Notes under the pieces: model-generated
What the model was told of the DNA's origin: nothing
Seen by the model: the letters and a program-made list of their open reading frames with translations, nothing else
Database searches by the model: none
Origin: an archaeon
Lineage (GTDB): Archaea > Thermoproteota > Nitrososphaeria > Nitrososphaerales > UBA183
DNA length: 64,000 nt
Direction: 5' to 3'
NCBI GenBank assembly: GCA_021828185.1
Contig: JAKASI010000005.1
Span: forward strand, 1 to 64,000
Position numbers and translations under genes: made by a program
In this document: piece after piece, positions 1 through 64,000 of the stretch
How the letters are laid out: every line of letters starts with the position of its first letter
Position numbering within the stretch: the first letter of the stretch is position 1

Positions 1-204
1 GAGATGGAGAAGATGAAGCTGGATGAGATGAGCAACGAGGAGCTTCAAAGCCTGGTCAGACAGAAGTTGACGGGAATGATGGCCAACAACGGCTCAAGGC
101 AGAAGGTGATACCAATCCAAGAGGTCAGGTCATACATCGGGCAGGGATACGAGTACGTTGCTTCCCTCCCTGACGGCGGTGCGATAGTCAAGGTTCCCTT
201 CTGA
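1..204 (+). CDS. C-terminal part of an unidentified protein (partial)
   Basis: The reading frame is open from the first base of the window and ends with TGA at 202-204, so the gene probably starts upstream; an ATG at position 4 is available but need not be the start. The visible 66 residues are charged and helical at first, then end in a short segment with QKVIPIQEVRSYI and a GYEYVASLPDGGAIVKVPF tail. My impression is that similar tails occur at the C-terminus of archaeal tyrosine recombinase-like or regulatory proteins, but no catalytic residues are present here, so I assign no function. Confidence 0.5.
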   Translation, partial: EMEKMKLDEMSNEELQSLVRQKLTGMMANNGSRQKVIPIQEVRSYIGQGYEYVASLPDGGAIVKVPF

Positions 205-881
205 ACGGATGAAGGCTCGCCCACACCAGCCTACACCCTTCAGGCTCGGACTTCGCTCGTCGCAAATTCACCCCCTCGCCTTCGGCGAGCCGTGTCCGTC
301 GCTTCGCTCCTCACGGCCTTCCGCCCCTCCCCATGGTCGGGGCTCCCTCCCCCCTCTTTGCTCCTCCGCTCGTCCCTCGCCCTCACCCCGCCTTGAAGCG
401 GGGCCCTCCCTCACTACGTTCGCTCGGGGGGTGTCGGCTGGTGCAGGCTCGCGTGGAAGAGGGGGGTGTAGAAGGGTGCGATTGAAGAATGGAGGAGATT
501 TTGACAGGGGTACCGTCGAAAGGAGGAGTATACCGTCCGATTCTCCCCGTCTTCCTCTTCATCGCTGTTTGTATTGTATGCTGGCCGGGATTTGCAAAAT
601 TGGAAGCAAAGCTACAAGCGGCGCAGATAAGGAACCCCCTCGATTCCCAACTGAGGAGGGAGGGGAGTCAACCCGCAGGGTCGGGGAGGGAACGTGAGTG
701 CCCTCACCGCTTCCATTACAGCGGACTCGCGGAGCCCGCAAGGGCGAACCCCGAGCCTTGCGAGAGGGAGGGCCCTATTACCTAAGCGGTTCAACTAGAG
801 TGCACGCCAAGAGGTGCATGGAGAATCCACGATTGATTAGTTCGCGAACTCTTAAGCTGCCTCCGGCTCGCCAACCGAGCG
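205..881. other. Gene-poor GC-rich stretch with hairpins
   Basis: No convincing gene is seen here. The stretch contains perfect short hairpins at 275-289 (CTCGCC-TTC-GGCGAG) and 386-403 (CCCCGC-CTTGAA-GCGGGG), and a longer inverted repeat whose arms are about 222-236 and 429-443 (14 of 15 bases match). A frame at 489-785 could encode a 98-residue protein with one hydrophobic segment, but the rest of it looks random and I do not call it. Confidence 0.5.
851..856 (+). promoter_or_regulatory. TATA-like box of the MFS gene
   Basis: CTTAAG is centred about 28 nt upstream of the ATG at 882, the distance expected for a leaderless archaeal transcript. No purine-rich ribosome binding site is obvious before the ATG. 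Confidence 0.4.
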
Positions 882-2129
882 ATGAGTTCGCTTCTCACCT
901 CGATTCGGGAATCAAACGTCGACGCCAAGTACCTGATAGCAGCGAGCGCCCTCGTCAACTTCGCCGGCGGATACTTCATGGTCGCTCGTCCAGTCTATCT
1001 GTATGCCGCCGGAATAAGCCCAACCATGATAGGGATACTCATCTCAGTCCAGTCCTTCCTCGGAGTCGTATTCGGCATTCCAATCGCGATGCTCTCCGAT
1101 ACCCTTGGGAGAAAGAGATTCGTCGTGTTCGGTTTGTTGCTTGATGCCGCGGGCAGCTTCATCTATTTTTCTTCGTTGAACATAATTCTCCTGGTGGTTG
1201 CCCAGATATTCTTCGGAATAGTTGTCGCATCGGCAAGTTCTCCTTTCCTGGCTCTGTTCACCGAGAAGACAACCAGTGAGAACCGAAACAGTATGTTCGT
1301 AATACTTTCCTTCATATCCGGAGTCTCTACGGGGGCTGGAAATTTTCTCTCTGGGCTTCCAGCGACTATCGCGAAGCTCTTCGACCTTGGACAGGTCGAC
1401 TCCTTTCGGCCGCTCTTCTTGGCGTCATCCGTAGCCAGCTTGATAGCGGCTTTTCTCGTTGCAAAGAAGGTCTCCGAGACTAGGCGCAAGGGAGAAATTG
1501 GGTCGTCGGGAGGGAACTCGCTTCGGGGACTCTTCAAAATCCCAAGGAAATCACTGGGCACAGTGAAGAAGTTCTCCGTCGTCGGCTTGATAGGGTTCGG
1601 GGCTGGGCTGATCATACCGCTCTTTCCCCTGTGGTACAATCTTCGTTTCGGAGTGGGCGTGTCAGTGATTGGACCCTTGTTCGGCTCGATGATGCTCATA
1701 ACGTCAATCGCCTCCCTCTTCACGCCAGCGATGGTAAAGAAGACCAATACGATCTTGACGATAGTGATGACACAGGCGTCATCTGTGATTTTACTTGTAC
1801 TCGTGCCCCTATCGCCGAACTATCTTCTCGCCGGGACGGTCATGGTCGCAAGGAGTGTTCTGATGAATATGTCAGGTCCCGTCCAGCAGTCGTTTACGAT
1901 GAGCCTCGTGCACCCTGACGAAAGGGCCACTGCAACAAGCATCATACAATTGTTCGATTCGATACCGAGGGCATACGCGCCAACGATTGGTGGGTACCTC
2001 TTCTCTGTTGGTTCGCTGGACTTGCCCTTCTTCGTTACGGCTGCGCTCTACCTAACCTCGACAACCTTATTCTATCTCCTATTCAGAAAGGCAAGGCCAT
2101 TACCAGAGGGCAGACAGGTGAACGCATAG
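882..2129 (+). CDS. Major facilitator superfamily transporter
   Basis: This 415-residue protein has about twelve hydrophobic segments, the usual size and layout of an MFS secondary transporter in the cytoplasmic membrane. The loop after the second segment reads MLSDTLGRKR, the family's motif A (G/S-x-x-x-D-x-x-GRKR). A soluble charged stretch around residues 195-225 (KKVSETRRKGEIG) is the central loop between the two six-helix halves. The substrate cannot be read from the sequence; a drug or small-metabolite exporter is the default guess. It is a single gene, with degraded genes downstream. Confidence 0.85.
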   Translation: MSSLLTSIRESNVDAKYLIAASALVNFAGGYFMVARPVYLYAAGISPTMIGILISVQSFLGVVFGIPIAMLSDTLGRKRFVVFGLLLDAAGSFIYFSSLNIILLVVAQIFFGIVVASASSPFLALFTEKTTSENRNSMFVILSFISGVSTGAGNFLSGLPATIAKLFDLGQVDSFRPLFLASSVASLIAAFLVAKKVSETRRKGEIGSSGGNSLRGLFKIPRKSLGTVKKFSVVGLIGFGAGLIIPLFPLWYNLRFGVGVSVIGPLFGSMMLITSIASLFTPAMVKKTNTILTIVMTQASSVILLVLVPLSPNYLLAGTVMVARSVLMNMSGPVQQSFTMSLVHPDERATATSIIQLFDSIPRAYAPTIGGYLFSVGSLDLPFFVTAALYLTSTTLFYLLFRKARPLPEGRQVNA

Positions 2130-2277
2130 ACGCAGAGAATGACGGATTACCCAATAGGGACACAAATCCTTGGTTGAACGGTGGACATGTCTCAGGAACG
2201 ACCCATCGGCGCGCCATCACTACGCGTTGACGAGGCATTCTCCGGTGAGAAGAACACTCGAATCGCTTAGGATTCGC

Positions 2278-2284
2278 TTAAATA
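2278..2284 (+). promoter_or_regulatory. TATA-like box
   Basis: TTAAATA lies in an AT-rich patch (2277-2289) centred 29 nt upstream of the ATG at 2310 and about 108 nt upstream of the ATG at 2389. The spacing suits a leaderless start at 2310. Confidence 0.4.
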
Positions 2285-2309
2285 ATTAACTGCATCCCTC
2301 CGGCCCGCC

Positions 2310-2384
2310 ATGAAGTCGCCGAGAATTGGCTCGCTGAGAAGAGGAGCGAACGTCAGGATGATTCAGAGCCTTCTTGGTAACTAG
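2310..2384 (+). CDS. Possible 24-residue leader peptide
   Basis: A short frame starts with ATG exactly where a transcript from the TATA box at 2278-2284 should begin and ends with TAG 4 nt before the ATG of the next reading frame (2389). It is basic in its first half (MKSPRIGSLRRGANVRM). Position, not content, is the only support: it may be a leader peptide, a decayed gene start, or chance. Confidence 0.25.
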   Translation: MKSPRIGSLRRGANVRMIQSLLGN

Positions 2385-2388
2385 CCCT

Positions 2389-2973
2389 ATGAACACAACG
2401 AGCGACAGATCCCCTGATTCCCATGCGGGGGGCGGTAGTCGCAGCGGTGGCGGTGGTCGCCCTACTGATCGGTGCCGGACCGGGTTTTGAATATGAATAC
2501 GCTACCGCGGGCGGCAAGGTGCCCGACCTTAATCAGGCAGTGTCTTCTCAGAGGCAACAAATCTCGTCCCTGAACTCGATGGTGCCGGACAGCGAGATAT
2601 TTGGTGTCCAATCTGCATTGACCCTCTACTCCCGCGTGAACGGGAGTATCGACACAGGCGCCTACCACACGATATGGGACATCGGACTCCCGTACCATGC
2701 GGGATGCAACATCACCCTCTACGTCGACGCCAGCCAACTATTCAACTACACAGGGCTGATGAACATCGCGTACATCGGGCAAGGACCGCGGGGTTCAGCG
2801 TATCCAGTATCACCCCTAGCCTGCCGCAGACCGCAGATTCTGGCGTGACCTACGGAAACAGAACCATTCTCACTGTGGTCCTGAACACGCCATCAACCCC
2901 AGTCGCCATATTCCTGCAGATGTGTCTGCAGGCCTATGTGATACCCAGCCACGGCCTTCCAGTCCCCCCATGA
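2389..2973 (+). pseudogene. Secreted protein gene with two compensating frameshifts
   Basis: Three pieces of coding-like sequence lie end to end in two frames. Frame 1 begins MNTTSDRSPDSHA at 2389. Frame 2 carries a hydrophobic export or anchor segment (RGAVVAAVAVVALLIGAG) from 2423, then a Gln/Ser-rich spacer (SSQRQQISSL) and a beta-rich domain. Around 2780-2800 the sense returns to frame 1 (GFSVSSITPSLPQTADSG) and runs to TGA at 2971-2973. Both switches are at G runs (2425-2431 and about 2793-2797), and together they cancel, so the original gene would have had about 194 codons. It looks like an extracytoplasmic protein of unknown function. Either the gene is dead or the sequence has two homopolymer errors. 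Confidence 0.5.
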
Positions 2974-3081
2974 CCGTTGGGCCGTTCCGGTAAGCATGCG
3001 CAGAAAGCTTCACAGCCCGGCTGCCATCATGGCCAGAAACCCCAATCCCAAGAGCCGGAATCCTAGCCAGAGTGTCCTTTC

Positions 3082-3417
3082 TGAACGCCGGCCGTAAGAC
3101 AGGCACCCTGCACGTCAGAACAAAACATCGGTACGACTTGGGCCGGGACTTCGGACCGTGCGGGCCCCGGTCTCTGCCGCGCTCACTTCGCGGCTATTTC
3201 GGCGCTCTCTGCGTGCGAGCCCGTACGCGCGTTCAAGGGGGCGCGGGTTGTGGGCGGGATCACTGCGCTGACAGGAAGCTCGAGCGCGAAGGTCGAGTAC
3301 GTGACCACGAGCAAGGGGTGCAAGTACCTCGAGACCTACGGCGCCCTCCTCCAGACGCTCAGCGACGACCGCGGCCTTGCGAGCGAGTCGTACGCACAGA
3401 CGCCCGAAAGGCGCTGA
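3082..3417 (+). pseudogene. Orphan coding remnant without a start codon
   Basis: From 3082 to the TGA at 3415-3417 one frame stays open for 111 codons with strongly GC-rich third positions, typical of genes in this window. The translation is balanced and protein-like, for example SACEPVRAFKGARVVGGI, then TGSSSAKVEYVTTSKGCKY and LETYGALLQTLSDDRG. There is no ATG near the start, and in-frame stops lie immediately upstream (TAG at 3064, TGA at 3079). I read it as the 3' part of a truncated gene; the family is not recognised. Confidence 0.4.
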
Positions 3418-3603
3418 CCACGCTCTGCCCGGACAGCAGGGGCCCCCTCAATCTGCCGATGTAAGCGCCAGAAGTAGTGGCCCATCCCAGGTGCAGGCGG
3501 GCGTCCCTTCAACCTAGATTCGCAATTGTCTGGCGCTGGGTATTTACTTCTCTATAGATTCTAAAGGCGATATTGAAATACGCAAAGTCAGCCTACTTGC
3601 GTC

Positions 3604-4395
3604 GTGGACTCGATGGGAGTCAGGTCGGTAAGTCTTGGGACAAAGATGGCCATTATTGTGACGACTGCTGTTCTCTACGCGATTGGAAAGTGGATCACAG
3701 CTTTCATCCCGACCCCCTGGGGGGTGGGCCAACTCCTCGTCGGCATCTTCCTGCCTGCTTTCATGGCTGTGACCTCTGACACTCTGTCGGTGGCGGTAGG
3801 GGCAGGGCTCGGTACATTCGTGGGGGATTTCTTCGTGCAGACGAACCCGACCCTCAGCTTGGTAGCGGGTGTCCCCGCCAACTTCCTGGCTTTCCTCCTG
3901 TTCGGATGGTTCGTAAAGAAGTACAAGTCCTGGCCTTCCTTCGTCGCTGCCACAATCATCTTCGTGTCCCTGGGGAACCTCATGGCGGCGGTCCTTGTCT
4001 TCCTCTTCATCCAGTCAACGACCGGTGCCGTCCTCCCATCTTCCGCGATAATGGGCCTGACGATATTCTGGAACACAACGTCGATTCCCGCGATCCTGAT
4101 CGCGGTGCCGATATTGGTCAGGGCGGCCCGACCGCTTTACAATCGGTCCAGGCTACTCTCTGACTACCCCCAGTGGCCAAACGTGATCGGCACGCGAGGG
4201 TACGTGCTCGCCCTGGTCTTCGCCGTCCTCTATTCTGCTCTCGGCGGGGTGATATTCCTCCTGGCTCCAGACTCTGTTGCGGTCTCGCCCGGACTGGCCT
4301 ACTTCGTGGTGGGAGCCGTCCTCGTGGTGATCTTCGGTTCCGTCTCAAGTCTCTTGGCCGGGCCAGGGAAAAGACCTGGGACCGTCTCCGGCTGA
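3604..4395 (+). CDS. Polytopic membrane protein, possible ECF-type S component
   Basis: This 263-residue protein starts with GTG (an ATG at 3613 is the alternative) and has seven to eight hydrophobic segments. The stretch VGQLLVGIFLPAFMAV followed by GAGLGTFVGDFF resembles substrate-binding S components of energy-coupling-factor vitamin transporters, which are integral membrane proteins of similar size. It sits 13 bases upstream of pantoate kinase, so the two may be co-transcribed, and a link to coenzyme A precursors is conceivable. That link and the ECF assignment are inference; a generic membrane protein cannot be excluded. Confidence 0.55.
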   Translation: MDSMGVRSVSLGTKMAIIVTTAVLYAIGKWITAFIPTPWGVGQLLVGIFLPAFMAVTSDTLSVAVGAGLGTFVGDFFVQTNPTLSLVAGVPANFLAFLLFGWFVKKYKSWPSFVAATIIFVSLGNLMAAVLVFLFIQSTTGAVLPSSAIMGLTIFWNTTSIPAILIAVPILVRAARPLYNRSRLLSDYPQWPNVIGTRGYVLALVFAVLYSALGGVIFLLAPDSVAVSPGLAYFVVGAVLVVIFGSVSSLLAGPGKRPGTVSG

Positions 4396-4408
4396 AGGCA
4401 GTCCTCCG

Positions 4409-5350
4409 TTGTCTCAATCTCAAGGGACCTGGGGTGCGACGGCGTTTGCGCCTGCAGCAATTACAAATTTCTTCGAGATCAACTACAACTCCTCGCCCAG
4501 TCCGATAGGGGCGACTGGAGGGGGGTACATCCTTTCAAGGGGGACCAGGTCGAAGGCGACCTTCGCCCCCGCGAGCGACTGCAAGGTGGTCACGTCGGTC
4601 AACGGAGACAGGGGGTACAACGCCAGGACGACCAGGAGGGCCGTGGAACTCCTCCTCGAGGCACGGGAGTCACCGGGACTTGCGACCATCGACCAGAGCG
4701 TCGAGACTCCTATCGGCTCGGGGTTCGGAGCGAGCGCGGCGTCCTCCACTTCGGCTGTCTACGCGGCGGCGGCTGCGGCGGGGATTTCGATGCCGAAGCG
4801 GGAGCTCGCCCTTTTTGCCCACCGCGCAGAGTTGCTCGAACAGACCGGATTGGGCACTGTATCGGTCGTATTCGACGCGGTAGGCGCAGGTGCCATCACG
4901 GTCCCCGGTGAGCCCGGGCGAGCGAAATTCGTCACCGTTCCCGTCCACAAAGACACCCGGATCGTCACTGCTTTCGTTGCTCCCTACGACAAGAAGGACG
5001 CGTTATCGTCTGAGCGCGTAAGCGAACGAATCAACAGACTGGGCCGCCAGGCCCTTGAAGGGTTCCTCGCCGACCCGACCCTCGACACTTTGGCGCGCGA
5101 AGGGGAGAGGTTCTCTTCGACCCTTGGGCTGGAGTCTCCCGAGGTTAAGAGACTGATTACACTTGCGAAATCAGCGGGGGCCCGATACGCGAGCCAGAAC
5201 ATGATAGGGTACTCGGTTCACAGCATCACTGACGCGGACAGGAGCAAGAGGGTGGCGCGCTCCATGGCGCGGATTAGCGACCGCGTCAGGGTCGATGTCT
5301 TCGAGGTCGGGTCGGTCAGAGCGGGCTTGATGAAGCCTAGCCGCAGGTGA
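4409..5350 (+). CDS. Pantoate kinase (GHMP family)
   Basis: This protein of 313 residues, with a TTG start, belongs to the archaeal GHMP kinases that phosphorylate pantoate to 4-phosphopantoate, the first step of the archaeal route to phosphopantothenate and coenzyme A. The GHMP phosphate-binding loop is visible at about residues 101-113 (PIGSGFGASAASS), with an Ala-rich helix behind it. The N-terminus (FAPAAITNFFEI) matches the family's first strand. The 3' end overlaps the convergent M24 peptidase gene by 14 bases. Archaeal pantoate kinase is normally paired with phosphopantothenate synthetase, which is not in this window. Confidence 0.82.
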   Translation: MSQSQGTWGATAFAPAAITNFFEINYNSSPSPIGATGGGYILSRGTRSKATFAPASDCKVVTSVNGDRGYNARTTRRAVELLLEARESPGLATIDQSVETPIGSGFGASAASSTSAVYAAAAAAGISMPKRELALFAHRAELLEQTGLGTVSVVFDAVGAGAITVPGEPGRAKFVTVPVHKDTRIVTAFVAPYDKKDALSSERVSERINRLGRQALEGFLADPTLDTLAREGERFSSTLGLESPEVKRLITLAKSAGARYASQNMIGYSVHSITDADRSKRVARSMARISDRVRVDVFEVGSVRAGLMKPSRR

Positions 5351-6380
5351 CCAGGTCCTTGGTGAACCTCGTAAGCACCGTCGGTTTCCTGCCAACCCGG
5401 ATCGTATCCTCTATCCTGATTCCATACTTCCCGACCAGATAGATCCCAGGTTCGTCGGTGATCACATCGTCACTTACCAGCCTCACCCTGTTCCCCTGGG
5501 TGATTCTTGGGAGCTCGTGGATGTCAATCCCGACCCCGTGCCCGACGCTGTGGTTCAGGTACCTGTCGACTGCATGCCTCCGCAGCACCTTCACAGCGGC
5601 ATCGCTGACCGACCCGCACGCGGCCCCTTCGCGAGCCGACTCAAGGGCAGCCTCCTCAGCCTCTTTGACTATCGAGTAGCGCTCTTTCATCTCTGGGCTC
5701 ACCGACCCGATGGCGAAGGTCCTCGTCTCGTCGGAGTGGTACCCCTCGTATCTGAAGAAGAGGTCGGCGACCACGAAGTCTCCTGACCTTAGACGCCGCC
5801 CCGAGAGCTCCGAGTGGCCGTAGGCGCCGTGTGGACCGGACGCAATTATGATCGGACCGAGGGAAGACTCCGAGTTCGACGGTGTCATCCTCTGCTCGGT
5901 GGCCGCCTTCATGACCCCGGCTGCCAGCTCCCACTCCGTCCTCCCGGGCCTAAGCTCTTTCTCGAGCTCCTGGAAGACCCTGTCCGTGCCGGCGCACGCC
6001 TTTCGTATCTTCTCGATTTCGATTTCGTCTTTGGCCCTCCTGGCTTCCAGGAACACTTCCTCGAGAGTGACCAGGCGTGTCCCTTTCATCTGGACCCCCC
6101 CTCGGTCTACAACGGTCTGCCTCTCCTCAAGGCGTCTCGCCACCTCCTTCATGAGGTCCTTCGACTTCACGACGACAATCTCGGCCTCCTTGGACACTTC
6201 GAGCGCCCTGTCCGCTTCTAGGGGGGTCGTGATTATCTCCGTTTTGTCCGGATGGACTACGGCGGCGCCCCCTCCGAAGAAGCCAGTCAGATAGAACAGG
6301 TTAGGGGCGGTAAACGTCGCGACCTGCTTGCCTTTCGCCAAGGAAAGCAGCCTTTTGCGCCTCTGGGCGTAAACCGTCAA
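5337..6380 (-). CDS. M24 family metallopeptidase (Xaa-Pro aminopeptidase-like)
   Basis: About 347 residues. The C-terminal two thirds is a pita-bread fold with the metal ligands in order: VVADLF (Asp), GYHSDETRTF (Asp), HSVGHGVGIDIHELP (His), DEPGIY (Glu) and GIRIEDT (Glu). These two-metal enzymes remove N-terminal residues before proline. The N-terminal part (APNLFYLTGF) is the creatinase-like domain. I place the start at TTG 6378-6380 because a TATA box at 6407-6412 is 30 nt upstream. The frame stays open further upstream, past the smc start, but that part reads like noise. Shorter than bacterial PepP, as archaeal members often are. Confidence 0.85.
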   Translation of the reverse strand: MTVYAQRRKRLLSLAKGKQVATFTAPNLFYLTGFFGGGAAVVHPDKTEIITTPLEADRALEVSKEAEIVVVKSKDLMKEVARRLEERQTVVDRGGVQMKGTRLVTLEEVFLEARRAKDEIEIEKIRKACAGTDRVFQELEKELRPGRTEWELAAGVMKAATEQRMTPSNSESSLGPIIIASGPHGAYGHSELSGRRLRSGDFVVADLFFRYEGYHSDETRTFAIGSVSPEMKERYSIVKEAEEAALESAREGAACGSVSDAAVKVLRRHAVDRYLNHSVGHGVGIDIHELPRITQGNRVRLVSDDVITDEPGIYLVGKYGIRIEDTIRVGRKPTVLTRFTKDLVTCG

Positions 6381-6406
6381 CGTTCTAGCCTGGGAAAACC
6401 AAGCGC

Positions 6407-6412
6407 TTATAT
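6407..6412. promoter_or_regulatory. Shared TATA-like box between the M24 peptidase and smc
   Basis: TTATAT lies in the only intergenic stretch between two divergent genes. On the minus strand it is centred 30 nt from the TTG at 6380, giving a leaderless transcript. On the plus strand it is about 41 nt from the smc GTG, giving a leader of some 15 nt. One box may serve both directions. Confidence 0.4.
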
Positions 6413-6450
6413 CCTCTCGCAGGCCTGTCCCACACGGGGCAATTCGAACT

Positions 6451-9400
6451 GTGACGTTTATTCGAAGGCTGGAGATGCGCGGATTCAAGTCCGCCGGCCC
6501 CCGGACTGCGGTAGTCAACTTCGAGCGCGGGTTCACCGTAATCACCGGCCCAAACGGCAGTGGCAAGTCCAACCTCGCCGACGCCATCGCGTTTGCGATC
6601 GGAGAGAACTCGCCGAAGGCCCTCAGGGCCGCCAACGGCCGCCTTTCGGGGCTCATCTATGACCCCCGCTCTGATGACGCATCCGGGGGGAAGCCAACTG
6701 CCTGCCGGGTGACGCTTCAGTTCGACAACGCGGACAGGGCGATTCCCGTAGACTCGGACTTGGTGACCCTCACCCGTGAGCTCAGGGAGGACGGGGACAA
6801 CGCCTACTACATCAACGGTCGCAAGACCTCGAGGGGGGCGCTCACTGACATCATCGACCTGGCGGGCCTGGCTCCAGGGGGATTCAACATCGTGGCCCAG
6901 GGGGCTGCGACCAAGATGGCCGACCTCACCCCGGAAGAGAAGAGGAAGGTCATCGAAGGGGTCGTCGGCATATCGAAGTTCGACGAACGAAAGGCGGAGG
7001 CCCAGAGGCAGCTGAGCCAGGCGGACCAGAGGCTCGAGGTCGCCATGGCCCGCATCGGCGAAATGAGAAGCACCCTCGAATCACTCGACTCCCAGCGGAC
7101 CGACATGGTTAGGTTCAACCTCCTCGAGTCCCAGATCAACTGGCTCACCGCAGTCCTCACGTCGAGGAGGATAGGGGAGCTCAAGGGCAGGCTGGCGACC
7201 CTGCGCTCCCAGGAGCAGGAGCTGAACGGGAAGATCAGCGACCTGGGGGCGAGGCTGGTGGAGCTCGAAAACAGAATCGGCCAGGTGGAGAACGAGAAGA
7301 CGCGGTTCATCGTCGACGTTATCCAGGGAGGGGGCGCGAGCCACGTGGAGCTCCAGTTCCAGCTGGCCGAAGTGCGGAACGAGCTCGAGACCCTCGAGGG
7401 GGACCTCAAGACGGCTGAGTCGAACGTCGCGGAGCTCGAGGGGGAGACCGTCCCTCAACTGAAGCAGGTGGTCTCCGAGAAGCAGAGGGAGGTGAACTCG
7501 GCCAACTCGACCGTGAGGCAGCTGACGGCCGAGATTGAAAAGCTCGACTCCAAGCACGCCGAGCTGGCGCAGAGGCTCAAGGAGTTCTTCAAGGCTGGGG
7601 AGGAGCTCAGGGGAACCATCGAGAGGAAGGGAAAGCAGACCGCGCGGGTGCAGATGAAACTCGCGGACCTGGGCCAGAAGCTGACCCAGACAGACCTCGC
7701 CATCAACGCGACCAACGCGAGCCTCGTCGTGGAGAAGAAGAGACTCGACGAGCTGAAGCTCAGAGTGGACGGGTATTCGGAGGTGCTCTTGAAGCTGGAA
7801 GCGAACACAAAGCAGCTTTTCGAGCTCTACGACAGCTCCACCAGGGAGCTCAGCACATTGGACGACAGCCTGTCGGGGGTGGACAAGACGAGGGAGAAAC
7901 TGGTCGCGTCGATTCAGACAGCTTCCAAGATCCTGGAGAAGGCGTCGGCTGAGGTGTCCAAGGAGGAGGCGTTCAGGCACATGTCGGAGAGCCTTGCCGG
8001 GGAGAGGAGCGGCCAGCTCAGACTCCAGGAGTACTGCGAGGAGGGCGGGGTCCCGGGGTACGTAGGGCGGCTCGGACAGCTGGTCAAGTTCCCGCAGCAG
8101 TATTCGAAGGCGGTCAACGCCACCATGGGGAAGTGGATGGGGGCGTTCATAGTGCAGGACCTGAAGTCCATGACGCAACTCATCAAGGCGGCGAAATCCC
8201 TGAAGGCGAGGAGCTTCTCCGTCATCCCGCTCAGCGAAGTCGAGTCTGTCAGCGCGGTGGATGTAGACAAGTCGGCCGGGGTGGTGGGTCCCCTTTCGGA
8301 GGTGCTGAAGCACGAGAAGGAGTTCGAGGGGCTGGTCAACTTCCTCGCGGGCGACACGGTCCTGGTGGAGACAGAGGCGATCGGTTACATCCTTGCGTCG
8401 GAGGGGGTCAGAGCGGTCACGGCGGCGGGTGAGACGTTCGAGCAGGGGGGAAGGGCGTTCAGCTACGGATACCAGGAGCTAGTAGTCAACCTGATGGAGG
8501 GCCTCGAGAACATCGAGGGAATAAGCGAGGTCGAGGACGCGGTGGGGGCGCTCAAAGGCGCCATCGATCGGAGGCGCTCGGAACTGGAGTCGTTGGAGAC
8601 CGACTCGCGGTCGATGATGAAGGAGCGGGTCAAGAAGATAGTGACCACCACGAGCCTGAAAGCCGAGGCGACCACCATCACCAGGATGGCGAACAGGTAC
8701 AAGAGCATCTTCAGGAACATGAACGCAGAATATCAGCGGCAGTCGACGACGGTCGCGAGGCTGGAGCAGAAGCTGAAGGCCAACCTAGAGAAGAAGGATA
8801 CCATGGCCAAGGAGATGTCGTCGCTGCAGCAGGTAGTCGCGGACACTCAGGGGCTCGGGCTAGACTCGATGCTCGCAGAGGTGGACGCGACCAAGCAGTC
8901 GCTGTCTTCTGAGATTGACGGCATCAGGAACAGGATTCAGGACTTGAACCTGAGCCTCACCCGTGAGAAGGCCAACCTAGAGAACGTCCTACTCAGGGCG
9001 CTGGAAGAGAACCAGCTCGACCTTGCCAACGCGACGGAGGACCTCCAGTCCAACAAACAGTTCGTGAGGGAGACTCCGAGGAGGATCCGGGAGCTCGCCG
9101 AGCAGAAGAGCTCCTTCGAGGCTCAGATTTCCAAACTGATGGAGTCGTCCAAGCGGAGCCAGCCGGTCCTGGACGAGTTCGACGCGAAGTCCAGGAGGCT
9201 GAAGGAGGAACGGGATGGGGTCTCGCGTTCGATAGCAGCCAATCAGAAGGACCTGTTCGCCCTCTCCGGCCAGTCTTCGACGACTCAAGAGAAGGTCGAG
9301 GAGGCCCTAGGGAGCCTCAGGATGCTCGGCTACAGCGAGGAGCTCGAATTCTTCGAGGGCGCCGAACCGCTCCTCGCGGAGCTGCAAGGAGAGTACCAGC

Positions 9401-10008
9401 AGATCTTCGGTTCCGTGAACCGGGGCGCCGACAAGCAGTACACCGAGATGTACATCAACTACAAGAGCCTGTCCGTGAGGCACAACGAGCTGGAGAACGA
9501 GCGCAACTCCATCATCGCATTCATCGAGAGCGTGGACTCTGAGAAGAGGAAGGTGTTCATGTCTGCGTTCGACAGGGTGGGAGCCGAGTTCAGCTCGATA
9601 TTCGAGAAGCTCTCCGGAGGCCGGGCTCTCCTCGAGCTCGAAGAGCCGGAGGAGCTCTTCACCGGCGGGGTCATAATGAGAGCCGACTTCGGCAACGGCC
9701 TGCGCGAGTCCTCCCAGCACAGCGGAGGCCAGAGGGCGGTCACAGGGGTATCAATGATACTGGCGATGCAGGCCGTCCAGACTCACCCGTTCTACATGTT
9801 CGACGAGATTGACGCGGCCCTTGACGCCGTGAACTCCAGCAGTCTGGCCCGATTCCTGAAAGAGAAGTCGTCCGAGGCGCAGATAATCGCGATCACGCTC
9901 AGAGACGTCTTCGTCTCCGAAAGCGACATGACCTACGGCGTCTACTCTGCCGGAGGAATCTCGAGGGTGGTGCACTACAAGCCTGCAGAGGTGCCCCAGC
10001 GTGCCTAG
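6451..10008 (+). CDS. smc: Chromosome segregation protein SMC
   Basis: This 1185-residue protein shows the full SMC plan. The N-terminal ATPase half has Walker A at about residues 32-40 (TGPNGSGKS). Two long coiled coils follow, separated by a globular hinge at about 515-690. The C-terminal ATPase half carries the ABC signature (HSGGQRAVTG) near residue 1090 and Walker B (FYMFDEIDAALD) near 1115. SMC dimers with ScpA and ScpB form a ring that organises and separates chromosomes. The start is GTG. The next gene, scpA, begins 8 bases before the smc stop, which indicates one transcript and probably translational coupling. Confidence 0.96.
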   Translation: MTFIRRLEMRGFKSAGPRTAVVNFERGFTVITGPNGSGKSNLADAIAFAIGENSPKALRAANGRLSGLIYDPRSDDASGGKPTACRVTLQFDNADRAIPVDSDLVTLTRELREDGDNAYYINGRKTSRGALTDIIDLAGLAPGGFNIVAQGAATKMADLTPEEKRKVIEGVVGISKFDERKAEAQRQLSQADQRLEVAMARIGEMRSTLESLDSQRTDMVRFNLLESQINWLTAVLTSRRIGELKGRLATLRSQEQELNGKISDLGARLVELENRIGQVENEKTRFIVDVIQGGGASHVELQFQLAEVRNELETLEGDLKTAESNVAELEGETVPQLKQVVSEKQREVNSANSTVRQLTAEIEKLDSKHAELAQRLKEFFKAGEELRGTIERKGKQTARVQMKLADLGQKLTQTDLAINATNASLVVEKKRLDELKLRVDGYSEVLLKLEANTKQLFELYDSSTRELSTLDDSLSGVDKTREKLVASIQTASKILEKASAEVSKEEAFRHMSESLAGERSGQLRLQEYCEEGGVPGYVGRLGQLVKFPQQYSKAVNATMGKWMGAFIVQDLKSMTQLIKAAKSLKARSFSVIPLSEVESVSAVDVDKSAGVVGPLSEVLKHEKEFEGLVNFLAGDTVLVETEAIGYILASEGVRAVTAAGETFEQGGRAFSYGYQELVVNLMEGLENIEGISEVEDAVGALKGAIDRRRSELESLETDSRSMMKERVKKIVTTTSLKAEATTITRMANRYKSIFRNMNAEYQRQSTTVARLEQKLKANLEKKDTMAKEMSSLQQVVADTQGLGLDSMLAEVDATKQSLSSEIDGIRNRIQDLNLSLTREKANLENVLLRALEENQLDLANATEDLQSNKQFVRETPRRIRELAEQKSSFEAQISKLMESSKRSQPVLDEFDAKSRRLKEERDGVSRSIAANQKDLFALSGQSSTTQEKVEEALGSLRMLGYSEELEFFEGAEPLLAELQGEYQQIFGSVNRGADKQYTEMYINYKSLSVRHNELENERNSIIAFIESVDSEKRKVFMSAFDRVGAEFSSIFEKLSGGRALLELEEPEELFTGGVIMRADFGNGLRESSQHSGGQRAVTGVSMILAMQAVQTHPFYMFDEIDAALDAVNSSSLARFLKEKSSEAQIIAITLRDVFVSESDMTYGVYSAGGISRVVHYKPAEVPQRA

Positions 10009-10663
10009 CTCGTCGCTTCTTTCCAGGCCCCCGCTCAATGTCCTAATCGACCCGTCCCTGGCAAAGCGCAAGAGCCCCTGGGAGATCAACCTGACCGAGC
10101 TGCTCGATTTGTTCCTGAAGGCCATTTCGCAGACAGAGCTCATCGATATGCGGGCCGCGGGGACAGCCGCTCTCTCGTCGGCCACCATCTACAGGCTGAA
10201 GGTCGAGACCCTCTTCCTGTTCGAAAGGCTGAGGATGCAGCACAGGCTGATCGACTCGTCCGAGCCCCCTCAGCTTATAGTGATGCCGTTCAGGTATGAG
10301 ATCTACTCGACCAACATAGACGAGCTCTTCGACGAGCTCGGGCGTATACTCCAGGAAATCGTCGTCGACCAGGAGGGGGGTTCAGACCAGGGCCCTCTGC
10401 TGGCGGACATCCCGCCCCCCGACTTCGACAGCTATGTGGTGTCGCTTCAGTCCCTCCTCTCGGAGTTCAGGAAGATACTCGTCGAGAGGCTCAGGGCGAC
10501 GGGTAAGGCGCTCCTTTCGGAGCTGCTGCGGGGCCTCTCGCCCCTGGACGCCGCCCGCGTCTTCATCCTCCTCCTGTTCGCGGCCAACAGCGGCGAAGTC
10601 GTGATCAACCAGGAGGAGACCGACGAGGACGCGCTGGTGGTGTCGGTGGGGCAGCTTGAGTGA
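10001..10663 (+). CDS. scpA: Segregation and condensation protein A (kleisin)
   Basis: This 220-residue kleisin bridges the two SMC heads and binds ScpB. The N-terminal region (SPWEINLTELLDLFLKAI) matches the start of archaeal ScpA, with a DMRAAG..LSSATIYRLKVE stretch that corresponds to the helices packing on the SMC neck. The C-terminal 50 residues form the small winged-helix that binds the other SMC head. It starts with GTG inside the 3' end of smc and overlaps scpB by 8 bases, so the three genes form a compact smc-scpA-scpB operon. Confidence 0.87.
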   Translation: MPSSSLLSRPPLNVLIDPSLAKRKSPWEINLTELLDLFLKAISQTELIDMRAAGTAALSSATIYRLKVETLFLFERLRMQHRLIDSSEPPQLIVMPFRYEIYSTNIDELFDELGRILQEIVVDQEGGSDQGPLLADIPPPDFDSYVVSLQSLLSEFRKILVERLRATGKALLSELLRGLSPLDAARVFILLLFAANSGEVVINQEETDEDALVVSVGQLE

Positions 10664-11195
10664 TGCGGTAAAGGAAGCGCTCCCGAAGGAGGTCCTGGCG
10701 AAGGTGGAAGCCGCCCTATACGCCTCGGGGAGGCCGCTGAGCGTCGAAGAGATCGCGAAGGTCGCCGGGACCGCTTCGGAGAGGAGGGCGGTGAGCATCG
10801 CCCGCGAGATCGCGAAGTCAGTCAACGGGAGCATGCAGGCGGTCGAGGTGGTGGAGTATTCCGGGCCAAAGTTCGCAATGCAGTTGAAGGCCCAGTACAC
10901 ACAGACCGCGCGGAAATTCGCGACGAGGCCCCTCCTCTCTCGCGCTGCGCTGAGGACGCTTTCGTTTATCGCCTTCTTCCAACCCATCACTTCCGCGGAG
11001 CTCGTCCTCAGAAGGAGCTCCACCGTGTACCAGCACCTGAGGGAGCTGGAGGACGTCGGGTTCGTAACCAGCGAGAGGAGGGGGAGGAGCAGGGCCTACA
11101 AGACGACCATCAGGTTCGCCGAGTACTTCGGGCTCAGCCCCGACGTTGTCACGCTCAAGAGACAGCTTGAGAACCGGACCCTGACCCTGAGATAG
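10656..11195 (+). CDS. scpB: Segregation and condensation protein B
   Basis: This 179-residue protein consists of two winged-helix domains, the ScpB architecture. The first (LAKVEAALYASGRPLSVEEIAKVAG) is the typical N-terminal motif. The second contains LRTLSFIAFFQPITSAEL and STVYQHLRELEDVGFV. ScpB dimers bind the ScpA linker in the SMC complex. The TTG start overlaps the scpA stop by 8 bases. A 74-base gap without a clear promoter separates it from rps8e. Confidence 0.87.
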   Translation: MSDAVKEALPKEVLAKVEAALYASGRPLSVEEIAKVAGTASERRAVSIAREIAKSVNGSMQAVEVVEYSGPKFAMQLKAQYTQTARKFATRPLLSRAALRTLSFIAFFQPITSAELVLRRSSTVYQHLRELEDVGFVTSERRGRSRAYKTTIRFAEYFGLSPDVVTLKRQLENRTLTLR

Positions 11196-11269
11196 CCTCG
11201 TTCTTGGCTGCCGCCTCAGTCCAAAACGCTTAACATCCGGGGCCGGAGGGCGCTTCGAAAGGTATCGAT

Positions 11270-11656
11270 TTGACCAGGCCACTCGAGAACCTCACGAAGA
11301 GGAAGCCCACAGGCGGGAGAGCGAAGCCGCACAGAGGGAGGAGGGCGTACGAAAGCGACGGGTATGCCATAGAGCCGCTGGTGGGGGAGGCCTCCAGGAG
11401 GCTGATATACAGACGCGGCGGGCACGTCTCCGCAGGGCTGATCTTCGCGGATTTCGCCAACGTGTCGGACGGCTCAGGGAAGGCGAAGAAATCGAAGATA
11501 CTTCGGGTCAAGAAGAGCCCTGCCAACAGGGACTACGAAAGGAGGGGCGTGATAACGAGGGGGGCTGTTCTCGAGACCGAAGCCGGAGAGGCCGTGGTCA
11601 CGTCGAGGCCTACCGCCGACGGCGTGGTCAACGCGGTGCTGACCTCGAAGAAATGA
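11270..11656 (+). CDS. rps8e: 30S ribosomal protein S8e
   Basis: This 128-residue basic protein is a small-subunit ribosomal protein found in archaea and eukaryotes. The diagnostic N-terminal stretch is visible (LTKRKPTGGRAKPHRGRR), as is the later VKKSPANRDYERRGVITRG segment. It starts with TTG and its stop overlaps the ATG of srp19 (11653) by 4 bases, so the two are co-transcribed. Confidence 0.9.
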   Translation: MTRPLENLTKRKPTGGRAKPHRGRRAYESDGYAIEPLVGEASRRLIYRRGGHVSAGLIFADFANVSDGSGKAKKSKILRVKKSPANRDYERRGVITRGAVLETEAGEAVVTSRPTADGVVNAVLTSKK

Positions 11657-11979
11657 AAGAGTACGAAAGGCAGATCTTCTGGCTGGAGTATTTCGACTCG
11701 GCGCTCAAGCGGAGCGAAGGGAGGAGGGTCCCTCTCAGCTCGGCGACCCGAGAGCCAACGCTCAGCGAACTGAGCGAGGCGTGCAGGAGGCTCAACCTGC
11801 AGCCCCAGCCGCAGACCGCGCGTTTTCCCTCGCTCTCTTCGAAGGAGTCGGGGTACGTGTCGGTGGCCAAGTCAACGCCGAAGCAGGCGCTGCTGCTCAG
11901 GGTCGCGCGAGAGCTCTCCGTCGTCCGGGGGCTTGCGGCAAAGCGCCAGCCTCAGAAGCAGCCTGGCCGCAGAAGGTGA
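11653..11979 (+). CDS. srp19: Signal recognition particle 19 kDa protein
   Basis: This 108-residue protein binds the S domain of archaeal 7S RNA and prepares it for SRP54 binding. The family signature is clear: FWLEYFDSALKRSEGRRVP near the N-terminus, and PTLSELSEACRRLNLQP after it. The C-terminal 15 residues are a basic RNA-binding tail (KRQPQKQPGRRR). Its ATG overlaps the rps8e stop. Confidence 0.9.
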   Translation: MKEYERQIFWLEYFDSALKRSEGRRVPLSSATREPTLSELSEACRRLNLQPQPQTARFPSLSSKESGYVSVAKSTPKQALLLRVARELSVVRGLAAKRQPQKQPGRRR

Positions 11980-12139
11980 CCGTCCTCATTCACGGAGGGT
12001 GAGCGTCATGTTCCACTATTTCTCAAAGCAGTAGCATACGCTCTGTAATGTCTGGAGCACCCAGAGGTCGCCTACGTAGAGTCTCTTCACAACAGTAATC
12101 TAGTCTCCTGGAAAACTGTCCAGTGCGAATTCTCCAGAG

Positions 12140-13082
12140 GACTCTCGCGCTAGAAGGCTCCTTGCGATTGTTCCCGTCACAGCCATCCTCCTGTTGGGGA
12201 CCGCCTTCGGACTCGTGACCCCGCCGGCTCAGGCCGCAGGGTCGGACCACGCCGGTGTCGCCATCCCGCTTTACAATTATCCTGACTCCACCTGGGCCGC
12301 CATCGTCCAGGTGCACGAGCAGTACCCCAACGTCCCAATAGCAGTGATCGTGAACCCCAACAACGGGCCCGGCTCTTCGCAGGACCCAACTTTCCTCTCG
12401 GGGATACAGAACTCCAAGGCGCACGGAATCACAGTCCTGGGGTACGTCGATCTCCTAGCCAACTGCGAGTGCTCTATGAAGCCCCTGAGCACGGCCAAGA
12501 GCCACGTGAGCTAGTACTGGGACTGGTGCCACGTGAACGGAATAATGTTTGACAACTTCAACAACAGACTCACCTACTCCCTCTCGACCTACTCGTCGCT
12601 GAGTTCGTGAAGTCCCTCGGGATGACCTATACCATGGGGAACCCGGGGACGTCGGTGAGCAGCAGCTACATCGGGACCCTGGACAACCTTTGCATCTACG
12701 AGAGCAACGGGTACCCGTCGCTTTCCTTCATCACCTATGCCGGATACCCCCCTCTGACTTCACCTTCGTTGCCTACGGCGTGCCGTTCAACGCCAACTTC
12801 GTCACCAGCGCGGCCCTGAACTGCGGTCCTACCATAGACCCCACCTCGACCACATTGACAGTGAACGGAGTTCCATCCGGCGTCTCAAGCGTCCAACTTG
12901 CGAGCCCGTCAGGCGCGGTCCTAGGGACGGCCACGGTGACCAACGGGGTCGCGACCTTCGACCTGGGGCCCTACACCTACCCGGTCAACGCCAGCATCGT
13001 ACTGAAGGACTCCAGCGGCGGGACCGTAGCCTCCAGCGGCACGTTCAACCTCTACGGCGGAGACATCTACACAGTATCCTAG
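12140..13082 (+). pseudogene. Broken Spherulin-4-like secreted protein gene
   Basis: Three frames together spell one protein. Frame A starts after 12104 with a signal-peptide-like segment (LAIVPVTAILLLGTAFGLV), then VAIPLYNYPDSTWAAIV and IAVIVNPNNGPGSS, typical of Spherulin-4-like cell-surface proteins. It meets an in-frame TAG at 12513-12515, yet continues with homologous sense (YWDWCHVNGIMFDNFNN) to a TGA at 12608-12610. Frame B resumes with VKSLGMTYTMGNPGTSVSS. After a C run at about 12747-12752, frame C gives DFTFVAYGVPFNANF and a beta-rich C-terminus ending at TAG 13080-13082. There is no good start codon. One stop and two shifts make this a pseudogene. Confidence 0.75.
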
Positions 13083-13112
13083 GGTCCCGACAGGGACCCT
13101 TCTTTCCTTTTT
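13081..13112 (+). terminator. Stem-loop with T-rich tail
   Basis: An 8-bp perfect stem AGGGTCCC/GGGACCCT with a GACA loop overlaps the TAG of the Spherulin-like gene and is followed by TTCTTTCCTTTTT. The T-rich tail is what archaeal termination needs; the hairpin makes it look like an intrinsic terminator. Confidence 0.7.
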
Positions 13113-13269
13113 CGGAGTGCCCAGCGCGAGCAGGTCCCGAAGACAATGGCATGGCGGTCCACTCTGAGACCGCGGTGGAACCTGCACATGCCGGCCGGAG
13201 TATTGCAACGGAGACCGGGTGAAGGTCGGGAGGTCAACCGAGGTCTTCCCGGAATCCTTAGGCCGAAGG

Positions 13270-13275
13270 TTTAAA
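13270..13275 (+). promoter_or_regulatory. TATA-like box of the gar1-tfb cluster
   Basis: TTTAAA is centred 29 nt upstream of the TTG start of gar1, consistent with a leaderless transcript for the gar1-tfb-RPC34-like-cdd-rlmE group. Confidence 0.5.
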
Positions 13276-13301
13276 GGCAGGATGGCAGGCGTTCTCGTTT
13301 C

Positions 13302-13523
13302 TTGTTTCAAGTCGGCACATTGTTGCATCAGGCCAAGAGTGGCCGGCTGATTGTCAGGCTCTCGCAGGAGGTCCGTCCCGGCGTCTTCGTTTTCGACCAG
13401 GGGAGCCGGAACCTGGGCAGAGTCGTCGAGCTCATCGGCCCAGTGAAGTCCCCCTACGCTTCAGTAGCGGCGGCGAGCAGCAGGCTGGGCAAGCCCGGGG
13501 ACCCCATCTTCATAGAAAGGTGA
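13302..13523 (+). CDS. H/ACA ribonucleoprotein subunit Gar1
   Basis: This 73-residue protein has the Gar1 beta-barrel pattern: a first strand, then RPGVFVFDQGSRNLGRVVE and LIGPVKSPYASVA. Gar1 joins Cbf5, Nop10 and L7Ae in RNA-guided pseudouridylation and helps turnover of the substrate. In archaea the gene often precedes tfb, as here. It starts with TTG 29 nt after a TATA box. The next start codon (GTG 13525) is one base past its stop. Confidence 0.85.
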   Translation: MFQVGTLLHQAKSGRLIVRLSQEVRPGVFVFDQGSRNLGRVVELIGPVKSPYASVAAASSRLGKPGDPIFIER

Positions 13524-13524
13524 A

Positions 13525-14476
13525 GTGAACGAGCCTCTGGAACGAGAGCAGGGACGACGGCTTCAGGACTTCATGCCCGGTGTGCGGGAACAGGCTGATC
13601 GGAGACTCCGAGAAGGGAGAGCAGGTCTGCCCCACCTGCGGATACGTCACGGTCGCCCCGGCCGACACCGGGCCGGAATGGAAGGCCATGGACCTAGAAG
13701 AGAAGAACAGGCGGGTGAGGGTGGGGTCGCCAACCACCCTGGCGCTGCACGACTTCGGGCTCACCACGGAGATCAGCCGGACCATGCGGGACTCCCATGG
13801 CAAGTACCTCGACCCGGCCATGCGCGCCACGGTCGAGAAGATGAGAAAGTGGCAGAGCAGGACCAGGACGATCAACAGCGAAGAGCGGGGCCTTTCGAAC
13901 GTGCTTTCGAAGATCAGCGAACTGTGCGAGGCCCTCAACCTCCCCGACAACGTCGCCGAGACCGCCGCTCAGATCTACAGGACGTCGGCCAGGATGAAGG
14001 TCGCCAAGAGCAAGTCGATACTCGGCATGACCGCAGCCACGGTCTACCTCGCGTGCAGGAAGTGCGGGGTGTCGAGGACCCTCAAGGAGGTCGCCAGGGC
14101 GGCCGGGATGGAAAAAGGGAGCGTGGCCAGGTACTTCCGTCTCGTCCTCAAGGAGGTCGAGCGGGACTACGTCCCTCCCCCCTCGGTGGAGAAGTACATC
14201 TCGAAGCTGATCAACATGGCCAAGATAGACCCGAAGGTGGAGCACCTCGCCCTTGCGCTTTCTCGGAAGACCAGTGACTCGAAGATATCAAGCGGAAAGG
14301 CTCCCGCGGGGCTCGCAGCCGCCTACGTCTACATCTCGTCGGTGATGGTGGGCGAACATCTGCCGCAGAGGGAGGTCGCGGAGTTCGCCGAAGTGACCGA
14401 GGTCACGGTGAGGAACAGGTGCAGGGAAATCCTCGACAACTTCGTGATAAGACAGGAGTTCGTGCCAATCAAATGA
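13525..14476 (+). CDS. tfb: Transcription initiation factor B (TFB), 1-nt frameshift near the 5' end
   Basis: TFB recruits RNA polymerase to TBP-bound promoters. From 13574 the frame encodes the zinc ribbon (CPVCGNRL, then CPTCGYV) and the B-reader/linker. Two cyclin-like repeats follow, starting near LSNVLSKISELCEAL and VEKYISKLINMAKI. In that frame no ATG, GTG or TTG precedes the first CPVC pair. The only good start, GTG 13525, is one base after gar1 and in another frame. Removing one G from the GGG at 13551-13553 would give MNEPLEREQDDGFRTSCPVC and a 316-residue protein. If the sequence is right, translation must begin at GTG 13580 and lose one zinc ligand. Confidence 0.85.
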
Positions 14477-14964
14477 CAAAGGCCAAAGCGAAGCCAAAGG
14501 CGGCGCCCCAGAGGAAGCAGGCGAAGCCAGCGAAGGAGCCGGAGCCCCAAAAGCCGGTGGAGAGGACGGAGGAAGAACTGGTGGACCTGACGTCGAGGGT
14601 CTACAAGCTCGTCGTAGAGCAGGGAAGAGACGGCGTCCTGCAGAGCGAAATCTGGAAGGAGCTGGGGCTGACAAGCAGGGACGGGTCTAGGCTTGCCATC
14701 AGACTGGAGAGGAGGGGGCTCATAGGACGGGTGAAGGTCCTCGAGGAGGGGAGATGGACCTACAAGCTTACCCCGCTGCGGTTCCCCACCGACATGGCCT
14801 CGATCGAGAAAGCGCCGTGCATAATCTGCCAGTACGAGTCAAAGTGCTCGGTCGAAGGAGAAGTAAGCCCCTACGTCTGCCCGTGGATCGGCCCCTGGGT
14901 GATCGAAGAAGCGCGGGCTGCTCGGGCCCAGGTCGCCGAGCCCCAGCCGGTCACGGTACGATAG
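14473..14964 (+). CDS. RPC34/RPC39-like winged-helix protein with a cysteine cluster
   Basis: This 163-residue protein has a Lys/Pro-rich N-terminal tail (about 40 residues) and a winged helix (RVYKLVVEQGRDGVLQSEIW...RLAIRLERRGLIGRVKV). The C-terminus holds four cysteines: CIIC, then KC and VCPW. This arrangement matches the archaeal homologue of the RNA polymerase III subunit RPC34/hRPC39, in which cysteines bind an iron-sulfur cluster; it occurs in Crenarchaeota and Thaumarchaeota. Its ATG overlaps the tfb stop (ATGA), which supports a role in transcription. Identity rests on motif pattern and context. Confidence 0.72.
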   Translation: MTKAKAKPKAAPQRKQAKPAKEPEPQKPVERTEEELVDLTSRVYKLVVEQGRDGVLQSEIWKELGLTSRDGSRLAIRLERRGLIGRVKVLEEGRWTYKLTPLRFPTDMASIEKAPCIICQYESKCSVEGEVSPYVCPWIGPWVIEEARAARAQVAEPQPVTVR

Positions 14965-14975
14965 TGCCTCCTGCG

Positions 14976-15386
14976 ATGACCGAGAAGGAGAAGCTCCGCA
15001 CTCTAGTGGGAGCAGCCACGAAGGCGAGGTCTCGTGCCTATTCCCCCTATTCGGGGGTCAAGATAGGCGCCGCAGTCCTCAGCTCCGACGGAAGGGTCTT
15101 CACGGGCGCCAACATCGAGAACTCCTCCTACGGCCTTTCCTGCTGCGCCGAGAGGACGGCGATATTCAAGGCAGTCTCCGAAGGAGTCAAGCGCATTGTC
15201 GCCATCGCGGTGGTGGGCGAGTCGGAGCAGTACACAAGGCCGTGCGGCGCCTGCAGACAGGTGATGGTCGAGTTCAACCCGAAGATGAGGGTGCTCAGGC
15301 GCGGGGTCGACGGGTTCGCCGCCGATGAGACCGCGGGGGCGCTCCTCCCCCGCCACTTCAACCCCCCAGAGCTGTCGGAGAATTGA
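14976..15386 (+). CDS. cdd: Cytidine deaminase
   Basis: This 136-residue enzyme hydrolyses cytidine or deoxycytidine to uridine in pyrimidine salvage. The zinc site is complete: CAE at residues 57-59 (catalytic Glu59) and PCGAC at 89-93. SPYSGVKIGAAVL and GANIENSSYGL are family motifs for substrate binding. An ATG at 14976 is preferred; a GTG at 14964 overlapping the previous stop is an alternative. The stop overlaps the TTG of rlmE (TTGA). Confidence 0.92.
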   Translation: MTEKEKLRTLVGAATKARSRAYSPYSGVKIGAAVLSSDGRVFTGANIENSSYGLSCCAERTAIFKAVSEGVKRIVAIAVVGESEQYTRPCGACRQVMVEFNPKMRVLRRGVDGFAADETAGALLPRHFNPPELSEN

Positions 15387-15979
15387 GGCTCCACGAGGCA
15401 AGACGGGACCTCTACAGGCGTCTTGCCAGGGAACAGGGGTACAGGAGCCGGGCCGCGTTCAAGCTGATAGAGGCGAACGAGAGGTACGACTTCCTGAGGG
15501 CAGGCGGGAGGGTTCTCGACTTCGGCTCCTCTCCGGGAGGGTGGCTCCAGGTCGCCTCGGAGCTGGTCGGGCCAGAAGGGAAGGTCGTCGGCGTCGACAC
15601 GAGTCCCATCAGGGTCAAGGGGAAGAACATCGTAGCCTTGAGGATGGATGTCAACGACCCCTCCTTCCCGGCCAGGGCACAGGAGGCCCTGGGAGCGAGG
15701 GCAGACGTCTTCCTTTCGGATCTGGCTCCCTCGGTCTCGGGGGTCTGGGAGCTGGACCAGGGGAGACAGGTGGATCTCACCATGAAGGTGCTCGCGTTGG
15801 CCCCGGCCCTCCTCAGGTTGGGAGGGTCGCTGTTCTGCAAGCTATTTGAGGGGGAAGAGTCGCAGAATGTGAGGACTGAGCTCAGGAAGCGCTTCGAGAC
15901 CGTCCGGGTCATCAAGCCTGCCGCGAGCAGGAACGCCAGTTCCGAGCTGTACTACTTCTGCGAGAACCTTCTCCCCTGA
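15383..15979 (+). CDS. rRNA 2'-O-methyltransferase RlmE/FtsJ family
   Basis: This 198-residue SAM-dependent enzyme has the FtsJ fold. SRAAFKLIE carries the catalytic Lys27, and VLDFGSSPGGW is the SAM-binding loop. FLSDLAPS (Asp), LFCKLF (Lys) and SSELYY (Glu) complete the K-D-K-E tetrad. The bacterial relative methylates U2552 of 23S rRNA. The start is TTG within the cdd stop codon. The 3' end overlaps the convergent envelope gene by 28 bases, which is unusual. Confidence 0.88.
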   Translation: MRLHEARRDLYRRLAREQGYRSRAAFKLIEANERYDFLRAGGRVLDFGSSPGGWLQVASELVGPEGKVVGVDTSPIRVKGKNIVALRMDVNDPSFPARAQEALGARADVFLSDLAPSVSGVWELDQGRQVDLTMKVLALAPALLRLGGSLFCKLFEGEESQNVRTELRKRFETVRVIKPAASRNASSELYYFCENLLP

Positions 15980-17601
15980 CCAGGAGTCCGCTCCCGTCTT
16001 CTTACCCAGATGGCGACGTTTGCCAACGCACCCACGACCGCCGCGAGCCCGAGCCCCTCCAGAACTATCGTCTGCGAGCCCGCGCCGTTTGTGGCTCCCA
16101 GGACAAGCTGCTGGCTCCTTCCTGGTGCCAGGATGGTCGTCGCAGTTGCCGAGCTGTTGCCTCCCGCCGCTGTGACGTTGTATCCTCCAGGCGGCAGGTA
16201 GAACGTGGCCTCCCCTGAGGGGCCAGTGGTGGCATTCTCCAGGAGTCCAGTCGAATCTGACACACCCACTCTCCCTCCAGCGAATCCGCTTCCGGCCACA
16301 AGGTACTGGACCACGAGCTTTGACACGTTGAGGGCGACCTGCCTCACGGCGAAGGAGGCCAAGGGGCCTGCGGTCCCTGAGAAGAAGTAGTGGCTGCCAA
16401 GGCCGGCCTCGTATCCTATCTGTCCGGCCGGGGCGTCCAACAGTGCGAAGATGGTCCCATTGCTGACGTCGTATTCAAGCACCCCCGTGGTCGAGCTCAC
16501 CCGGATGTTATAGCTCGACAGCCTCACCCCCCACGGCATTCCGACGAACCCCACGGCGGAGAGGTTCACCTTCAACGGCAGGTAGGCGAGCCCCTGGAGC
16601 CCTGACGCCTCGTAGGTGAGCCATGCAGATCTCGGCCAAGACCCCGGGTCGTAACCGAGCCGCACTGATATCGCAAAGTTGTTCGAGTAAACCGGGTAGG
16701 TCGAGCAAGCTCCGCGCCAGACCCATCCCCCGCTGCCAGTGACGATGACGTCGGCGGTCGAAAGGAAGACCCCCCCTGCGCCCTCGAAGAATGTCCTCAC
16801 CTGATAGGTCCCGGGCCACAACTGAGCATCGTGCCGCAGGGAGAGAGCGACCGGTTCCCCGTCGGACACTAGTCCGGAATCCGTTGCCGCCACCTGGACC
16901 GCGCGCGAGACCAGTGTGGATGCGGAGCCGGGGAGCAGGAACGAAACCGAGCGGTACAGTTCGACGGAGAGCGAATAATTGGCACTCAATGGCGACGGGA
17001 GTGCCTGAAGCGAATCGTGATTCATGGAGATGTTCACATATCCTGCGCCGATTCCGGAAGGAAGGGGAATCTGGGCGACAGACGGGTCGGCACCTGCGAC
17101 GAGACAGGCTGAGGCACCGTACATCTGGATGTCAGGAGACGTGGCGAAGCCCAAGTCGAGGTGTCCCTGCTTCAGATGAAACGCTGACAGGGTGAAGTTC
17201 GCAGGCTCTGAAGCCGCGTCGCTCACAATGAACAAGGCGGGGGGGAAGGTGGAGTTCACAGCTTCCAGAGTCCACAGTCCCTGAAAGTCTGTCGAGTTGA
17301 TTGTAAGCAATCTTGACGGGACCCCGGGCTCGAGAACCTCTGAGTAGGTGGTTGAATTGGGCCCGCCGAAGTTGGCTAGGGGAGAAAGTGTGACCTGGAC
17401 AGTCGTATTGAAGTGAGACATGGCCCAGACCTGATCTCCGGCCGTGAAGGCGGGGGTCCCCCCCTTCACAGGGAAGAGGATGGAAGAGCCGTACCCCAGG
17501 TCAATCGGGACAACCCCCGCAGACGCCCCCGGAGTGAGGGGCTGAAGGGGGAATGCGCTCAACGCTATCAGCAAGAGCGCGCCCAGGGCTCTAGCTTTCA
17601 C
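15952..17601 (-). CDS. Secreted membrane-anchored protein of the MoxR/DUF58 operon
   Basis: This 549-residue protein has an N-terminal signal peptide (ALGALLLIALSAFPLQPL), a long beta-rich extracytoplasmic region with many NxS/T sites, and a C-terminal transmembrane helix near residues 510-535 followed by a basic tail (WVRRRERTPGQGRRF). A segment near residue 460 (GEATFYLPPGGYNVTAAGG) resembles a carboxypeptidase-regulatory-like beta domain. It is the last gene of the operon and overlaps the preceding gene by 11 bases. Probably a cell-surface partner of the MoxR system; no enzymatic motif is seen. Confidence 0.65.
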   Translation of the reverse strand: MKARALGALLLIALSAFPLQPLTPGASAGVVPIDLGYGSSILFPVKGGTPAFTAGDQVWAMSHFNTTVQVTLSPLANFGGPNSTTYSEVLEPGVPSRLLTINSTDFQGLWTLEAVNSTFPPALFIVSDAASEPANFTLSAFHLKQGHLDLGFATSPDIQMYGASACLVAGADPSVAQIPLPSGIGAGYVNISMNHDSLQALPSPLSANYSLSVELYRSVSFLLPGSASTLVSRAVQVAATDSGLVSDGEPVALSLRHDAQLWPGTYQVRTFFEGAGGVFLSTADVIVTGSGGWVWRGACSTYPVYSNNFAISVRLGYDPGSWPRSAWLTYEASGLQGLAYLPLKVNLSAVGFVGMPWGVRLSSYNIRVSSTTGVLEYDVSNGTIFALLDAPAGQIGYEAGLGSHYFFSGTAGPLASFAVRQVALNVSKLVVQYLVAGSGFAGGRVGVSDSTGLLENATTGPSGEATFYLPPGGYNVTAAGGNSSATATTILAPGRSQQLVLGATNGAGSQTIVLEGLGLAAVVGALANVAIWVRRRERTPGQGRRFSQK

Positions 17602-18373
17602 GCGAGATCACCCATGCCAGGCCCACAATGATCGCGGCGGGCAGACCGAACGCCTCCCATGGTGGAATCCCGGGGGTAAGCTGAACCCACCCGAGCAGAG
17701 CCGCCACCCCCACGACCCCCACGGTGAGTTCTGAGGTCAGCCTCCCTCCGCGGGACGATTCTATCGTGACCGAGTACGCCCCGAGAGCGAAGAAGAGCGC
17801 CGCTGCACACACAAGAAGCAGGAAGTAGACAGTGGGACTCTGGGGGGCCACCTCCTTCAGGTTTCCTATCGACAGCCTTGCGACCGTTGTAAGACCTCGG
17901 CCGCTGTCCGCGCTCATGACCCCCGTGAGGACGAGTGAAGAGATGACGAACGCCCCCGCGGCTGCCGGCACCACTCCGGCCAGGCGCGACCTCCGTCGCA
18001 TCGCCTCCGCGACCGCCAGTCCGGCGACAGGCGTGTAGAATAGGAGGGCCGCAGAAAGCCAAGCAGCCAGATATCCTCCAGCGAAGCTGGTGAATGCCGG
18101 GTCTCCTGTAAGAAAGTACATAATCGCAGCGACCGGCAGGACCAGCACGTCTCCTGACAGGACCACGACCGCTGCGCCGGTGCTTATCTGCCGGAACCGC
18201 GGGAACCCGAAGACTGCCGACCTCAGCAGTATCACCGCGCACACCACGGCTTCGAGAGGGGTCGAAGGATAGAGCCGGGGGGTATCAAGCCAGACCGCGA
18301 CGGCGCCTAGGCTGGGTATCCCCACAGCACCTCCTGCGGCGAGCGATGTAACCAGGCCGGTATCTGCCCTCAT
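17591..18373 (-). CDS. Polytopic membrane protein of the MoxR/DUF58 operon
   Basis: This 260-residue protein has about seven hydrophobic segments with short basic loops (EAMRRRSRLAG). No catalytic motif is visible and I do not recognise a family. Its start overlaps the stop of the DUF58 gene by 4 bases, and its end overlaps the next gene by 11, so it is an integral part of the operon and most likely a membrane component of the same envelope machinery. Confidence 0.6.
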   Translation of the reverse strand: MRADTGLVTSLAAGGAVGIPSLGAVAVWLDTPRLYPSTPLEAVVCAVILLRSAVFGFPRFRQISTGAAVVVLSGDVLVLPVAAIMYFLTGDPAFTSFAGGYLAAWLSAALLFYTPVAGLAVAEAMRRRSRLAGVVPAAAGAFVISSLVLTGVMSADSGRGLTTVARLSIGNLKEVAPQSPTVYFLLLVCAAALFFALGAYSVTIESSRGGRLTSELTVGVVGVAALLGWVQLTPGIPPWEAFGLPAAIIVGLAWVISRES

Positions 18374-19464
18374 CCCGAAAGCACCATGGCAAGCAGACCA
18401 GAGAGGTCTTCTGTCCCGCTGTACGCGGTCACGTACCTATCCAGGATCCGGGGCACCCCCAGCCCAACAAGCACCGTGGGCAGTCTGGAATCGGACAGCA
18501 TGGAGTCCTGCTGGCGGTCCCCCACCAACATCAGTATTCGGGGCCATCTGCCGGAGTCCTGATTGGATGTCGGTCTTCCACTCGCAGATGTCCGCATTAT
18601 CGCTTCGGCGAGCTCTTCGTCGTCCTCCGCAGCGAACGTTGTCCCGTCCGGCGCTGTAATCTCGACCCGGATTCCGGCAAGGACGAGGGCCCTCCCGATG
18701 GTTCCCAGAGCCTCGCACTGTAGGTCGACTAGGACCGGCTTCGTGTCGGCAGATATCGCCCCGTGTACGACCTCGATCGTCACTGACTCGGGGCCGCTGG
18801 CTTCTCTGACGCGGGCGAGGAGAGGCCTGTCAGGCTCCTTTGCCGCGCGGCTCCATAGGATGTCCTTGCTCTCCGAATGCCGCGTGTACTCTTCTATTCC
18901 GTAGAACTCCTGCCCCTTCCCCGCCGTCCCTGCCGGACTCTCCCCGACCACCAGGGGAGGGACTATCGCCCTCCGAACTGGCGCGACCAGGGACCGTGGA
19001 AGCGAATCGATGACTGCGTCGTCCAGGGCGATCCGCCTCGTTGAGTAGAAGAGCCCCAGCGGGTCTCCCAGCCCGAGGACGACCTCTGCCTGGGTGAACC
19101 TTCCTGCCAGGATGGGTCTGACCGCGAACTCCAGGCCTCCTGCCACTTCGGAAGCAGGCGACGTCTTCACCGGCCCTGCGACCCTGACCGCCTCGACTCT
19201 CACCGTGGCCCAGGGGTCTCGGAAGCCTGGGATCGAGAGGGCCATCTTCCCTTCTTCCCCCTTGAGCACCCTGACCGGTCCCGAGGCGACCTGGACGACA
19301 ACATACTTCGGGAGGCGGAGCCGCGCGAGGACAAGTGAAAAGAGCGAAGCGAAAGCCAGGGCAAGGGCAAGCGCTGCGAAGAGCGTCCCGCCGCTCACCA
19401 ATCCCACGACTAGGAGGAGGAGGATGGCTGCGTGGTAGTCCGCCCCCGCCCTGGTCAGCTTCAT
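18370..19464 (-). CDS. DUF58 domain protein
   Basis: This 364-residue protein has two N-terminal transmembrane helices (about residues 12-48), a beta-rich middle, and the DUF58 core near residue 190: GKGQEFYGIEEYTRHSESKDILW followed by SRAAKEPDRPLLARV. DUF58 proteins are a von Willebrand A-like family almost always encoded beside a MoxR ATPase and thought to work with it in assembly or activation of envelope or metalloenzyme complexes. The stop and start codons overlap both neighbours by 4 bases. Confidence 0.85.
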   Translation of the reverse strand: MKLTRAGADYHAAILLLLVVGLVSGGTLFAALALALAFASLFSLVLARLRLPKYVVVQVASGPVRVLKGEEGKMALSIPGFRDPWATVRVEAVRVAGPVKTSPASEVAGGLEFAVRPILAGRFTQAEVVLGLGDPLGLFYSTRRIALDDAVIDSLPRSLVAPVRRAIVPPLVVGESPAGTAGKGQEFYGIEEYTRHSESKDILWSRAAKEPDRPLLARVREASGPESVTIEVVHGAISADTKPVLVDLQCEALGTIGRALVLAGIRVEITAPDGTTFAAEDDEELAEAIMRTSASGRPTSNQDSGRWPRILMLVGDRQQDSMLSDSRLPTVLVGLGVPRILDRYVTAYSGTEDLSGLLAMVLSG

Positions 19465-20396
19465 CTGGGAGGCTCGACTCTCTGTAGGACTTCGGCGATG
19501 ACCTGAGATGGAGACGTTGCCGACCCCTTGAGGACCGCGGCCCGGCTGAGCCTGAACCTGTGCGCGAGGACCACCTCTGCCCTTGCCTTGATGTCATCCG
19601 GGGTGACGAAATCTCTCCCGTCCAGGGACGCTTTGGACTGGGAGCAGTGGAGGAGTTGCACCATGGCCCGCGGGCTCGGGCCAAGCTCCAGCCTTCCGTC
19701 TCCCCTCATCTCCTGGGCGAGGGTGGCGAGATACGAAAGCAGGTCGGGGGACACCCTCACCTTCTGGACGTCCCGGATGTAGTTCCGGAGCTCGTCGAGC
19801 CTGACGACCTGTTCCACTTCGGCGAAGTCGAGGTCTTCCAGGTTCCTCCGGAGAACCTCGGCCTCGACGTCATGGGGCTGATAGGAGAAGACGACCTTCA
19901 TCATGAACCTGTCCAACTGGCCTTCGGGAAGGGGGTAGACCCCCGAGAACTCCACGGGGTTCTCGGTCCCGAGAACAATCATAGGATATGGGAGCGACTC
20001 TGTGTGCCCTTCGACTGTGACTTGGAGTTCCTGCATGGCTTCAAGTAGAGCGCTCTGCACCTTGGGAGGGGCTCTGTTGACTTCGTCGGCGAGGAGTATG
20101 TTGGTGAACACTGGCCCCCGCTTGAACTGGAATTCGCGCTTCGCCTGATCGTAGACGAACCCTCCGACAATGTCGAGGGGGAGCATGTCAGGGGTGAACT
20201 GGACCCGCTTGAACTCTAGGCCGAGGCACTTGGCGAAGGCCCTCGCCAGCAGAGTCTTCGAGACGCCGGGGACCCCCTCGAGGAGGACGTGCCCGCGGGC
20301 AAGGAGGCATTCCAGGATGAGGCGGGTTTCGAGTTCCCTCCCGATGACGAGTTTCCTGGTCTGTTCGGCGATCCTTGCCGAGATGCTGTTCATCAT
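19461..20396 (-). CDS. MoxR-type AAA+ ATPase
   Basis: This protein of about 311 residues is a MoxR-type AAA+ ATPase, a chaperone-like remodelling enzyme. It shows Walker A (EGVPGVSKT), Walker B (LLADEVNRAPPKVQ), sensor 1 (GTENPVEFSGVYPLPEGQLDRF) and the C-terminal lid with GPSPRA. I chose the ATG at 20394-20396 because it overlaps the upstream gene's stop as ATGATGA and leads directly into the conserved N-terminus. Forms the functional pair with the following DUF58 gene. Confidence 0.93.
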   Translation of the reverse strand: MMNSISARIAEQTRKLVIGRELETRLILECLLARGHVLLEGVPGVSKTLLARAFAKCLGLEFKRVQFTPDMLPLDIVGGFVYDQAKREFQFKRGPVFTNILLADEVNRAPPKVQSALLEAMQELQVTVEGHTESLPYPMIVLGTENPVEFSGVYPLPEGQLDRFMMKVVFSYQPHDVEAEVLRRNLEDLDFAEVEQVVRLDELRNYIRDVQKVRVSPDLLSYLATLAQEMRGDGRLELGPSPRAMVQLLHCSQSKASLDGRDFVTPDDIKARAEVVLAHRFRLSRAAVLKGSATSPSQVIAEVLQRVEPPR

Positions 20397-20749
20397 CTCG
20401 CGCGCCTCAGCTCCCTCGCCAGCCTGTGAATCTCCTCGTAACCGGTGACAGGCTCCTCCTCTCCACCATACCGGTAGCACTCGTATCTCTGTACTGCCTT
20501 ATCCACGCTCGGCCAGTCAACATCGATCTCAAGCTTCCGGGCCTCCCCGATCGCCTCCTCCCAGGTGAATCCTGGTGGCACGTTCGGCACCGAGCGCCTA
20601 ATCTCTGCTCCTAGGAGCGCGAACGCCTCCTCGGCCCCGATGGTCTCGCCCAGTCCGCGTCCCTGCCCAGATCTCAGGAGTTGCAGGGCCAGCAGGGCGT
20701 AGAGCGCCACATCGATGGACACCAGCCCGTAACCAAGAGTGTCAAGCAT
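20393..20749 (-). CDS. Small membrane-anchored protein upstream of moxR
   Basis: This 118-residue protein has one N-terminal transmembrane helix (LVSIDVALYALLALQLL) and a soluble acidic C-terminal domain with FTWEEAIGEARKLEIDVDW, which looks helical. It overlaps both neighbours (8 and 4 bases). Its place suggests a small accessory subunit of the MoxR/DUF58 system. No family recognised. Confidence 0.6.
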   Translation of the reverse strand: MLDTLGYGLVSIDVALYALLALQLLRSGQGRGLGETIGAEEAFALLGAEIRRSVPNVPPGFTWEEAIGEARKLEIDVDWPSVDKAVQRYECYRYGGEEEPVTGYEEIHRLARELRRAR

Positions 20750-21545
20750 TCTCGATTGTCACCGAACTCCCCGCCTGGTAGCTTACGACCTGCAGATACG
20801 AGGAGCCACCCAGCTGCAGCAGGCTGGCGGGCTGGAGGGTCAGCCAGGTCCCCCTCGACCTGACCACCTGCGAAACAACTGTCGCGGGAACTTCGAGCCC
20901 CCAGATCACCTGCCCTCCTCCTCCGGGGGTGAACGAAAAAGGCCGGAGGAACACTTGGCCATCGAAGGTCGGAGGGGAGGGGGGCGAAGAAACCGGGCTG
21001 ACTATGACTTGCTGTCCCTGGGCATATCCGATTGTCAGCAGAGTCGGGAATTGGTACGGGGTGACCTCCACCACCACTGTGTTCCAAGGCTCGATATCTC
21101 CTCGGGAGGTGGAATCTTCAGCCACGGCAAAAGAGGCCACGTAAGCCGTCCTGTTCACCGAGACACGCATCCATGTCACCTTGTTCAAATTGACTGAGAC
21201 CTCGGCTGAGAGGGTGAACCGGTCGTCGCCTACAGAGACCCCGTACGTCCCCGGCGGAAGTGTGAACTCCACCTCCCCGGTCTCGTTCGTGGGGAGAACG
21301 AGGTGCAGTCCGTGGGGAACGAACTGGGAAACACCGACCTGCGCCCCCCTGAGAGGAGCTGGGGCGGTGCTCTCGTTCTCAAGCGTCACGCTGACAAGGA
21401 GCCGGCCTCCAGAAGAGGAAGGCGCCGCTGCCGGATTCGCCCTGCCGGTGAACCCAGATGATGGAAGCTGAAAGGCCAGGATGAAGGCGAGGGCTAGTAG
21501 GACAGCGGACAGTCCCGCTTTCGCAGTCGCATCACGGGTCTTCAT
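20742..21545 (-). CDS. Secreted beta-rich protein, first gene of the MoxR/DUF58 operon
   Basis: This protein of about 267 residues begins MKTRDATAKAG and has a signal or anchor segment (LSAVLLALAFILAFQLP), then a mostly beta-strand extracytoplasmic region with an immunoglobulin-like repeat (VSVTLENESTAPAPLRGAQV and EVEFTLPPGTYGVSV). The start at 21545 is supported by a TATA-like TTTATC on the minus strand about 32 nt upstream. It shares the PPG-Y beta-turn style with the last gene of the operon, so the two may be related surface components. Confidence 0.6.
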   Translation of the reverse strand: MKTRDATAKAGLSAVLLALAFILAFQLPSSGFTGRANPAAAPSSSGGRLLVSVTLENESTAPAPLRGAQVGVSQFVPHGLHLVLPTNETGEVEFTLPPGTYGVSVGDDRFTLSAEVSVNLNKVTWMRVSVNRTAYVASFAVAEDSTSRGDIEPWNTVVVEVTPYQFPTLLTIGYAQGQQVIVSPVSSPPSPPTFDGQVFLRPFSFTPGGGGQVIWGLEVPATVVSQVVRSRGTWLTLQPASLLQLGGSSYLQVVSYQAGSSVTIENA

Positions 21546-21574
21546 CGCGGGGTTCCAGATTCCACCCCGACCCT

Positions 21575-21580
21575 GATAAA
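21575..21580 (-). promoter_or_regulatory. TATA-like box of the MoxR/DUF58 operon
   Basis: On the minus strand CCATTTATCAGG places TTTATC about 32 nt upstream of the ATG at 21545. No other promoter is apparent between the six overlapping genes of this operon. Confidence 0.45.
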
Positions 21581-21616
21581 TGGTTTCCACACATTCTTTC
21601 ACGGGCGGAAGTCGTC

Positions 21617-22772
21617 TCAGGGGGAGCGGCGGCCCGAGACTATCGCCATCTCCGCGGCTAGCTGGAACTCCTGGTATGGCGCGTTGGTCTTAAGACCGGT
21701 CCTCTCGAATGGGGTCCTCATGACCCGCCACCCCTTCTCAAGGAGAAGCCGGCGGATCAACGGCTCCGGGACCGTGGCCGCTCTGAGGGAAGAAGATGCG
21801 CCCTCAATGCTGAAGCTCCAGGAAGGGAACTCGTTTACGCCCTCGAGCGACCGGATCAACCTCGCTGCGGGGGCACTTCCAATCCTTTCGGCAAAATCCG
21901 CGGCAGTTGCCACCACCTTGTAGTCTGCGAGCCCGTCGACCCACAGAGGGCCCGCCGTCTTCGCCTTCTTCCCGCAGCTCGGGCAGACGGGTTCTTCCTG
22001 CCTCGACGATGCAACGTGCCCGCAGTGAAGGCACCACGTAAGGTGGCCGAGACGCCGGATGGACTCGTCTGCGGCAGCAGCGCCTGGCGACGTCCGGACG
22101 TACAGGCGGAGATAGTGGCGGGTCGAGTGGGCGAAGACTGGTTCGATTCCGATGTCGAGCTTGGCCCCCTCGCGGGCCAGGGCCCCTGCGAGTATCCTGA
22201 GGCCCGTCTCGTGCCCGAAATGGCTCTTCATGGAGAGGGCCCCGTATCTTCGAAGGGAGACCCGGGGGGTACACTCCGCAGAGGACGGCGGTGTCCGTGG
22301 CAGTTATCGACACGATCCCTCCGTCGGAGGCCGAGGTCACCGCACCCTGGAGCTGGCGCGCAGGAGAGCCGAAGGGGTCAACGTCGACGTAGTCGAACTT
22401 CTCGTCGCTTCCGAACCTCGAAAGGAGGTATGAAGTGGTTTCAGAGTTTGAAAACTCGCATTTGCTCGCGACGTTGTTCAGCGCGGCGGACTGCCTCGCT
22501 GCGTCCAGAGCGGCTGGGTTGAAGTCAACCATCGTCACCCTGCCAATCCGGCCGACCTCATTGGCGATGCGCACCCCTCTTGCTCCCACCCCTGACATCG
22601 AGTCACAGTAGGTCGACCCGTCGGTGGCCGTGGTTATTGCCACGCTGACGTCGCGGTTGAGTGCCGCGGCGGGGTTGAAGAAGACAGGAGAGGTGGGAGG
22701 AGGGTCCTGGGTGAGGCTGTAGGGGGGGACCATGAGCTTCGTTGTGCCCTCCATGTGCTCGACGAACTTCAT
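21617..22772 (-). CDS. trm1: tRNA (guanine26-N2)-dimethyltransferase Trm1, frameshifted
   Basis: Two frames make one Trm1 of about 384 residues. The N-terminal frame has DSMSGVGARGVRIANEVG (SAM site), VDFNPAA and DYVDVDPFGSPA, then TATDTAVLCGVYP. The C-terminal frame continues RVSLRRYGALSMKSHFGHETG, with a zinc ribbon (CLHCGH...CPSCGKK). The switch occurs in a six-C run (plus-strand G run 22264-22269); removing one C restores YPRVSLRRYGAL. The enzyme dimethylates G26 of tRNAs. The ATG at 22772 lies 30 nt from a TATA-like GTTAAACG. A homopolymer sequencing error is more likely than loss of the gene. Confidence 0.85.
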
Positions 22773-22798
22773 TCTTGCTCCCACGGAGGGGAAGCGCT

Positions 22799-22806
22799 GT
22801 TAAACG
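22799..22806 (-). promoter_or_regulatory. TATA-like box of trm1
   Basis: CGTTTAAC on the minus strand is centred 30 nt before the trm1 ATG at 22772. It lies in the short gap between trm1 and the divergent NTPase gene and may serve both. Confidence 0.35.
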
Positions 22807-22820
22807 ATTCGAGGACTGGG

Positions 22821-23405
22821 ATGGTACCTTCATGTACTCCCTCGGAAAAGGGAATCCAGTTGATCTGGCTCGTCACCGGCCCGCCGGGGGTGGGTAAGTC
22901 GACCCTCATTTCGAAGGTCGTGCTCAGGCTCAAGAGCGCCGGGATCATAGTCGGCGGGTGCACGACCGCCGAGAAGCGGTCCGGAGGAACAAGGGTCGGG
23001 TTCGAAGTGCGCGACCTCACGTCAGGAAGGACAGGGGAGCTGGCTTCAGTGGCTTCCAAGTTCGGCCCCCGGGTCGGGAGGTACAGGGTCAACCTGACGG
23101 ACCTCGCCCGGGTGGGGGCGGCAGGAGTAGAAGCCGCGGCGTCTTCTTCCGAGCTGGTCGTCATCGACGAGGTGGGCCCAATGGAGCTGGTCAGCCCCGA
23201 GTTCAGGAGAGCAGTCCAGAAGTGCATCAGGTCAGGCAAGCCGATGCTCGCAGTCGTCCACGAGCGCCTCGAGGACGACCTGCTGCGCGAACTGAGGTCG
23301 AAGGCGGTCGTCCAGTTCACGCTCTCCTTCGACAACAGGGACGCTACGGCCGAGGAGCTCGGTGCCACCCTGCTGCAAGCCGTGGGAGGATCCAGGGCGA
23401 GATAA
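22821..23405 (+). CDS. THEP1-type nucleoside triphosphatase
   Basis: About 194 residues. Walker A is TGPPGVGKST near the N-terminus and Walker B is LVVIDEVGPMEL. The motif GGCTTAEKRSGGTRVGFEV is typical of the archaeal THEP1/human NTPCR family, P-loop enzymes that hydrolyse NTPs with broad specificity; the cellular role is not known. I list ATG 22821 as the start; TTG 22860, just before the first strand (IWLVTGPPG), is a serious alternative. The stop overlaps the rnhB ATG (TAATG). Confidence 0.83.
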   Translation: MVPSCTPSEKGIQLIWLVTGPPGVGKSTLISKVVLRLKSAGIIVGGCTTAEKRSGGTRVGFEVRDLTSGRTGELASVASKFGPRVGRYRVNLTDLARVGAAGVEAAASSSELVVIDEVGPMELVSPEFRRAVQKCIRSGKPMLAVVHERLEDDLLRELRSKAVVQFTLSFDNRDATAEELGATLLQAVGGSRAR

Positions 23406-24064
23406 TGGGCTCGGGGCTTGTTGGGGGCGCCGACGAAGCGGGAAGGGGGTGCCTCCTGGGACCGCTGGTGGTCGCGGGGGTGTCGGTGACCCCCGAAGGC
23501 GTGAAAGAGCTCAGGGAGATCGGGGTCAGAGATTCGAAGAGGCTTTCGGCGAAGCAGAGGGGGTCCCTCTATCCTCACATCCTGGACATAGCAGAACACG
23601 TCCACTGGGTCGGTATCACGCCGAGGGAGATCGACGAGGTCGTCACCGCCGGGCGGAGGCTCCGAAAGCTGAACTACCTCGAGGCCGTGTATTTCGCGAA
23701 GGTGATCGACAGGTTGGATGCTGAAAGGGTCACGGTCGACGCATCGGACGTGATCCCCCGTCGCTTCGGAGACGACATCAGGGGGAACATGTCAGGGAAG
23801 TGCAGGATAGAGGCCTTCCACAAGGCGGACAGGGACTTCCCCGTCGTCTCGGCAGCCAGCATCGTGGCAAAAGTCGAGAGGGACAGGGCCGTGGAAGCGC
23901 TCAAGGGCGCGAACGGGGACTTCGGTTCCGGATACCCTTCGGACCCGGTGACGAGGGAGTTCTTTGCCAGCCTGATGAGGAGGGGAGAGGCCTTACCTAC
24001 GTTCGTGCGCCAGAGCTGGAAGACCTGGGAGCGGATTGAACAGGCGATTCTCGATTCGTACTAG
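23405..24064 (+). CDS. rnhB: Ribonuclease HII
   Basis: This 219-residue enzyme cleaves the RNA strand of RNA-DNA hybrids and initiates removal of single ribonucleotides from DNA. The active-site residues are visible: GGADEAGRGCLLGPLVV (DE of the first motif), TVDASDVIP (Asp), and SAASIVAKVERDRAV (the downstream acidic motif). The KLNYLEAVYFAKVI helix is typical of archaeal RNase HII. It starts within the stop of the NTPase gene and overlaps the convergent flpA by 4 bases. Confidence 0.93.
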   Translation: MGSGLVGGADEAGRGCLLGPLVVAGVSVTPEGVKELREIGVRDSKRLSAKQRGSLYPHILDIAEHVHWVGITPREIDEVVTAGRRLRKLNYLEAVYFAKVIDRLDAERVTVDASDVIPRRFGDDIRGNMSGKCRIEAFHKADRDFPVVSAASIVAKVERDRAVEALKGANGDFGSGYPSDPVTREFFASLMRRGEALPTFVRQSWKTWERIEQAILDSY

Positions 24065-24714
24065 CCCTTCGCGAATATCAACGCGTGGTCCTTGTCGAAC
24101 GGGCTGAGTTCGAAGACCCTCTCGACCTTGAAGCCGGCGGCTGCAAGCTTCTCGCCCTCTTCGGCGAAGACTCGCTTTGGGTCCTTGAGGACGTCTATGC
24201 TCCTCGCCTTCACAACGAGCAGCAACGCGCCCCCCTTCTTCAGGAGCCGGGAACAGTTGAGGAGCGCGATCTCGGTCTGGTCGGGTTGGGCGATGTCGCA
24301 GTAGACGACGTCGAACTCGGTCACCGAGTACCCCGAAGGGTCCCTCGCATCGGCTACGAACGGGATAACGTTCTTCCGCACCCTCGCGACGTGCTCCACG
24401 AACTCCCTGGCGACCCGGGGGGCGAACTCGACGCCCACCACCAGCCCTCCGTCCCCGACGATGTCCGAGACATGCGAAGCGGTCGTCCCCGTCGACGCTC
24501 CCAGGTAGAGCACCTTCGACCCCGGCATCACTATGTCGTCGGGGAGGCCCCTGATCATGGCAGCCGCGAGCTTGCTCCTGAACGGGTCCCAGGTCCTGTA
24601 CTCTACCCCGTCTCTCGTCACAAGGTCTTCGTTGTAGACTCTCTTCCCTGGAGTGAGGTTCCTGGTGAGAAGCGCAGTCCTGCCATGGTTCTCCTCCCTT
24701 AGGAGGGGGTTCAT
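24061..24714 (-). CDS. flpA: Fibrillarin-like rRNA/tRNA 2'-O-methyltransferase
   Basis: This 217-residue catalytic subunit of the archaeal C/D box RNP uses SAM to methylate ribose 2'-OH at guide-RNA-selected sites. The family start (RTWDPFRSKLAAAM), the SAM loop (VLYLGASTGTTASHVSD), VDARDP-like VADARDP and DVVYCDIAQPDQ are all present, along with the catalytic Lys region LLVVKARSID. The gene starts inside the nop5 stop (ATGA), so the two partners are made from one transcript. Confidence 0.95.
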   Translation of the reverse strand: MNPLLREENHGRTALLTRNLTPGKRVYNEDLVTRDGVEYRTWDPFRSKLAAAMIRGLPDDIVMPGSKVLYLGASTGTTASHVSDIVGDGGLVVGVEFAPRVAREFVEHVARVRKNVIPFVADARDPSGYSVTEFDVVYCDIAQPDQTEIALLNCSRLLKKGGALLLVVKARSIDVLKDPKRVFAEEGEKLAAAGFKVERVFELSPFDKDHALIFAKG

Positions 24715-25622
24715 CTTCTCTTGGACTTGTCCCTGCGCTGGGGGCGGTCCTGCCTTCTGGGGCGCTCCTCGCGTGCCGGCGACCGCTTCGGAGGCTCCTT
24801 GTACCTCTCCTTGATGCTTTCGAGGCGCTTGTCGAGCCCCGCCTTGATCGAGACATCCTCGGACCCCCGGTAGTAGTCAACTCTAGCGGCGATAGCTATC
24901 TTGTTTGCCAGGGTCCTGGCGATCTTCCCCCTCTGCCACTTCGGGGCTGTGTGCACGGCCTGGTGCTGGAAGAGGATACCGTGCTTCGGGGGCTTCGCCC
25001 CCGTTCTGAGCGATCTGAACAGCGCCTTCTCGGCTCCGAGAATCTGTATGGTGCTGGCCGGGAGGACTGCCAGCCTGTCGAGCCCGCCCGCCTTCGCCAT
25101 CAGCCTCGCCCCTATGGTCGCTCCCGCGACGCCCGCCACATTGGGCGCCACCTTCTTCATCTGCGACTCGACGTAGCCATTCAATCCGTCGCGCATCGAG
25201 CCGAGCTGGACCGCCAGCGACGCGAGGGACTTCACCCGGCCGAGGTCGCCGTCGGAGATGGCCCCGCCTTTGGATCTGTCCCTGGCTTCGATGATGGCCT
25301 GTATCTTCTTGTCCGTGAACCCTCTCCCTGCAAGGGACCCCTCGGTGAAGGCGCCGCGCCCGCCGATCTCCGAGATGATCTTGCAGAGCCCTATGTTGTC
25401 CTGGATCATCTGAGTGAGCTCAGGAAAGTGGAGGCCGTACCACTCGGACGCCCTGGTGGCGGTGATGTTCAGGTACTTGTCGGTGTCATCAAGCGCCTGG
25501 ATGGCCTGCACGAGATGGAGGTCGGGCCTCGAAGAAGCCTCGCGGATCGCCTGTTCAGCCGCCGCTATGCTCTTCTGCCTCAGCTCTTCAAAGTCTTCGC
25601 CATCGGGCACTCCTGCAGCCAA
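24711..25622 (-). CDS. nop5: C/D box RNP scaffold protein Nop5 (Nop56/58)
   Basis: This 303-residue protein joins L7Ae-bound guide RNA to fibrillarin. The central coiled coil includes QLGSMRDGLNGYVESQMKKV. The NOP domain carries APNVAGVAGATIGARLMAKAG and LPASTIQILGAEKALFRSL. The C-terminus is a Lys/Arg/Pro tail. The N-terminal fibrillarin-binding domain appears shortened compared with larger archaeal homologues. It starts with TTG; a TATA-like TTTAAT lies about 33 nt upstream. Confidence 0.93.
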   Translation of the reverse strand: MAAGVPDGEDFEELRQKSIAAAEQAIREASSRPDLHLVQAIQALDDTDKYLNITATRASEWYGLHFPELTQMIQDNIGLCKIISEIGGRGAFTEGSLAGRGFTDKKIQAIIEARDRSKGGAISDGDLGRVKSLASLAVQLGSMRDGLNGYVESQMKKVAPNVAGVAGATIGARLMAKAGGLDRLAVLPASTIQILGAEKALFRSLRTGAKPPKHGILFQHQAVHTAPKWQRGKIARTLANKIAIAARVDYYRGSEDVSIKAGLDKRLESIKERYKEPPKRSPAREERPRRQDRPQRRDKSKRR

Positions 25623-25679
25623 CGGGGTTCGGGCCCGCTCGCACCCTTGGCCATTAAAGGGTTGTGAGATGAATCGCGG

Positions 25680-26024
25680 TCAGGCCTGCGCCTCTATGGC
25701 GGCCTTAAGGAGGGACCTGTGGCAGGTGCTGGGGTCCTTTTCGGTGCACAGCAGGGTGATGGTGCCCTTCTTCGACTCCTGCGCAAGGCTCCTGAGCATC
25801 GGCTCTTTCCCATGGAGGGAGCGCCTATATTCCGCCGCGAACGCGTCCCAGGAGACCTTCCCCGCCTTGTACCGCTTGATCAGGTCTCTCGGGGTGCCGA
25901 GCTCCTTCATCCAGACGTCGACCTTGTCCTTCGAGATCCCCCTGGGCCAGAGGGTCATCACGAGTATCCTCCTGCCGTCGGAGGGCTCCTTGGGAGCGTA
26001 GACTGACTTCTCGATTTTAATCAT
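25680..26024 (-). CDS. DUF488 family protein
   Basis: This 114-residue protein has the DUF488 pattern: RILVMTLWPRGISKDKVDVW near the N-terminus, then LGTPRDLIKRYKAG and a C-terminal TLLCTEKDPSTCHRSLL, where Cys and His residues cluster. The molecular function is unknown. It is a single gene facing away from the zinc-finger gene, and is not obviously linked to nop5. Confidence 0.85.
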   Translation of the reverse strand: MIKIEKSVYAPKEPSDGRRILVMTLWPRGISKDKVDVWMKELGTPRDLIKRYKAGKVSWDAFAAEYRRSLHGKEPMLRSLAQESKKGTITLLCTEKDPSTCHRSLLKAAIEAQA

Positions 26025-26136
26025 GGACGTTTGTTCTCCGCCGATTTGGTGTTGATATCAGTTACAGGAACCCCTCTCATTCGCATTGGTCCCGTAGCTC
26101 ACGAACTCTTATCATTTTTGGAGTGGCGGTCCGGTC

Positions 26137-26334
26137 TTGTTGGTTGGAGCTTCGGCGAATAGACGAATCGAAGGGCGGTTCTATTGCATCTGTTGCGGGA
26201 GGTCCTTCAGCAGAGGCCGCCAGGTCTTAGGGCATGTCGTTGGTAAGCACACGGGAAAGCCCCGGCTCCGGGAAACGACGATCCGCATGAGTCATCTCGA
26301 CGCGGCCCAGCTAGGATACCTCGCTGCCTCCTAG
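26137..26334 (+). CDS. Small C2H2 zinc-finger protein
   Basis: This 65-residue protein has one classical finger: FYCICCGRSFSRGRQVLGHV then GKH, giving Cys-x2-Cys and a His pair on the helix. The start is TTG, 26 nt after a TATA-like CTTATC (26108-26113), consistent with a leaderless transcript. Such single-finger proteins are common in archaeal mobile DNA and are usually taken to be DNA-binding. Its own target is unknown. Confidence 0.6.
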   Translation: MLVGASANRRIEGRFYCICCGRSFSRGRQVLGHVVGKHTGKPRLRETTIRMSHLDAAQLGYLAAS

Positions 26335-26412
26335 AGGGTGAGGGCGGAATTCAGATCACGAAGTCTTCACGAATCGGAAGGCGCTACAAGTTGTCCTTGC
26401 ACCAGGTGGTAT

Positions 26413-26792
26413 AATCTGCGAACACCGACCTCGAAGTCATTCAGACTATCAAACGTTGGCTGATGGCAGGATCAGTTGTGTTGTCAAGACAGAGAGAGGG
26501 CCATCGTGATCTCCATGTGCTACACATTACGGGCATTGGGAACATTACAAGACTGCTCACAGCCCTCCGGCCATATCTGATAATCAAGAGGAAACAATCG
26601 GACTTGATGTTGGCATTTTGTGAGAGCAGGGCCTCACCAAGAGGCCCTGACGGCCGAAGACTCAATAAAGAAGAACTAAGGCTATATACAGCTCTCCGAA
26701 AGCTAAACCTGGAACAAAGGGGGAAGAAGTCACGCCAACGCACGGGTCGCTTACAAAAGCGGGAAAGGTTAGGTCGCAGACTCCAAAGCTAG
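26413..26792 (+). pseudogene. LAGLIDADG-type homing endonuclease remnant
   Basis: The frame opens after a TAA at 26410 and encodes NTDLEVIQTIKRWL, then LHVLHITGIGNITRLLTAL and LRPYLIIKRKQSDLMLAF. This order (NTDLE, a beta hairpin, G-N-I-x-x-L-L, R-P-Y-L-I-x-K-x-x-Q) is the C-terminal half of LAGLIDADG endonuclease domains. The N-terminal half with the catalytic acidic motif is missing, and there is no start codon before ATG 26463. A basic Arg/Lys tail follows. It is probably a decayed mobile endonuclease; a domesticated short DNA-binding protein is possible. Confidence 0.65.
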
Positions 26793-26895
26793 AAGCAAAG
26801 CCAAAAGACAGCGCCATCCCCAAAGTCAGGAACAAGCGGACCTTCGAGAAACGCTTTACTCTGAAGCGCAAGCCAGGCCAGAACTGGATGCGCCG

Positions 26896-28491
26896 GTGAC
26901 AGAAGAAGCCTTCGACAGTCTCCAGTCAGCCCTGGCCTACGTCGTCGAGGAGGTCTCCAGAGGGAGCGTAAGCTCACGCGAGGGCCTCGAGAAGGTCAAG
27001 AAGCGGGCAGCGGTCAGGTTCGGCCTGAACAGGTACGTCTCCAACTCAGAAGTGATTCTGGCCCTCCCGGCCGACGCCAGAGACCGGCTCGAAGAGACGC
27101 TCCGGGTCCACCCCCGACGGAGCGCATCGGGGATAGTTGTCGTCACCGCCTTCTCCGCTCCGTTCTCCTGCCCCCACGGGACCTGCGTCTTCTGCCCGGG
27201 AGGCCCCCGCCTGGGGACTCCCCAGTCATATCTGCCCCGGAGCCCGGGGATGAAGTCAGCCCTCTCCGTCGGGTTCGACCCGTACCAGCAGGTGCGTCGG
27301 TGCCTTGCAAAGTACGGCGCCAACGGGCACGAGACCGACAAGGTGGAGACGATTATCGAAGGAGGGACCTTCATTGCAGTCCCCGCGGACTACCAGGCGG
27401 GGTTCGTCAAGGGGGTCTACGACGGCCTCAACGGCGCTGTGGCAGGGAGCCTCGAAGAAGCTCAAGAAGTCAACGAGGGAGCGGCTAGCAGGTGCGTCGG
27501 GCTGACGCTGGAATCGAAGCCCGACTGGTGCCGGCCGCAGGACATCGACCTGATGCTGAGCTATGGCATTACCAGGTTGGAAATCGGCGTGCAGAGCCTC
27601 CACGACGCCGCCCTCGCCAGAAGCAACAGGGGGCACACAGTCGAAGACTCTATCAGCGCCTTCCAAGTGGCAAGGGACGCCGGACTGAAGGTGACTGCCC
27701 ACATGATGCCGGGGCTCCCGGGGGCCACCCCCGAAGAGGACCTGGAAGACCTGCAGCGCCTGTTCGAGGACGAGGCGTTCCGACCTGACATGTCAAAGCT
27801 CTACCCAACCCTTGTGGTCCCAGGGACCGCCCTCGAAAGGATGCATGGCGCCGGGACCTATACACCATACTCCCTCGAGACCGCAGTCGAACTCCTGAGC
27901 GAAATGAAGCGGTTCGTCCCCCGGTGGCACAGGATTATGAGGATACAGAGAGAGATCCCTGCGGACGAGATTGCGGGCGGGGTGAAAGACGGCAACCTCA
28001 GGCAGCTCGTGCTCGACCGCGCAAGGGAGAAGGGGTTCTCCTGCCGCTGCATCCGGTGCAGGGAGGTCGTCCTCCGAGAGCCTGCCGCGCTGTCAAAGGA
28101 GGATAGGCTGGCGTACAAGGAGACCACCTTCTCGGCATCGGGCGGGGAAGAGGTGTTCGGCTCCTACGAGTTCGAGAGGAGCGGCACCATCGCCGGCTTC
28201 GTGCGCCTCCGGGTCCCGTCGGACAGGGCGCACCGCCCCGAAGTCGCAGGCTCGGCGATCGTGAGGGAGCTCAGGGTCTACGGGAAGGTAGTCCGGGTCG
28301 GGGAAAGGGGGAGGGCTGCCTGGCAGCACCGGGGGCTGGGGGCTTCCATGATGGAAAGGATGGAAAGGACCGCCGCTGAGCGGTTCGGGGTCAAGAGACT
28401 CCTCGTCACAGGCGCAGTGGGGACCCGGAACTACTACAGAAAGCTGGGGTACGAGCGGATAGGTCCGTACATGGGAAAGGACCTCGGCTAG
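26896..28491 (+). CDS. elp3: Elp3-type tRNA uridine modification enzyme
   Basis: This 531-residue protein joins a radical-SAM domain to a GNAT acetyltransferase domain. Archaeal Elp3 alone forms the cm5 side chain on wobble U34 of tRNA using acetyl-CoA and SAM. The iron-sulfur cysteines are C92, C97 and C100 ([13 protein letters not shown]). ESKPDWC and EIGVQSL are Elp3 hallmarks, and the linker has CRCIRCREV, a zinc site. The GNAT domain ends with [14 protein letters not shown] and [13 protein letters not shown] start. Confidence 0.95.
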
Positions 28492-29330
28492 GCCATCCTT
28501 CTGTCTATGACCCCGTCTCTCCGCGCCTTCTTCTCGGCTGCGAGGTAGACAAGAAGCCCCAACGCCAGGAAGGCCACCCCCCCGGCCAGGCACAGCCCCA
28601 GGGGGTACCAGTACCCCGAAGACGAGCCCGGAAGGAGGGCGCCCCGGGCTGCCGAGATGAACTGCGTGAACGGGAGGTAGTACGCTGCCACAGAAATCGG
28701 CCACGGGAGAACCGTCGTCGGGAAGAGGGCGCCGGAGAAGACCATCAGCAGCCCTGCGACGTAACCGGGGAGGGACCATTCGAACTTGCTCGCGTAGAGC
28801 GAGTACGCCCCCAGGAGATACCCGAGCCCAAGCGCTCCAGGGATGTTCGCCACCAGCGCCAAGGCGAAGAGCACGGCTGACGGGGCGCCCACCACGATCG
28901 GGATCTGCGCCGCCACGAAGGACCCGAGGACGTAGTAGGCGGCCACCAGTGCGGCGAGGGAGGTGACCGTCGAGACGACGAACGCGGAGAGGAGCCTCCC
29001 GGCCGTGTAGAACGCCGTCGACCGGGACGTCAGGTAGATGTGCGGGAATACCGAGAGGTTCTTCCCTTCTGCGATGGCCACCGTGGGCACCCAGGCGTAC
29101 GACGCGACATGCGCATAGAGGGTGGAACCTATGAGCACGAATGCAAGCTGGGAGGGAGAGAAGGTGTTGGTCCCGGCGGTAGTCCCGAACCAGTAGATTA
29201 TCGAGACGGTCATCGCCGAGGCGAACGGCGCGACCGCTCTCATGGCGACCGAGAGAGCGGGGGTCGTCCATGCTATGTCGTGCTGGATCCCCATCCAGGC
29301 GGAGGCCAGGATGGGCCTGAGGCTGGTCAT
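28488..29330 (-). CDS. ABC-2 type permease, second subunit
   Basis: This 280-residue protein has six hydrophobic segments in the ABC-2 exporter layout, with a conserved-looking cytoplasmic stretch AEGKNLSVFPHIYLTSRSTAF and a large loop near LPWPISVAAYYLPFTQFI. It overlaps the upstream permease by 4 bases and probably forms a heterodimer with it, driven by the ATPase. It convergently overlaps elp3 by 4 bases. Substrate unknown: drugs, lipids or polysaccharides are possible for this class. Confidence 0.82.
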   Translation of the reverse strand: MTSLRPILASAWMGIQHDIAWTTPALSVAMRAVAPFASAMTVSIIYWFGTTAGTNTFSPSQLAFVLIGSTLYAHVASYAWVPTVAIAEGKNLSVFPHIYLTSRSTAFYTAGRLLSAFVVSTVTSLAALVAAYYVLGSFVAAQIPIVVGAPSAVLFALALVANIPGALGLGYLLGAYSLYASKFEWSLPGYVAGLLMVFSGALFPTTVLPWPISVAAYYLPFTQFISAARGALLPGSSSGYWYPLGLCLAGGVAFLALGLLVYLAAEKKARRDGVIDRRMA

Positions 29331-30136
29331 CGGATTCTCACCGCGATGGTACCGTCCCGCCGCCCCATCTTCTCCAGCAGCTTCAGGGCCAACCTCGAGA
29401 GATACAGGAGGACTACAGCCATGACCGCGAGCACCACGAGGTCGGGCCAGACCTGTCCGAGGCCGCTGTCATAGAAGAGTGTCTTGCGCAGGGCGTCCAT
29501 GCCGATGGTCAGGGGGATGAGAGACGCGACCGCCTGGAGGGCGAGAGGGAACGGAGAGCTCGAGCCCAGGGATGGGAAATACAGCCCAGAGAGCATCGAA
29601 ACGGGCTCCTGCAGCGTCTCGTTCAGGGACTCCGCCCCCCTACCATAGGCCAGGTAGAGCGAGGATAGCGCCATCCCCAGCGCGTAGAGGGACGCGAGGG
29701 TCAGCCCGAAGGCGAGGGTGACTCCTCCCCAGGAAGCGCTGACGACGGGGTGGAAGAGGGCCCATCCGATGGCTGTCACAATGATGGCGGACGGCACGGT
29801 CCCGATTATCCCTCCTATGGACATCCCGATGAGTATGGCGGTCACCGACGCCGGGGACGTCAGATAGATCTCGAAGAGCCCCTCCTGCTTGTCCCAGTTG
29901 AACTGGCTCGCCATGGACCAGAGGACGTTCCCCCAGAAGGAGACCATCACGCCGCCAAGCACAGCGAATCCGATGTAGCTGGTGGCCCCAATGCTGAAGT
30001 ACAGCAGGGCCATGGCAAGAGAGGACAGGACCGGGAACCCCATGTTTACCACGACCCAGAGCGGCTCTCCGAATATGCTCCAGAGTCGGACGAGGGCTCT
30101 GGCCTTCATGGTCCTCATCCAGGGGCTAAGAGACAT
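29327..30136 (-). CDS. ABC-2 type permease, first subunit
   Basis: About 269 residues, six transmembrane segments. I place the start at ATG 30134-30136 (MSLSPWMRTMKARALVRL), which overlaps the ATPase stop by 11 bases; the longer open frame upstream lies inside the ATPase gene and is not protein-like. The EGLFEIYLTSPASVTAIL stretch is the coupling-helix region typical of ABC-2 permeases and recurs in the second subunit, showing that the two are paralogues. Confidence 0.82.
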   Translation of the reverse strand: MSLSPWMRTMKARALVRLWSIFGEPLWVVVNMGFPVLSSLAMALLYFSIGATSYIGFAVLGGVMVSFWGNVLWSMASQFNWDKQEGLFEIYLTSPASVTAILIGMSIGGIIGTVPSAIIVTAIGWALFHPVVSASWGGVTLAFGLTLASLYALGMALSSLYLAYGRGAESLNETLQEPVSMLSGLYFPSLGSSSPFPLALQAVASLIPLTIGMDALRKTLFYDSGLGQVWPDLVVLAVMAVVLLYLSRLALKLLEKMGRRDGTIAVRIR

Positions 30137-31124
30137 CTTCCTCTTCCCTTTCCTTGAACCCCTGTCCCACCAGGGCCACGAAGACCTCCTCAAGGGTCGC
30201 CTGCTTCCTCCAAGACGCGACAACCTTCAACCCCTCCTTCTTCACCGCCTCTTCCGCCCCGCGTGCCGCTGCATCGCTCTCGACGACAGCCTCTACGGTG
30301 GTTAGTCCTCTCTCCTCGTCAGTCTCGGACGTGAACCCCCTGACCCCGGCCACCCCGGCCAGCATCTCGAACCCGGTCTGAGGCGGAGAGACCTCCATGA
30401 CCAGAGCCGGCGCACCCAGGGAGCGCTTGAGCTCGTCGGGGGTCCCTTCGGCGAGTATCTTCCCCCTGTCGATGATGGCGACCCGGTCGCAGATGGCGTC
30501 CACCTCGGCCATGTTGTGGGACGCGAGGATGATCGTCCTCCCGCTCCTCCTCGCTTCCCCCAGGAGGAACTCTCTGATGCTCCTGGCGGTCATGACGTCG
30601 AGCCCGATGGTCGGCTCGTCGAGGAACACCACCCGGGGGTCGTTGACGAAGGCCCGGGCGATGGTTGCCCGCTGCCTGTACCCCGTGGACAGGGCGTAGA
30701 ACTTCCTGTCCAGGTACTTCGTGAGCCCGAGCATCTCGCTCAGCTCTGCTATCTTCCTCTCTGCAATGTCGCCCGGTATCCCGTACAGCTGGGAGAAGAA
30801 CCAGAGGTTCCTCTTCGCGCTGATGAAGTCGTACCCCGCCTTCTCTGCCCCGCTCGCCATGTTGATCACACGGCGGACCTTCTCCGGCTCGTGCTCGACG
30901 TCGAACCCCATCACCTTGGCCCACCCTCCGGTGGGAAGGAGCAGGGTCGAAAGAATCCTGATCATCGTCGTCTTCCCCGCGCCGTTCGGGCCCAGGACCC
31001 CGAACACCTCGCCAGGCTGCACCTTCAGGCTCACGCCGTCGAGCGCAACCACGGGGGCGTTCTTCCCCTTGAACTCCCTTCGGAGCGCGTTCACCTCCAC
31101 CGACGGCGTCTTGTCATTGGTCAT
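30126..31124 (-). CDS. ABC-2 exporter ATP-binding protein
   Basis: This 332-residue protein has a standard ABC domain: Walker A GPNGAGKTT, Q-loop region at NMASGAEKAG, signature LSTGYRQRATIARAF (Gly/Tyr variant of LSGGQ), Walker B RVVFLDEPTIGLD and the switch His in ILASHNMAEVD. A C-terminal 90-residue extension (ERGLTTVEAVVES, then TLEEVFVALVG) is typical of drug or lipid exporters of the DrrA/CcmA type. It is the first gene of a three-gene operon with two permeases. Confidence 0.92.
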   Translation of the reverse strand: MTNDKTPSVEVNALRREFKGKNAPVVALDGVSLKVQPGEVFGVLGPNGAGKTTMIRILSTLLLPTGGWAKVMGFDVEHEPEKVRRVINMASGAEKAGYDFISAKRNLWFFSQLYGIPGDIAERKIAELSEMLGLTKYLDRKFYALSTGYRQRATIARAFVNDPRVVFLDEPTIGLDVMTARSIREFLLGEARRSGRTIILASHNMAEVDAICDRVAIIDRGKILAEGTPDELKRSLGAPALVMEVSPPQTGFEMLAGVAGVRGFTSETDEERGLTTVEAVVESDAAARGAEEAVKKEGLKVVASWRKQATLEEVFVALVGQGFKEREEEDVS

Positions 31125-31258
31125 GCATAGTCATCTCTGGTGAATTCTGCGACCTCCCTCCGGCTGTCACGCATTAACCTTTCTTGCGATGCCTCGGGGC
31201 CGCTAACGGCCCGGAGAATGGACCGATTCGGGCCTACGTCGGGAAAGAGCTCCAGAGC

Positions 31259-31265
31259 CTTTAAG
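31259..31265 (+). promoter_or_regulatory. TATA-like box of gatD-gatE
   Basis: CTTTAAG is centred 29 nt upstream of the gatD ATG, consistent with a leaderless transcript covering gatD and gatE. Confidence 0.5.
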
Positions 31266-31290
31266 ACGGAACCAGGCCGGCTCAGCCCGC

Positions 31291-32601
31291 ATGGAGGACC
31301 TCGCTGGCTACAAGGGCGCCGCGCTGAGGTTCCTCAGGGACGCTGGCGCTTCGATCGGGGACATACTCGAAGTCAAGACATCCTGGGGGGTTGTCACTGG
31401 GACCCTCGTCCCCAGGTACGTTCACGAGGACGGAGAACACGTCGTCCTCAAGCTCAGGTCAGGGTATAACGTGGGGCTGAACCTCGACGGACTCGAGGGG
31501 GCGACGGTGAAGGCAAAGGGGGAGAGACCCTCGTTCTCTCCTCCGGCGCCTCCCAGGCCCGCGAGAGGACTGCCCAGGGTGTTGATGCTCGGGACCGGAG
31601 GGACAATTGCCAGCAGGATTGACTACAGGACCGGGGCCGTACGCCCTGCGGTGTCTTCCGAAGACCTCCACTCCCTTGTCCCGGAGCTGTCCGAAATCGC
31701 CAGGGTCCGGCCTGAGATACTGTTCGACATATTCAGCGAGAACATGACCCCCACGCAGTGGACCAAGCTGGCTCGGCGGGTCGTCAGGGCGGTCGCCGAA
31801 GGGGTCGAAGGGATAGTGATCACCCACGGGACCGACACCCTCGGGTATTCCGCCGCTGCGCTGAGCTTCGCCCTTGCAGGAGTGCCGGTCCCGGTCGTAC
31901 TCGTGGGTGCCCAGCGATCACCTGACAGGCCTTCGTCCGACGCCCCCCTCAACCTCATCGCCGCGGTGACAGCCGCCGGGACCGCCCCGTTCTCGGGGGT
32001 GTACGTCGCCATGCACCTGGGGGAGAGCGACGACAAGATCGCCTTCCACAGGGGTACCCGGGTCCGAAAGAACCATACGAGCAGAAGAGACGCTTTCGTC
32101 TCCGTAGGAGTCCCTCCGGTTGCCGTCTGGGGGAGGTCCGGCTTCGAGCAGGTGGCCGAGGGGCTCCCTTCACGCGGCGGGGCATTCAAGCCGAGGCCCA
32201 GGTTCGACGACAGGGTTTCGCTCATCAAGTTCTACCCCTCGATGCCGGGCGGGGTCATACGGGCGGCCAAGAGGATGGGGGCGAGGGCCATGATAATCGA
32301 GGGGACCGGCCTGGGGCATGTAAGCAGGGAAGTCGTCAAGGAGCTGGCGCTGTTCGTGAAGGGGGGCGGGCTTGCCTGCATGACGTCTCAGTGCATCAAC
32401 GGCAGGGTGGACCTCAACGTCTACGACACCGGGCGGGACCTTGTAAGGGCTGGGGTCCTCCCGTTGGAGGACATGCTCTCCGAGACTGCGCTGGCGAAGG
32501 CAATGTGGGTCCTTGGGACAGGGGCTTCGGGAGCGAAGGCACGGGAGCTGATGTCAGCCAATCTGGCCGGAGAAACAACGGCGCGCACGTTCCCAGGGTA
32601 G
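31291..32601 (+). CDS. gatD: Glutamyl-tRNA(Gln) amidotransferase subunit D
   Basis: This 436-residue protein is the glutaminase subunit of the archaeal GatDE enzyme that converts Glu-tRNA(Gln) to Gln-tRNA(Gln). After an N-terminal barrel domain (residues 1-80) comes an L-asparaginase-like domain: MLGTGGTIAS holds the first catalytic Thr, GIVITHGTDTLGYSAAA the second Thr-Asp pair, and the Lys follows in the asparaginase core. The start is ATG, 29 nt after a TATA box. gatE follows after 13 bases. Confidence 0.95.
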   Translation: MEDLAGYKGAALRFLRDAGASIGDILEVKTSWGVVTGTLVPRYVHEDGEHVVLKLRSGYNVGLNLDGLEGATVKAKGERPSFSPPAPPRPARGLPRVLMLGTGGTIASRIDYRTGAVRPAVSSEDLHSLVPELSEIARVRPEILFDIFSENMTPTQWTKLARRVVRAVAEGVEGIVITHGTDTLGYSAAALSFALAGVPVPVVLVGAQRSPDRPSSDAPLNLIAAVTAAGTAPFSGVYVAMHLGESDDKIAFHRGTRVRKNHTSRRDAFVSVGVPPVAVWGRSGFEQVAEGLPSRGGAFKPRPRFDDRVSLIKFYPSMPGGVIRAAKRMGARAMIIEGTGLGHVSREVVKELALFVKGGGLACMTSQCINGRVDLNVYDTGRDLVRAGVLPLEDMLSETALAKAMWVLGTGASGAKARELMSANLAGETTARTFPG

Positions 32602-32614
32602 AGGGTGCATTCCA

Positions 32615-34492
32615 TTGGCAAAGGGGGATGGGCTTCTCGTCGGTCTGGAGATCCACCAGCAGCTGGCGTGCTCCTCGAAACTCTTCTGCGCCTGTCCGCC
32701 GGTGAAATCTGAAGAATTCCCGTACCACTTCGAGAGGCGCCTGAGGCCTGCCCAGAGCGAGACCGGGCGGCTCGACCCAGCTGCTGTGTTCGAGTTCGCG
32801 AAGGGGAAGTCGAACGTGTACTTCTGGAACCCTGAGTCTTCATGCCTGGTTGAGGCTGATGAAGAGCCCCCTCACCCCCTGAGCCCCGAGGCCTTCGAGG
32901 CGGCAGCTCTCGTCGCACAGGTGCTCGGCTCCAGTGTGGTCGACGAAGTGCACGTGATGAGGAAGATTGTGATCGACGGTTCAAACACCGGAGGGTTCCA
33001 GCGGACGGCCGTCGTGGGCCTGGGGGGGTCTTTCGCCGCCGACAGGGCCCAGGTCGGAGTCCAGTCCGTCACTCTGGAGGAGGATGCGGCCCGAATCCTG
33101 GGAGAAGACGGGGCTTCCAGACGCTTCGCTCTGGACAGGCTAGGGGTCGCCTTGGTGGAGGTTGCCCTTGACCCGGTGAAAGGCGAACCGGAGTTCGTAG
33201 GCAAGGTCGCCCTTCACCTTGGGAGGGTGCTCCGGTCGACGGGACGGGTGGCCCGGGGGCTAGGGACGATAAGGCAGGACCTGAACGTCTCGCTCGACGG
33301 CGGAAACGTTGTGGAGGTCAAGGGGGTCCAGAAGCTCAACCTCGTCTCCAAGGTGGTGGAGTATGAGGGGAGGCGTCAGCGCGCTCTGGTGAGGGTGGCA
33401 GAAGCCCTGAAGGAGAGGAGGGTGCGGGTGAAGTGCAGCACCAGGGACGTCACGGGGACCTTCGCCCAGACCAATTCGGGCGCGCTGAGGCGGTCTCTCC
33501 CGGACGGTGGGATGATAGGATGTGTGGCCGCCTTCGGCCTCGGCGGGGTGCTGGGGTGGGAACCCGAACCCGGGGTTCGCCTGGGCAGGGAGGTTGCCGA
33601 AGTCGCGAGGGCAAACTCCCTGGGCGGGGTCATACACTCCGACGAGTTCGAGAAGCAAGGGGTCTCCGAGACGGAGGCTTCCGCCCTGAGGAGAGCGATG
33701 GGGTGCGGTCCAGGGGACGCGCTCGTCCTCATCGCAGGACCCAGGGAGACCGTCGAACGGGTTCTCCCGCTGATTGAGTCCAGGCTCGAGTTCGCCGCCA
33801 AGGGGGTCCCGGCGGAGACTCGGGCAGCCACCGACGCGGGGGAGACAAGGTACATGCGCCCCCGCCCCGGCTCACAGAGGATGTATCCGGAGACTGACAT
33901 ACCGGACATCTCTGTGACCCCCGGGTTGCGGCGGAAGGTCATCGAAATGGTGCCCGAAGAGTGGACGGCCCTGGTGGGGCGCCTGCAGAGCACCTACGCC
34001 CTCAGCCTGGACATGGCCCTGAAGCTTTACGACTCCGACATGACCGATGAGTTCGAACATCTCATCGGCAGAGTGAAGCTCGAGCCCTCGTTCGTCGCAT
34101 CGGTCCTTGTGGACTTGCCTCAGAGGCTGGCCAGGGAAGGGGTCCCCGAGGCGGGGTACTCGGGCAGGGCCCTCTCCGGGGTGCTGGAAGCCGTGAATGG
34201 CGGGAAGGCAGCGAAGGAGGCCGTTCCGTCGATTCTGGAGCTGGTCGGCACGAAGGGGATTTCGGTGGACGACGCCATTGAGACCCTGAACCTTGGAGCC
34301 CTGGACGAGATGGAGGTGACGCGCCTGGTCACCGCCCTCCTGGCGAAGGAGGCCCAGCTCGTGAAAGAGAAGGGGGGGTCGGCGTTCTCCCAGCTGATGG
34401 GGGAGGCGATGAAGGAGCTCCGTGGCAGGGCCGACGGTGCCACGGTCGCTCGTATCCTGAAGGAGGAGCTCGGCAAGGCACTGGGCGCGTAG
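32615..34492 (+). CDS. gatE: Glutamyl-tRNA(Gln) amidotransferase subunit E
   Basis: This 625-residue protein is the kinase/transamidase subunit of GatDE. LLVGLEIHQQL at the N-terminus and the metal-binding cradle (EVHVMRKIVIDGSNTGGFQRT) are family hallmarks. The middle AspRS-like insertion includes RPRPGSQRMYPETDIPDI, and the C-terminal Yqey-like helical tail reaches KEELGKALGA. It has a TTG start, 13 bases downstream of gatD. Its TAG stop is followed, in the same frame, by 47 Thr-rich codons (see the next entry). Confidence 0.95.
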   Translation: MAKGDGLLVGLEIHQQLACSSKLFCACPPVKSEEFPYHFERRLRPAQSETGRLDPAAVFEFAKGKSNVYFWNPESSCLVEADEEPPHPLSPEAFEAAALVAQVLGSSVVDEVHVMRKIVIDGSNTGGFQRTAVVGLGGSFAADRAQVGVQSVTLEEDAARILGEDGASRRFALDRLGVALVEVALDPVKGEPEFVGKVALHLGRVLRSTGRVARGLGTIRQDLNVSLDGGNVVEVKGVQKLNLVSKVVEYEGRRQRALVRVAEALKERRVRVKCSTRDVTGTFAQTNSGALRRSLPDGGMIGCVAAFGLGGVLGWEPEPGVRLGREVAEVARANSLGGVIHSDEFEKQGVSETEASALRRAMGCGPGDALVLIAGPRETVERVLPLIESRLEFAAKGVPAETRAATDAGETRYMRPRPGSQRMYPETDIPDISVTPGLRRKVIEMVPEEWTALVGRLQSTYALSLDMALKLYDSDMTDEFEHLIGRVKLEPSFVASVLVDLPQRLAREGVPEAGYSGRALSGVLEAVNGGKAAKEAVPSILELVGTKGISVDDAIETLNLGALDEMEVTRLVTALLAKEAQLVKEKGGSAFSQLMGEAMKELRGRADGATVARILKEELGKALGA

Positions 34493-34636
34493 ACTACCAC
34501 GTCGACTGTCACCACGACTTCCACCACTACGACTTCAACTGCCACAGCCGCCACAACCGTCACCACAATTTCTACGACCGCAACCGCTACGACGACTTCC
34601 GGCATCTGCCTGCCGGTTATCGGATGTCTCCCCTAG
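34493..34636 (+). repeat. Thr-rich low-complexity tract in frame after gatE
   Basis: Directly after the gatE TAG the same frame runs 47 codons to the next TAG. Almost all are ACN, with a few Ser and Ala codons: a threonine-rich low-complexity stretch ending SGICLPVIGCLP. Such tracts form glycosylated stalks in archaeal surface proteins, not parts of GatE. I read it as a fragment of a lost surface-protein gene. Confidence 0.45.
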
Positions 34637-34689
34637 GATTTCGCTGGAAGAAGGTCGGGGTCATGTAGAAGAGGCGCGCCGTTGTCGCC

Positions 34690-34986
34690 GTGGAGAGTCA
34701 GCAGACTGACGGTGACCAAAGAGAAGGTCCCCCCCCTGCTGGTGGAGCTGTCCCTGTCATCGCAGCCCTTCTGCTGGTGGCGTCCGTCTCGGCAACGTGC
34801 TCCAGAGCTGGCGCTCAGGCAGGGAGCCTGAGCAGGCCTTCGTCCCCGGTCGTCTCAATCCCCGGCACCCCTGCTCAGCTGCCGGGGTCGCAGGCAGGGG
34901 GTGGGCCATCCGGGCACCTCGTTCCACAGGCAGGTCCGGCCCGCCCCATTTCCATCCTCTGCTTCCATCCCCTAGGCTGCATCTGA
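34690..34986 (+). CDS. Short secreted or anchored protein, possibly truncated
   Basis: A GTG-started frame of 98 codons begins MESQQTDGDQREGPPPAGG and has one hydrophobic helix (AVPVIAALLLVASVSA) followed by a Ser/Pro/Gly-rich region. The first 45 residues resemble the N-terminus of an archaeal secreted protein; the rest looks random and could be out of frame. With the Thr-rich tract just upstream, this stretch probably holds debris of surface-protein genes. Low confidence. Confidence 0.3.
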   Translation: MESQQTDGDQREGPPPAGGAVPVIAALLLVASVSATCSRAGAQAGSLSRPSSPVVSIPGTPAQLPGSQAGGGPSGHLVPQAGPARPISILCFHPLGCI

Positions 34987-35009
34987 CGCGAATCGACGGA
35001 CGGAGGTAG

Positions 35010-35318
35010 TCACTGTCTCTTGGGCAGCTTGTCTTCTAGGACCCTAATCCTGCCATCCACGAAGTCAGCCTGGCCGCCCAGGAACTTGCGGTAGGCCCTG
35101 AGCAGCTTAAGCTGGTCCTCCATGGTCGCCCCGTCTATCGTCTGCATCGTAGCGGAGAACCCCTTCGCAGCAGCCTCCACCGACGCGTCGATGGACTTCT
35201 GCACTGTAGGCGCTGCCTTCTCGAGCGTCCTCTGAGTGGACTCCTCCGCCTTCTCGAGGAACTCCTTCATCGTTTTCAGGGTCTGCTTTGCCCTCTCGGT
35301 AACCTGTTCGGTGCTCAT
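35010..35318 (-). CDS. Small coiled-coil protein of unknown function
   Basis: This 102-residue protein is almost entirely helical and charged, with heptad-like spacing (KTMKEFLEKAEESTQRTLEK, later DQLKLLRAYRKFLGGQ). It has no cysteine, transmembrane segment or catalytic motif. It is a single-gene unit on the minus strand and opposed to the membrane-protein gene at 35.5 kb. No family recognised. Confidence 0.6.
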   Translation of the reverse strand: MSTEQVTERAKQTLKTMKEFLEKAEESTQRTLEKAAPTVQKSIDASVEAAAKGFSATMQTIDGATMEDQLKLLRAYRKFLGGQADFVDGRIRVLEDKLPKRQ

Positions 35319-35484
35319 CTGGGCATGCTCCGCGCACGGACCTCTTTCTGCATGAAACCCAGGCGCCGCGCCGCAGATAAGAATCTACGCTTTGAAACGG
35401 CCCTGGGAGCGCTCTCCAGACTCCGGATAGCCCAGGGCATCGGTACGACCTGGTGATTTCTTTTTATGCTCGGGCCCACGAAGG

Positions 35485-35922
35485 GTGTGGCAGTCGGTGG
35501 GAAGTGTGAACCTTCCTTTCGCGGGGAACGTCTATGTCGGTGCAGTGCTCGGTTTCGTGGCGACTCTCGCAGCAGCGTTGGTGCTGAACCAGTTCGGAAA
35601 CACCATGTTCAGGAGGGGCGTCGCCATGCCCTTCTTCCTCGGCAGGCGGAGGGTTCACCACAGGGCCGTCCTCTTCCACTTCCTCCCTGCTGCCTACGCG
35701 ACCCTTGCCGCCCTGTTCCTCGCAGGGTACATCAAGATCGTCTGGAGCCTCTTCTCCACCGGCCTGCTCTGCACCCTTTTGATAGCGGCCAGCTGTCTGG
35801 TCTTCGACCTGTGCCTCGACTACTCTAGGGGGGGTGGGAGGCTGGGGTTCCTCCACCACGAGCTGATCTATCTGACTGTGCCGGCGTTCGCATTCTCGAG
35901 CTTCCTGAGGGTGGCACTATAG
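35485..35922 (+). CDS. Small polytopic membrane protein
   Basis: Up to 145 residues with four hydrophobic segments and a basic loop FLGRRRVHHRAVLFH. GTG 35485 gives the longest form; GTG 35506 (MNLPFAGNVYVG) fits better with a TATA-like TTTTTATG at 35461-35468. His-rich loops (HHRAVLFHF, FLHHELIYL) are noticeable and might bind a metal or haem, but this is speculation. No family recognised. Confidence 0.55.
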   Translation: MWQSVGSVNLPFAGNVYVGAVLGFVATLAAALVLNQFGNTMFRRGVAMPFFLGRRRVHHRAVLFHFLPAAYATLAALFLAGYIKIVWSLFSTGLLCTLLIAASCLVFDLCLDYSRGGGRLGFLHHELIYLTVPAFAFSSFLRVAL

Positions 35923-35940
35923 ACCTCAGGCCTCCCTCGT

Positions 35941-36039
35941 CCCAAAGACAGTAGGCGATGTCACGAACTCGACGAGGGCAGAGGAGAGTATTGCGTCATA
36001 GTGCGCGACCCAGAAGGGAACGAATTCTGCGTCCAATAG
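35941..36039 (+). pseudogene. C-terminal remnant of a VOC/glyoxalase-fold protein
   Basis: A frame ending at TAG 36037-36039 encodes LDEGRGEYCVIVRDPEGNEFCVQ. The RDPEGNEFCV ending is the hallmark C-terminus of vicinal-oxygen-chelate (glyoxalase/bleomycin resistance) proteins, whose Glu is a metal ligand. No start codon or upstream domain is present, so only the last strand pair survives. This is a gene fossil. Confidence 0.55.
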
Positions 36040-36091
36040 AGGGGCCGGCCGTCGGCCAGGACTGTGGTTAGGACGCGAGTTCTACCTATCC

Positions 36092-37552
36092 TCATAGGTC
36101 GAAGTACATGTAGAACTCGTAGGGGTGCGGCCGCGCTGCCACGCTCCTGTACGCTTCCATCTCCAGCTCCATCATCACTTCCACAAGGTCCTTCGGGAAG
36201 ACTCCTTCGAGGAACGCGTCGTCGCTCCTGAGGCTCTCCACCGCCTCCTTCAGACTCCCTGGGAGCTCCCCGACGTTGAGCTCGCGCCTCTTTTCGGGGG
36301 TGAGCTTGTAGATGTCCTGGTCAACGGGGTCCCCCGGGTCTGTCTTCTTCCGGACCCCGTCAAGTCCTGCAGCCGTGATGGCCGCGAACGCGAGATAGGG
36401 GTTGCAGGACGGGTCCGGTGTCCGGAACTCGACCCTCTTCGTGCCTTCTGACCCCTTCTCATAGACCGGGATTCTCACGTTGGCCGACCTGTTCATCTTG
36501 CTCCACGCTATGTAGACTGGGGCCTCAAACCCCGGGACCAGCCTGTGGTACGAGTTGGTCGTCGGGGCCACGATGGCGCAGAGCGCTCGGCTGTGCTCCA
36601 TTATCCCTCCGATGTAGTATCTCGCGGTCTGGCTCAGCTCGGCGTAGGAGTCCTCCGGGTCGAAGAAGGCGTTCCTCCCCCCTTTCCAGAGGCTCGAGTG
36701 CGTATGCATCCCCACCGCGTTGTCTCTGAATATCGGCTTCGGCATGGTTGTCGCGATCATCCCCATCCTGCTGGCGACGTTCTTTGTCACGAACTTGTAG
36801 GTCATCACGCTGTCAGCCATGGTCACAAGCTCGTCCCTGTAGATGTCAATCTCGCACTGACCTGCCGTGGCCACCTCGTGGTGGTGGGCGTTGCTGTAGA
36901 TTCCGAACCCTTCTCTCAAGTAGTTGACGCAGACGCTGCGATACTCGCTAAGGGTGTCTACAGGCTGGGCAGGGTAGTAGCCATCCTTGAACCTGATGGG
37001 GAAATTGGTCCCCCTGGCTTCGTTTGCAGACTCTCTGGACGAAATCCTGAAGCCGGAACTGAAGGGGTTGTTCACCTCCCAGGTCGCAGAGTCGAAGACG
37101 AAGAACTCGACCTCGGGCCCCCAGAGCGAATCGGTGAACCCCGCCTGCTTTATGGCCTGCTCGGCTTTTTGCGCCACGCCCCGAGGGTCCCTGCTGAACC
37201 TCCCTGCACCGTAGCCGGAATGGACGTCGCAGATTAGCCTGGCGGTCTTGATTCCTTCTTCCATCCAGGGGAAGACCCCGAAGGTCGAAGGGTCCGGAAC
37301 AAGCATCATGTCTGATTCGTTGATTTCGACGAACCCCTTCACCGACGAGCCGTCGAGTTTTCCCGCCCCCTCGGAGAAGATCTCCTCCCTCATCATCTCG
37401 CTGGGGATGCTCACGTGTCTGAGCCTGCCGGGGACATCCGTGAACTGCAGGTCGACGAACTTCACCCGTTCCCTTGAAATACGGTCCATGACCTCGTCGA
37501 CGCCCAGGATTTTTCTGACCAGCTCTCCCTTCTCCGTAAGCTGAAATGTCAA
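36092..37552 (-). CDS. glnA: Glutamine synthetase
   Basis: About 486 residues, catalysing ATP-dependent glutamine formation from glutamate and ammonia. The N-terminal beta-grasp domain has VKFVDLQFTDVPGRLRHV. The catalytic domain shows DGSSVKGF, LWGPEVEFFVF (metal Glu), HHHEVATAGQCEI, GMHTHSSLWK and RPHPYEFYMYF at the end. NRSANVRIP contains the substrate-binding Arg. The TTG at 37550-37552 is chosen because a TATA element (37572-37584) lies 26 nt upstream and a longer frame would cross it. Divergent from an Lrp/AsnC regulator, which probably controls it. Confidence 0.95.
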   Translation of the reverse strand: MTFQLTEKGELVRKILGVDEVMDRISRERVKFVDLQFTDVPGRLRHVSIPSEMMREEIFSEGAGKLDGSSVKGFVEINESDMMLVPDPSTFGVFPWMEEGIKTARLICDVHSGYGAGRFSRDPRGVAQKAEQAIKQAGFTDSLWGPEVEFFVFDSATWEVNNPFSSGFRISSRESANEARGTNFPIRFKDGYYPAQPVDTLSEYRSVCVNYLREGFGIYSNAHHHEVATAGQCEIDIYRDELVTMADSVMTYKFVTKNVASRMGMIATTMPKPIFRDNAVGMHTHSSLWKGGRNAFFDPEDSYAELSQTARYYIGGIMEHSRALCAIVAPTTNSYHRLVPGFEAPVYIAWSKMNRSANVRIPVYEKGSEGTKRVEFRTPDPSCNPYLAFAAITAAGLDGVRKKTDPGDPVDQDIYKLTPEKRRELNVGELPGSLKEAVESLRSDDAFLEGVFPKDLVEVMMELEMEAYRSVAARPHPYEFYMYFDL

Positions 37553-37564
37553 CCTGCAGTCAGT

Positions 37565-37607
37565 TGTCCAGTAAATAATATAAGTCTCACTAGTCCACGG
37601 CTGGACA
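37565..37607. promoter_or_regulatory. Shared promoter and inverted repeat between glnA and an Lrp-type regulator
   Basis: A perfect inverted repeat TGTCCAG (37565-37571) and CTGGACA (37601-37607) flanks the AT-rich TAAATAATATAAG at 37572-37584. The AT-rich core is about 26 nt from the glnA TTG on the minus strand and about 54 nt from the regulator GTG on the plus strand. The repeat is a good candidate operator for the neighbouring Lrp/AsnC protein, which would cover both promoters. Confidence 0.5.
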
Positions 37608-37631
37608 TTATCACCCAAAGAGGCGCAGGTT

Positions 37632-38135
37632 GTGGACAAAAGTAGCGGCGAGGCCGGCAAGGGCCGGGGTCACTCTGGACGACCGGCCATCGACCAGCTT
37701 GACCTGAAAATCCTCCGGAGCCTCCTGACAGACGGACGGATGTCCTTCAGGGAGCTCGCCTCGAACCTGGGGGTGTCTACCACAACCGTAGCCGCCAGGG
37801 TCTCACGCCTCGAGGCGGCCAAGGTGATCGGCGGGTACTCGACGGTCGTAGACTTCCAGAGGCTCGGTTACGAGCTCACGGTGGTCACCGAAATCCACGT
37901 CTCCAAGGGGAAGCTCCTGGAGATGGAACAGGAGATCGCCAAGGTCCCAGGGGTGGTCGCGGTCTACGACGTGACCGGCGAGATAGACGCCATAGTAATA
38001 TCGAAATGCAGGGACAGGGAGGAGCTGAGCCGCTTCACCAAGGGCCTGCTGTCAATGCATTTCGTGGAGAGGACCAACTCGCACGTTGTCCTGACCACCG
38101 TCAAGGAAGACTTCAGGCTCCCGCTGCAACCTTAA
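37632..38135 (+). CDS. Lrp/AsnC family transcriptional regulator
   Basis: This 167-residue protein starts with GTG. It has an N-terminal helix-turn-helix (IDQLDLKILRSLLTDGRMSFRELASNLGVS..TVAARVSRL) and a C-terminal RAM ligand-binding domain (VVTEIHVSKGKLLEMEQEIAKVPGVVAVYDVTGEIDAIVISKC). A 20-residue Gly/Lys-rich tail precedes the HTH. The divergent position next to glutamine synthetase suggests that it senses an amino acid and regulates glnA and itself. Confidence 0.9.
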   Translation: MDKSSGEAGKGRGHSGRPAIDQLDLKILRSLLTDGRMSFRELASNLGVSTTTVAARVSRLEAAKVIGGYSTVVDFQRLGYELTVVTEIHVSKGKLLEMEQEIAKVPGVVAVYDVTGEIDAIVISKCRDREELSRFTKGLLSMHFVERTNSHVVLTTVKEDFRLPLQP

Positions 38136-38163
38136 ATGCGCTCTGCGACGCAAAAGGCTGGTC

Positions 38164-38667
38164 TTGACGAAGATTAGGGTCAGGCTTGGAGCCGCGGAGG
38201 CAGAGGTCGAGGCGGAGCCCGAGCATCTTAGGGAAGCCATTGACCTTGTCCCGGAGCTAACGGCGAAGCTCCCCAGGCAGCCGCGGGGAGGCACGGACGC
38301 TTCCGAGGCGGCAGCCGTCCCAGCAGGGGATTTCGCGCAGTCTCCGCAGTCTGCAGAAATCCCGGTCGTCACCCTCGAGAAGGGGGACTCACTGGCCGAC
38401 GTGATAGGCAAGTTCTTCTCGGCTCCCTGGGGGCGCGAGCGAAGGAAGCTTTCGGACGTCAGAGAGGCTCTCCAGTCATACGGGTTGAACTACCCCAAAC
38501 AGTCAGTGGCTGTGGCCCTGCTCAGGCTCGCAAAGACGACGAAACTCAGGCGTTTCAAAGCTGAGGACGGGGAGTTCGTCTACACCTCCGGCACGACCCT
38601 CCCGAGTCTGCGTCAGGCGCAAGAAGGGCCGGTCCTGGGCGGGTTGACCGCCACAGAACAAACCTGA
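38164..38667 (+). CDS. Protein of unknown function with a C-terminal winged-helix-like domain
   Basis: This 167-residue protein starts with TTG 30 nt after a TATA-like CTTAAATG (38131-38138). The N-terminus (IRVRLGAAEAEVEAEPEHLREAIDLVPELTAKL) is a short alpha/beta segment, then a Pro/Ala-rich linker, then a domain (SDVREALQSYGLNYPKQSVAVALLRLAKTTKLRRFKAEDGEFVY) that has the layout of a winged helix. The same general plan recurs in the genes at 39.0 and 39.5 kb. I do not recognise a named family. Confidence 0.6.
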   Translation: MTKIRVRLGAAEAEVEAEPEHLREAIDLVPELTAKLPRQPRGGTDASEAAAVPAGDFAQSPQSAEIPVVTLEKGDSLADVIGKFFSAPWGRERRKLSDVREALQSYGLNYPKQSVAVALLRLAKTTKLRRFKAEDGEFVYTSGTTLPSLRQAQEGPVLGGLTATEQT

Positions 38668-38752
38668 TGCCCTGGGGATCCTGCGCTCGACTGAAAAGAC
38701 CCGCTCCTGGGGAAGGGTCTGGAACCCTGCCGTTGGCGCGCCTGTACGCGGG

Positions 38753-38884
38753 TCAGGCCGCGTATATCGTCTCGCTTATGGTCGACGCCTGACAGACGGG
38801 GCACCTGCCGAAATTCTTGAACGAGGCCGGGTCGTAGACGGTCCCGCACTTGCTGCACACCTTCAGGTCGCCAGGGTTGACCAT
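38753..38884 (-). CDS. Small zinc-ribbon protein
   Basis: A 43-residue protein with ATG at 38884. Two CxxC knuckles (VCSKCGTVYDP and RCPVCQAS) sit 18 residues apart, forming a zinc ribbon. Archaeal genomes contain many such tiny ribbon proteins, often of unknown role in transcription or translation. It lies between two genes on the other strand, which weakens the call a little. Confidence 0.55.
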   Translation of the reverse strand: MVNPGDLKVCSKCGTVYDPASFKNFGRCPVCQASTISETIYAA

Positions 38885-39001
38885 CCGACCCCCGATGACG
38901 CATCGCCCTCTGACTCGTCTTGCCGCACCCGCCGAACTGGGGGTGGGATGTCTCTGGCTCCCCGACCTGACCGACCAGTCTCCATTTCGCCCCGATACTG
39001 A

Positions 39002-39008
39002 TTTAAAC
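39002..39008 (+). promoter_or_regulatory. TATA-like box
   Basis: TTTAAAC is centred 29 nt upstream of ATG 39033. This decides the start of the following gene, whose frame is open well upstream. Confidence 0.45.
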
Positions 39009-39032
39009 GGTCCAAAAGTCCATGCGCCGCGA

Positions 39033-39545
39033 ATGTCCAGCGAGAGGGAACTCCATATCTCTGTGAGATACGGGGACGCCGCTGTCGAGTTCTCGGGTTC
39101 CCCCGAGGTCGTGATGCGTTCTCTGCACGAGTTTGTCTCGAAGGTGATACCCAGCATGGACATCGCGCGGATCATCAGCGTGAACTACTCCCTCAACGAC
39201 CTGATACAGATGTTCAAGGAGTACGTCCGGGTGACCCCGGAGGGCCCTCGTGTGTGGACCCAGGACCGCAAGCTCAGCGACAGGGACGTCATCCTCCTCC
39301 AGCTGGTCGCTTCGAGGATAGCAAACCTCAGCGGCAAGGCCCAGACGGACGCCATGGGGGTTGCCGACATCGAAAGCGCGACCGGCCTTTACCCCAAGAC
39401 CATAAGCTCGCGCTTGAGCGAGCTCACGAAGTCTGCCAACGTCGAGCGGGTCGACTCCGAACAGGGGGGTAAGTACAGGATAACCACCGTGGGGACGAAC
39501 CGGCTCGGTGAACAGCTCTCTAGGAAGTTCAGGGCTGTCCCTTGA
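39033..39545 (+). CDS. Putative winged-helix DNA-binding protein
   Basis: About 170 residues beginning MSSERELHISVRYGDAAVEF. The N-terminal half is an alpha/beta segment that includes VEFSGSPEVVMRSLHEFV; the C-terminal half has VADIESATGLYPKTISSRLSELTKSANV...YRITTVG, a helix-turn-helix with a wing. The N-terminal layout (a short beta segment followed by a helix) resembles that of the gene at 38164, so the two may be distant paralogues. It convergently overlaps the next gene by 17 bases. Confidence 0.6.
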   Translation: MSSERELHISVRYGDAAVEFSGSPEVVMRSLHEFVSKVIPSMDIARIISVNYSLNDLIQMFKEYVRVTPEGPRVWTQDRKLSDRDVILLQLVASRIANLSGKAQTDAMGVADIESATGLYPKTISSRLSELTKSANVERVDSEQGGKYRITTVGTNRLGEQLSRKFRAVP

Positions 39546-40023
39546 ACGGGTACTTCTGGACGTACCTGTAGTTCCGCATGCTTCCGTCCCTGAATAGGGA
39601 CCCTTCTCTCACCAGGTCGACCAGAGTGTGGGAGACCGCGGTCCTGTCATAGTGGTACCCCCTCCTGCTCATCTCCTCGTGGACCTCGGAGAGCGCCTTC
39701 GGGGCAGCGAACCACCCCTCTTTCCACATGGTGGTAATCACCCCTCTGCAGGTCTCGAACCTCCTCTCGTCGGCGCCCTGTTCCTGGGGTTCAACCAGCA
39801 CTGGCTCCTTGGATGCCATCCCAGCCAGCACGCTCTCGACCGCCTGCTGGACCCGATCCTCCTGGGTGGTGATCTCGACTTCCCAGGCGCCGCGCTTGAG
39901 CTTGACGGTGACGCTTGGGGGCTTCTCGCTTTCGGACAACTCGATCTTGTTGCGCCTGTTGTCCAAGATGCCGTTATTTGAACTCAAGACCTCCTTTGCG
40001 GGTACAAGGAAAGACCCTGCCAT
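39529..40023 (-). CDS. Putative winged-helix protein divergent from nurA
   Basis: About 164 residues from ATG 40023 (MAGSFLVPAKEV), which is about 32 nt downstream of a TATA-like TATATAAG on the minus strand. The N-terminal part has SVTVKLKRGAWEVEITTQEDRV, a beta segment like those at 38.2 and 39.0 kb. The C-terminal part (PKALSEVHEEMSRRGYHYDRTAVSHTLVDLVREGSLFR) is a winged helix. The location, divergent from nurA-herA with palindromes in between, suggests that it could regulate them. No named family recognised. Confidence 0.55.
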   Translation of the reverse strand: MAGSFLVPAKEVLSSNNGILDNRRNKIELSESEKPPSVTVKLKRGAWEVEITTQEDRVQQAVESVLAGMASKEPVLVEPQEQGADERRFETCRGVITTMWKEGWFAAPKALSEVHEEMSRRGYHYDRTAVSHTLVDLVREGSLFRDGSMRNYRYVQKYPFKGQP

Positions 40024-40050
40024 GGGCGTCGGATTCCCCGGATGATTCAC

Positions 40051-40058
40051 TTATATAT
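40051..40058 (-). promoter_or_regulatory. TATA-like box of the winged-helix gene
   Basis: On the minus strand GATATATAAGTG is centred about 32 nt upstream of ATG 40023. It directly abuts the palindromes of the nurA control region. Confidence 0.4.
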
Positions 40059-40061
40059 CTT

Positions 40062-40124
40062 GCCCATGTTGCGCATGCGCAATATTTAATTACCGACTAT
40101 TGTATAGCCCATGTTGCGCAACAT
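40062..40124 (+). promoter_or_regulatory. Repeated palindromes in the nurA control region
   Basis: The 14-mer GCCCATGTTGCGCA occurs twice, at 40062-40075 and 40107-40120, exactly 45 bases apart. Each copy runs into a perfect 14-bp palindrome: TTGCGCATGCGCAA (40069-40082) and ATGTTGCGCAACAT (40111-40124). An AT-rich AATATTTAATT (40081-40091), a possible TATA box for nurA, lies between them. The second palindrome covers the nurA start. This is the architecture of a two-site operator. Confidence 0.6.
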
Positions 40125-41112
40125 GGCCATAGCTACCTTTCCGGCCATAGAAGACGAGCAGCTTACGTTCCTCGATTCGCTTGCGAAGGAGTTCGAGGAG
40201 GCGTTCGCCGAACTCGCCGAAAACGCGGAGCAGGAACTCGCGGGAAGGGCCTTCGTCTTCAGCAGGTACGGGAAGGAGCTCTATCCGTACTTCGAAGCGA
40301 CCGACGCCGACCTGGTCCCTGGGTGCATAATTCCCATCAAAGAAGGGCGACCGGTGGCGTCAGTCGACTCGACGTGCGTCCTCGTGGGGGAGACATCGCA
40401 GGGGGCACTGTACGCCGCGCGGACTGCAGTTGGGATCTCCTACGAGGGCGCCCTCCGCCGCTTTTTCAGGCTCGGGCCGATATTGGTGTATGCCAACGCG
40501 TCAGGGATGAGCGGGCTGGTCTCGCACATCCCGTCTTCCGAACTCGACCTCCTGCTGTCCGACCGCGCCGTCGCCGAGAGGTTCATCAGGAACACGATCG
40601 AAAGGCGGGTCATCGAGGCTCTCTCCACCGGGGACGGAAGCACAATAGTCATGGCGGACGGCTCCCTGAAGCACCCCATGGGCCAGTTTTCAGCGCCGGC
40701 GACCCACCGGGGCCCGGCGAGGTCGATGGTCGGGTTCTCAAAGTCGAGCAACCTGATCATGTCGGAGGACGCCATGGGCGCCCTCTCCAAGGCCCGGAGC
40801 CCCTCCTACCATGCGATAGACCGGGGCCCCATCAGCACGGTTCTGGCGAAGTTCACCCCCGACGGACTGGTCTTCAGGCTGGACATAGCGTCTCCCGAGC
40901 CCGCAGAGACGACCCTCGGCAGGATAATGTGGAACGACGCCTTCGCTTCGGGGTATCCTGACTCCCTGAAGGTCGCGCACCACCTTTCTATCTTCTCGAG
41001 GGCGGACGACCAGGCGCTGAAGGCCTTCGTGGCAAAGCGATTCAGAGTCCGCCAGCTGCACGCCTTCCCGCTCCGGAAGATCGCCCTCGGGAGCTTCAGG
41101 GGGGCCGCCTAG
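40111..41112 (+). CDS. nurA: NurA domain nuclease
   Basis: Up to 333 residues; ATG 40111 is listed, with ATG 40123 (MAIATFPAIEDEQL) possible. NurA is a 5'-3' nuclease that works with HerA to resect DNA ends before homologous recombination. The NurA core shows VASVDSTCVLVGE (first metal Asp), VMADGSLKHPMG (second Asp) and a C-terminal FAVAHHLSIF-like helix (KVAHHLSIFSRADDQAL). Directly followed, without gap, by the HerA gene, the classical partner. Divergence from the smaller crenarchaeal NurA is considerable, so assignment leans partly on the context. Confidence 0.8.
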   Translation: MLRNMAIATFPAIEDEQLTFLDSLAKEFEEAFAELAENAEQELAGRAFVFSRYGKELYPYFEATDADLVPGCIIPIKEGRPVASVDSTCVLVGETSQGALYAARTAVGISYEGALRRFFRLGPILVYANASGMSGLVSHIPSSELDLLLSDRAVAERFIRNTIERRVIEALSTGDGSTIVMADGSLKHPMGQFSAPATHRGPARSMVGFSKSSNLIMSEDAMGALSKARSPSYHAIDRGPISTVLAKFTPDGLVFRLDIASPEPAETTLGRIMWNDAFASGYPDSLKVAHHLSIFSRADDQALKAFVAKRFRVRQLHAFPLRKIALGSFRGAA

Positions 41113-42582
41113 GTGAAGATACTCAAGAAGGAATCTGACGACATACTGGTGGTGGCTTCCCCCAGGGAGCGGGTGCGGGTCGGGGACTACCTCCTCGCTG
41201 CCGAGTCGCACCGCGGGCTTGTGATGCAGGTGTACGACGAAAGGTACCTCGACGTGGAGGGGATAGAGGAGGAGATAGCGAGGGAAGAGGTGCTCTCTGC
41301 TTCCGCCCCGGGGGTGACGTCCGACCCTGCAGAGCTGACGACGATCTCCACCCTCATCCGCGACATGCGGATCCTTCTCTGCAAGGCCAGGGGGACCCTC
41401 GCCGGTGGAAGGCTCACCCCGATGGCCGACTGGATGCCGTCAAGGGTGAGCTCAGTGGTGAAGAGGCTGATGGTCGAGGACCTCGCCGACGCCGTCGCCC
41501 CCCTCGGGGTGAGAGACATCCGTCTCGGGACCGTCGACAGCGAGTCGGCCTTCGGCATTCCGGCCGAGGCGCTCGACGGAAGGATAACGGTGATCACTGG
41601 GCGCAAGGAGTCCGGGAAGTCTCACCTCGCGAAGATCCTCCTCCGGGGGCTTCTGGCGAACGGCGCCTATTCGGTGATCTTCGACCTGAACGACGAATAC
41701 GGCACCGTCGGCCAGCGCCTGGACGGCTCCGACGCCGGGGACGCGAGGAAGGTGAAGGTCCTCCGCCCTGGGAGGGAGCTGAAGTTCTCTCTCGCGTCCG
41801 TGGGACTGAGGCCGGTGACCAACCTCCTCTCGCACTCCCTCGACATGCCGGGGACCTCGCTCCGGGAGTTCGTGAAGATCTGGGAGCAGCTTGACAGCAG
41901 GGACGAGCTTTCCCTCGCCTCGCTGGAGCTGGCAATCCAGCAATGGAGGTGCAACGAGTTTGTGAGGGACGCGCTCTTCGCCAGGTACCACACCATCGCA
42001 TCATGCGGACTCTTCACCGACTCGGCCCACCAGCAGTTCGACCTCCAGGACTTCTTCGCCCTGAACAGGGGCGGAGGGGCCTTGGTGGTCTCGCTCAGCG
42101 GGGTCTCCCCACTCAACCGGAAGATGGTGGTGGAGCTGATCCTTTCGAAGCTCGTTGAGCTTCTCGAGCGGCGGAAGATCCCCCCGGTGTTCCTCTTCGC
42201 CGAGGAGGCGCACCTGTACCTGAGAGACACCTACTGGGAAGACCTGATAACCCGGATGCGGCACTTCGGCGTGTTCACGGTCTTCGTCACGAACCAGCCC
42301 GACGCCATAGACCAGAAGATCTACCGACAGGTGGACAACATCTTCCTCTACAACTTCAGCAACGACGCTGACCTCGCCCTGGTGTCGCAGGCGTCCATGG
42401 CCGACACGGACACGGTGAAGGCGATAGTCAGGACCCTCCCGCCGCGCATGTGCCTCCTCCTGGGCTATGCGGTGCGCAACCTCCCGGTCGTCGTAAGCGT
42501 GGACCCCATTGACACACCGCCTACGGGGGCAACCAGGCGGTTCTTCGACGACCAGCTGGAGCTCCGCCAGGAAGCACGATGA
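41113..42582 (+). CDS. herA: HerA-type DNA translocase/helicase
   Basis: This 489-residue protein has an N-terminal HAS barrel (ILVVASPRERVRVGDYLLA), then a RecA/FtsK-like ATPase. Walker A is GRKESGKSH near residues 162-170, departing from the usual GxTGSGKS. Walker B is VFLFAEEAHLYL, and FTVFVTNQPDAID is the sensor region. HerA hexamers pump DNA into NurA during end resection. GTG start, first base after the nurA stop. Converges with the pilin cluster, 3 bases apart. Confidence 0.88.
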   Translation: MKILKKESDDILVVASPRERVRVGDYLLAAESHRGLVMQVYDERYLDVEGIEEEIAREEVLSASAPGVTSDPAELTTISTLIRDMRILLCKARGTLAGGRLTPMADWMPSRVSSVVKRLMVEDLADAVAPLGVRDIRLGTVDSESAFGIPAEALDGRITVITGRKESGKSHLAKILLRGLLANGAYSVIFDLNDEYGTVGQRLDGSDAGDARKVKVLRPGRELKFSLASVGLRPVTNLLSHSLDMPGTSLREFVKIWEQLDSRDELSLASLELAIQQWRCNEFVRDALFARYHTIASCGLFTDSAHQQFDLQDFFALNRGGGALVVSLSGVSPLNRKMVVELILSKLVELLERRKIPPVFLFAEEAHLYLRDTYWEDLITRMRHFGVFTVFVTNQPDAIDQKIYRQVDNIFLYNFSNDADLALVSQASMADTDTVKAIVRTLPPRMCLLLGYAVRNLPVVVSVDPIDTPPTGATRRFFDDQLELRQEAR

Positions 42583-42585
42583 CTC

Positions 42586-43536
42586 TCAGCCCGCAGGGAC
42601 CGCCGTCATGTACGACCCGGCCTTGATGGTGACCGCTCCGCAGTTCGCCACGCAGGCGAAGTCGATCTGGAGGGTCCCGGGGGTCCCCCCGACCTTGACC
42701 GTGCCGAAGATGCCGGGGGTCTGGAAGACCGGAGGCGAGACGCCGAACCCGAAGCTGTTGGTCCCCGCGATGGGGGTGCCGGTCGAAGTGACGCAGTTCG
42801 TGGGCTGGTTTCCGCCCCCTTCCGGGTAGGACAGGGGGGTGCAGGCAATGACGAGGGTCGCGCCGGGCGGAAGCGAGTGGATCTCGAAGTCGTAGTCCTC
42901 TGTCCCGAAAGAAGGCTCGATGGCCGTGTAGGCTGCGAAGGTGTAGACGGTGTTCGCTGCCAGAGAGACCGCCAGCGTCGTCGAACCGTACCGGTTCTTC
43001 CCGCTCGTGGTCACGTCCGTCCGTACCCAGGCAGAGAGGGGGACGCCGGGCTGATGCTGGGGTGCCGAGTAGGTGTACCAGAAGGTGTTCCCCAGGGACG
43101 TGACCACCCCCACCGAGCTCCCGGGCGGGTTTCCGGACACGATCTGGTCGTACTTCGACAGGCAGGTCGCAGTGCCGGGGGCGCACACGGTGGCGGGGAC
43201 CATCCCCCCGACTGATGTCGTCCCCCCGCTGGGAATCTCCCCTGTCGCAGGTATGGGGTAGACGGTCCCGTTGGGGAACCTCAGGACCACGTAGTCGACA
43301 GCCAGGGCCGCAGGTCCATCGTTGAGGGCGGCAAGCCCCGAAGCCTGGGGGGTGAACGAGAGCACCTCTGCACCGTGCCTCGAGGCCGTCGACTGAGCCT
43401 GGAGCTCGCTCTCCGACGCCTGCGCCTGCAGCCCCGAAGCGTACGCCATGGAGCCCATGGCGAGGAGGAACACAACCACGAAGAAGACTGTCCCTATCAC
43501 AGACGCGACCCCCCTCCGCCGGTTCCGTGCCTTCAA
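42586..43536 (-). CDS. Type IV pilin-like protein (large)
   Basis: This 316-residue protein has a class III signal peptide: basic RNRRRG, then VASVIGTVFFVVVFLLAMGSM, which would be cut after the Gly by a prepilin peptidase and form the filament core helix. The mature part is Gly/Thr/Pro-rich, beta-stranded, and contains several cysteines in pairs (CAPGTATC, CVTSTG, CVANCG). As the largest of four pilins, it may be a minor or tip subunit. TTG start, last gene of the cluster. Confidence 0.72.
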   Translation of the reverse strand: MKARNRRRGVASVIGTVFFVVVFLLAMGSMAYASGLQAQASESELQAQSTASRHGAEVLSFTPQASGLAALNDGPAALAVDYVVLRFPNGTVYPIPATGEIPSGGTTSVGGMVPATVCAPGTATCLSKYDQIVSGNPPGSSVGVVTSLGNTFWYTYSAPQHQPGVPLSAWVRTDVTTSGKNRYGSTTLAVSLAANTVYTFAAYTAIEPSFGTEDYDFEIHSLPPGATLVIACTPLSYPEGGGNQPTNCVTSTGTPIAGTNSFGFGVSPPVFQTPGIFGTVKVGGTPGTLQIDFACVANCGAVTIKAGSYMTAVPAG

Positions 43537-43547
43537 TTCCTCTGCAC

Positions 43548-44048
43548 CTATGCCGGCACCACGACCGCGCTGAGGCTCCCCTGCGAACCCACAGAGGTGG
43601 TGACGGTGACGGTGCTCACCGACCCCAGCGAGAACGCGGTGCCCATGACGGTGAGCTCTACGAGCAAGCCCCTCCCTGGGGAGATGGTCGCGGGGACGTT
43701 CACTGCTCCAGGGTCAGCGCCCGTGGCAGGACAGGTCGTCATAACGGTCGAGCGCGAGACGGGGTCATAGAGGGAGTAGCAGTACGACGCGGCATCCGAG
43801 ACTCCGCTGGTCGACACTTCGAACGACCTGAAAGGGGCGTTCCCGGTGTTCTGGACGAGGACGGTCTCGATCGCCAGGTACGCTCCCTGGCGGATGTTTC
43901 CTTCCGTCACGGACACGGAAGCGCCCTGGTATGAAGCCACCGACCGCAGCCCCGCGGCCAGGACCACCGCGGAGCCCGCAGTCGCTACCGCGATGAGCAG
44001 GAAGACCTCGAGGTACGCGGCCACCGCAGCCCTGCGTCTAGGACTCAA
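43548..44048 (-). CDS. Type IV pilin-like protein
   Basis: About 166 residues from TTG 44048 (MSPRRRAAVAAYLEVFLLIAVATAG); a TTG at 44078 is possible. The basic RRRA followed by a hydrophobic helix with Glu at position +5 (AAVAAYLE) fits class III signal peptides. The mature domain is beta-rich with Ser/Thr/Val. The chosen start overlaps the previous pilin stop by 11 bases. Confidence 0.68.
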   Translation of the reverse strand: MSPRRRAAVAAYLEVFLLIAVATAGSAVVLAAGLRSVASYQGASVSVTEGNIRQGAYLAIETVLVQNTGNAPFRSFEVSTSGVSDAASYCYSLYDPVSRSTVMTTCPATGADPGAVNVPATISPGRGLLVELTVMGTAFSLGSVSTVTVTTSVGSQGSLSAVVVPA

Positions 44049-44517
44049 CCTGCACCTCGTCCCCTGCGGAGCCGACAACGGTGACCGTCTGCCCCGTCGA
44101 GTGGGCGCACGACCCCAGGCTGACTGTGTATCGGCCCATGGTCCCGGGAGAGAGCGCGGGATAGGTCCCCGGGTAGACCGTCGAGTTGACTACGAACTCG
44201 ACGGGGGCGAAACCGCTTGCGCCGTAGTCGAACAGCGCCAGCGTCAACGTCGTCCCCTCGGCTCCCCCCCTGTAGGCTGGGCACGAACCGGAGGCCGCCA
44301 CGGCGGCGAAGGCCAGGCTCAGCTCCCTCCCGGAGGCCGACTGCTGGACAGACGCCCCGAGCGATGCCGCCCCCTGGGCCTGGCCGATGCTCCCGAGGGC
44401 GGCCGCGACAAGAACGCTGCCGAGCGAGATGGTTACCCCGATCATAAGGACCGACGCGTAAAGCTCGCTCACCCCTCTGCGGGACGAACGCCGAAAAGAA
44501 GGCGGGAGAGGGTCCAT
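44038..44517 (-). CDS. Type IV pilin-like protein
   Basis: This 159-residue protein begins with a basic segment (RRSSRRG) and the core helix VSELYASVLMIGVTISLGSV, in which Glu follows the predicted cleavage site by three residues. The mature domain has one cysteine pair (SCPAYRGG, SCAHSTG). It lies 12 bases downstream of the first pilin gene. Confidence 0.72.
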   Translation of the reverse strand: MDPLPPSFRRSSRRGVSELYASVLMIGVTISLGSVLVAAALGSIGQAQGAASLGASVQQSASGRELSLAFAAVAASGSCPAYRGGAEGTTLTLALFDYGASGFAPVEFVVNSTVYPGTYPALSPGTMGRYTVSLGSCAHSTGQTVTVVGSAGDEVQVES

Positions 44518-44529
44518 GGCAAGGCCCTC

Positions 44530-45054
44530 CTACTGGGATATCACTGTGACCTGGGCCGAGGCAGAGCCGAAGATGACGTTCAGGGTGACAGGCTCCCCTG
44601 CCGACCAGAACGTCCCGGTTCCGCCGATGGGTCCGTTCACCACGAAGGATGTCTCAGCGCCCGGTGGCAGCGCCGATTCCCCCGTAGCCATGAAGGTGAG
44701 GGGCCCGCTTGCCGGCTTCAGGGCCCAGGTGAGGGTCCCCCCAGACACGAGACAGGACCCGGCGCATGCCGGGGCGGTCACGTTGGTCCCAACCATCACG
44801 ACCTGGCAGGTCGAAGAGCTGCATGTGATTGGGCTCCCTCCGTTGTTCTTCACGGTCACCGAGACTGCCGTCGGTGCGGTTGGCCCCGCCTTGAGGGTGA
44901 CTCCGACGACGGTTATGCTTGTGTTGGCCGTTGCGCTGTCCACCAGGTTGTAGATCGACGCTGTCACCACCCCTCCGACCCCGAGGACCGCTGCAATGAT
45001 GATAAACAGGTCCATGCTCTGAGAGATTCCGCTTCGTCTGCCGATCTTCATCAC
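44530..45054 (-). CDS. Type IV pilin-like protein, first of the cluster
   Basis: Up to 174 residues; start at GTG 45054 or ATG 45051. A TATA-like GTTAAAAGC (45072-45080) is about 25 nt upstream of the ATG, so the pilin genes probably have their own promoter. The N-terminus KIGRRSGISQSMDLFIIIAAVLG matches a class III signal peptide. The mature region is Thr/Val-rich with two cysteine pairs (CSSSTC, CAGSC). It may be the major pilin. Confidence 0.7.
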   Translation of the reverse strand: MMKIGRRSGISQSMDLFIIIAAVLGVGGVVTASIYNLVDSATANTSITVVGVTLKAGPTAPTAVSVTVKNNGGSPITCSSSTCQVVMVGTNVTAPACAGSCLVSGGTLTWALKPASGPLTFMATGESALPPGAETSFVVNGPIGGTGTFWSAGEPVTLNVIFGSASAQVTVISQ

Positions 45055-45102
45055 AACTAGACCCGTCTGCCGCTTTTAACTCCCAGCCAGGCTGAACAGG
45101 TC

Positions 45103-46746
45103 CTACAGCAGGTGGCTCAGCGAAGGTGCGCCGAAGGCAGCCATTAGGGTAACGGCGGCGACCGCGAGGGCGACGTTGACGGAGGCCCTGAGGGTGTTCC
45201 TCACAGTGAAGTCGGTCATCTTCGCTCCGATGAGGCCGAGCGAAGCAGCAGCGACTATGATCAGGAGGTCGGAGATCTGGGTCAGCCCCGGGGGGAGCGC
45301 CCCCAGCTGGGCCCCGCCGACGTGAAAGGCCGAAAACCCGGGCGCGACTCTCCTGCTGAAGGAAGAGAGTATTCCCTGGACGAAGGTGATCCCGAAGGCA
45401 AGGAGGAGCGGAGAAATGTACGAAAGGATCAGGTAGGGCTTCATCTCGGCGCCGGTGTTCTCTTTCATCCCGCTGAGCCGCCCCGCGAAGTTCGAAATCT
45501 GGTACACCGTGTCCACAGTCCCTCCTCCTGTCCGGTTCATCTCGCCTAGAAGGAGGAAAGTGATCCTCCCCAGGCCGCTCCTGCACTCCACCCTGACCTC
45601 GTCGAGAGGAACGCCCGCCTTCAGCTGGGCAGCGACCCTTGACAGAAGGCGGGAGAAGCGCTCGCCGTACTTCCCGCTGGCCTCGATGGCCACTATCGCC
45701 CTCACGAGGTCATACTCCTGTCTCTTGTATTCGAGGAGGTCCTTGAGGAACGCCGACACCCCCTCGTCCAGCGCCTTGGTTTCGGCGATCTGCCCCCTTA
45801 CAGACAGCCCGTACGCCGAGAAGAAAACGAATAGCGCGGCCGCCACCCCTGCCCATGCAAGCCCTGTAGCGAGGTCCACGAGGGCCCCGCTGAGCGCCAG
45901 GGCGAGTGCCAGTCCGGCCCTCCCCTGCACGGCGTCTTCGCGGGCCGGCTGCATCCTCCCGGCCATGTAGAGGAGGCCGATCGTGAACACAGGGACACCG
46001 AGGCCGGTGAAGACGACCAGCCCGAACATGGAGAACCCGGGCGAGAAGACCCCCACCACCATGAGAAGCAGAGGGACGACCCCGAACACCGTTATCATCA
46101 TGCTCCCGACGATCCCTGCCCTCTCCGTATACCTCGCCCAGCTCTCCTCGAGGCCACGGAGGAGGGCGCCGCTCTCCCCGACAAGATAGAATGGCACGTC
46201 GCCGCCGCTGCGCGCCTTGCTGGTGTAGCCCAGGAGGAACTCGCTGAACTTCTTCGAGGGGTGGCTGGAGGCGAGCCGCTCGAAGGCGTCGTTCGCGTTC
46301 ATCCCCAACATCTCCACGTCCCTCTTGACCATGAGCGCTTCCTTTCCAATCCAGTGGAAGGTGTCGCCCTTGGCGACGCCCCTGAAGATCGAGTAGAGCG
46401 GGATCCCCGCCCCCCCGAGGACGCTCACTATCATCGCGAAGAATGGGAGTTCCCGTTCGACCCCCTCCCTGCGCTGTGCCGCGAGGTCGCTCAGTCTGAC
46501 CTGGGGGGCCACGACGAACCCCAGGGGGACCGCGGCGACCAACAGGAACAGGGGAGAGAACAACGCCCCCACCAGCGCAGCCGGGACTGCGACAGGTGCC
46601 GATCTGAGCGCGTTCCTCACCGTCCGGGTTGCCATCGCGGTTGGGTTCCCCACCTTCCCCGACCGCCTCAGGAGTTCGGCGAACTTCGCCGACCGGGTCC
46701 GGACCAGGCGGGAAATCAGCGTGCCCTCCGCTACCCGTTCTCCCAA
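45103..46746 (-). CDS. Type IV pilus assembly membrane platform protein (TadC/FlaJ-like)
   Basis: About 547 residues from TTG 46746, which overlaps the ATPase gene by 16 bases. The protein has two T2SF-type domains: in the first, PFFAMIVSVLGGAGIPLYSIFRGVA and HPSKKFSEFLLGY; in the second, LLEYKRQEYDLVRAIVAIEASG and LGEMNRTGGGTVDTVYQISNFAG. Each is followed by clusters of transmembrane helices. It forms the inner-membrane platform on which the ATPase acts. The frame is open upstream, but that part lies inside the ATPase gene. Confidence 0.83.
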   Translation of the reverse strand: MGERVAEGTLISRLVRTRSAKFAELLRRSGKVGNPTAMATRTVRNALRSAPVAVPAALVGALFSPLFLLVAAVPLGFVVAPQVRLSDLAAQRREGVERELPFFAMIVSVLGGAGIPLYSIFRGVAKGDTFHWIGKEALMVKRDVEMLGMNANDAFERLASSHPSKKFSEFLLGYTSKARSGGDVPFYLVGESGALLRGLEESWARYTERAGIVGSMMITVFGVVPLLLMVVGVFSPGFSMFGLVVFTGLGVPVFTIGLLYMAGRMQPAREDAVQGRAGLALALALSGALVDLATGLAWAGVAAALFVFFSAYGLSVRGQIAETKALDEGVSAFLKDLLEYKRQEYDLVRAIVAIEASGKYGERFSRLLSRVAAQLKAGVPLDEVRVECRSGLGRITFLLLGEMNRTGGGTVDTVYQISNFAGRLSGMKENTGAEMKPYLILSYISPLLLAFGITFVQGILSSFSRRVAPGFSAFHVGGAQLGALPPGLTQISDLLIIVAAASLGLIGAKMTDFTVRNTLRASVNVALAVAAVTLMAAFGAPSLSHLL

Positions 46747-48419
46747 CCCTTCTCCGTGCCTCTCATCGACTCCTCCGCCGAGAACTCCCTGACCATCTTC
46801 GAGAGCGCCCGCGGGGTGAAGTCTCCTCCTGCGACCGTGCCTGAAATGCGGGCGGCTCTCGCCGACAGGCTCCTCTGCACCGCGGCCGGGGACCACCCGA
46901 AGCTGTCCGCGATTTCGTTGAGCCTGAATGACCTGTCGAGGACCTCGGCCGCGGTCGTGGGGGAGAAGGAGTCCGCAGCCGGGTCGTAGCGGAACACGTT
47001 GATGATTTCGTGGCCGTCCGAGCTCTGCGGCCTGAGCTCGTCCACGCTCACGACCCTCCTCACGACCCGGCCGTCCTGGAGGACCACTTTCCTCATGGTG
47101 GCGATGGCAGTGATGTCCCTGACGTGCCCCTCGGAGAAGCGCATGGGCGGGGTCTTGAGCCTCTGGACGCACCTCTCGGCGCTCTCCGCGTGTATCGTCG
47201 TCATGGTGGAGAACCCCAGCGTTATGGCCGCTGCCACGGTCTCCGACTCTTCCCCCCTCATCTCACCGAGGCTCAGAATCGTGGGAGAGAAGCGGAGCGC
47301 CAGCTTCAGGAGCTCCGGGAGCCCATATTCGTACCTCGCCGAGGAGGGCGACAGTCCCGCCCTGTAAGACCTGGTCTTCAGTCTCTGCCAGTGCAGCTGG
47401 TCCGGAAGGCTGATCTCGAGGACGTCCTCCGCAGTCACTATCTTGCACTTCGGGTCGGCCAGAGCAAGGATGGCGTTCATCAAGGTGGTCTTCCCCGAGT
47501 TGGTATCCCCTGCGATGAGGACGTTGGTAGTCCTCTCCAGCAGGAGCCAGAAGTAGGCGGCCATGAGGATCGAGAGGGTCTTGTGCGAGTGCACCTCTTC
47601 GTAGGAAGAGGGCGCCTCCTGGGCCCCCTGAAGCGGGAGGGCGGGCCACCTTGCCTTCTCGGGCGCAGCCAGCTGGGCAAGGGTGATGGGGCTCTCCTTC
47701 TGCTTCCGGATGGCATAGGTCGAGCCTGGCCTGGAGATCTCGTCTCCGAGGGTTGCGGTCACCCTCCTGTCTGACACCCCATGCAGGGTGACTTCGAGGG
47801 AGGGCTGGGCCAGGGAGACCGTGGTCCCCCCCAGCTGGGCGAGCCTCCTCACAAATGCCCGGAGCCTCTCCTCCGAGGGGTACAGGATGTCGGTCTCCAT
47901 GAACATGTACTGACTGAAACTGCGGTGCAGCACCCGCACCGGCCGGTCGAAGCGGCAGCATGAAATCTCCTCGAGGTTGTCGTCGTTGAGGAGAGGGTCG
48001 ACCTCCCAGAACCCAGTGAAGTCCCTCATTAGGTAGTAGAGGAGCTTCTCGTGAGAGCCCTCGACGACGTCGGCGATCCCGAGCCCTCCTGCCGACTTCC
48101 AGACGTATTCCGAGACGACTTCTCTCGGGTCTCCGGAAGCCTCGACCGGAATCGAATCGAGCAGGTTGGCGCGAAGAAGCTCGAGGCAGTCCTTCTCGTC
48201 GGGGCTCAGCTTCGGAAGACGGACAAGGTATCTCCCGAGCCCGCCGTCATCGACCACGAAGACCTGGGCTGACGACTCCGGTCCCCCTCCTGCCGGAATC
48301 GTGTAAGTGTCGAGGACCCCCGAGATGTCTTCCGGTGGAGCGGGGGGAGGAGCGCGGCTTGGTTCCGCGCCCCCTTCGCGGAGGCCCTCCTTTCGGAAGA
48401 GCTGCCAGACCTTCGGCAT
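46731..48419 (-). CDS. Type IV pilus/archaellum-type secretion ATPase (VirB11/FlaI family)
   Basis: About 562 residues from ATG 48419 (a GTG two codons earlier is possible). The core shows Walker A (IAGDTNSGKTTLMNAIL), Walker B (TILSLGEMRGEES, the family's degenerate form) and the His box STMTTIHAESAERC. The N-terminal domain contains LLYYLMRDFTGFWEVDPLL, typical of archaeal FlaI/TadA. It powers pilin assembly through the TadC/FlaJ partner. The extra C-terminal 80 residues (RSFRLNEIADSFGWSPAAVQRSL) resemble a small helix-turn-helix-like module. Confidence 0.9.
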   Translation of the reverse strand: MPKVWQLFRKEGLREGGAEPSRAPPPAPPEDISGVLDTYTIPAGGGPESSAQVFVVDDGGLGRYLVRLPKLSPDEKDCLELLRANLLDSIPVEASGDPREVVSEYVWKSAGGLGIADVVEGSHEKLLYYLMRDFTGFWEVDPLLNDDNLEEISCCRFDRPVRVLHRSFSQYMFMETDILYPSEERLRAFVRRLAQLGGTTVSLAQPSLEVTLHGVSDRRVTATLGDEISRPGSTYAIRKQKESPITLAQLAAPEKARWPALPLQGAQEAPSSYEEVHSHKTLSILMAAYFWLLLERTTNVLIAGDTNSGKTTLMNAILALADPKCKIVTAEDVLEISLPDQLHWQRLKTRSYRAGLSPSSARYEYGLPELLKLALRFSPTILSLGEMRGEESETVAAAITLGFSTMTTIHAESAERCVQRLKTPPMRFSEGHVRDITAIATMRKVVLQDGRVVRRVVSVDELRPQSSDGHEIINVFRYDPAADSFSPTTAAEVLDRSFRLNEIADSFGWSPAAVQRSLSARAARISGTVAGGDFTPRALSKMVREFSAEESMRGTEKGWENG

Positions 48420-48442
48420 CCACACAACAGGCCGCGTCCGGC

Positions 48443-48448
48443 TTATAA
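48443..48448. promoter_or_regulatory. Symmetric TATA box serving two divergent genes
   Basis: The palindrome TTATAA is centred 28 nt from the TTG of the plus-strand gene (48474) and 27 nt from the ATG of the minus-strand ATPase gene (48419). Both genes would then be leaderless and fired from one symmetric box. The fit also argues for the two chosen start codons. Confidence 0.55.
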
Positions 48449-48473
48449 CGCGCCATGAACGCCGCCCCTGCCG

Positions 48474-48956
48474 TTGAAGACTGTCGGAGTCGAGATCGCG
48501 GTCGCTGACGGTGACCAGATCATCATCGGGCAGTCACACTTCATCAAGAGCGTCGAAGACCTCTACGAGGCGCTGACCACATCGATGCCTGGGATCAGAT
48601 TCGGGCTCGCCTTCTGCGAAGCATCAGGGAAAGCCCTGATCCGACTGGAAGGAACCGACGCGACCCTGACCGGCCTTGCCGGGGACTACGCTGGGCGCCT
48701 CGCATGCGGGCACTCCTTCGTGATAGTGATGAGAGGGGCGTACCCCATCAACGTGCTCAACCGGATCAAGGCGGTCGAAGAAGTGGTCAACGTCTTCTGC
48801 GCGACGTCCAACCCGGTGACCGTGGTCGTAGCCGATTCAGGGAAGGGCAGAGGCATCCTGGGGGTGATTGACGGGGTTCAGCCAGAAGGGGTGGAAGGGG
48901 ACTCGGACAAGCAGGAGAGGCGCGCCTTCCTCCGAAAAATCGGCTACAAGCGCTGA
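48474..48956 (+). CDS. Adenosine-specific kinase-like protein (DUF355)
   Basis: This 160-residue protein matches the COG1839 type: VEIAVADGDQIIIGQSHFIKSVEDLYEAL at the N-terminus, IRFGLAFCEASGKALIR and GHSFVIVMRGAYPINVLNRIKAV. The family has been called adenosine-specific kinase from studies of a crenarchaeal protein; the reaction in vivo is uncertain. It starts with TTG, 28 nt after the symmetric TATA box. Confidence 0.85.
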   Translation: MKTVGVEIAVADGDQIIIGQSHFIKSVEDLYEALTTSMPGIRFGLAFCEASGKALIRLEGTDATLTGLAGDYAGRLACGHSFVIVMRGAYPINVLNRIKAVEEVVNVFCATSNPVTVVVADSGKGRGILGVIDGVQPEGVEGDSDKQERRAFLRKIGYKR

Positions 48957-49092
48957 AACTGGCCCAGGACCCCTCTGCAGGCATTCACGTATCAGAAGGT
49001 GAAACGTGAAACCATCAGTTTTACACATCTCCCTCAATATAGTATGGAAGTATAATCCATTATCTTAATAGGAACCCCAGTATTCTCATCCC

Positions 49093-49287
49093 TTGGCGGT
49101 TAGTAGCATGTACACGAGCACCGAGCAGGCTGAGGCTCCCATTTGCGGTGTCTGCGGACGGAAGCTCCAGGTCGGGTTCCACTTCACATGCCATGTCTGC
49201 GGCGAGTCGTACTGCTATGCCCACGCCCCCCAGAAGTGCGCCCATCCGAAGCTCGCGCAGGCTCGCAAGACCCAGCTCGTCAGATAG
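49093..49287 (+). CDS. Small zinc-binding protein
   Basis: Up to 64 residues, with TTG 49093 26 nt after a TATA-like TCTTAATAG (49063-49071), or ATG 49108. It contains ICGVCGRKLQVGFHFTCHVC then SYCYAHAPQKCAH, six cysteines and three histidines in an order resembling AN1-type or cross-brace zinc fingers. Archaeal AN1 proteins are poorly studied. The 136-base gap before it is AT-rich and contains several TATA-like runs. Confidence 0.65.
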   Translation: MAVSSMYTSTEQAEAPICGVCGRKLQVGFHFTCHVCGESYCYAHAPQKCAHPKLAQARKTQLVR

Positions 49288-49319
49288 GGATAAACTCCGT
49301 CCTCTGACAGCCTAATTCG

Positions 49320-49715
49320 TTGAAGGTCTATCTCTCCGTCCCCATGATTGCCAACCGGGCGCTCCCCAGGGCGCAGCTGCTGGCGAAGGCTATCCGGGAC
49401 TCGGGGCACGAGGTGTCGTCCCCCTGGGTCCTCGGGCCCGTCGAGGGAACTGGCCCCGCTGCAGTCAACGTGTTCAGACGTGACAAGAAGGGGGCCGAAG
49501 ACTGCGACGTCCTGGTCGCAGACGTCACCGAGCCGAGCCTCGGAGTCGGGATGGAGATCATGGCGGCCTACGAGGCCGGGAGGAAGATCATACTCGTTGC
49601 GAAGAAAGGGAGGGTGACCTCGCGCATGCTTTCGCACATGGACAGGAAGGAGACTCTGGAGTACGAAGCTGACGAGGACGTCTACCGGGGGCTGGTGCGG
49701 CTCCTGAGCCACTGA
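49320..49715 (+). CDS. Nucleoside 2-deoxyribosyltransferase-like protein
   Basis: This 131-residue protein starts with TTG (MKVYLSVPMIANRALPRAQL). The first strand (VYLSVPM), the DCDVLVADVTEPSLGVGMEIMAAYEAG segment with catalytic Asp/Glu positions, and the KIILVAKKGRVTSRM strand match the deoxyribosyltransferase/DNPH1-like fold, which cleaves or transfers the 2-deoxyribose of nucleosides or nucleotides. The precise substrate is unclear. Confidence 0.78.
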   Translation: MKVYLSVPMIANRALPRAQLLAKAIRDSGHEVSSPWVLGPVEGTGPAAVNVFRRDKKGAEDCDVLVADVTEPSLGVGMEIMAAYEAGRKIILVAKKGRVTSRMLSHMDRKETLEYEADEDVYRGLVRLLSH

Positions 49716-49736
49716 GAAATCCCGAAGAAAAAACCG

Positions 49737-49743
49737 ATTTAAG
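49737..49743 (+). promoter_or_regulatory. TATA-like box of ridA
   Basis: ATTTAAG is centred 28 nt upstream of the TTG start at 49768, consistent with a leaderless ridA transcript. Confidence 0.45.
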
Positions 49744-49767
49744 CCCCGCCGATGGCATGGCGGCAGC

Positions 49768-50139
49768 TTGAAGTCCGAGGTAAGGTCGAAGTCCGCCCCC
49801 TCCCCGGTGGGTCCATACTCCCAGGCGATCGACGCCGGGGCCGTCTACTGCGCTGGCCAGATCGGCGCTGACCCCTCGACGGGGAGTCTCGCTCAGGGGG
49901 TTGTGGCGCAGACCGCCCGGGCGCTTTCGAACCTCGAAGCGGTCCTCTCCGCTACCGGGATGAGCCTCCGCGACGTGGTCAAGACCACGGTCTTCCTGGT
50001 AGACCTCGGCGAGTTCATGGCCATGAACGAAGAGTATGCCAGGCACTTCGCGCCGCCGTTCCCTGCGAGGTCCACGGTGCAGGTGGGTGCTCTCCCGAAG
50101 GGAGCCCGAGTGGAGATAGAAGCAGTCGCGGTCAGATGA
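49768..50139 (+). CDS. ridA: RidA family reactive imine deaminase
   Basis: This 123-residue protein has the YjgF/RidA signatures: APSPVGPYSQAIDAGAVYCAGQ near the N-terminus and FPARSTVQVGALPKGARVEIEAVAV at the end, including the Arg that binds the substrate carboxylate and the catalytic-site Glu. RidA hydrolyses reactive enamine/imine intermediates released by PLP enzymes. Start is TTG, 28 nt after a TATA box. Confidence 0.93.
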   Translation: MKSEVRSKSAPSPVGPYSQAIDAGAVYCAGQIGADPSTGSLAQGVVAQTARALSNLEAVLSATGMSLRDVVKTTVFLVDLGEFMAMNEEYARHFAPPFPARSTVQVGALPKGARVEIEAVAVR

Positions 50140-50140
50140 G

Positions 50141-50242
50141 CTACCTGGGCGACCAGGTCTTCCTGTACGGTCCCCGTCTCCGCCTCCGGGCCTTCTTCTT
50201 CCTGGCGGCGCCGGCGAGCAGGGAGTTCTCGTCCTTGCTCAT
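50141..50242 (-). CDS. 33-residue basic protein coupled to mrp
   Basis: ATG 50242 overlaps the mrp TGA (ATGA), and the frame ends at TAG 50141-50143, one base from the ridA stop. The product is MSKDENSLLAGAARKKKAR followed by RRRRGPYRKTWSPR: a short neutral head and a strongly basic Lys/Arg tail. The start-stop overlap points to real, coupled translation. It could bind RNA or DNA, or be a ribosome-associated factor; no family recognised. Confidence 0.5.
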   Translation of the reverse strand: MSKDENSLLAGAARKKKARRRRRGPYRKTWSPR

Positions 50243-52371
50243 TTCTTCATCTTCGAGAAGGCCACCATGCTGACCATCCCGGCCAGCCTGAACGCCAGGT
50301 CCTTGTACACCTGCGATTCCGGAGAGTCGGGTTTGGCCGCGACCACCGGGACCCCCTTGTCTGACTGCTCCCTGACCGACACCCCGATGGGTATCTCCCC
50401 AAGAAAGTCCACCCCCCTTTCGGCTGCGATCCTCTTCCCGCCCCCGTTTGAGAAGATGTCGGTCCTCTCACCGCAGTGGGGGCAGACGAAGTAGCTCATG
50501 TTCTCGACCACCCCGAGGATCGGCACGTTCAGCTGCCTGAACATTGCCAGGGCCTTCGCAGCTATGTTCAGCGCTGCGTCCTGGGGGGTGGTCACTATCA
50601 GGACCCCTCCGAGGGGGACGGTCTGGGCGAGCGTGAGCGCAGCATCGCCCGTGTTGTGCACAAGGATTGAATCTGCGACGAAGTTCTCCAACTGATCCAC
50701 CTGCAGATCATAGGTTTCCATGGCTCCCAATGGCTCGATGGACTGTATTCTTGACAGCTTGAACGCTCGGGGGTCATGTTTCAGGGAGAACTGGAACCAG
50801 TGACTGGTGACGTTCGTTTTTCTCCTTCCTTCCGGAAGGGTCTGCTCCTCCCGGAAACGCGACTTCACAAGCGACGCTCTCACTCCGCTGATTAGACAGA
50901 GCTCATGGACCTTGTCCACCAGCATGGAATTGGGGCTCTCGACGGTCACGGTGTCCTGGACCACGGTAACCATCCCCTGCAGCCCTCTTGAGTCTGGTAG
51001 AGCCTTCGTCGATTCGCGATGCCGGATGTCAGAGTCGGCCTCGGAGTAGCCCCTGATGAAAGCGAGTCTCTGGTCCAGCGGAAGTGAGAAGACCCAACGC
51101 GGAACTGTCTTCTGGCGAGCCTTGTGGTCCAGGTCGAGCGCCGTGAACAACTCTGCGAGAGGCACCGACGCGACAGCGAACTTCTGCCCCCCGTTCTCAT
51201 CGAAGGTGCGACACTTGAAGACCTTCTTGTAGAGTTCCTCGTACTGCTTCCTGAATCTGCTCCCGCGGGGCTCACAGACTCTCACACCCACAGGTCTGGG
51301 TCTACCCTTCTGCCGCTTCACGAAGCCGTCACCGACGAAATGCCCTACAATGCGCATGAAGTCCGCTGTGGTCTCTGTCGGAAGCTGGATGAATTCTGGA
51401 TCGGACTCCACCTTGGGGAGCCGCATGGGTTGGCCACCTTCAATGCAATTCGGCACGATTATTCTATCCCCGATCTTCAAATGGTCGAGCCTCACCCAAG
51501 AATTCGCCCGGTGATATCGCAAGAACGGGTGATTGGCGCTTGCGACTATCTCTCGGTTTGCCGTCCGTAGCCTGAAGACCTCTTGTGTCCCCTGGGGGAT
51601 GACGCCCAGGACCCTTCTGGGCACGAGCCGTTCACCGTCGTAGCTGAGCACGAACTCCCCGACTTCTATCTTCTCGATCGGTCTTGGGGAATTGTCAGCC
51701 ATGAGCACGCTCGTGCCAGCGGGAAGACACCCCGGCGGAAGATCGCACACTAGGTAGTCGAGCTCTCCCCAGTCAACCTGGGTGAGCAGCTGCCGCACCG
51801 CTCCGGCCACGAGCGGCCCCCGCCAGATGACAGGGGTCTCCTCGTTGTAGAAGAATCCCAGGGAGGCGATCTTGACTCCGAACGCCTCCGGAGGTATGAT
51901 GGATTCGTTCCTCACGTCCGGGGGCCCCTTCACCCCCATCATGAGCGGGATGTTCGGACCGTACACGTCGGCGTCGAGCACCCCCACCTTCGCACCGGAC
52001 GCAGCCAGGGCCACGGCAAGGTTCACGGCAATGGTCGACTTCCCTACTCCTCCCTTGCCGCTGGCGACCGCAATTATGTTCTTGACTCCCTTCAGCATCT
52101 CCGCGTTGGCGTAGTCCCTGGTGGCGAACACCATGGACGACGTCTTCATCTCGACCTTCTTCACGCCAGGGAGGCTCGCCACTGCTTCCCTCGCCGACTC
52201 CTCGAGCCTCGATCTGAGCGGACACGCAGGGGTAGTGAGGTTCAGGGTGAAGGTCACTCTGCTCCCCTCCACCTTGACCCCTTCAATCATGTGGAGCGAG
52301 ACCACGTCCTTTCCGAGCTCAGGGTCCTTCACCCCTGCCAGCGCCCTCAGTACGTCGGCTTCGGTCGTCAT
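50239..52371 (-). CDS. Mrp/ApbC/NBP35-type P-loop ATPase with intein
   Basis: The reading frame has 710 residues, of which 351 are extein. The extein has an N-terminal MIP18-like domain (LAGVKDPELGKDVVSLHMIEG), a deviant Walker A (SGKGGVGKST, residues 104-113), DADVYGPNIP, and the switch motif DLPPGTGD, which is split by the intein. The C-extein has VENMSYFVCPHCGE with the CxxC that holds a bridging [4Fe-4S] cluster. Mrp proteins carry Fe-S clusters to target apoproteins. ATG 52371 is 28 nt from a TATA-like GATTTTAAG; a TTG at 52380 is the alternative. Confidence 0.93.
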   Translation of the reverse strand: MTTEADVLRALAGVKDPELGKDVVSLHMIEGVKVEGSRVTFTLNLTTPACPLRSRLEESAREAVASLPGVKKVEMKTSSMVFATRDYANAEMLKGVKNIIAVASGKGGVGKSTIAVNLAVALAASGAKVGVLDADVYGPNIPLMMGVKGPPDVRNESIIPPEAFGVKIASLGFFYNEETPVIWRGPLVAGAVRQLLTQVDWGELDYLVCDLPPGCLPAGTSVLMADNSPRPIEKIEVGEFVLSYDGERLVPRRVLGVIPQGTQEVFRLRTANREIVASANHPFLRYHRANSWVRLDHLKIGDRIIVPNCIEGGQPMRLPKVESDPEFIQLPTETTADFMRIVGHFVGDGFVKRQKGRPRPVGVRVCEPRGSRFRKQYEELYKKVFKCRTFDENGGQKFAVASVPLAELFTALDLDHKARQKTVPRWVFSLPLDQRLAFIRGYSEADSDIRHRESTKALPDSRGLQGMVTVVQDTVTVESPNSMLVDKVHELCLISGVRASLVKSRFREEQTLPEGRRKTNVTSHWFQFSLKHDPRAFKLSRIQSIEPLGAMETYDLQVDQLENFVADSILVHNTGDAALTLAQTVPLGGVLIVTTPQDAALNIAAKALAMFRQLNVPILGVVENMSYFVCPHCGERTDIFSNGGGKRIAAERGVDFLGEIPIGVSVREQSDKGVPVVAAKPDSPESQVYKDLAFRLAGMVSMVAFSKMKK
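50653..51729 (-). other. Intein in Mrp with LAGLIDADG endonuclease
   Basis: A 359-residue intein interrupts Mrp between DLPPG and TGD. The N-terminal splice block is CLPAGTSVLMADN (Cys1); block B is ASANHPFLRYH, with the usual His; block F is YDLQVDQLENFVADS; block G is ILVHN with the last Asn, and the +1 extein residue is Thr. Between the splice halves lie two LAGLIDADG-like motifs, FMRIVGHFVGDGFV and LAFIRGYSEADSD, so a homing endonuclease is present and looks intact. All residues needed for standard protein splicing are in place. Confidence 0.93.
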
Positions 52372-52438
52372 TCGTACCAAGCCTCTGCTGGGGGCTTAAA
52401 ATCCTAGTCCCGGAATAGACTTTATCGTCACGAGGGAA

Positions 52439-53203
52439 ATGGCGTCTGCCGCGTTGGGAAAGATCGAGGTGATTCCGCTCCCCGGGGTCCCGGAAGTAAG
52501 AGAGGGGGCGGACCTCGGGAAGGTCCTGCTGGCATCGGCGGAGGCGCACGGGGTGAAGCTGGCCGATGGCGATATCGTGGTTGTGAAGCAGAAGGTGGTG
52601 TCGAAGGCCGAGGGAAGGCTGGTCCGCATCGACGCCGTCATCCCTGGGAGAAAGGCGAAGAATCTGGCCAAGAGCCAGGGGAAGGACCCCAGGCTAGTCG
52701 AACTGATCCTTCGCGAGGCGGTCCGTATCGTCAGGGCGGGGCATGGAGTGATAATCACAGAGACCAGGCACGGCTTCGTCTGCGCGAACTCGGGCGTGGA
52801 CCAGTCCAACGTGGGCAGGGGGCTCGTGGCGCTCCTCCCTGTCGACCCCGACAGGAGCGCGAGGAAGCTCAGGCGCGAGCTCGAGCGGGCGACCGGGAAG
52901 ATGTTGGCCGTGGTCGTCTCCGACACCTTCGGCCGTCCCTGGCGGATGGGTCAGACCGACGTGGCCATCGGCTGCTCCGGCATCCTCCCACTCGTCCCCT
53001 ATGCGGGGAAGAGGGACCGCTTCGGCTACGAGCTGCGGGTGACCGAGCCTTCGGTCGCGGACGAGGCGGCCGGGTCGGCGGAGCTTGCCATCGGGAAGCT
53101 CAGGGGGATTCCCGCAGCCGTCGTGCGAGGGGTGGAGTACGTCCGGGGCGAATCGGGGGTCAGGTCGATGATCATGCCGCCCGAAAGGGACCTCTTCAGG
53201 TGA
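52439..53203 (+). CDS. cofE: Coenzyme F420:L-glutamate ligase
   Basis: This 254-residue protein adds glutamate residues to F420-0, a GTP-dependent step. The N-terminus IEVIPLPGVPEVREGADLG, then DGDIVVVKQKVVSKAEGR, RHGFVCANSGVDQSNV and VVVSDTFGRPWRMGQTDVAIG are the CofE motifs with metal- and GTP-binding residues. It opens the cofE-cofD-cofC-amidohydrolase operon; cofD follows after 4 bases. Confidence 0.95.
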   Translation: MASAALGKIEVIPLPGVPEVREGADLGKVLLASAEAHGVKLADGDIVVVKQKVVSKAEGRLVRIDAVIPGRKAKNLAKSQGKDPRLVELILREAVRIVRAGHGVIITETRHGFVCANSGVDQSNVGRGLVALLPVDPDRSARKLRRELERATGKMLAVVVSDTFGRPWRMGQTDVAIGCSGILPLVPYAGKRDRFGYELRVTEPSVADEAAGSAELAIGKLRGIPAAVVRGVEYVRGESGVRSMIMPPERDLFR

Positions 53204-53207
53204 GACT

Positions 53208-54122
53208 GTGAGGGTCGTCGCACTGGCAGGGGGGACCGGGTCCGCGAAGCTCCTCAGGGGGCTTCGGAGCCTTCCAATCGACCTGACCGCCGTGGTGAAC
53301 GTCGGGGACAACGCCTGGATCTATGGTGTGTACGTCTGCCCCGACGTCGACATCGCGACCTACACCCTCGCCGGGATCGTCGACGCGAAGAGGGGGTGGG
53401 GGATTGAAGGTGACACCTTCAACTCCCTCGGCGCTCTCTCCCGCCTTGGGAGGGACACCTGGTTCCGGCTCGGAGACCTCGACCTGGCCACCTGCCTCCT
53501 TCGAACGGAGATGATGAGGGAGGGCGCGTCGCTCACGCTGGCCACCGACAGGATACGGAAGGCGCTGGGGGCCGAGACTCCCATCCTCCCGGCCACCGAC
53601 GGGCCGGTAGAGACCTGGGTCTCCACCTCACAGGGGAAGATGCACCTGCAGGAGTTCTGGGTCAGGGAGGGAGGGAAACCGGAGGTGAATGGTGTCACCT
53701 ACCGGGGGGTTCGCGAGTCATCCCCGACTGCAAAGGTGAGGTCGGCCATCCGCAGCGCCGACAGGGTGGTTGTCTGCCCTGCGAACCCGGTGACAAGCAT
53801 CGGCCCCATGCTCGCGCTCCCAGGGTTTCAAGAGCTCCTCGCAGCGGCCAAGGGGAGCGTCGTGGCCCTCTCCCCGATGGTGGGGCGCGCTCCTGTGAGC
53901 GGGCCGGCTGGAAAACTGCTGGAGTCCACGGGGGCTCGGCCAGACTCGGTCGGGGTCGCTGAGCTGTACTCAGACTTCGCCGACGCCATCCTGATTTCTG
54001 GTCAGGATTCGTCGCTGAGGCGCCCGATCGAAGCCCTGGGGGTCAGGTGCGCCCTCACGGACACGATGATGACCGACCGTGCCGCCGAGTCCAGGCTCGC
54101 AAGGGAGCTGTTGGAACTATGA
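53208..54122 (+). CDS. cofD: 2-phospho-L-lactate transferase
   Basis: This 304-residue enzyme transfers the phospholactyl group from LPPG (or a relative) to the flavin-like chromophore Fo, giving F420-0. Motifs: VVALAGGTGSAKLLRGL (nucleotide site), VNVGDNAWIYGVYVCPDVD and VVCPANPVTSIGPMLALPG. GTG start; its stop overlaps the cofC ATG (ATGA). Confidence 0.94.
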   Translation: MRVVALAGGTGSAKLLRGLRSLPIDLTAVVNVGDNAWIYGVYVCPDVDIATYTLAGIVDAKRGWGIEGDTFNSLGALSRLGRDTWFRLGDLDLATCLLRTEMMREGASLTLATDRIRKALGAETPILPATDGPVETWVSTSQGKMHLQEFWVREGGKPEVNGVTYRGVRESSPTAKVRSAIRSADRVVVCPANPVTSIGPMLALPGFQELLAAAKGSVVALSPMVGRAPVSGPAGKLLESTGARPDSVGVAELYSDFADAILISGQDSSLRRPIEALGVRCALTDTMMTDRAAESRLARELLEL

Positions 54123-54751
54123 ACTCGACGGTGGTGATAATCCCTGTGAAGTCTTCAGGGAAGAAGTCCAGGCTGGCAAGGGTGCTCGACGAGGGAGGGC
54201 GGGAGGAGTTTGCCGGGCTGCTGCTGGCGGAGGTCCTCGGCGAGGTGAGGAAGGCGGGGCTCCTTCGCTCCTGCAGCGTGGTTTCTCCTGATGAGACGAT
54301 ACTCGGAATGGCAGAAAGGGCGGGAGCCCAGACAGTCCCGGAGGAGGACGCCGCGGGGTTCGACACCGCCGTCGCCAGGGGGCTTCGCGGGGTTCGGGGG
54401 CATCCCGACGTGCTCATAATCCCCGCCGACCTCCCTCTGCTGGAGGCGTCAGAGCTGCTCCACCTGCTCGGGGCCAGGTTGGACGGTCTCGGAGCGGTCA
54501 TCGTCCCCTCGCGGGCTTTCGACGGCACCAACGCGATGCTTTTTTCGCTGTCTGCCCCTGTCCCCCTGAGCTATGACGACGACAGCTTCTGGAACCACCT
54601 CTCGGGGGCAGCCCGGCGGAGCTTGTCTGTCAGAGTGTGCACCGAGCCGGGACTCACCTTCGACGTCGACTCCCCTTCAGACTTCAGGGCCCTCGCTCTT
54701 TCCAGGTCGAAGAGGCCGCCGGCCGAGTTCGCCAGGAGGATGACGCGGTGA
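54119..54751 (+). CDS. cofC: 2-phospho-L-lactate guanylyltransferase
   Basis: This 210-residue nucleotidyltransferase makes the activated phospholactate-GMP used by CofD. The strand-loop VVIIPVKSSGKKSRLARVL, VLIIPADLPLL (Asp pair) and GLTFDVDSPSDFRALAL match CofC. Starts in the cofD stop; its own stop overlaps the GTG of the next gene (GTGA), so four genes are translationally chained. Confidence 0.92.
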   Translation: MNSTVVIIPVKSSGKKSRLARVLDEGGREEFAGLLLAEVLGEVRKAGLLRSCSVVSPDETILGMAERAGAQTVPEEDAAGFDTAVARGLRGVRGHPDVLIIPADLPLLEASELLHLLGARLDGLGAVIVPSRAFDGTNAMLFSLSAPVPLSYDDDSFWNHLSGAARRSLSVRVCTEPGLTFDVDSPSDFRALALSRSKRPPAEFARRMTR

Positions 54752-56274
54752 CAGGGCTCCTGATTCGGAACTGCGTGATCTCCGGTGCCCCGTCCAGCTC
54801 CGTCTACATCGAAGGCGGCAGGATCTCAGAGATATCCAGGGAAAGCGAACTGGCCGCACCGAGCGGGTGCGAGGTGATCGAGGCGAACGGGGGGACCCTC
54901 CTCCCAGGGTTGACCGACTCTCACTGCCATCCGTTCGAGTATGGCAGGCTGAAGCGGAGCCTCGACCTCAGAGGGACCGGCAACATCACCGGGGTCCGCC
55001 TGAGACTGCAGGCAAGAGTCCAGCGGGCCGAGCCAGGAGAATGGATCTTCGGCCGGGGGTGGAATCAGGAGGACTTCCCCGACAGGAAGATGCCCACCCA
55101 TGCGGACATCGACGACATCACTCGGTCCAATCCGACAATGCTTTCGAGGGCCTGCGGGCACATCGCACTCCTGAACAGCAGGGCCATCGAGGAGCTCGGG
55201 TTCGGCTCCAGGAGAGGGGAGGAGTTCGAGAGGGACGGTGCTGGGAACCTTACCGGAATCGTAAAGGAGGGGGCGATGACCGAGGCGCTTGCAGGGATCC
55301 CCAAGACCCCCGGAGCGTCTCCGTCCGACCTGCAGGCGGTGGAGGCCGAGGCTGCCCGGCTCGGGCTTACGACCCTCCACTGCATTCTGTCCCCCGAAGG
55401 CTTCCGGGAGGAGCTCGCTGCCCTCGCCGCCATGGCGGGGTCGCGCACCCTCTCGCTCCGGTACAGAGTCTACCTCCCCCCCGGCGCACTGGATTTGCCT
55501 GACCCGGGGCTGGGACCCAGGCTGAAGGGGGACAGGGTGAGAATCAACGGGGTGAAGCTCTTCACCGACGGCTCCCTCGGGGCGAGGACCGCGGCCCTTC
55601 GGGAACCCTACTCCGACAAGCCCGAAACGACCGGGATGCTCCGGTACACCGACGAGGAACTTTCGGTGGTCGTCGAGAAGGTCGACGCCCGGGGGCTGCA
55701 GGCCATCGTCCATGCCATAGGAGACAGGGCAGTGGAGCAGGCGGTCGATTCGCTGTCGAGAGTGACAGGGGCGACGAACCCCAGAAGGCACAGGATCGAG
55801 CACGCAGGGGTCCTCCCGAAGGACCTGCGCGGCAGGATGGCGAAGCACGGCATCAGAGCCGCGGTCCAGCCGATGTTCGTGACCTCCGACACCTGGGCCG
55901 TCGACCGGCTGGGGGAAGAGAGGGTCAGGGACTACTACCCGCTGAGGTCCATGACCGCGGAGGGGATCACGGCCTCAGGGAGTTCGGACTCCCCGGTCGA
56001 GTCTCTGAGCCCGGTCCTCGGGATGTGGGCTGCAATGACGCGCGGGGGGTCGGTCCCCGAGGAGTCTCTCGACCTCGCGCAGGCCTTGGCTCTCTACACC
56101 TCAAACGCCGCTTCGAACGGCTTTGACGAAGCTTCGCTCTCGGAGGGGGCTCCCGCGAACCTGACAGTCCTCGACTCGGACGTATCCGGGATGCACCCGG
56201 CCCTCCTGAGGAAAGTTGGTGTCCTGTCGACTCTGGTCGAAGGTGCGGCGGTCCACTCCTACGGGGCCGGCTAG
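54748..56274 (+). CDS. YtcJ-type metal-dependent amidohydrolase
   Basis: This 508-residue protein is a member of the amidohydrolase superfamily. LLPGLTDSHCHPFEYG holds the HxH metal pair (His-Cys-His), GVKLFTDGSLGARTA the bridging-Lys region, VHAIGDRAVEQA and RRHRIEHAG the His ligands, and TASGSSDSPVESLSP the catalytic Asp. The start is GTG within the cofC stop. The substrate is unknown; its place as the fourth gene of the F420 operon may hint at a role linked to F420 or simply reflect transcription. Confidence 0.88.
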   Translation: MTGLLIRNCVISGAPSSSVYIEGGRISEISRESELAAPSGCEVIEANGGTLLPGLTDSHCHPFEYGRLKRSLDLRGTGNITGVRLRLQARVQRAEPGEWIFGRGWNQEDFPDRKMPTHADIDDITRSNPTMLSRACGHIALLNSRAIEELGFGSRRGEEFERDGAGNLTGIVKEGAMTEALAGIPKTPGASPSDLQAVEAEAARLGLTTLHCILSPEGFREELAALAAMAGSRTLSLRYRVYLPPGALDLPDPGLGPRLKGDRVRINGVKLFTDGSLGARTAALREPYSDKPETTGMLRYTDEELSVVVEKVDARGLQAIVHAIGDRAVEQAVDSLSRVTGATNPRRHRIEHAGVLPKDLRGRMAKHGIRAAVQPMFVTSDTWAVDRLGEERVRDYYPLRSMTAEGITASGSSDSPVESLSPVLGMWAAMTRGGSVPEESLDLAQALALYTSNAASNGFDEASLSEGAPANLTVLDSDVSGMHPALLRKVGVLSTLVEGAAVHSYGAG

Positions 56275-56780
56275 TTCTTCTGGAACTTCCCGGACTTGCC
56301 GTCGTATCTCAGGAGCCCGGCGTAGATGGCCCAGTGTATCAGGAGGGCCTGTATGAGCGCTTCGTTCATCTCCGGCTGGTAGTGCCACTTTAGACCGATC
56401 TCCTGCAGGCTCTCGGCGACCTGGTCTGCGGTGACGGGCTTTCCCTTCGAGGCGAGCTCCAGGGCCGTGCGGAACGGCTCTATGGTCGCCAGCCTGTCCT
56501 TGAGGAGCCTCAGTTTGTTCTTCGATGTCTTCTGGAACTTCAGGCCGATTTCGGTCAGGTGCACGTCCCCCTTCTCCGACCTGACGAGCCCCAGCATCTC
56601 GGCGGCATCGAGGACTGGCAGGAGGACCGCGATGTCTGCGCCCATTTCGTCCGCCAGCTTCGGCGCGTCCACCTTCCCCCCAATGCTCCCGGTGATCTCC
56701 ACAAGACTGATGACCTGGCCCCCTCGGACGTTCCCCGGCATCATCAGCGCCGTGGGGAGCGGTCTGTGCGGCTCTGCCAA
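56271..56780 (-). CDS. AAA-associated (ABC anion transporter accessory) protein
   Basis: This 169-residue protein is largely helical and winged-helix-like: VRGGQVISLVEITGSIGGKVD, then ADIAVLLPVLDAAEMLGLVRSEKG, and a C-terminal four-helix part ending ALIQALLIHWAIYAGLLRYDG. It matches the domain attached to or encoded beside archaeal nitrate/sulfonate-type ABC ATPases (COG4754-like). Here it is a separate gene 52 bases after the ATPase gene. TTG start; a TATA-like CGCTTAAAT lies about 35 nt upstream. Confidence 0.78.
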   Translation of the reverse strand: MAEPHRPLPTALMMPGNVRGGQVISLVEITGSIGGKVDAPKLADEMGADIAVLLPVLDAAEMLGLVRSEKGDVHLTEIGLKFQKTSKNKLRLLKDRLATIEPFRTALELASKGKPVTADQVAESLQEIGLKWHYQPEMNEALIQALLIHWAIYAGLLRYDGKSGKFQKN

Positions 56781-56832
56781 CTATCTCACCGCCGGCGGTC
56801 GGGGGTCTCCGATTTAAGCGGGTCTTCGTTCT

Positions 56833-57618
56833 TCATGATAGGAGCGAGTACACCCTGTCCACCCACTGGAAGAACTCGTCGGATTTCTTGTTCCGCGGCC
56901 TCGGCATGTTCACTTTGACCTCCCCCACCACGTGGGCCGGCCTCTGGGAAAGCACCACCACCTTGTCGGCCAGCTCGACGATCTCCTCCACGTTGTGACT
57001 GACGAGGATCACCGTCTGGATGGAGTTGTTGGGGTTGATCAGCAGGGTGTACGTCTCCGTCCGCAGCCTCTCTGCAGTAAGGTCGTCCAGCGAGCTGAAT
57101 GGTTCGTCAAGAAGCATCACGCGCGGGTCGCCGGCGAGCGCCCTGGCGACACCCACCCGCTGCTTCATCCCCCCCGATAGCTCCCCCGGATAGACGCTCT
57201 CGAACCCCTGCAGCCCCGCGACCTCCAGGGCGTTCGAAGCCTTCATGGTCTTCTGCTCGTTGCTCAGGTCTTTTCGCGAGCTCAGGCCGAACATCACGTT
57301 CTCCAGCGCCGTCCTCCAAGGGAGGAGGACGAAGTTCTGGAAGACCATCGATATGTCGTCCCTCGGGCCCTTCACCTCCGAGTCCAGGACCCTCACGCTC
57401 CCTGACGTCGGCTTGATCAACCCGGAGACTATCCTCAACAGCGTCGACTTGCCGCACCCAGACGGACCCGTGACCGCGACCAGCTCGTCCTTGGCCGCGG
57501 TTAGAGACACATCAGCGAGGACCGGGAGCGGCTCCTTTTCCTTTCTATAGTCGAGGCTTACGTGGTCCACCGTGACGATCGTCGTGCCGGCTGCAATCTG
57601 GGCCTGCCCCTGGGACAA
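56833..57618 (-). CDS. NitT/TauT-type ABC transporter ATP-binding protein
   Basis: This 261-residue ATPase has Walker A GPSGCGKSTLL, the Q-loop ISMVFQNFVLLPW, signature LSGGMKQRVGVARAL, Walker B RVMLLDEPFSSLDDL and VSHNVEEIVELADKVVVLS. These details (FQNFVLLPW, EEIVELAD) mark the nitrate/sulfonate/taurine branch of importers. It follows the double permease gene after 18 bases. Confidence 0.93.
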   Translation of the reverse strand: MSQGQAQIAAGTTIVTVDHVSLDYRKEKEPLPVLADVSLTAAKDELVAVTGPSGCGKSTLLRIVSGLIKPTSGSVRVLDSEVKGPRDDISMVFQNFVLLPWRTALENVMFGLSSRKDLSNEQKTMKASNALEVAGLQGFESVYPGELSGGMKQRVGVARALAGDPRVMLLDEPFSSLDDLTAERLRTETYTLLINPNNSIQTVILVSHNVEEIVELADKVVVLSQRPAHVVGEVKVNMPRPRNKKSDEFFQWVDRVYSLLS

Positions 57619-57636
57619 CTCCGCGCCTCCCGATTT

Positions 57637-59229
57637 CTACCTGTTATACGCGTAACGCTTCGTCACGCCGTGGTAAATCCTGCGCCAGACCGTCAGATTG
57701 AACCCGACTATCAGGGTCGTCATCGAAAGGACAGCGAGCGCGAGCATCAGGTAGTTAGAGTTGTACGTAGCTATGTCAATCAACTTCCCTATGCCCGTCG
57801 ACACCTGCGACTTCACGACGGTTACCACGGTCGTGCCGTTCGAGAGGGTCTCGGTGAAGTACTCGGATATTATCAGGGCGTTCCAGGCCCCTCCGATCGC
57901 CGTTATCGACCCGGTGATGAAGCCAGTGAACGCTCCCGGCAGGTATACGTTCCTCCAGGCAGTCCACCTGCTCGCGTGGTACACCTTGGGGAGCTCCTTG
58001 AGGTCCGCCGGGAGCGTCCTCACTCCTGCCATGACGTTGAATATGATGTACCAGATGATTGCGAGCATGATCACCAGCGTGGAGACTGCTTCTGGGGTCT
58101 GCCCAAGGACAGGGATGAGGAGGATGGCGGGCAGCAGGATGGGGGCGGGGATTGACGAGACCACTTCGAGAACGGGAGAAACGGTGTCGTAGAGCCTGAA
58201 GTTCAGAGATATTGCGATGCCAAGGGGAAGTCCGATGGCCACGCAGATCGCGTAGACGTACCATACCCGAACGAAGGACGTGGCAAGCGCGACCAGAACC
58301 TGCGACTCGTCGCTCAGGACAAGGGAGAGCGGCGGCACACCCCCGAAGCTGACCCCGGAGTGAGCCACCGAGCTGAACGCCAGGAGGCCAAAGAGCACGA
58401 AGAAGATTACTACTGCATACTTGGCCCCCTTCCCGAACTTGGCTATGGTGGACGTGAACCGGCTGACCCCCATGTCGTGGGCAAGGAGGAAGAGCTTCGA
58501 TATGGCCCTGTGGTTCACGTAGGAATAGAACCTGGTTATCGGATCTCTGTGCTGCTCCCTCGGCTCCTCCATCATCTTGAACTTCTCCGACCAGAGCGCA
58601 AACGCCCTCAGGAAGAGGTACCGCCAGACGACGACGGCCACCACGATTCCTGCTATGAGGAGGACGTAGTCCCCGAAGTCCCCGTTGGCGAACTGATTGG
58701 CGCCTATGCCTATGCCGTAGGGGATCGGAACCTGCTTCCCGGTGCCGACGACTATGATCTCGCTGGCGGTGAGGAAGAAGAGGCCTACGGCCCAGGAGAT
58801 CTGGGTGTTGTAGGCTATCCGGCTCATCGAAGCGGGGATATACAGAGAGCGAATCCGCTGCCAGGCCGAACTCCGGGTGACGTTGAACAGGTCGACGTAG
58901 TCTTGGGGGATGGCCTTTACCGCCTCGTACACGCCGAAGGCGATGTTCCAAGACATGCTCGTGAAGATGAGAACGATCACCGCGAGGTTCGCGCCGACGA
59001 AGTCAGGGAGCGCCCCATAGATCCCTGCGATGACGAACGGAAAGAACCCCAGGATAGGGATTGACTGGAAGATGTCCAGGAGAGGAAGGATCACCGCTTC
59101 GGCTCGCTTGCTCCGCGCCGCCCAGATCCCGACGGCAAGCGCGAAGACGATGCTCAGCCCCAGGGCAAGTATCATCCTTATCCAAGATGACACGATGTCG
59201 AGGGCAACCAGGCCGAATTGCAGAGTCAC
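57637..59229 (-). CDS. Duplicated ABC anion permease
   Basis: This 530-residue protein contains two complete permease units fused in one chain. Each has a NitT/TauT-type coupling segment: EAVKAIPQDYVDLFNVTRSSAW in the first and AGVRTLPADLKELPKVYHASRW in the second. About twelve transmembrane helices are visible, with a soluble linker near residues 220-255. It matches the archaeal duplicated anion permease (COG4986-like). No substrate-binding protein gene is found nearby, which is unusual for an importer. Confidence 0.9.
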   Translation of the reverse strand: MTLQFGLVALDIVSSWIRMILALGLSIVFALAVGIWAARSKRAEAVILPLLDIFQSIPILGFFPFVIAGIYGALPDFVGANLAVIVLIFTSMSWNIAFGVYEAVKAIPQDYVDLFNVTRSSAWQRIRSLYIPASMSRIAYNTQISWAVGLFFLTASEIIVVGTGKQVPIPYGIGIGANQFANGDFGDYVLLIAGIVVAVVVWRYLFLRAFALWSEKFKMMEEPREQHRDPITRFYSYVNHRAISKLFLLAHDMGVSRFTSTIAKFGKGAKYAVVIFFVLFGLLAFSSVAHSGVSFGGVPPLSLVLSDESQVLVALATSFVRVWYVYAICVAIGLPLGIAISLNFRLYDTVSPVLEVVSSIPAPILLPAILLIPVLGQTPEAVSTLVIMLAIIWYIIFNVMAGVRTLPADLKELPKVYHASRWTAWRNVYLPGAFTGFITGSITAIGGAWNALIISEYFTETLSNGTTVVTVVKSQVSTGIGKLIDIATYNSNYLMLALAVLSMTTLIVGFNLTVWRRIYHGVTKRYAYNR

Positions 59230-59281
59230 TTTAGGCCCTCAGAACGCTGCGCGACCGAATGTCGTATTTACAGTTTCTAAT

Positions 59282-59776
59282 TCAGCGGATGTACGGAGTG
59301 CTCGATGAATCGAACCGTCTGACGGTTTGGTACTCCCCCTTGTCCCGGAATATGGAGAGCTTCTCGAGGTCGGGAAAGAACTGATTCAGCGGGTGTGTGG
59401 TCATCTCTCCGGCAAGGTGCTTCTTCCCGAGGAACTCGTCAGCGATCCGCCTCCCCAGCTGCCTGACCTGCCTGTCGCTGGTGTACCCCAGGGTGTGAAG
59501 ATATTCGTGGAGTAGTATCATGAACACGTACGAGTTCCGCCGCGACCTGGACCTCGACAGCCTCTCCACGATCCTGAGAATGTTTCTGTTCATCACGATG
59601 GCGTTCGACCCCATCTCGTGATAGGCCCCCACGTCGTTGGGGATGTCTGCCAGGACCAGGGTGAGCCCTGCCCTGTGCAGCCCCAGGGTCCTCTCGGTCG
59701 CCGCCTTCACCATCTCGAAGATGGCGTCGAACCCCTCGGCAACTGATAGCGCACGCCGGTTGTCCTGGAGGGTCAC
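59282..59776 (-). CDS. Putative zinc metallopeptidase-like protein
   Basis: About 164 residues from GTG 59776, 27 nt after a TATA-like TTTTAATTA (59799-59807). It contains the zincin motif MILLHEYLHTLGY (HExxH), with a nearby Asp/Arg stretch (TSDRQVRQLG) in place of a clear third ligand, and a distal EMTTHPLNQFFPDL. It may be a small metalloprotease. The open frame continues to 59965, but the extra part reads like noise and lies upstream of the TATA box. Confidence 0.62.
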   Translation of the reverse strand: MTLQDNRRALSVAEGFDAIFEMVKAATERTLGLHRAGLTLVLADIPNDVGAYHEMGSNAIVMNRNILRIVERLSRSRSRRNSYVFMILLHEYLHTLGYTSDRQVRQLGRRIADEFLGKKHLAGEMTTHPLNQFFPDLEKLSIFRDKGEYQTVRRFDSSSTPYIR

Positions 59777-60041
59777 GGTCCCGTTTGGAGGGCTCGGGTA
59801 ATTAAAACCCGCGCGAAAGTCAGACGCCTCGTATGGCCGGTCCGGTCTGGTCAGGGGAGTGTCGAGGCTCTGGGCTCGCCCACTGCCGACTCTGGGCAGG
59901 AACGGAGCCTCCCTTAGGGCAGACCGCCAGCAATCAGTCAGGGCCCATTGTCCGTCCGCGAACACGGAGATGAGTGTTTTGCCGCCGCACCCCTCATCGT
60001 TTACATCAGGGCTGAACTCGCTGGATCTTCCAAACGAATGC

Positions 60042-60048
60042 TTTATAC
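60042..60048 (+). promoter_or_regulatory. TATA-like box of the molybdenum hydroxylase operon
   Basis: TTTATAC is centred 29 nt upstream of the ATG at 60073, consistent with a leaderless transcript. The box stands within a clean gap of about 300 bases between divergent genes. Confidence 0.5.
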
Positions 60049-60072
60049 GCAGCTCCCCCTAACAGATTAGGG

Positions 60073-60801
60073 ATGGCCCGAGAGGACTCTTCGGGGCAGA
60101 AGTCTAAAGACGAAACAGCCGAGGAAAGAGCTGACGTCGAATCGCGGGACTCGAAAATGAATAGGCGGACTTTCCTGAAAGTGAGTGCGGTTTCTGCTGG
60201 TGTCGCTGGCCTCGGCGGACTCGCCCTGACCACGGGCAACAGCACAACGGTGCTGCAGCCTCCGACAGAGAGCGTGCCCACGACGTCCAACTCGGATCCC
60301 TTCGCCCTTCAGGCTGTCAAACTGAACATAAACGGGAAGGACTACGAAGTCGGGGTTGAGCCGAGGGACATGCTGAACAACGTGCTCCGTGACAGCCTCG
60401 GCCTAATCGGCACGAAGAGGCCGTGTAACAGGGGGGAGTGCGGTGGGTGTACCGTGCTGGTCGACGACGTCCCCACAATGTCGTGCAGTTTCCCCGCGTA
60501 CCGAGCGGCGGGCCACAAGGTCATCACGGTCGAGGGGTACAACATGAATCCCGCCACTCAGGAGAGCAACATTCTCAATGCGCTGCAACTAGCCTGGGTC
60601 CAAGAAGACGGTGGACAGTGCAGTGGCTGTCAGCCAGGGCAGATCATGTCCGCGACCGCGCTCCTGATGAGCAACCCGAACCCCAGCGTCGACGAGATAA
60701 AGTCTGCCATGAGCGGGAACATCTGCAGGTGCGGGAACTACGCGGGCATCATCGCCAGCATCCAACTGGCGGCGAAGAATCTCCAGGGAGGTAGCGCGTG
60801 A
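60073..60801 (+). CDS. Molybdenum hydroxylase 2Fe-2S subunit with Tat signal
   Basis: This 242-residue protein is the iron-sulfur subunit of a xanthine dehydrogenase/aldehyde oxidase-type enzyme. A twin-arginine signal (NRRTFLKVSAVSAGVAGLGG) at about residues 33-55 sends the complex out of the cytoplasm. The first 2Fe-2S site is RPCNRGECGGCTVLVD with a later cysteine (SCSF); the second is QCSGCQPGQ and CRCGNY. The Tat-bearing small subunit should carry the other folded subunits across the membrane. Its stop overlaps the start of the Mo subunit (TGATG). Confidence 0.93.
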   Translation: MAREDSSGQKSKDETAEERADVESRDSKMNRRTFLKVSAVSAGVAGLGGLALTTGNSTTVLQPPTESVPTTSNSDPFALQAVKLNINGKDYEVGVEPRDMLNNVLRDSLGLIGTKRPCNRGECGGCTVLVDDVPTMSCSFPAYRAAGHKVITVEGYNMNPATQESNILNALQLAWVQEDGGQCSGCQPGQIMSATALLMSNPNPSVDEIKSAMSGNICRCGNYAGIIASIQLAAKNLQGGSA

Positions 60802-63200
60802 TGAGCAGCAAAAAGCAGAGCAGCGGCCTGAACAACCTGAGCACGGACGCAAAGTTCAACCTGGTCGGCAACCAGGCGGTGACAAGACGCGACATCTACG
60901 CGAAGGTGACGGGCCAGCGGAAGTTCACGTCCGACATCGCTCCCGGCGACATCGGGCAGAGCAGCATGTGGTACGCAGGCTTCCTTGTCGCGCCTCATGC
61001 TCACGCGACGGTGAAGAGCATAGACGTCAGCGCAGCCCAGGCTGCCGGCTACGTGACGCTGGTGGAGTCTGATCTGCCGGCCGGCGCCATGTTCGGAGCC
61101 GGAGCAAGAGCATATCCGCCGATAGTCAGCAGCGAGGTGCTGTATGCCGGCTAGCCCGTAGCGGCTGTCGCAGCGCCGACGGCAAACGAGGTCGTCGATG
61201 CCCTGAACCTCATCAAGGTCGAATACGACCCGCTTCCCTACGTCTTCGAACCACAAGACGCTCTCCAAGCAGACGCGCCGCAACTCTGGCCAGGGGGCAA
61301 CGTCCCTGGTGGCGGAGTGGGCGAAAACGGAGCAGTGACGTCTGGGACACTCACCCTCAACTTGGGCGACGTCGACACAGCGCTGGCAGGCGCCGACGTT
61401 GTCTACGAAGATACGTTCTACACCTCGATACAGCAGCACTTCGAGATCCTCCCGAGGGGGGCGGTCGCATATTGGTCAGGTGGCCAGCTGACTGTCAATG
61501 CCTCTACGCAATTCGCATCTGCTGTCCAAGGCCAGCTTGCAGGTTACTTCAAGATCCCGATCACAGACGTGAGGGTCAGTACCTCGCTAGGGGGCTACGA
61601 GGACGGAGGGGCCCTGGGCAACGGCCTGGGGAACAAGTCCACCGGCGAGGAGTACATCTTGGCCGCTGTTCTTGCCCAGAAGGTGGGCGCACCGGTGAAG
61701 TTCGTCCACACCAGGCTCACGCACGCTCGCACAACGACAAACAGGTGGCCATTGGCTGCTACCTTCAAGCTCGGGGCGATGAACGATGGCACCCTCGTGG
61801 CCATCGACGCAGTGTATACCGCGAACGTTGGAGCGCGGGGCGGAGCCCAGGGGGCGGACGCAGTGGGCGACTTCTACAATGCCTATAACTGCCCCAACAT
61901 GCGATTTTACAGCATCCCTGTAACCACAGACGCGTACTCGAACGGTGCGGCGATGAGGAGCGTAGGCGAAGAGCAGGGGCACTTCCTGATGGAGTCAGCC
62001 ATAGACGAGCTGGCGCACAGGCTCAACATGGACCCAGTCCAGTTCAGGCTCAAGAACATGAGGCAGGGGCCGAATGCGGTCGAGCCGTTCGCCAATCTGC
62101 CGTACACCACCATCGCTCAGCCCCAGGCGCTCCAGAAAGTGATGCAAGCGTTCGGCTGGAGCAGCCTCTGGAAGGGGTGGGGCGTCCCCAGCTCGGTCAA
62201 CGGAACAAAGCGATATGGAGTGGGGGTCTGCATTCAGAACGCCTCGAAGGGAGCGCCCTTCCCTCCGTCCACATCGCAGGTGCAGGTAGATCCAGACGGA
62301 ACAGTCACCGTCTTCATCGGGCTGACGGACCACGGAGCCGGGGGCAACACGACGTTCCCGCTCATCGCCTCAGAGGCGCTCGGCCTCACCTCGATGGACA
62401 ACGTCAAACTGATCCAGTCGGACACGAAGTACACCACCAACGCCAGCGTCACTGCAGGTAGCCAGTCCACCCATAATTCGCATTCCCTCCTCTACGCCGT
62501 GGAGGACCTGAAGAACCAGTGGTTTCCAAAGGTAGCAGCGAAGCTGGGCGCGAACGCCGCCAATCTGGCCTTTGGAAACGACACCATTTATGACACCACG
62601 AACCCCTCGAAGAGCATCTCGTTCAAGGACGCGGCGGCTCTGCTCAATAGTTCAATCAAGGGCTTCGGGGTTTGGAACATACCATTCGACGTGGCCTACA
62701 GGTCGACAGGCGCCAGGATGGCCATGGTGGAGGTGGACACGGAGACTGCGGTTGTGCACGTAGTTAGCCACACCTTCGCTCTGGGCCTCGGGAGGACCAT
62801 CTTCTACAAGGGCGCCATACACCAGATGATGGGAGGCTCGGTGATGGGCGTCGGGTCTGCCTTCTTCGAAGAGTTGCTAAACGACCCCAGCCAGAACGTC
62901 ACCGTGAAGCCTGGCTATCCCACGTCCGGAAGCTGGCTCAATCCGAACTTCCACGACTATCAGATTCCCACCATCATGGAGAACCCAGATTCCGCGAACG
63001 TTCTCCCTGTGGAAAACATCGACCCTACAGGGCCGTTCGGCGCCACCGGGATAGGGGAAAACTGCATCATCGCCGCCGACATCTCATTCGTCAACGCCCT
63101 GAGCAACGCCCTCGGCGGGTACAGGTTCCACAAGACCCCGGTCCGCATCGAAGACGTGGTCGCAGCCATACAGTGGATGCAGGCCAACGGGAAGTCATAG
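60801..63200 (+). CDS. Molybdenum hydroxylase Mo-binding subunit, interrupted by an amber codon
   Basis: A 799-codon Mo subunit interrupted by TAG at 61152-61154 (codon 118). The frame continues without a shift on both sides: EVLYAG-TAG-PVAAVAAPTANE, where homologues have Gln (GQPVAAVA), so CAG has become TAG. Later motifs: HFEILPRGAVAYW, the degenerate LGGYEDGGALGNGLG in place of GGFGGK, and the active-site Glu in GATGIGENC. If real, the stop removes the catalytic part. Start ATG 60801 or GTG 60798. The signal-less subunit would be exported with its partner. Confidence 0.88.
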
Positions 63201-63211
63201 AGAGTGAGAAT

Positions 63212-64000
63212 ATGAGTAGCAACAACGAAGTACCGAAGTACGGCCTTCTCGTGCCGAGTACGGTCGAGGAGGCGGTCTCTCTCCTGACGCAGTATGGCAG
63301 CCAAGCGAGGATAATGTCAGGGGGTACGGACCTGCTCTACCAGATGAAAAACGGGGTAACGTACAAAACCCCGCAGTACGTGGTCGATATCTCGGGCCTC
63401 CCCCTGAATTACATAAAGTACGACCCGACCGACGGGCTGAGAATCGGGGCGACGACGCCCATCGCCAACATCGCATCGGACACCAACATCGCTCAGTACT
63501 ACGCGGTTTTAGCCCAGGCTGCAAGCACCGTGGCCGCGCCACAGATCCGCAACCAGGGAACCGCGGCCGGTGACATTATCCAGGACGTCTGGTGCTGGTA
63601 TTTGAGAAACAACTATCCATGCTGGCAGAACGGCGGCAACGTCTGCTTCGGCGTCGTAGGTGACAACAGGTACTACCAATCGATCTTCGGAGGCAGGCTC
63701 ACCTACGCTGTCAACCCAGGCGACACGCCAGTAGCATACTTCGCCCTCAACGCCGACGTCACCGTGCAGGGTCCCAACGGGACCGCCAACATCCCCATCA
63801 GTCAGCTCCTCCCGGGAGTCGCCATAGTGGACGGAAACGTCCAGGAGAACTCGCTGCACCAGAACGAGATCCTTATGGAGATTCATGTCCCTCCGCCCCC
63901 CGCCAACTCCAAGAGCTCCTGGTACAAGGTCCGAGCCAGGCAGTCGTTCGACTTTGCGCTGGCGAGCACCGCGGCTGTGCTGAACTTCAATGGCAGCACG
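63212..64000 (+). CDS. Molybdenum hydroxylase FAD-binding subunit (partial)
   Basis: The frame from ATG 63212 stays open to the end of the window (263 codons). It begins MSSNNEVPKYGLLVPSTVEE, then RIMSGGTDLLYQMKNG, the FAD-binding signature of the CoxM/XdhB family, and AAPQIRNQGTAAGDIIQDVWCWYL, in which the usual GGN motif is AAGD. A cysteine-bearing insertion (NYPCWQNGGNVCFG) follows. It passes electrons between the Fe-S centres and an acceptor. The 3' end lies outside the window. Confidence 0.88.
   Translation, partial: MSSNNEVPKYGLLVPSTVEEAVSLLTQYGSQARIMSGGTDLLYQMKNGVTYKTPQYVVDISGLPLNYIKYDPTDGLRIGATTPIANIASDTNIAQYYAVLAQAASTVAAPQIRNQGTAAGDIIQDVWCWYLRNNYPCWQNGGNVCFGVVGDNRYYQSIFGGRLTYAVNPGDTPVAYFALNADVTVQGPNGTANIPISQLLPGVAIVDGNVQENSLHQNEILMEIHVPPPPANSKSSWYKVRARQSFDFALASTAAVLNFNGST

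What the first reader, a model, noticed from the sequence alone, without database searches (positions are those of the whole stretch)
50653..51729. Intein inside the DLPPG/TGD motif of the Mrp Fe-S carrier ATPase
A 359-residue intein with apparently complete splicing blocks (Cys1, block-B His, terminal Asn, +1 Thr) and two LAGLIDADG motifs splits the most conserved switch motif of an ApbC/Mrp protein. Inteins favour such motifs, but I do not recall this host protein and site as commonly described. Because maturation needs splicing before the ATPase can work, redox- or metal-sensitive splicing could control Fe-S delivery.
Basis: partly seen in the sequence, partly recalled or inferred. Interest (0 to 1): 0.85.

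Follow-up and report, generated by a model that had tools for sequence, protein, structure and literature searches.

The report
Mobile intein in archaeal Mrp ATPase
An archaeal gene for an iron-sulfur carrier protein is interrupted by a self-splicing, probably mobile protein element; the kind of element is well known, but this host gene seems to be a little-described target that such elements have invaded at two functional sites.

Summary
The intein family behaves as a homing element. In one archaeal family, 33 of 46 genomes gave an Mrp match: 11 carry this site-a intein, 20 are empty. More distant relatives hold a decayed 296-aa intein and a 151-aa mini-intein at the same site. Intein data reject an extein clade (p-AU 5.7e-10).
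A different intein splits the Fe-S ligand motif (CPH|C) of the same protein in relatives; one gene carries both. It, not the window's intein, has the Cys-3/Cys1 pair of the redox-switched MoaA intein.
Verdict: a real intein of a known kind, in a host and site that I did not find described in the papers searched. Control by splicing is untested, and the known redox feature is absent here.

The parts
50239..52371 (-). mrp-type gene, precursor of 710 aa (ATG start; a TTG start at 52380 would give 713 aa)
   Evidence: P0002 is the 710-aa copy
51730..52371 (-). N-extein: FeS_assembly_P (DUF59) domain and first half of the P-loop NTPase, ending ...DLPPG
52036..52059 (-). deviant Walker A motif GKGGVGKS of the host
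   Evidence: in the 31 aligned rows it varies only G/A at its first and S/T at its last position
50653..51729 (-). intein, 359 aa (site a), CLPAGT...SILVHN
51727..51729 (-). Cys1, first splicing nucleophile
   Evidence: the row set was chosen by a pattern that requires it
51520..51549 (-). block B, IVASANHPFL with His67
   Evidence: His in 122 of 122 rows (not required by the selection)
51325..51351 (-). LAGLIDADG motif 1, IVGHFVGDG (Asp134)
   Evidence: D or E in 113 of 122 rows
51028..51063 (-). LAGLIDADG motif 2, AFIRGYSEADSD (Asp232)
   Evidence: D or E in 105 of 122 rows
50653..50718 (-). blocks F and G: TYDLQV...VHN, with Asp341, His358, Asn359
   Evidence: D341 in 122 of 122 rows; the final HN was required by the selection
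50242..50652 (-). C-extein from the +1 Thr (TGDAALT...) to the end of Mrp
50473..50484 (-). host CPHC motif, the presumed Fe-S ligand pair; uninterrupted here, but the place (CPH|C) where relatives carry a second, different intein (site b)
   Evidence: ligand role is established knowledge of Mrp/Nbp35 proteins, recalled

Best explanation
It is a class 1 intein with a nested LAGLIDADG homing endonuclease, living in the mrp-type gene of this locus. The precursor is made as one chain, the intein cuts itself out by the Cys1 / Asn359 / Thr+1 route and joins DLPPG to TGD, restoring the nucleotide-switch motif; the ATPase can then work. The endonuclease recognises the DNA of the uninterrupted DLPPGTGD codons and spreads the intein by repair-copying into empty mrp alleles; it is gained, decays and is lost repeatedly. 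Shown by sequence: complete splicing set, both endonuclease acids, empty and occupied alleles, decayed forms, horizontal exchange within the intein family. Inferred: that this copy splices, that its endonuclease still cuts, and that it is a parasite rather than a regulator.
Against: No splicing or cleavage data. The window intein and its nearest relative P0003 are sisters in both trees, so this copy may have been inherited for some time. The P rows come from the best 120 of 3398 hits to the window's own protein: a biased sample with some near-copies. Well-supported branches alone force only 10 of the 21 changes, and 84 of 500 shuffles did as well. The low extein-intein correlation (Spearman 0.12) is partly due to the choice of rows; 10 rows not chosen by extein similarity gave 0.27 (Mantel p 0.043), a weak positive link. 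The clade tested was picked. Lower GC3 may be intrinsic to inteins: it is seen in 7 of 11 other loci, among them the endonuclease-less mini-intein L022.
Confidence: 0.9

Rival explanations
1. Conditional splicing: the intein is kept because slow or stress-blocked splicing controls when the Fe-S carrier becomes active.
For: The site is in the ATP-switch motif, so the precursor should be inactive (inference); [quoted passage not shown] The window copy shares its intein with its sister P0003 by descent.
Against: Patchy presence and many empty alleles within one family (11 with, 20 without) argue against an indispensable control device. The -3 Cys of the known redox trap is absent (Pro); Cys at -6 is in 46 of 109 rows. 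Intein lineages move independently of the host gene.
Confidence: 0.1
2. The intein is retained but its endonuclease is already dead, so it is now a vertically inherited passenger in this lineage.
For: 18 of 122 rows have lost at least one catalytic acid; window and P0003 are sisters in both trees.
Against: Both acids, the motif glycines and the endonuclease fold are intact in the window copy. Its GC3 is below the host's, unlike the acid-less L015, L055 and L020 (intein within 0.04 of the extein); but the acid-less L057 and the mini-intein L022 do not follow this rule.
Confidence: 0.3
3. The 359 residues are a genuine domain of Mrp, or an assembly join, and never splice.
For: None found beyond the absence of splicing data.
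Against: Twenty family genomes have the site uninterrupted: 19 read DLPPGTGD and one, G352, DLAPGTGD. Splicing residues are invariant while endonuclease residues are not. An intein at the same junction is in 109 of the 119 other proteins listed.
Confidence: 0.02

Closest known systems
Archaeal VMA inteins with LAGLIDADG endonuclease (TliVMA 7QSU/7QSS, PhoVMA 7QST)
   Different: Only 20-22% identical; V-ATPase catalytic subunit as host; the 7QSS chain is longer (432 residues against 359).
DnaB / RecA mini-inteins (6FRG, 1MI8, 3IFJ)
   Same: Among the best sequence matches to solved structures, in the Hint blocks (E 8.8e-8 to 6e-5).
   Different: Replication/recombination hosts; no endonuclease in these solved forms.
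Pyrococcus abyssi MoaA intein (redox trap, Cys-3 with Cys1)
   Same: The site-b Mrp intein of relatives has the same Cys-3/Cys1 arrangement at CPH|C.
   Different: The window's site-a intein has Pro at -3, so this trap is not available to it. What I know of the MoaA intein is from passages of PMC10663303 and PMC3922620.
SufB-type (PF01458) inteins
   Same: The only hosts outside PF10609 among the 120 listed relatives of the site-a intein, also Fe-S assembly proteins (P0242, P0243, P0245, 31-33% identity).
   Different: Different host and site; well below the 47-84% identity of the full-length inteins in PF10609 hosts (apart from P0244, 33%).
Haloarchaeal MCM-a/MCM-d double inteins
   Same: Two inteins in one gene, each also found alone (PMC10643990, section 3 and passages read; here L010).
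   Different: Host and clade; that paper's Table 1 lists 18 Thaumarchaeota genomes with 1 single-intein gene and no multi-intein gene.

Membership tests
Class 1 intein | Cys/Ser at position 1 | tested here: met
   Cys1
Class 1 intein | Block B His and block F Asp | tested here: met
   His67 and Asp341, each in 122 of 122 rows
Class 1 intein | C-terminal His-Asn followed by Cys/Ser/Thr | tested here: met
   HN then Thr+1
Class 1 intein | Hint fold | tested here: met
Class 1 intein | In-frame insert absent from homologous alleles | tested here: met
   20 of 33 family genomes with an Mrp match are empty
Class 1 intein | Self-excision with ligation | not testable with these tools
   needs expression
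LAGLIDADG homing endonuclease | Two motifs each with an acid | tested here: met
   Asp134, Asp232
LAGLIDADG homing endonuclease | Cuts the empty allele | not testable with these tools
   needs an enzyme assay
LAGLIDADG homing endonuclease | Horizontal spread independent of the host gene | tested here: met
   p-AU 5.7e-10, for the intein family; the window copy itself follows its sister P0003
Mrp/ApbC/Nbp35 Fe-S carrier ATPase (host) | PF10609 domain, deviant Walker A, CPxC pair | tested here: met
ApbC equivalog in NCBIfam's sense (NF008669) | Curated score cut-off of 348 bits | tested here: not met
   303.5 bits with the intein, 327.4 bits for the joined extein; it is the best NCBIfam match both times, so 'Mrp-type, ApbC-like' is the safe name
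Mrp/ApbC/Nbp35 Fe-S carrier ATPase (host) | Binds and transfers an Fe-S cluster | not testable with these tools
   needs biochemistry
Redox-trapped intein (MoaA type) | Cys at -3 able to pair with Cys1 | tested here: not met
   Pro at -3 in the window; met by the site-b intein of relatives

The most novel reading that the evidence does not exclude
The Fe-S carrier Mrp is a two-site intein target in which splicing gates Fe-S delivery: the site-b intein splits the cluster-ligand motif CPH|C and its Cys-3/Cys1 pair works as a redox trap, being one branch of an intein lineage that has specialised on Fe-S ligand CxxC motifs (its nearest non-Mrp relatives sit mostly in CxxxCxx|C motifs of radical-SAM type), while the site-a intein of the window withholds the ATP switch until spliced.
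Probability: 0.12. Interest if true: 0.8.

Novelty: new member of a known kind. Interest (0 to 1): 0.45.

Why it matters
It adds an Mrp-type Fe-S carrier to intein hosts, in archaea where a published table lists almost none (1 intein gene in 18 Thaumarchaeota genomes, PMC10643990), and shows empty, active-looking, decaying, mini- and double-intein alleles of one gene. The site-b family would make the idea that inteins in Fe-S ligand motifs act as redox switches directly testable in a protein whose presumed job is Fe-S delivery.

Tried and rejected
Genuine domain or assembly error: rejected by empty alleles and recurrence. Redox trap at site a: rejected on sequence (Pro at -3); Cys at -6 is not conserved (46 of 109 rows). 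A viral or plasmid vehicle: only distant inteins were found: 28% and 33% in two environmental viral contigs, the first in what I read as a terminase ORF; 2 plasmid records at 30.2% and 23.1%; 19 phage records, the 8 listed at 24.5% or less. Wide spread in the phylum: of 398 genomes sampled, 6 matched, one (G002) closely and five at 29-34%, in ORFs that look like other hosts. The genome-collection scan found only 5 loci; later searches showed that it had missed several, so it is not used as a count. The site-b structure model failed (mean pLDDT 38.9 from 5 rows) and is not used. The extein-intein correlation is biased by how the rows were chosen and is not leaned on. The name ApbC in the strict NCBIfam sense: cut-off missed with and without the intein.

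Full report
What is there. On the minus strand, 50239-52380 is one open frame of 713 codons; the database copy (P0002) has 710 residues, from the ATG at 52371. Pfam finds FeS_assembly_P at residues 7-77, the NUBPL-type P-loop NTPase PF10609 in two stretches from residue 99, and between them the intein splicing domain; NCBIfam finds the intein N-terminal region starting at 218 and the C-terminal region ending at 577. The insert is residues 218-576, DNA 51729 down to 50653, exactly as reported, and joins as DLPPG | C...HN | TGD. The host's best NCBIfam match is ApbC, but below its curated cut-off of 348 bits: 303.5 with the intein and 327.4 without. I therefore call it Mrp-type, ApbC-like. Neighbours at 52439, 53208 and 54047 look like F420-pathway genes cofE, cofD and cofC; that naming is my own reading of their translations, not a search result.

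Empty and occupied alleles. No whole genome is held for the window, so I used the genome of a related locus (G002) as a centre. In its family, 33 of 46 genomes gave an Mrp match at E <= 1e-20 to the joined extein; 13 gave none. Reading the matches and the extracted frames: 11 genomes carry the site-a intein (G001, G002, G003, G004, G309, G317, G351, G390, G401, G402, G407); 20 are empty at both sites, three of them on partial matches (G222, G333, G352), 19 reading DLPPGTGD and G352 DLAPGTGD; G304 has only the site-b intein; G345 ends before the site. Of the 11, G317 is frameshifted, G004 lacks its N-terminal part, and G401 also has a separate empty copy reading DLPPGSGD. Four of the 33 (G218, G351, G352, G402) also show a second, 32-41% similar ATPase, so Mrp may not be the only such protein there. 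In the order sample, 13 of 400 genomes matched at E <= 1e-25; 11 of the 13 are those genomes and the other two are 33-37% relatives in what look like histidine ammonia-lyase genes. In the class sample 13 of 400 matched at E <= 1e-10. In the phylum sample, 6 of 398 matched at E <= 1e-15, only G002 closely. So in these samples of the order the close intein was seen only in one family, where about a third of the scorable genomes have it (11 of 32).

Homing cycle. The same site also holds a 296-residue intein whose LAGLIDADG motifs are no longer recognisable (L020) and a 151-residue mini-intein (L022), both in more distant Mrp proteins. On a quick extein tree of 107 of 145 rows, site-a presence needs 20 changes; as a group 21, against a shuffled mean of 22.7, with 84 of 500 shuffles as low; well-supported branches alone force 10. 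In a careful pair of trees with 38 rows that I chose, a 12-row extein clade with support 100/100 is split in the intein tree, and holding it together is rejected with p-AU 5.7e-10. I picked that clade. P0038 and P0092 are 65% identical in extein and 85% in intein. The intein family therefore moves between Mrp lineages. The window's own intein follows its host: P0003 is its sister in both trees. Its GC3 is 0.71, against 0.82 and 0.85 in the flanking extein parts and 0.78-0.87 in 11 other ORFs of the window. Of 11 other loci measured, 7 show a similar gap (0.10 or more) and L006, L015, L055 and L020 hardly do; the gap is also there in the mini-intein L022, so this is weak support for recent arrival.

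Host range. In a search with the intein region alone, 434 proteins matched, 120 were listed, and 117 of these 120 carry PF10609; the other three carry the SufB-type domain PF01458, at 31-33% identity. Beyond Nitrososphaerota, related inteins sit at the same DLPPG | TSD place in shorter Mrp/Nbp35-like proteins, among them one from a Micrarchaeota MAG (L004) and one named Candidatus Marsarchaeota (P0238, DMPPG | TSD). For four such proteins (P0112, P0114, P0116, P0120) the extein is 35-38% and the intein 48-54% identical to the window's, while P0115 and P0117 have 49-51% extein but 34-37% intein identity. This suggests exchange across subfamilies of the ATPase, though I did not test it with a tree. 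The DNA around 21 empty and 13 occupied junctions is conserved mainly at first and second codon positions, as expected of a protein-constrained site; recognition by the endonuclease was not tested.

A second site. Six listed homologues (P0107, P0108, P0110, P0113, P0118, P0122) have a different 360-residue intein splitting the CPHC motif as CPH | C...HN | C; in the first five I read DLPPGTGD as intact. L043 has it too, and L010 carries both inteins in one 1076-residue frame. The +1 nucleophile is the second cysteine of the motif and -3 is the first. Relatives of this intein (317 matches, 120 listed) sit in many hosts. Of 114 listed non-Mrp relatives, 107 could be scored; 17 have Cys at -3, 14 of them among the 20 best and 3 among the other 87, against 1.3% Cys further upstream. 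Eleven of those 14 read CxxxCxx|C at the junction, the radical-SAM pattern (motif recalled). The Cys-3/Cys1 disulfide of the Pyrococcus abyssi MoaA intein is described in PMC10663303 and PMC3922620 (passages only). This is the strongest lead towards regulation, but it is not in the window.

How it most likely works, and what is known. Translation gives one precursor; the intein excises and restores DLPPGTGD; the endonuclease copies the intein into empty alleles. Splicing and cutting are inferred. That the motif is the Walker B/switch II region is established knowledge of this ATPase class, recalled. Paper searches listed no paper that I recognised as describing an intein in Mrp/ApbC/Nbp35; I saw titles and starts of abstracts, and three lists were capped (20 of 308, much of it chance matches to words such as 'parasite'; 20 of 34; 20 of 21). 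By term search, PMC7765530 and PMC4071816 hold no 'mrp', 'apbc' or 'nbp35', and PMC3087415 names ribonucleotide reductase as the only intein host in its two species. A prokaryote-wide survey that I recall (Novikova 2016) was not held under the identifier I tried. So 'not in print' is limited to that library. I file it as a new member of a known kind. Interest 0.45: the kind is ordinary; the host, the two sites and the range of homing stages are less so.

Noticed in passing
P0107, P0108, P0110, P0113, P0118, P0122; L043; L010: A second, different intein splits the presumed Fe-S ligand motif of the same Mrp protein (CPH|C...HN|C); L010 carries both inteins in one gene.
   Followed up: partly
P0123, P0126-P0130, P0132-P0135, P0137, P0138, P0140, P0141: The nearest non-Mrp relatives of the site-b intein mostly have Cys at -3 (14 of the 20 best scored), 11 of them in CxxxCxx|C motifs of radical-SAM appearance: an intein lineage at Fe-S ligand cysteines.
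   Followed up: partly
L041 and L056 (both genome G401): One genome holds an empty, divergent mrp copy reading DLPPGSGD and a separate occupied copy; contamination and a real second gene cannot be told apart here.
   Followed up: no
L018 (G245), L019 (G222): Relatives at 33-37% identity interrupt what looks like histidine ammonia-lyase just before its SGD motif, in genomes of the same family whose mrp is empty.
   Followed up: no
L061, L063, L064; L060, L062: Relatives at 29-34% identity in what look like 2-oxoacid:ferredoxin oxidoreductase beta subunits (L061, L063, L064) and SufB-like proteins (L060, L062); host names are my reading of the sequences.
   Followed up: no
L016/L025 (G317): The site-a intein is frameshifted, with the C-terminal part in another frame; assembly error or real decay.
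   Followed up: no
L045 (G352): An empty mrp copy with DLAPGTGD and GKSGVGKS in place of the usual DLPPGTGD and GKGGVGKS.
   Followed up: no
window 45103-48425 (-): Genes with a type II/IV secretion ATPase domain (PF00437) and a T2SSF domain (PF00482) side by side, an archaeal pilus or archaellum type pair (type recalled).
   Followed up: no
window 32615-34492 (+): GatB/GatE-type amidotransferase whose catalytic domain match spans 428 residues for a 277-position profile, so it contains an inserted stretch (GatE is known to have one; recalled).
   Followed up: no
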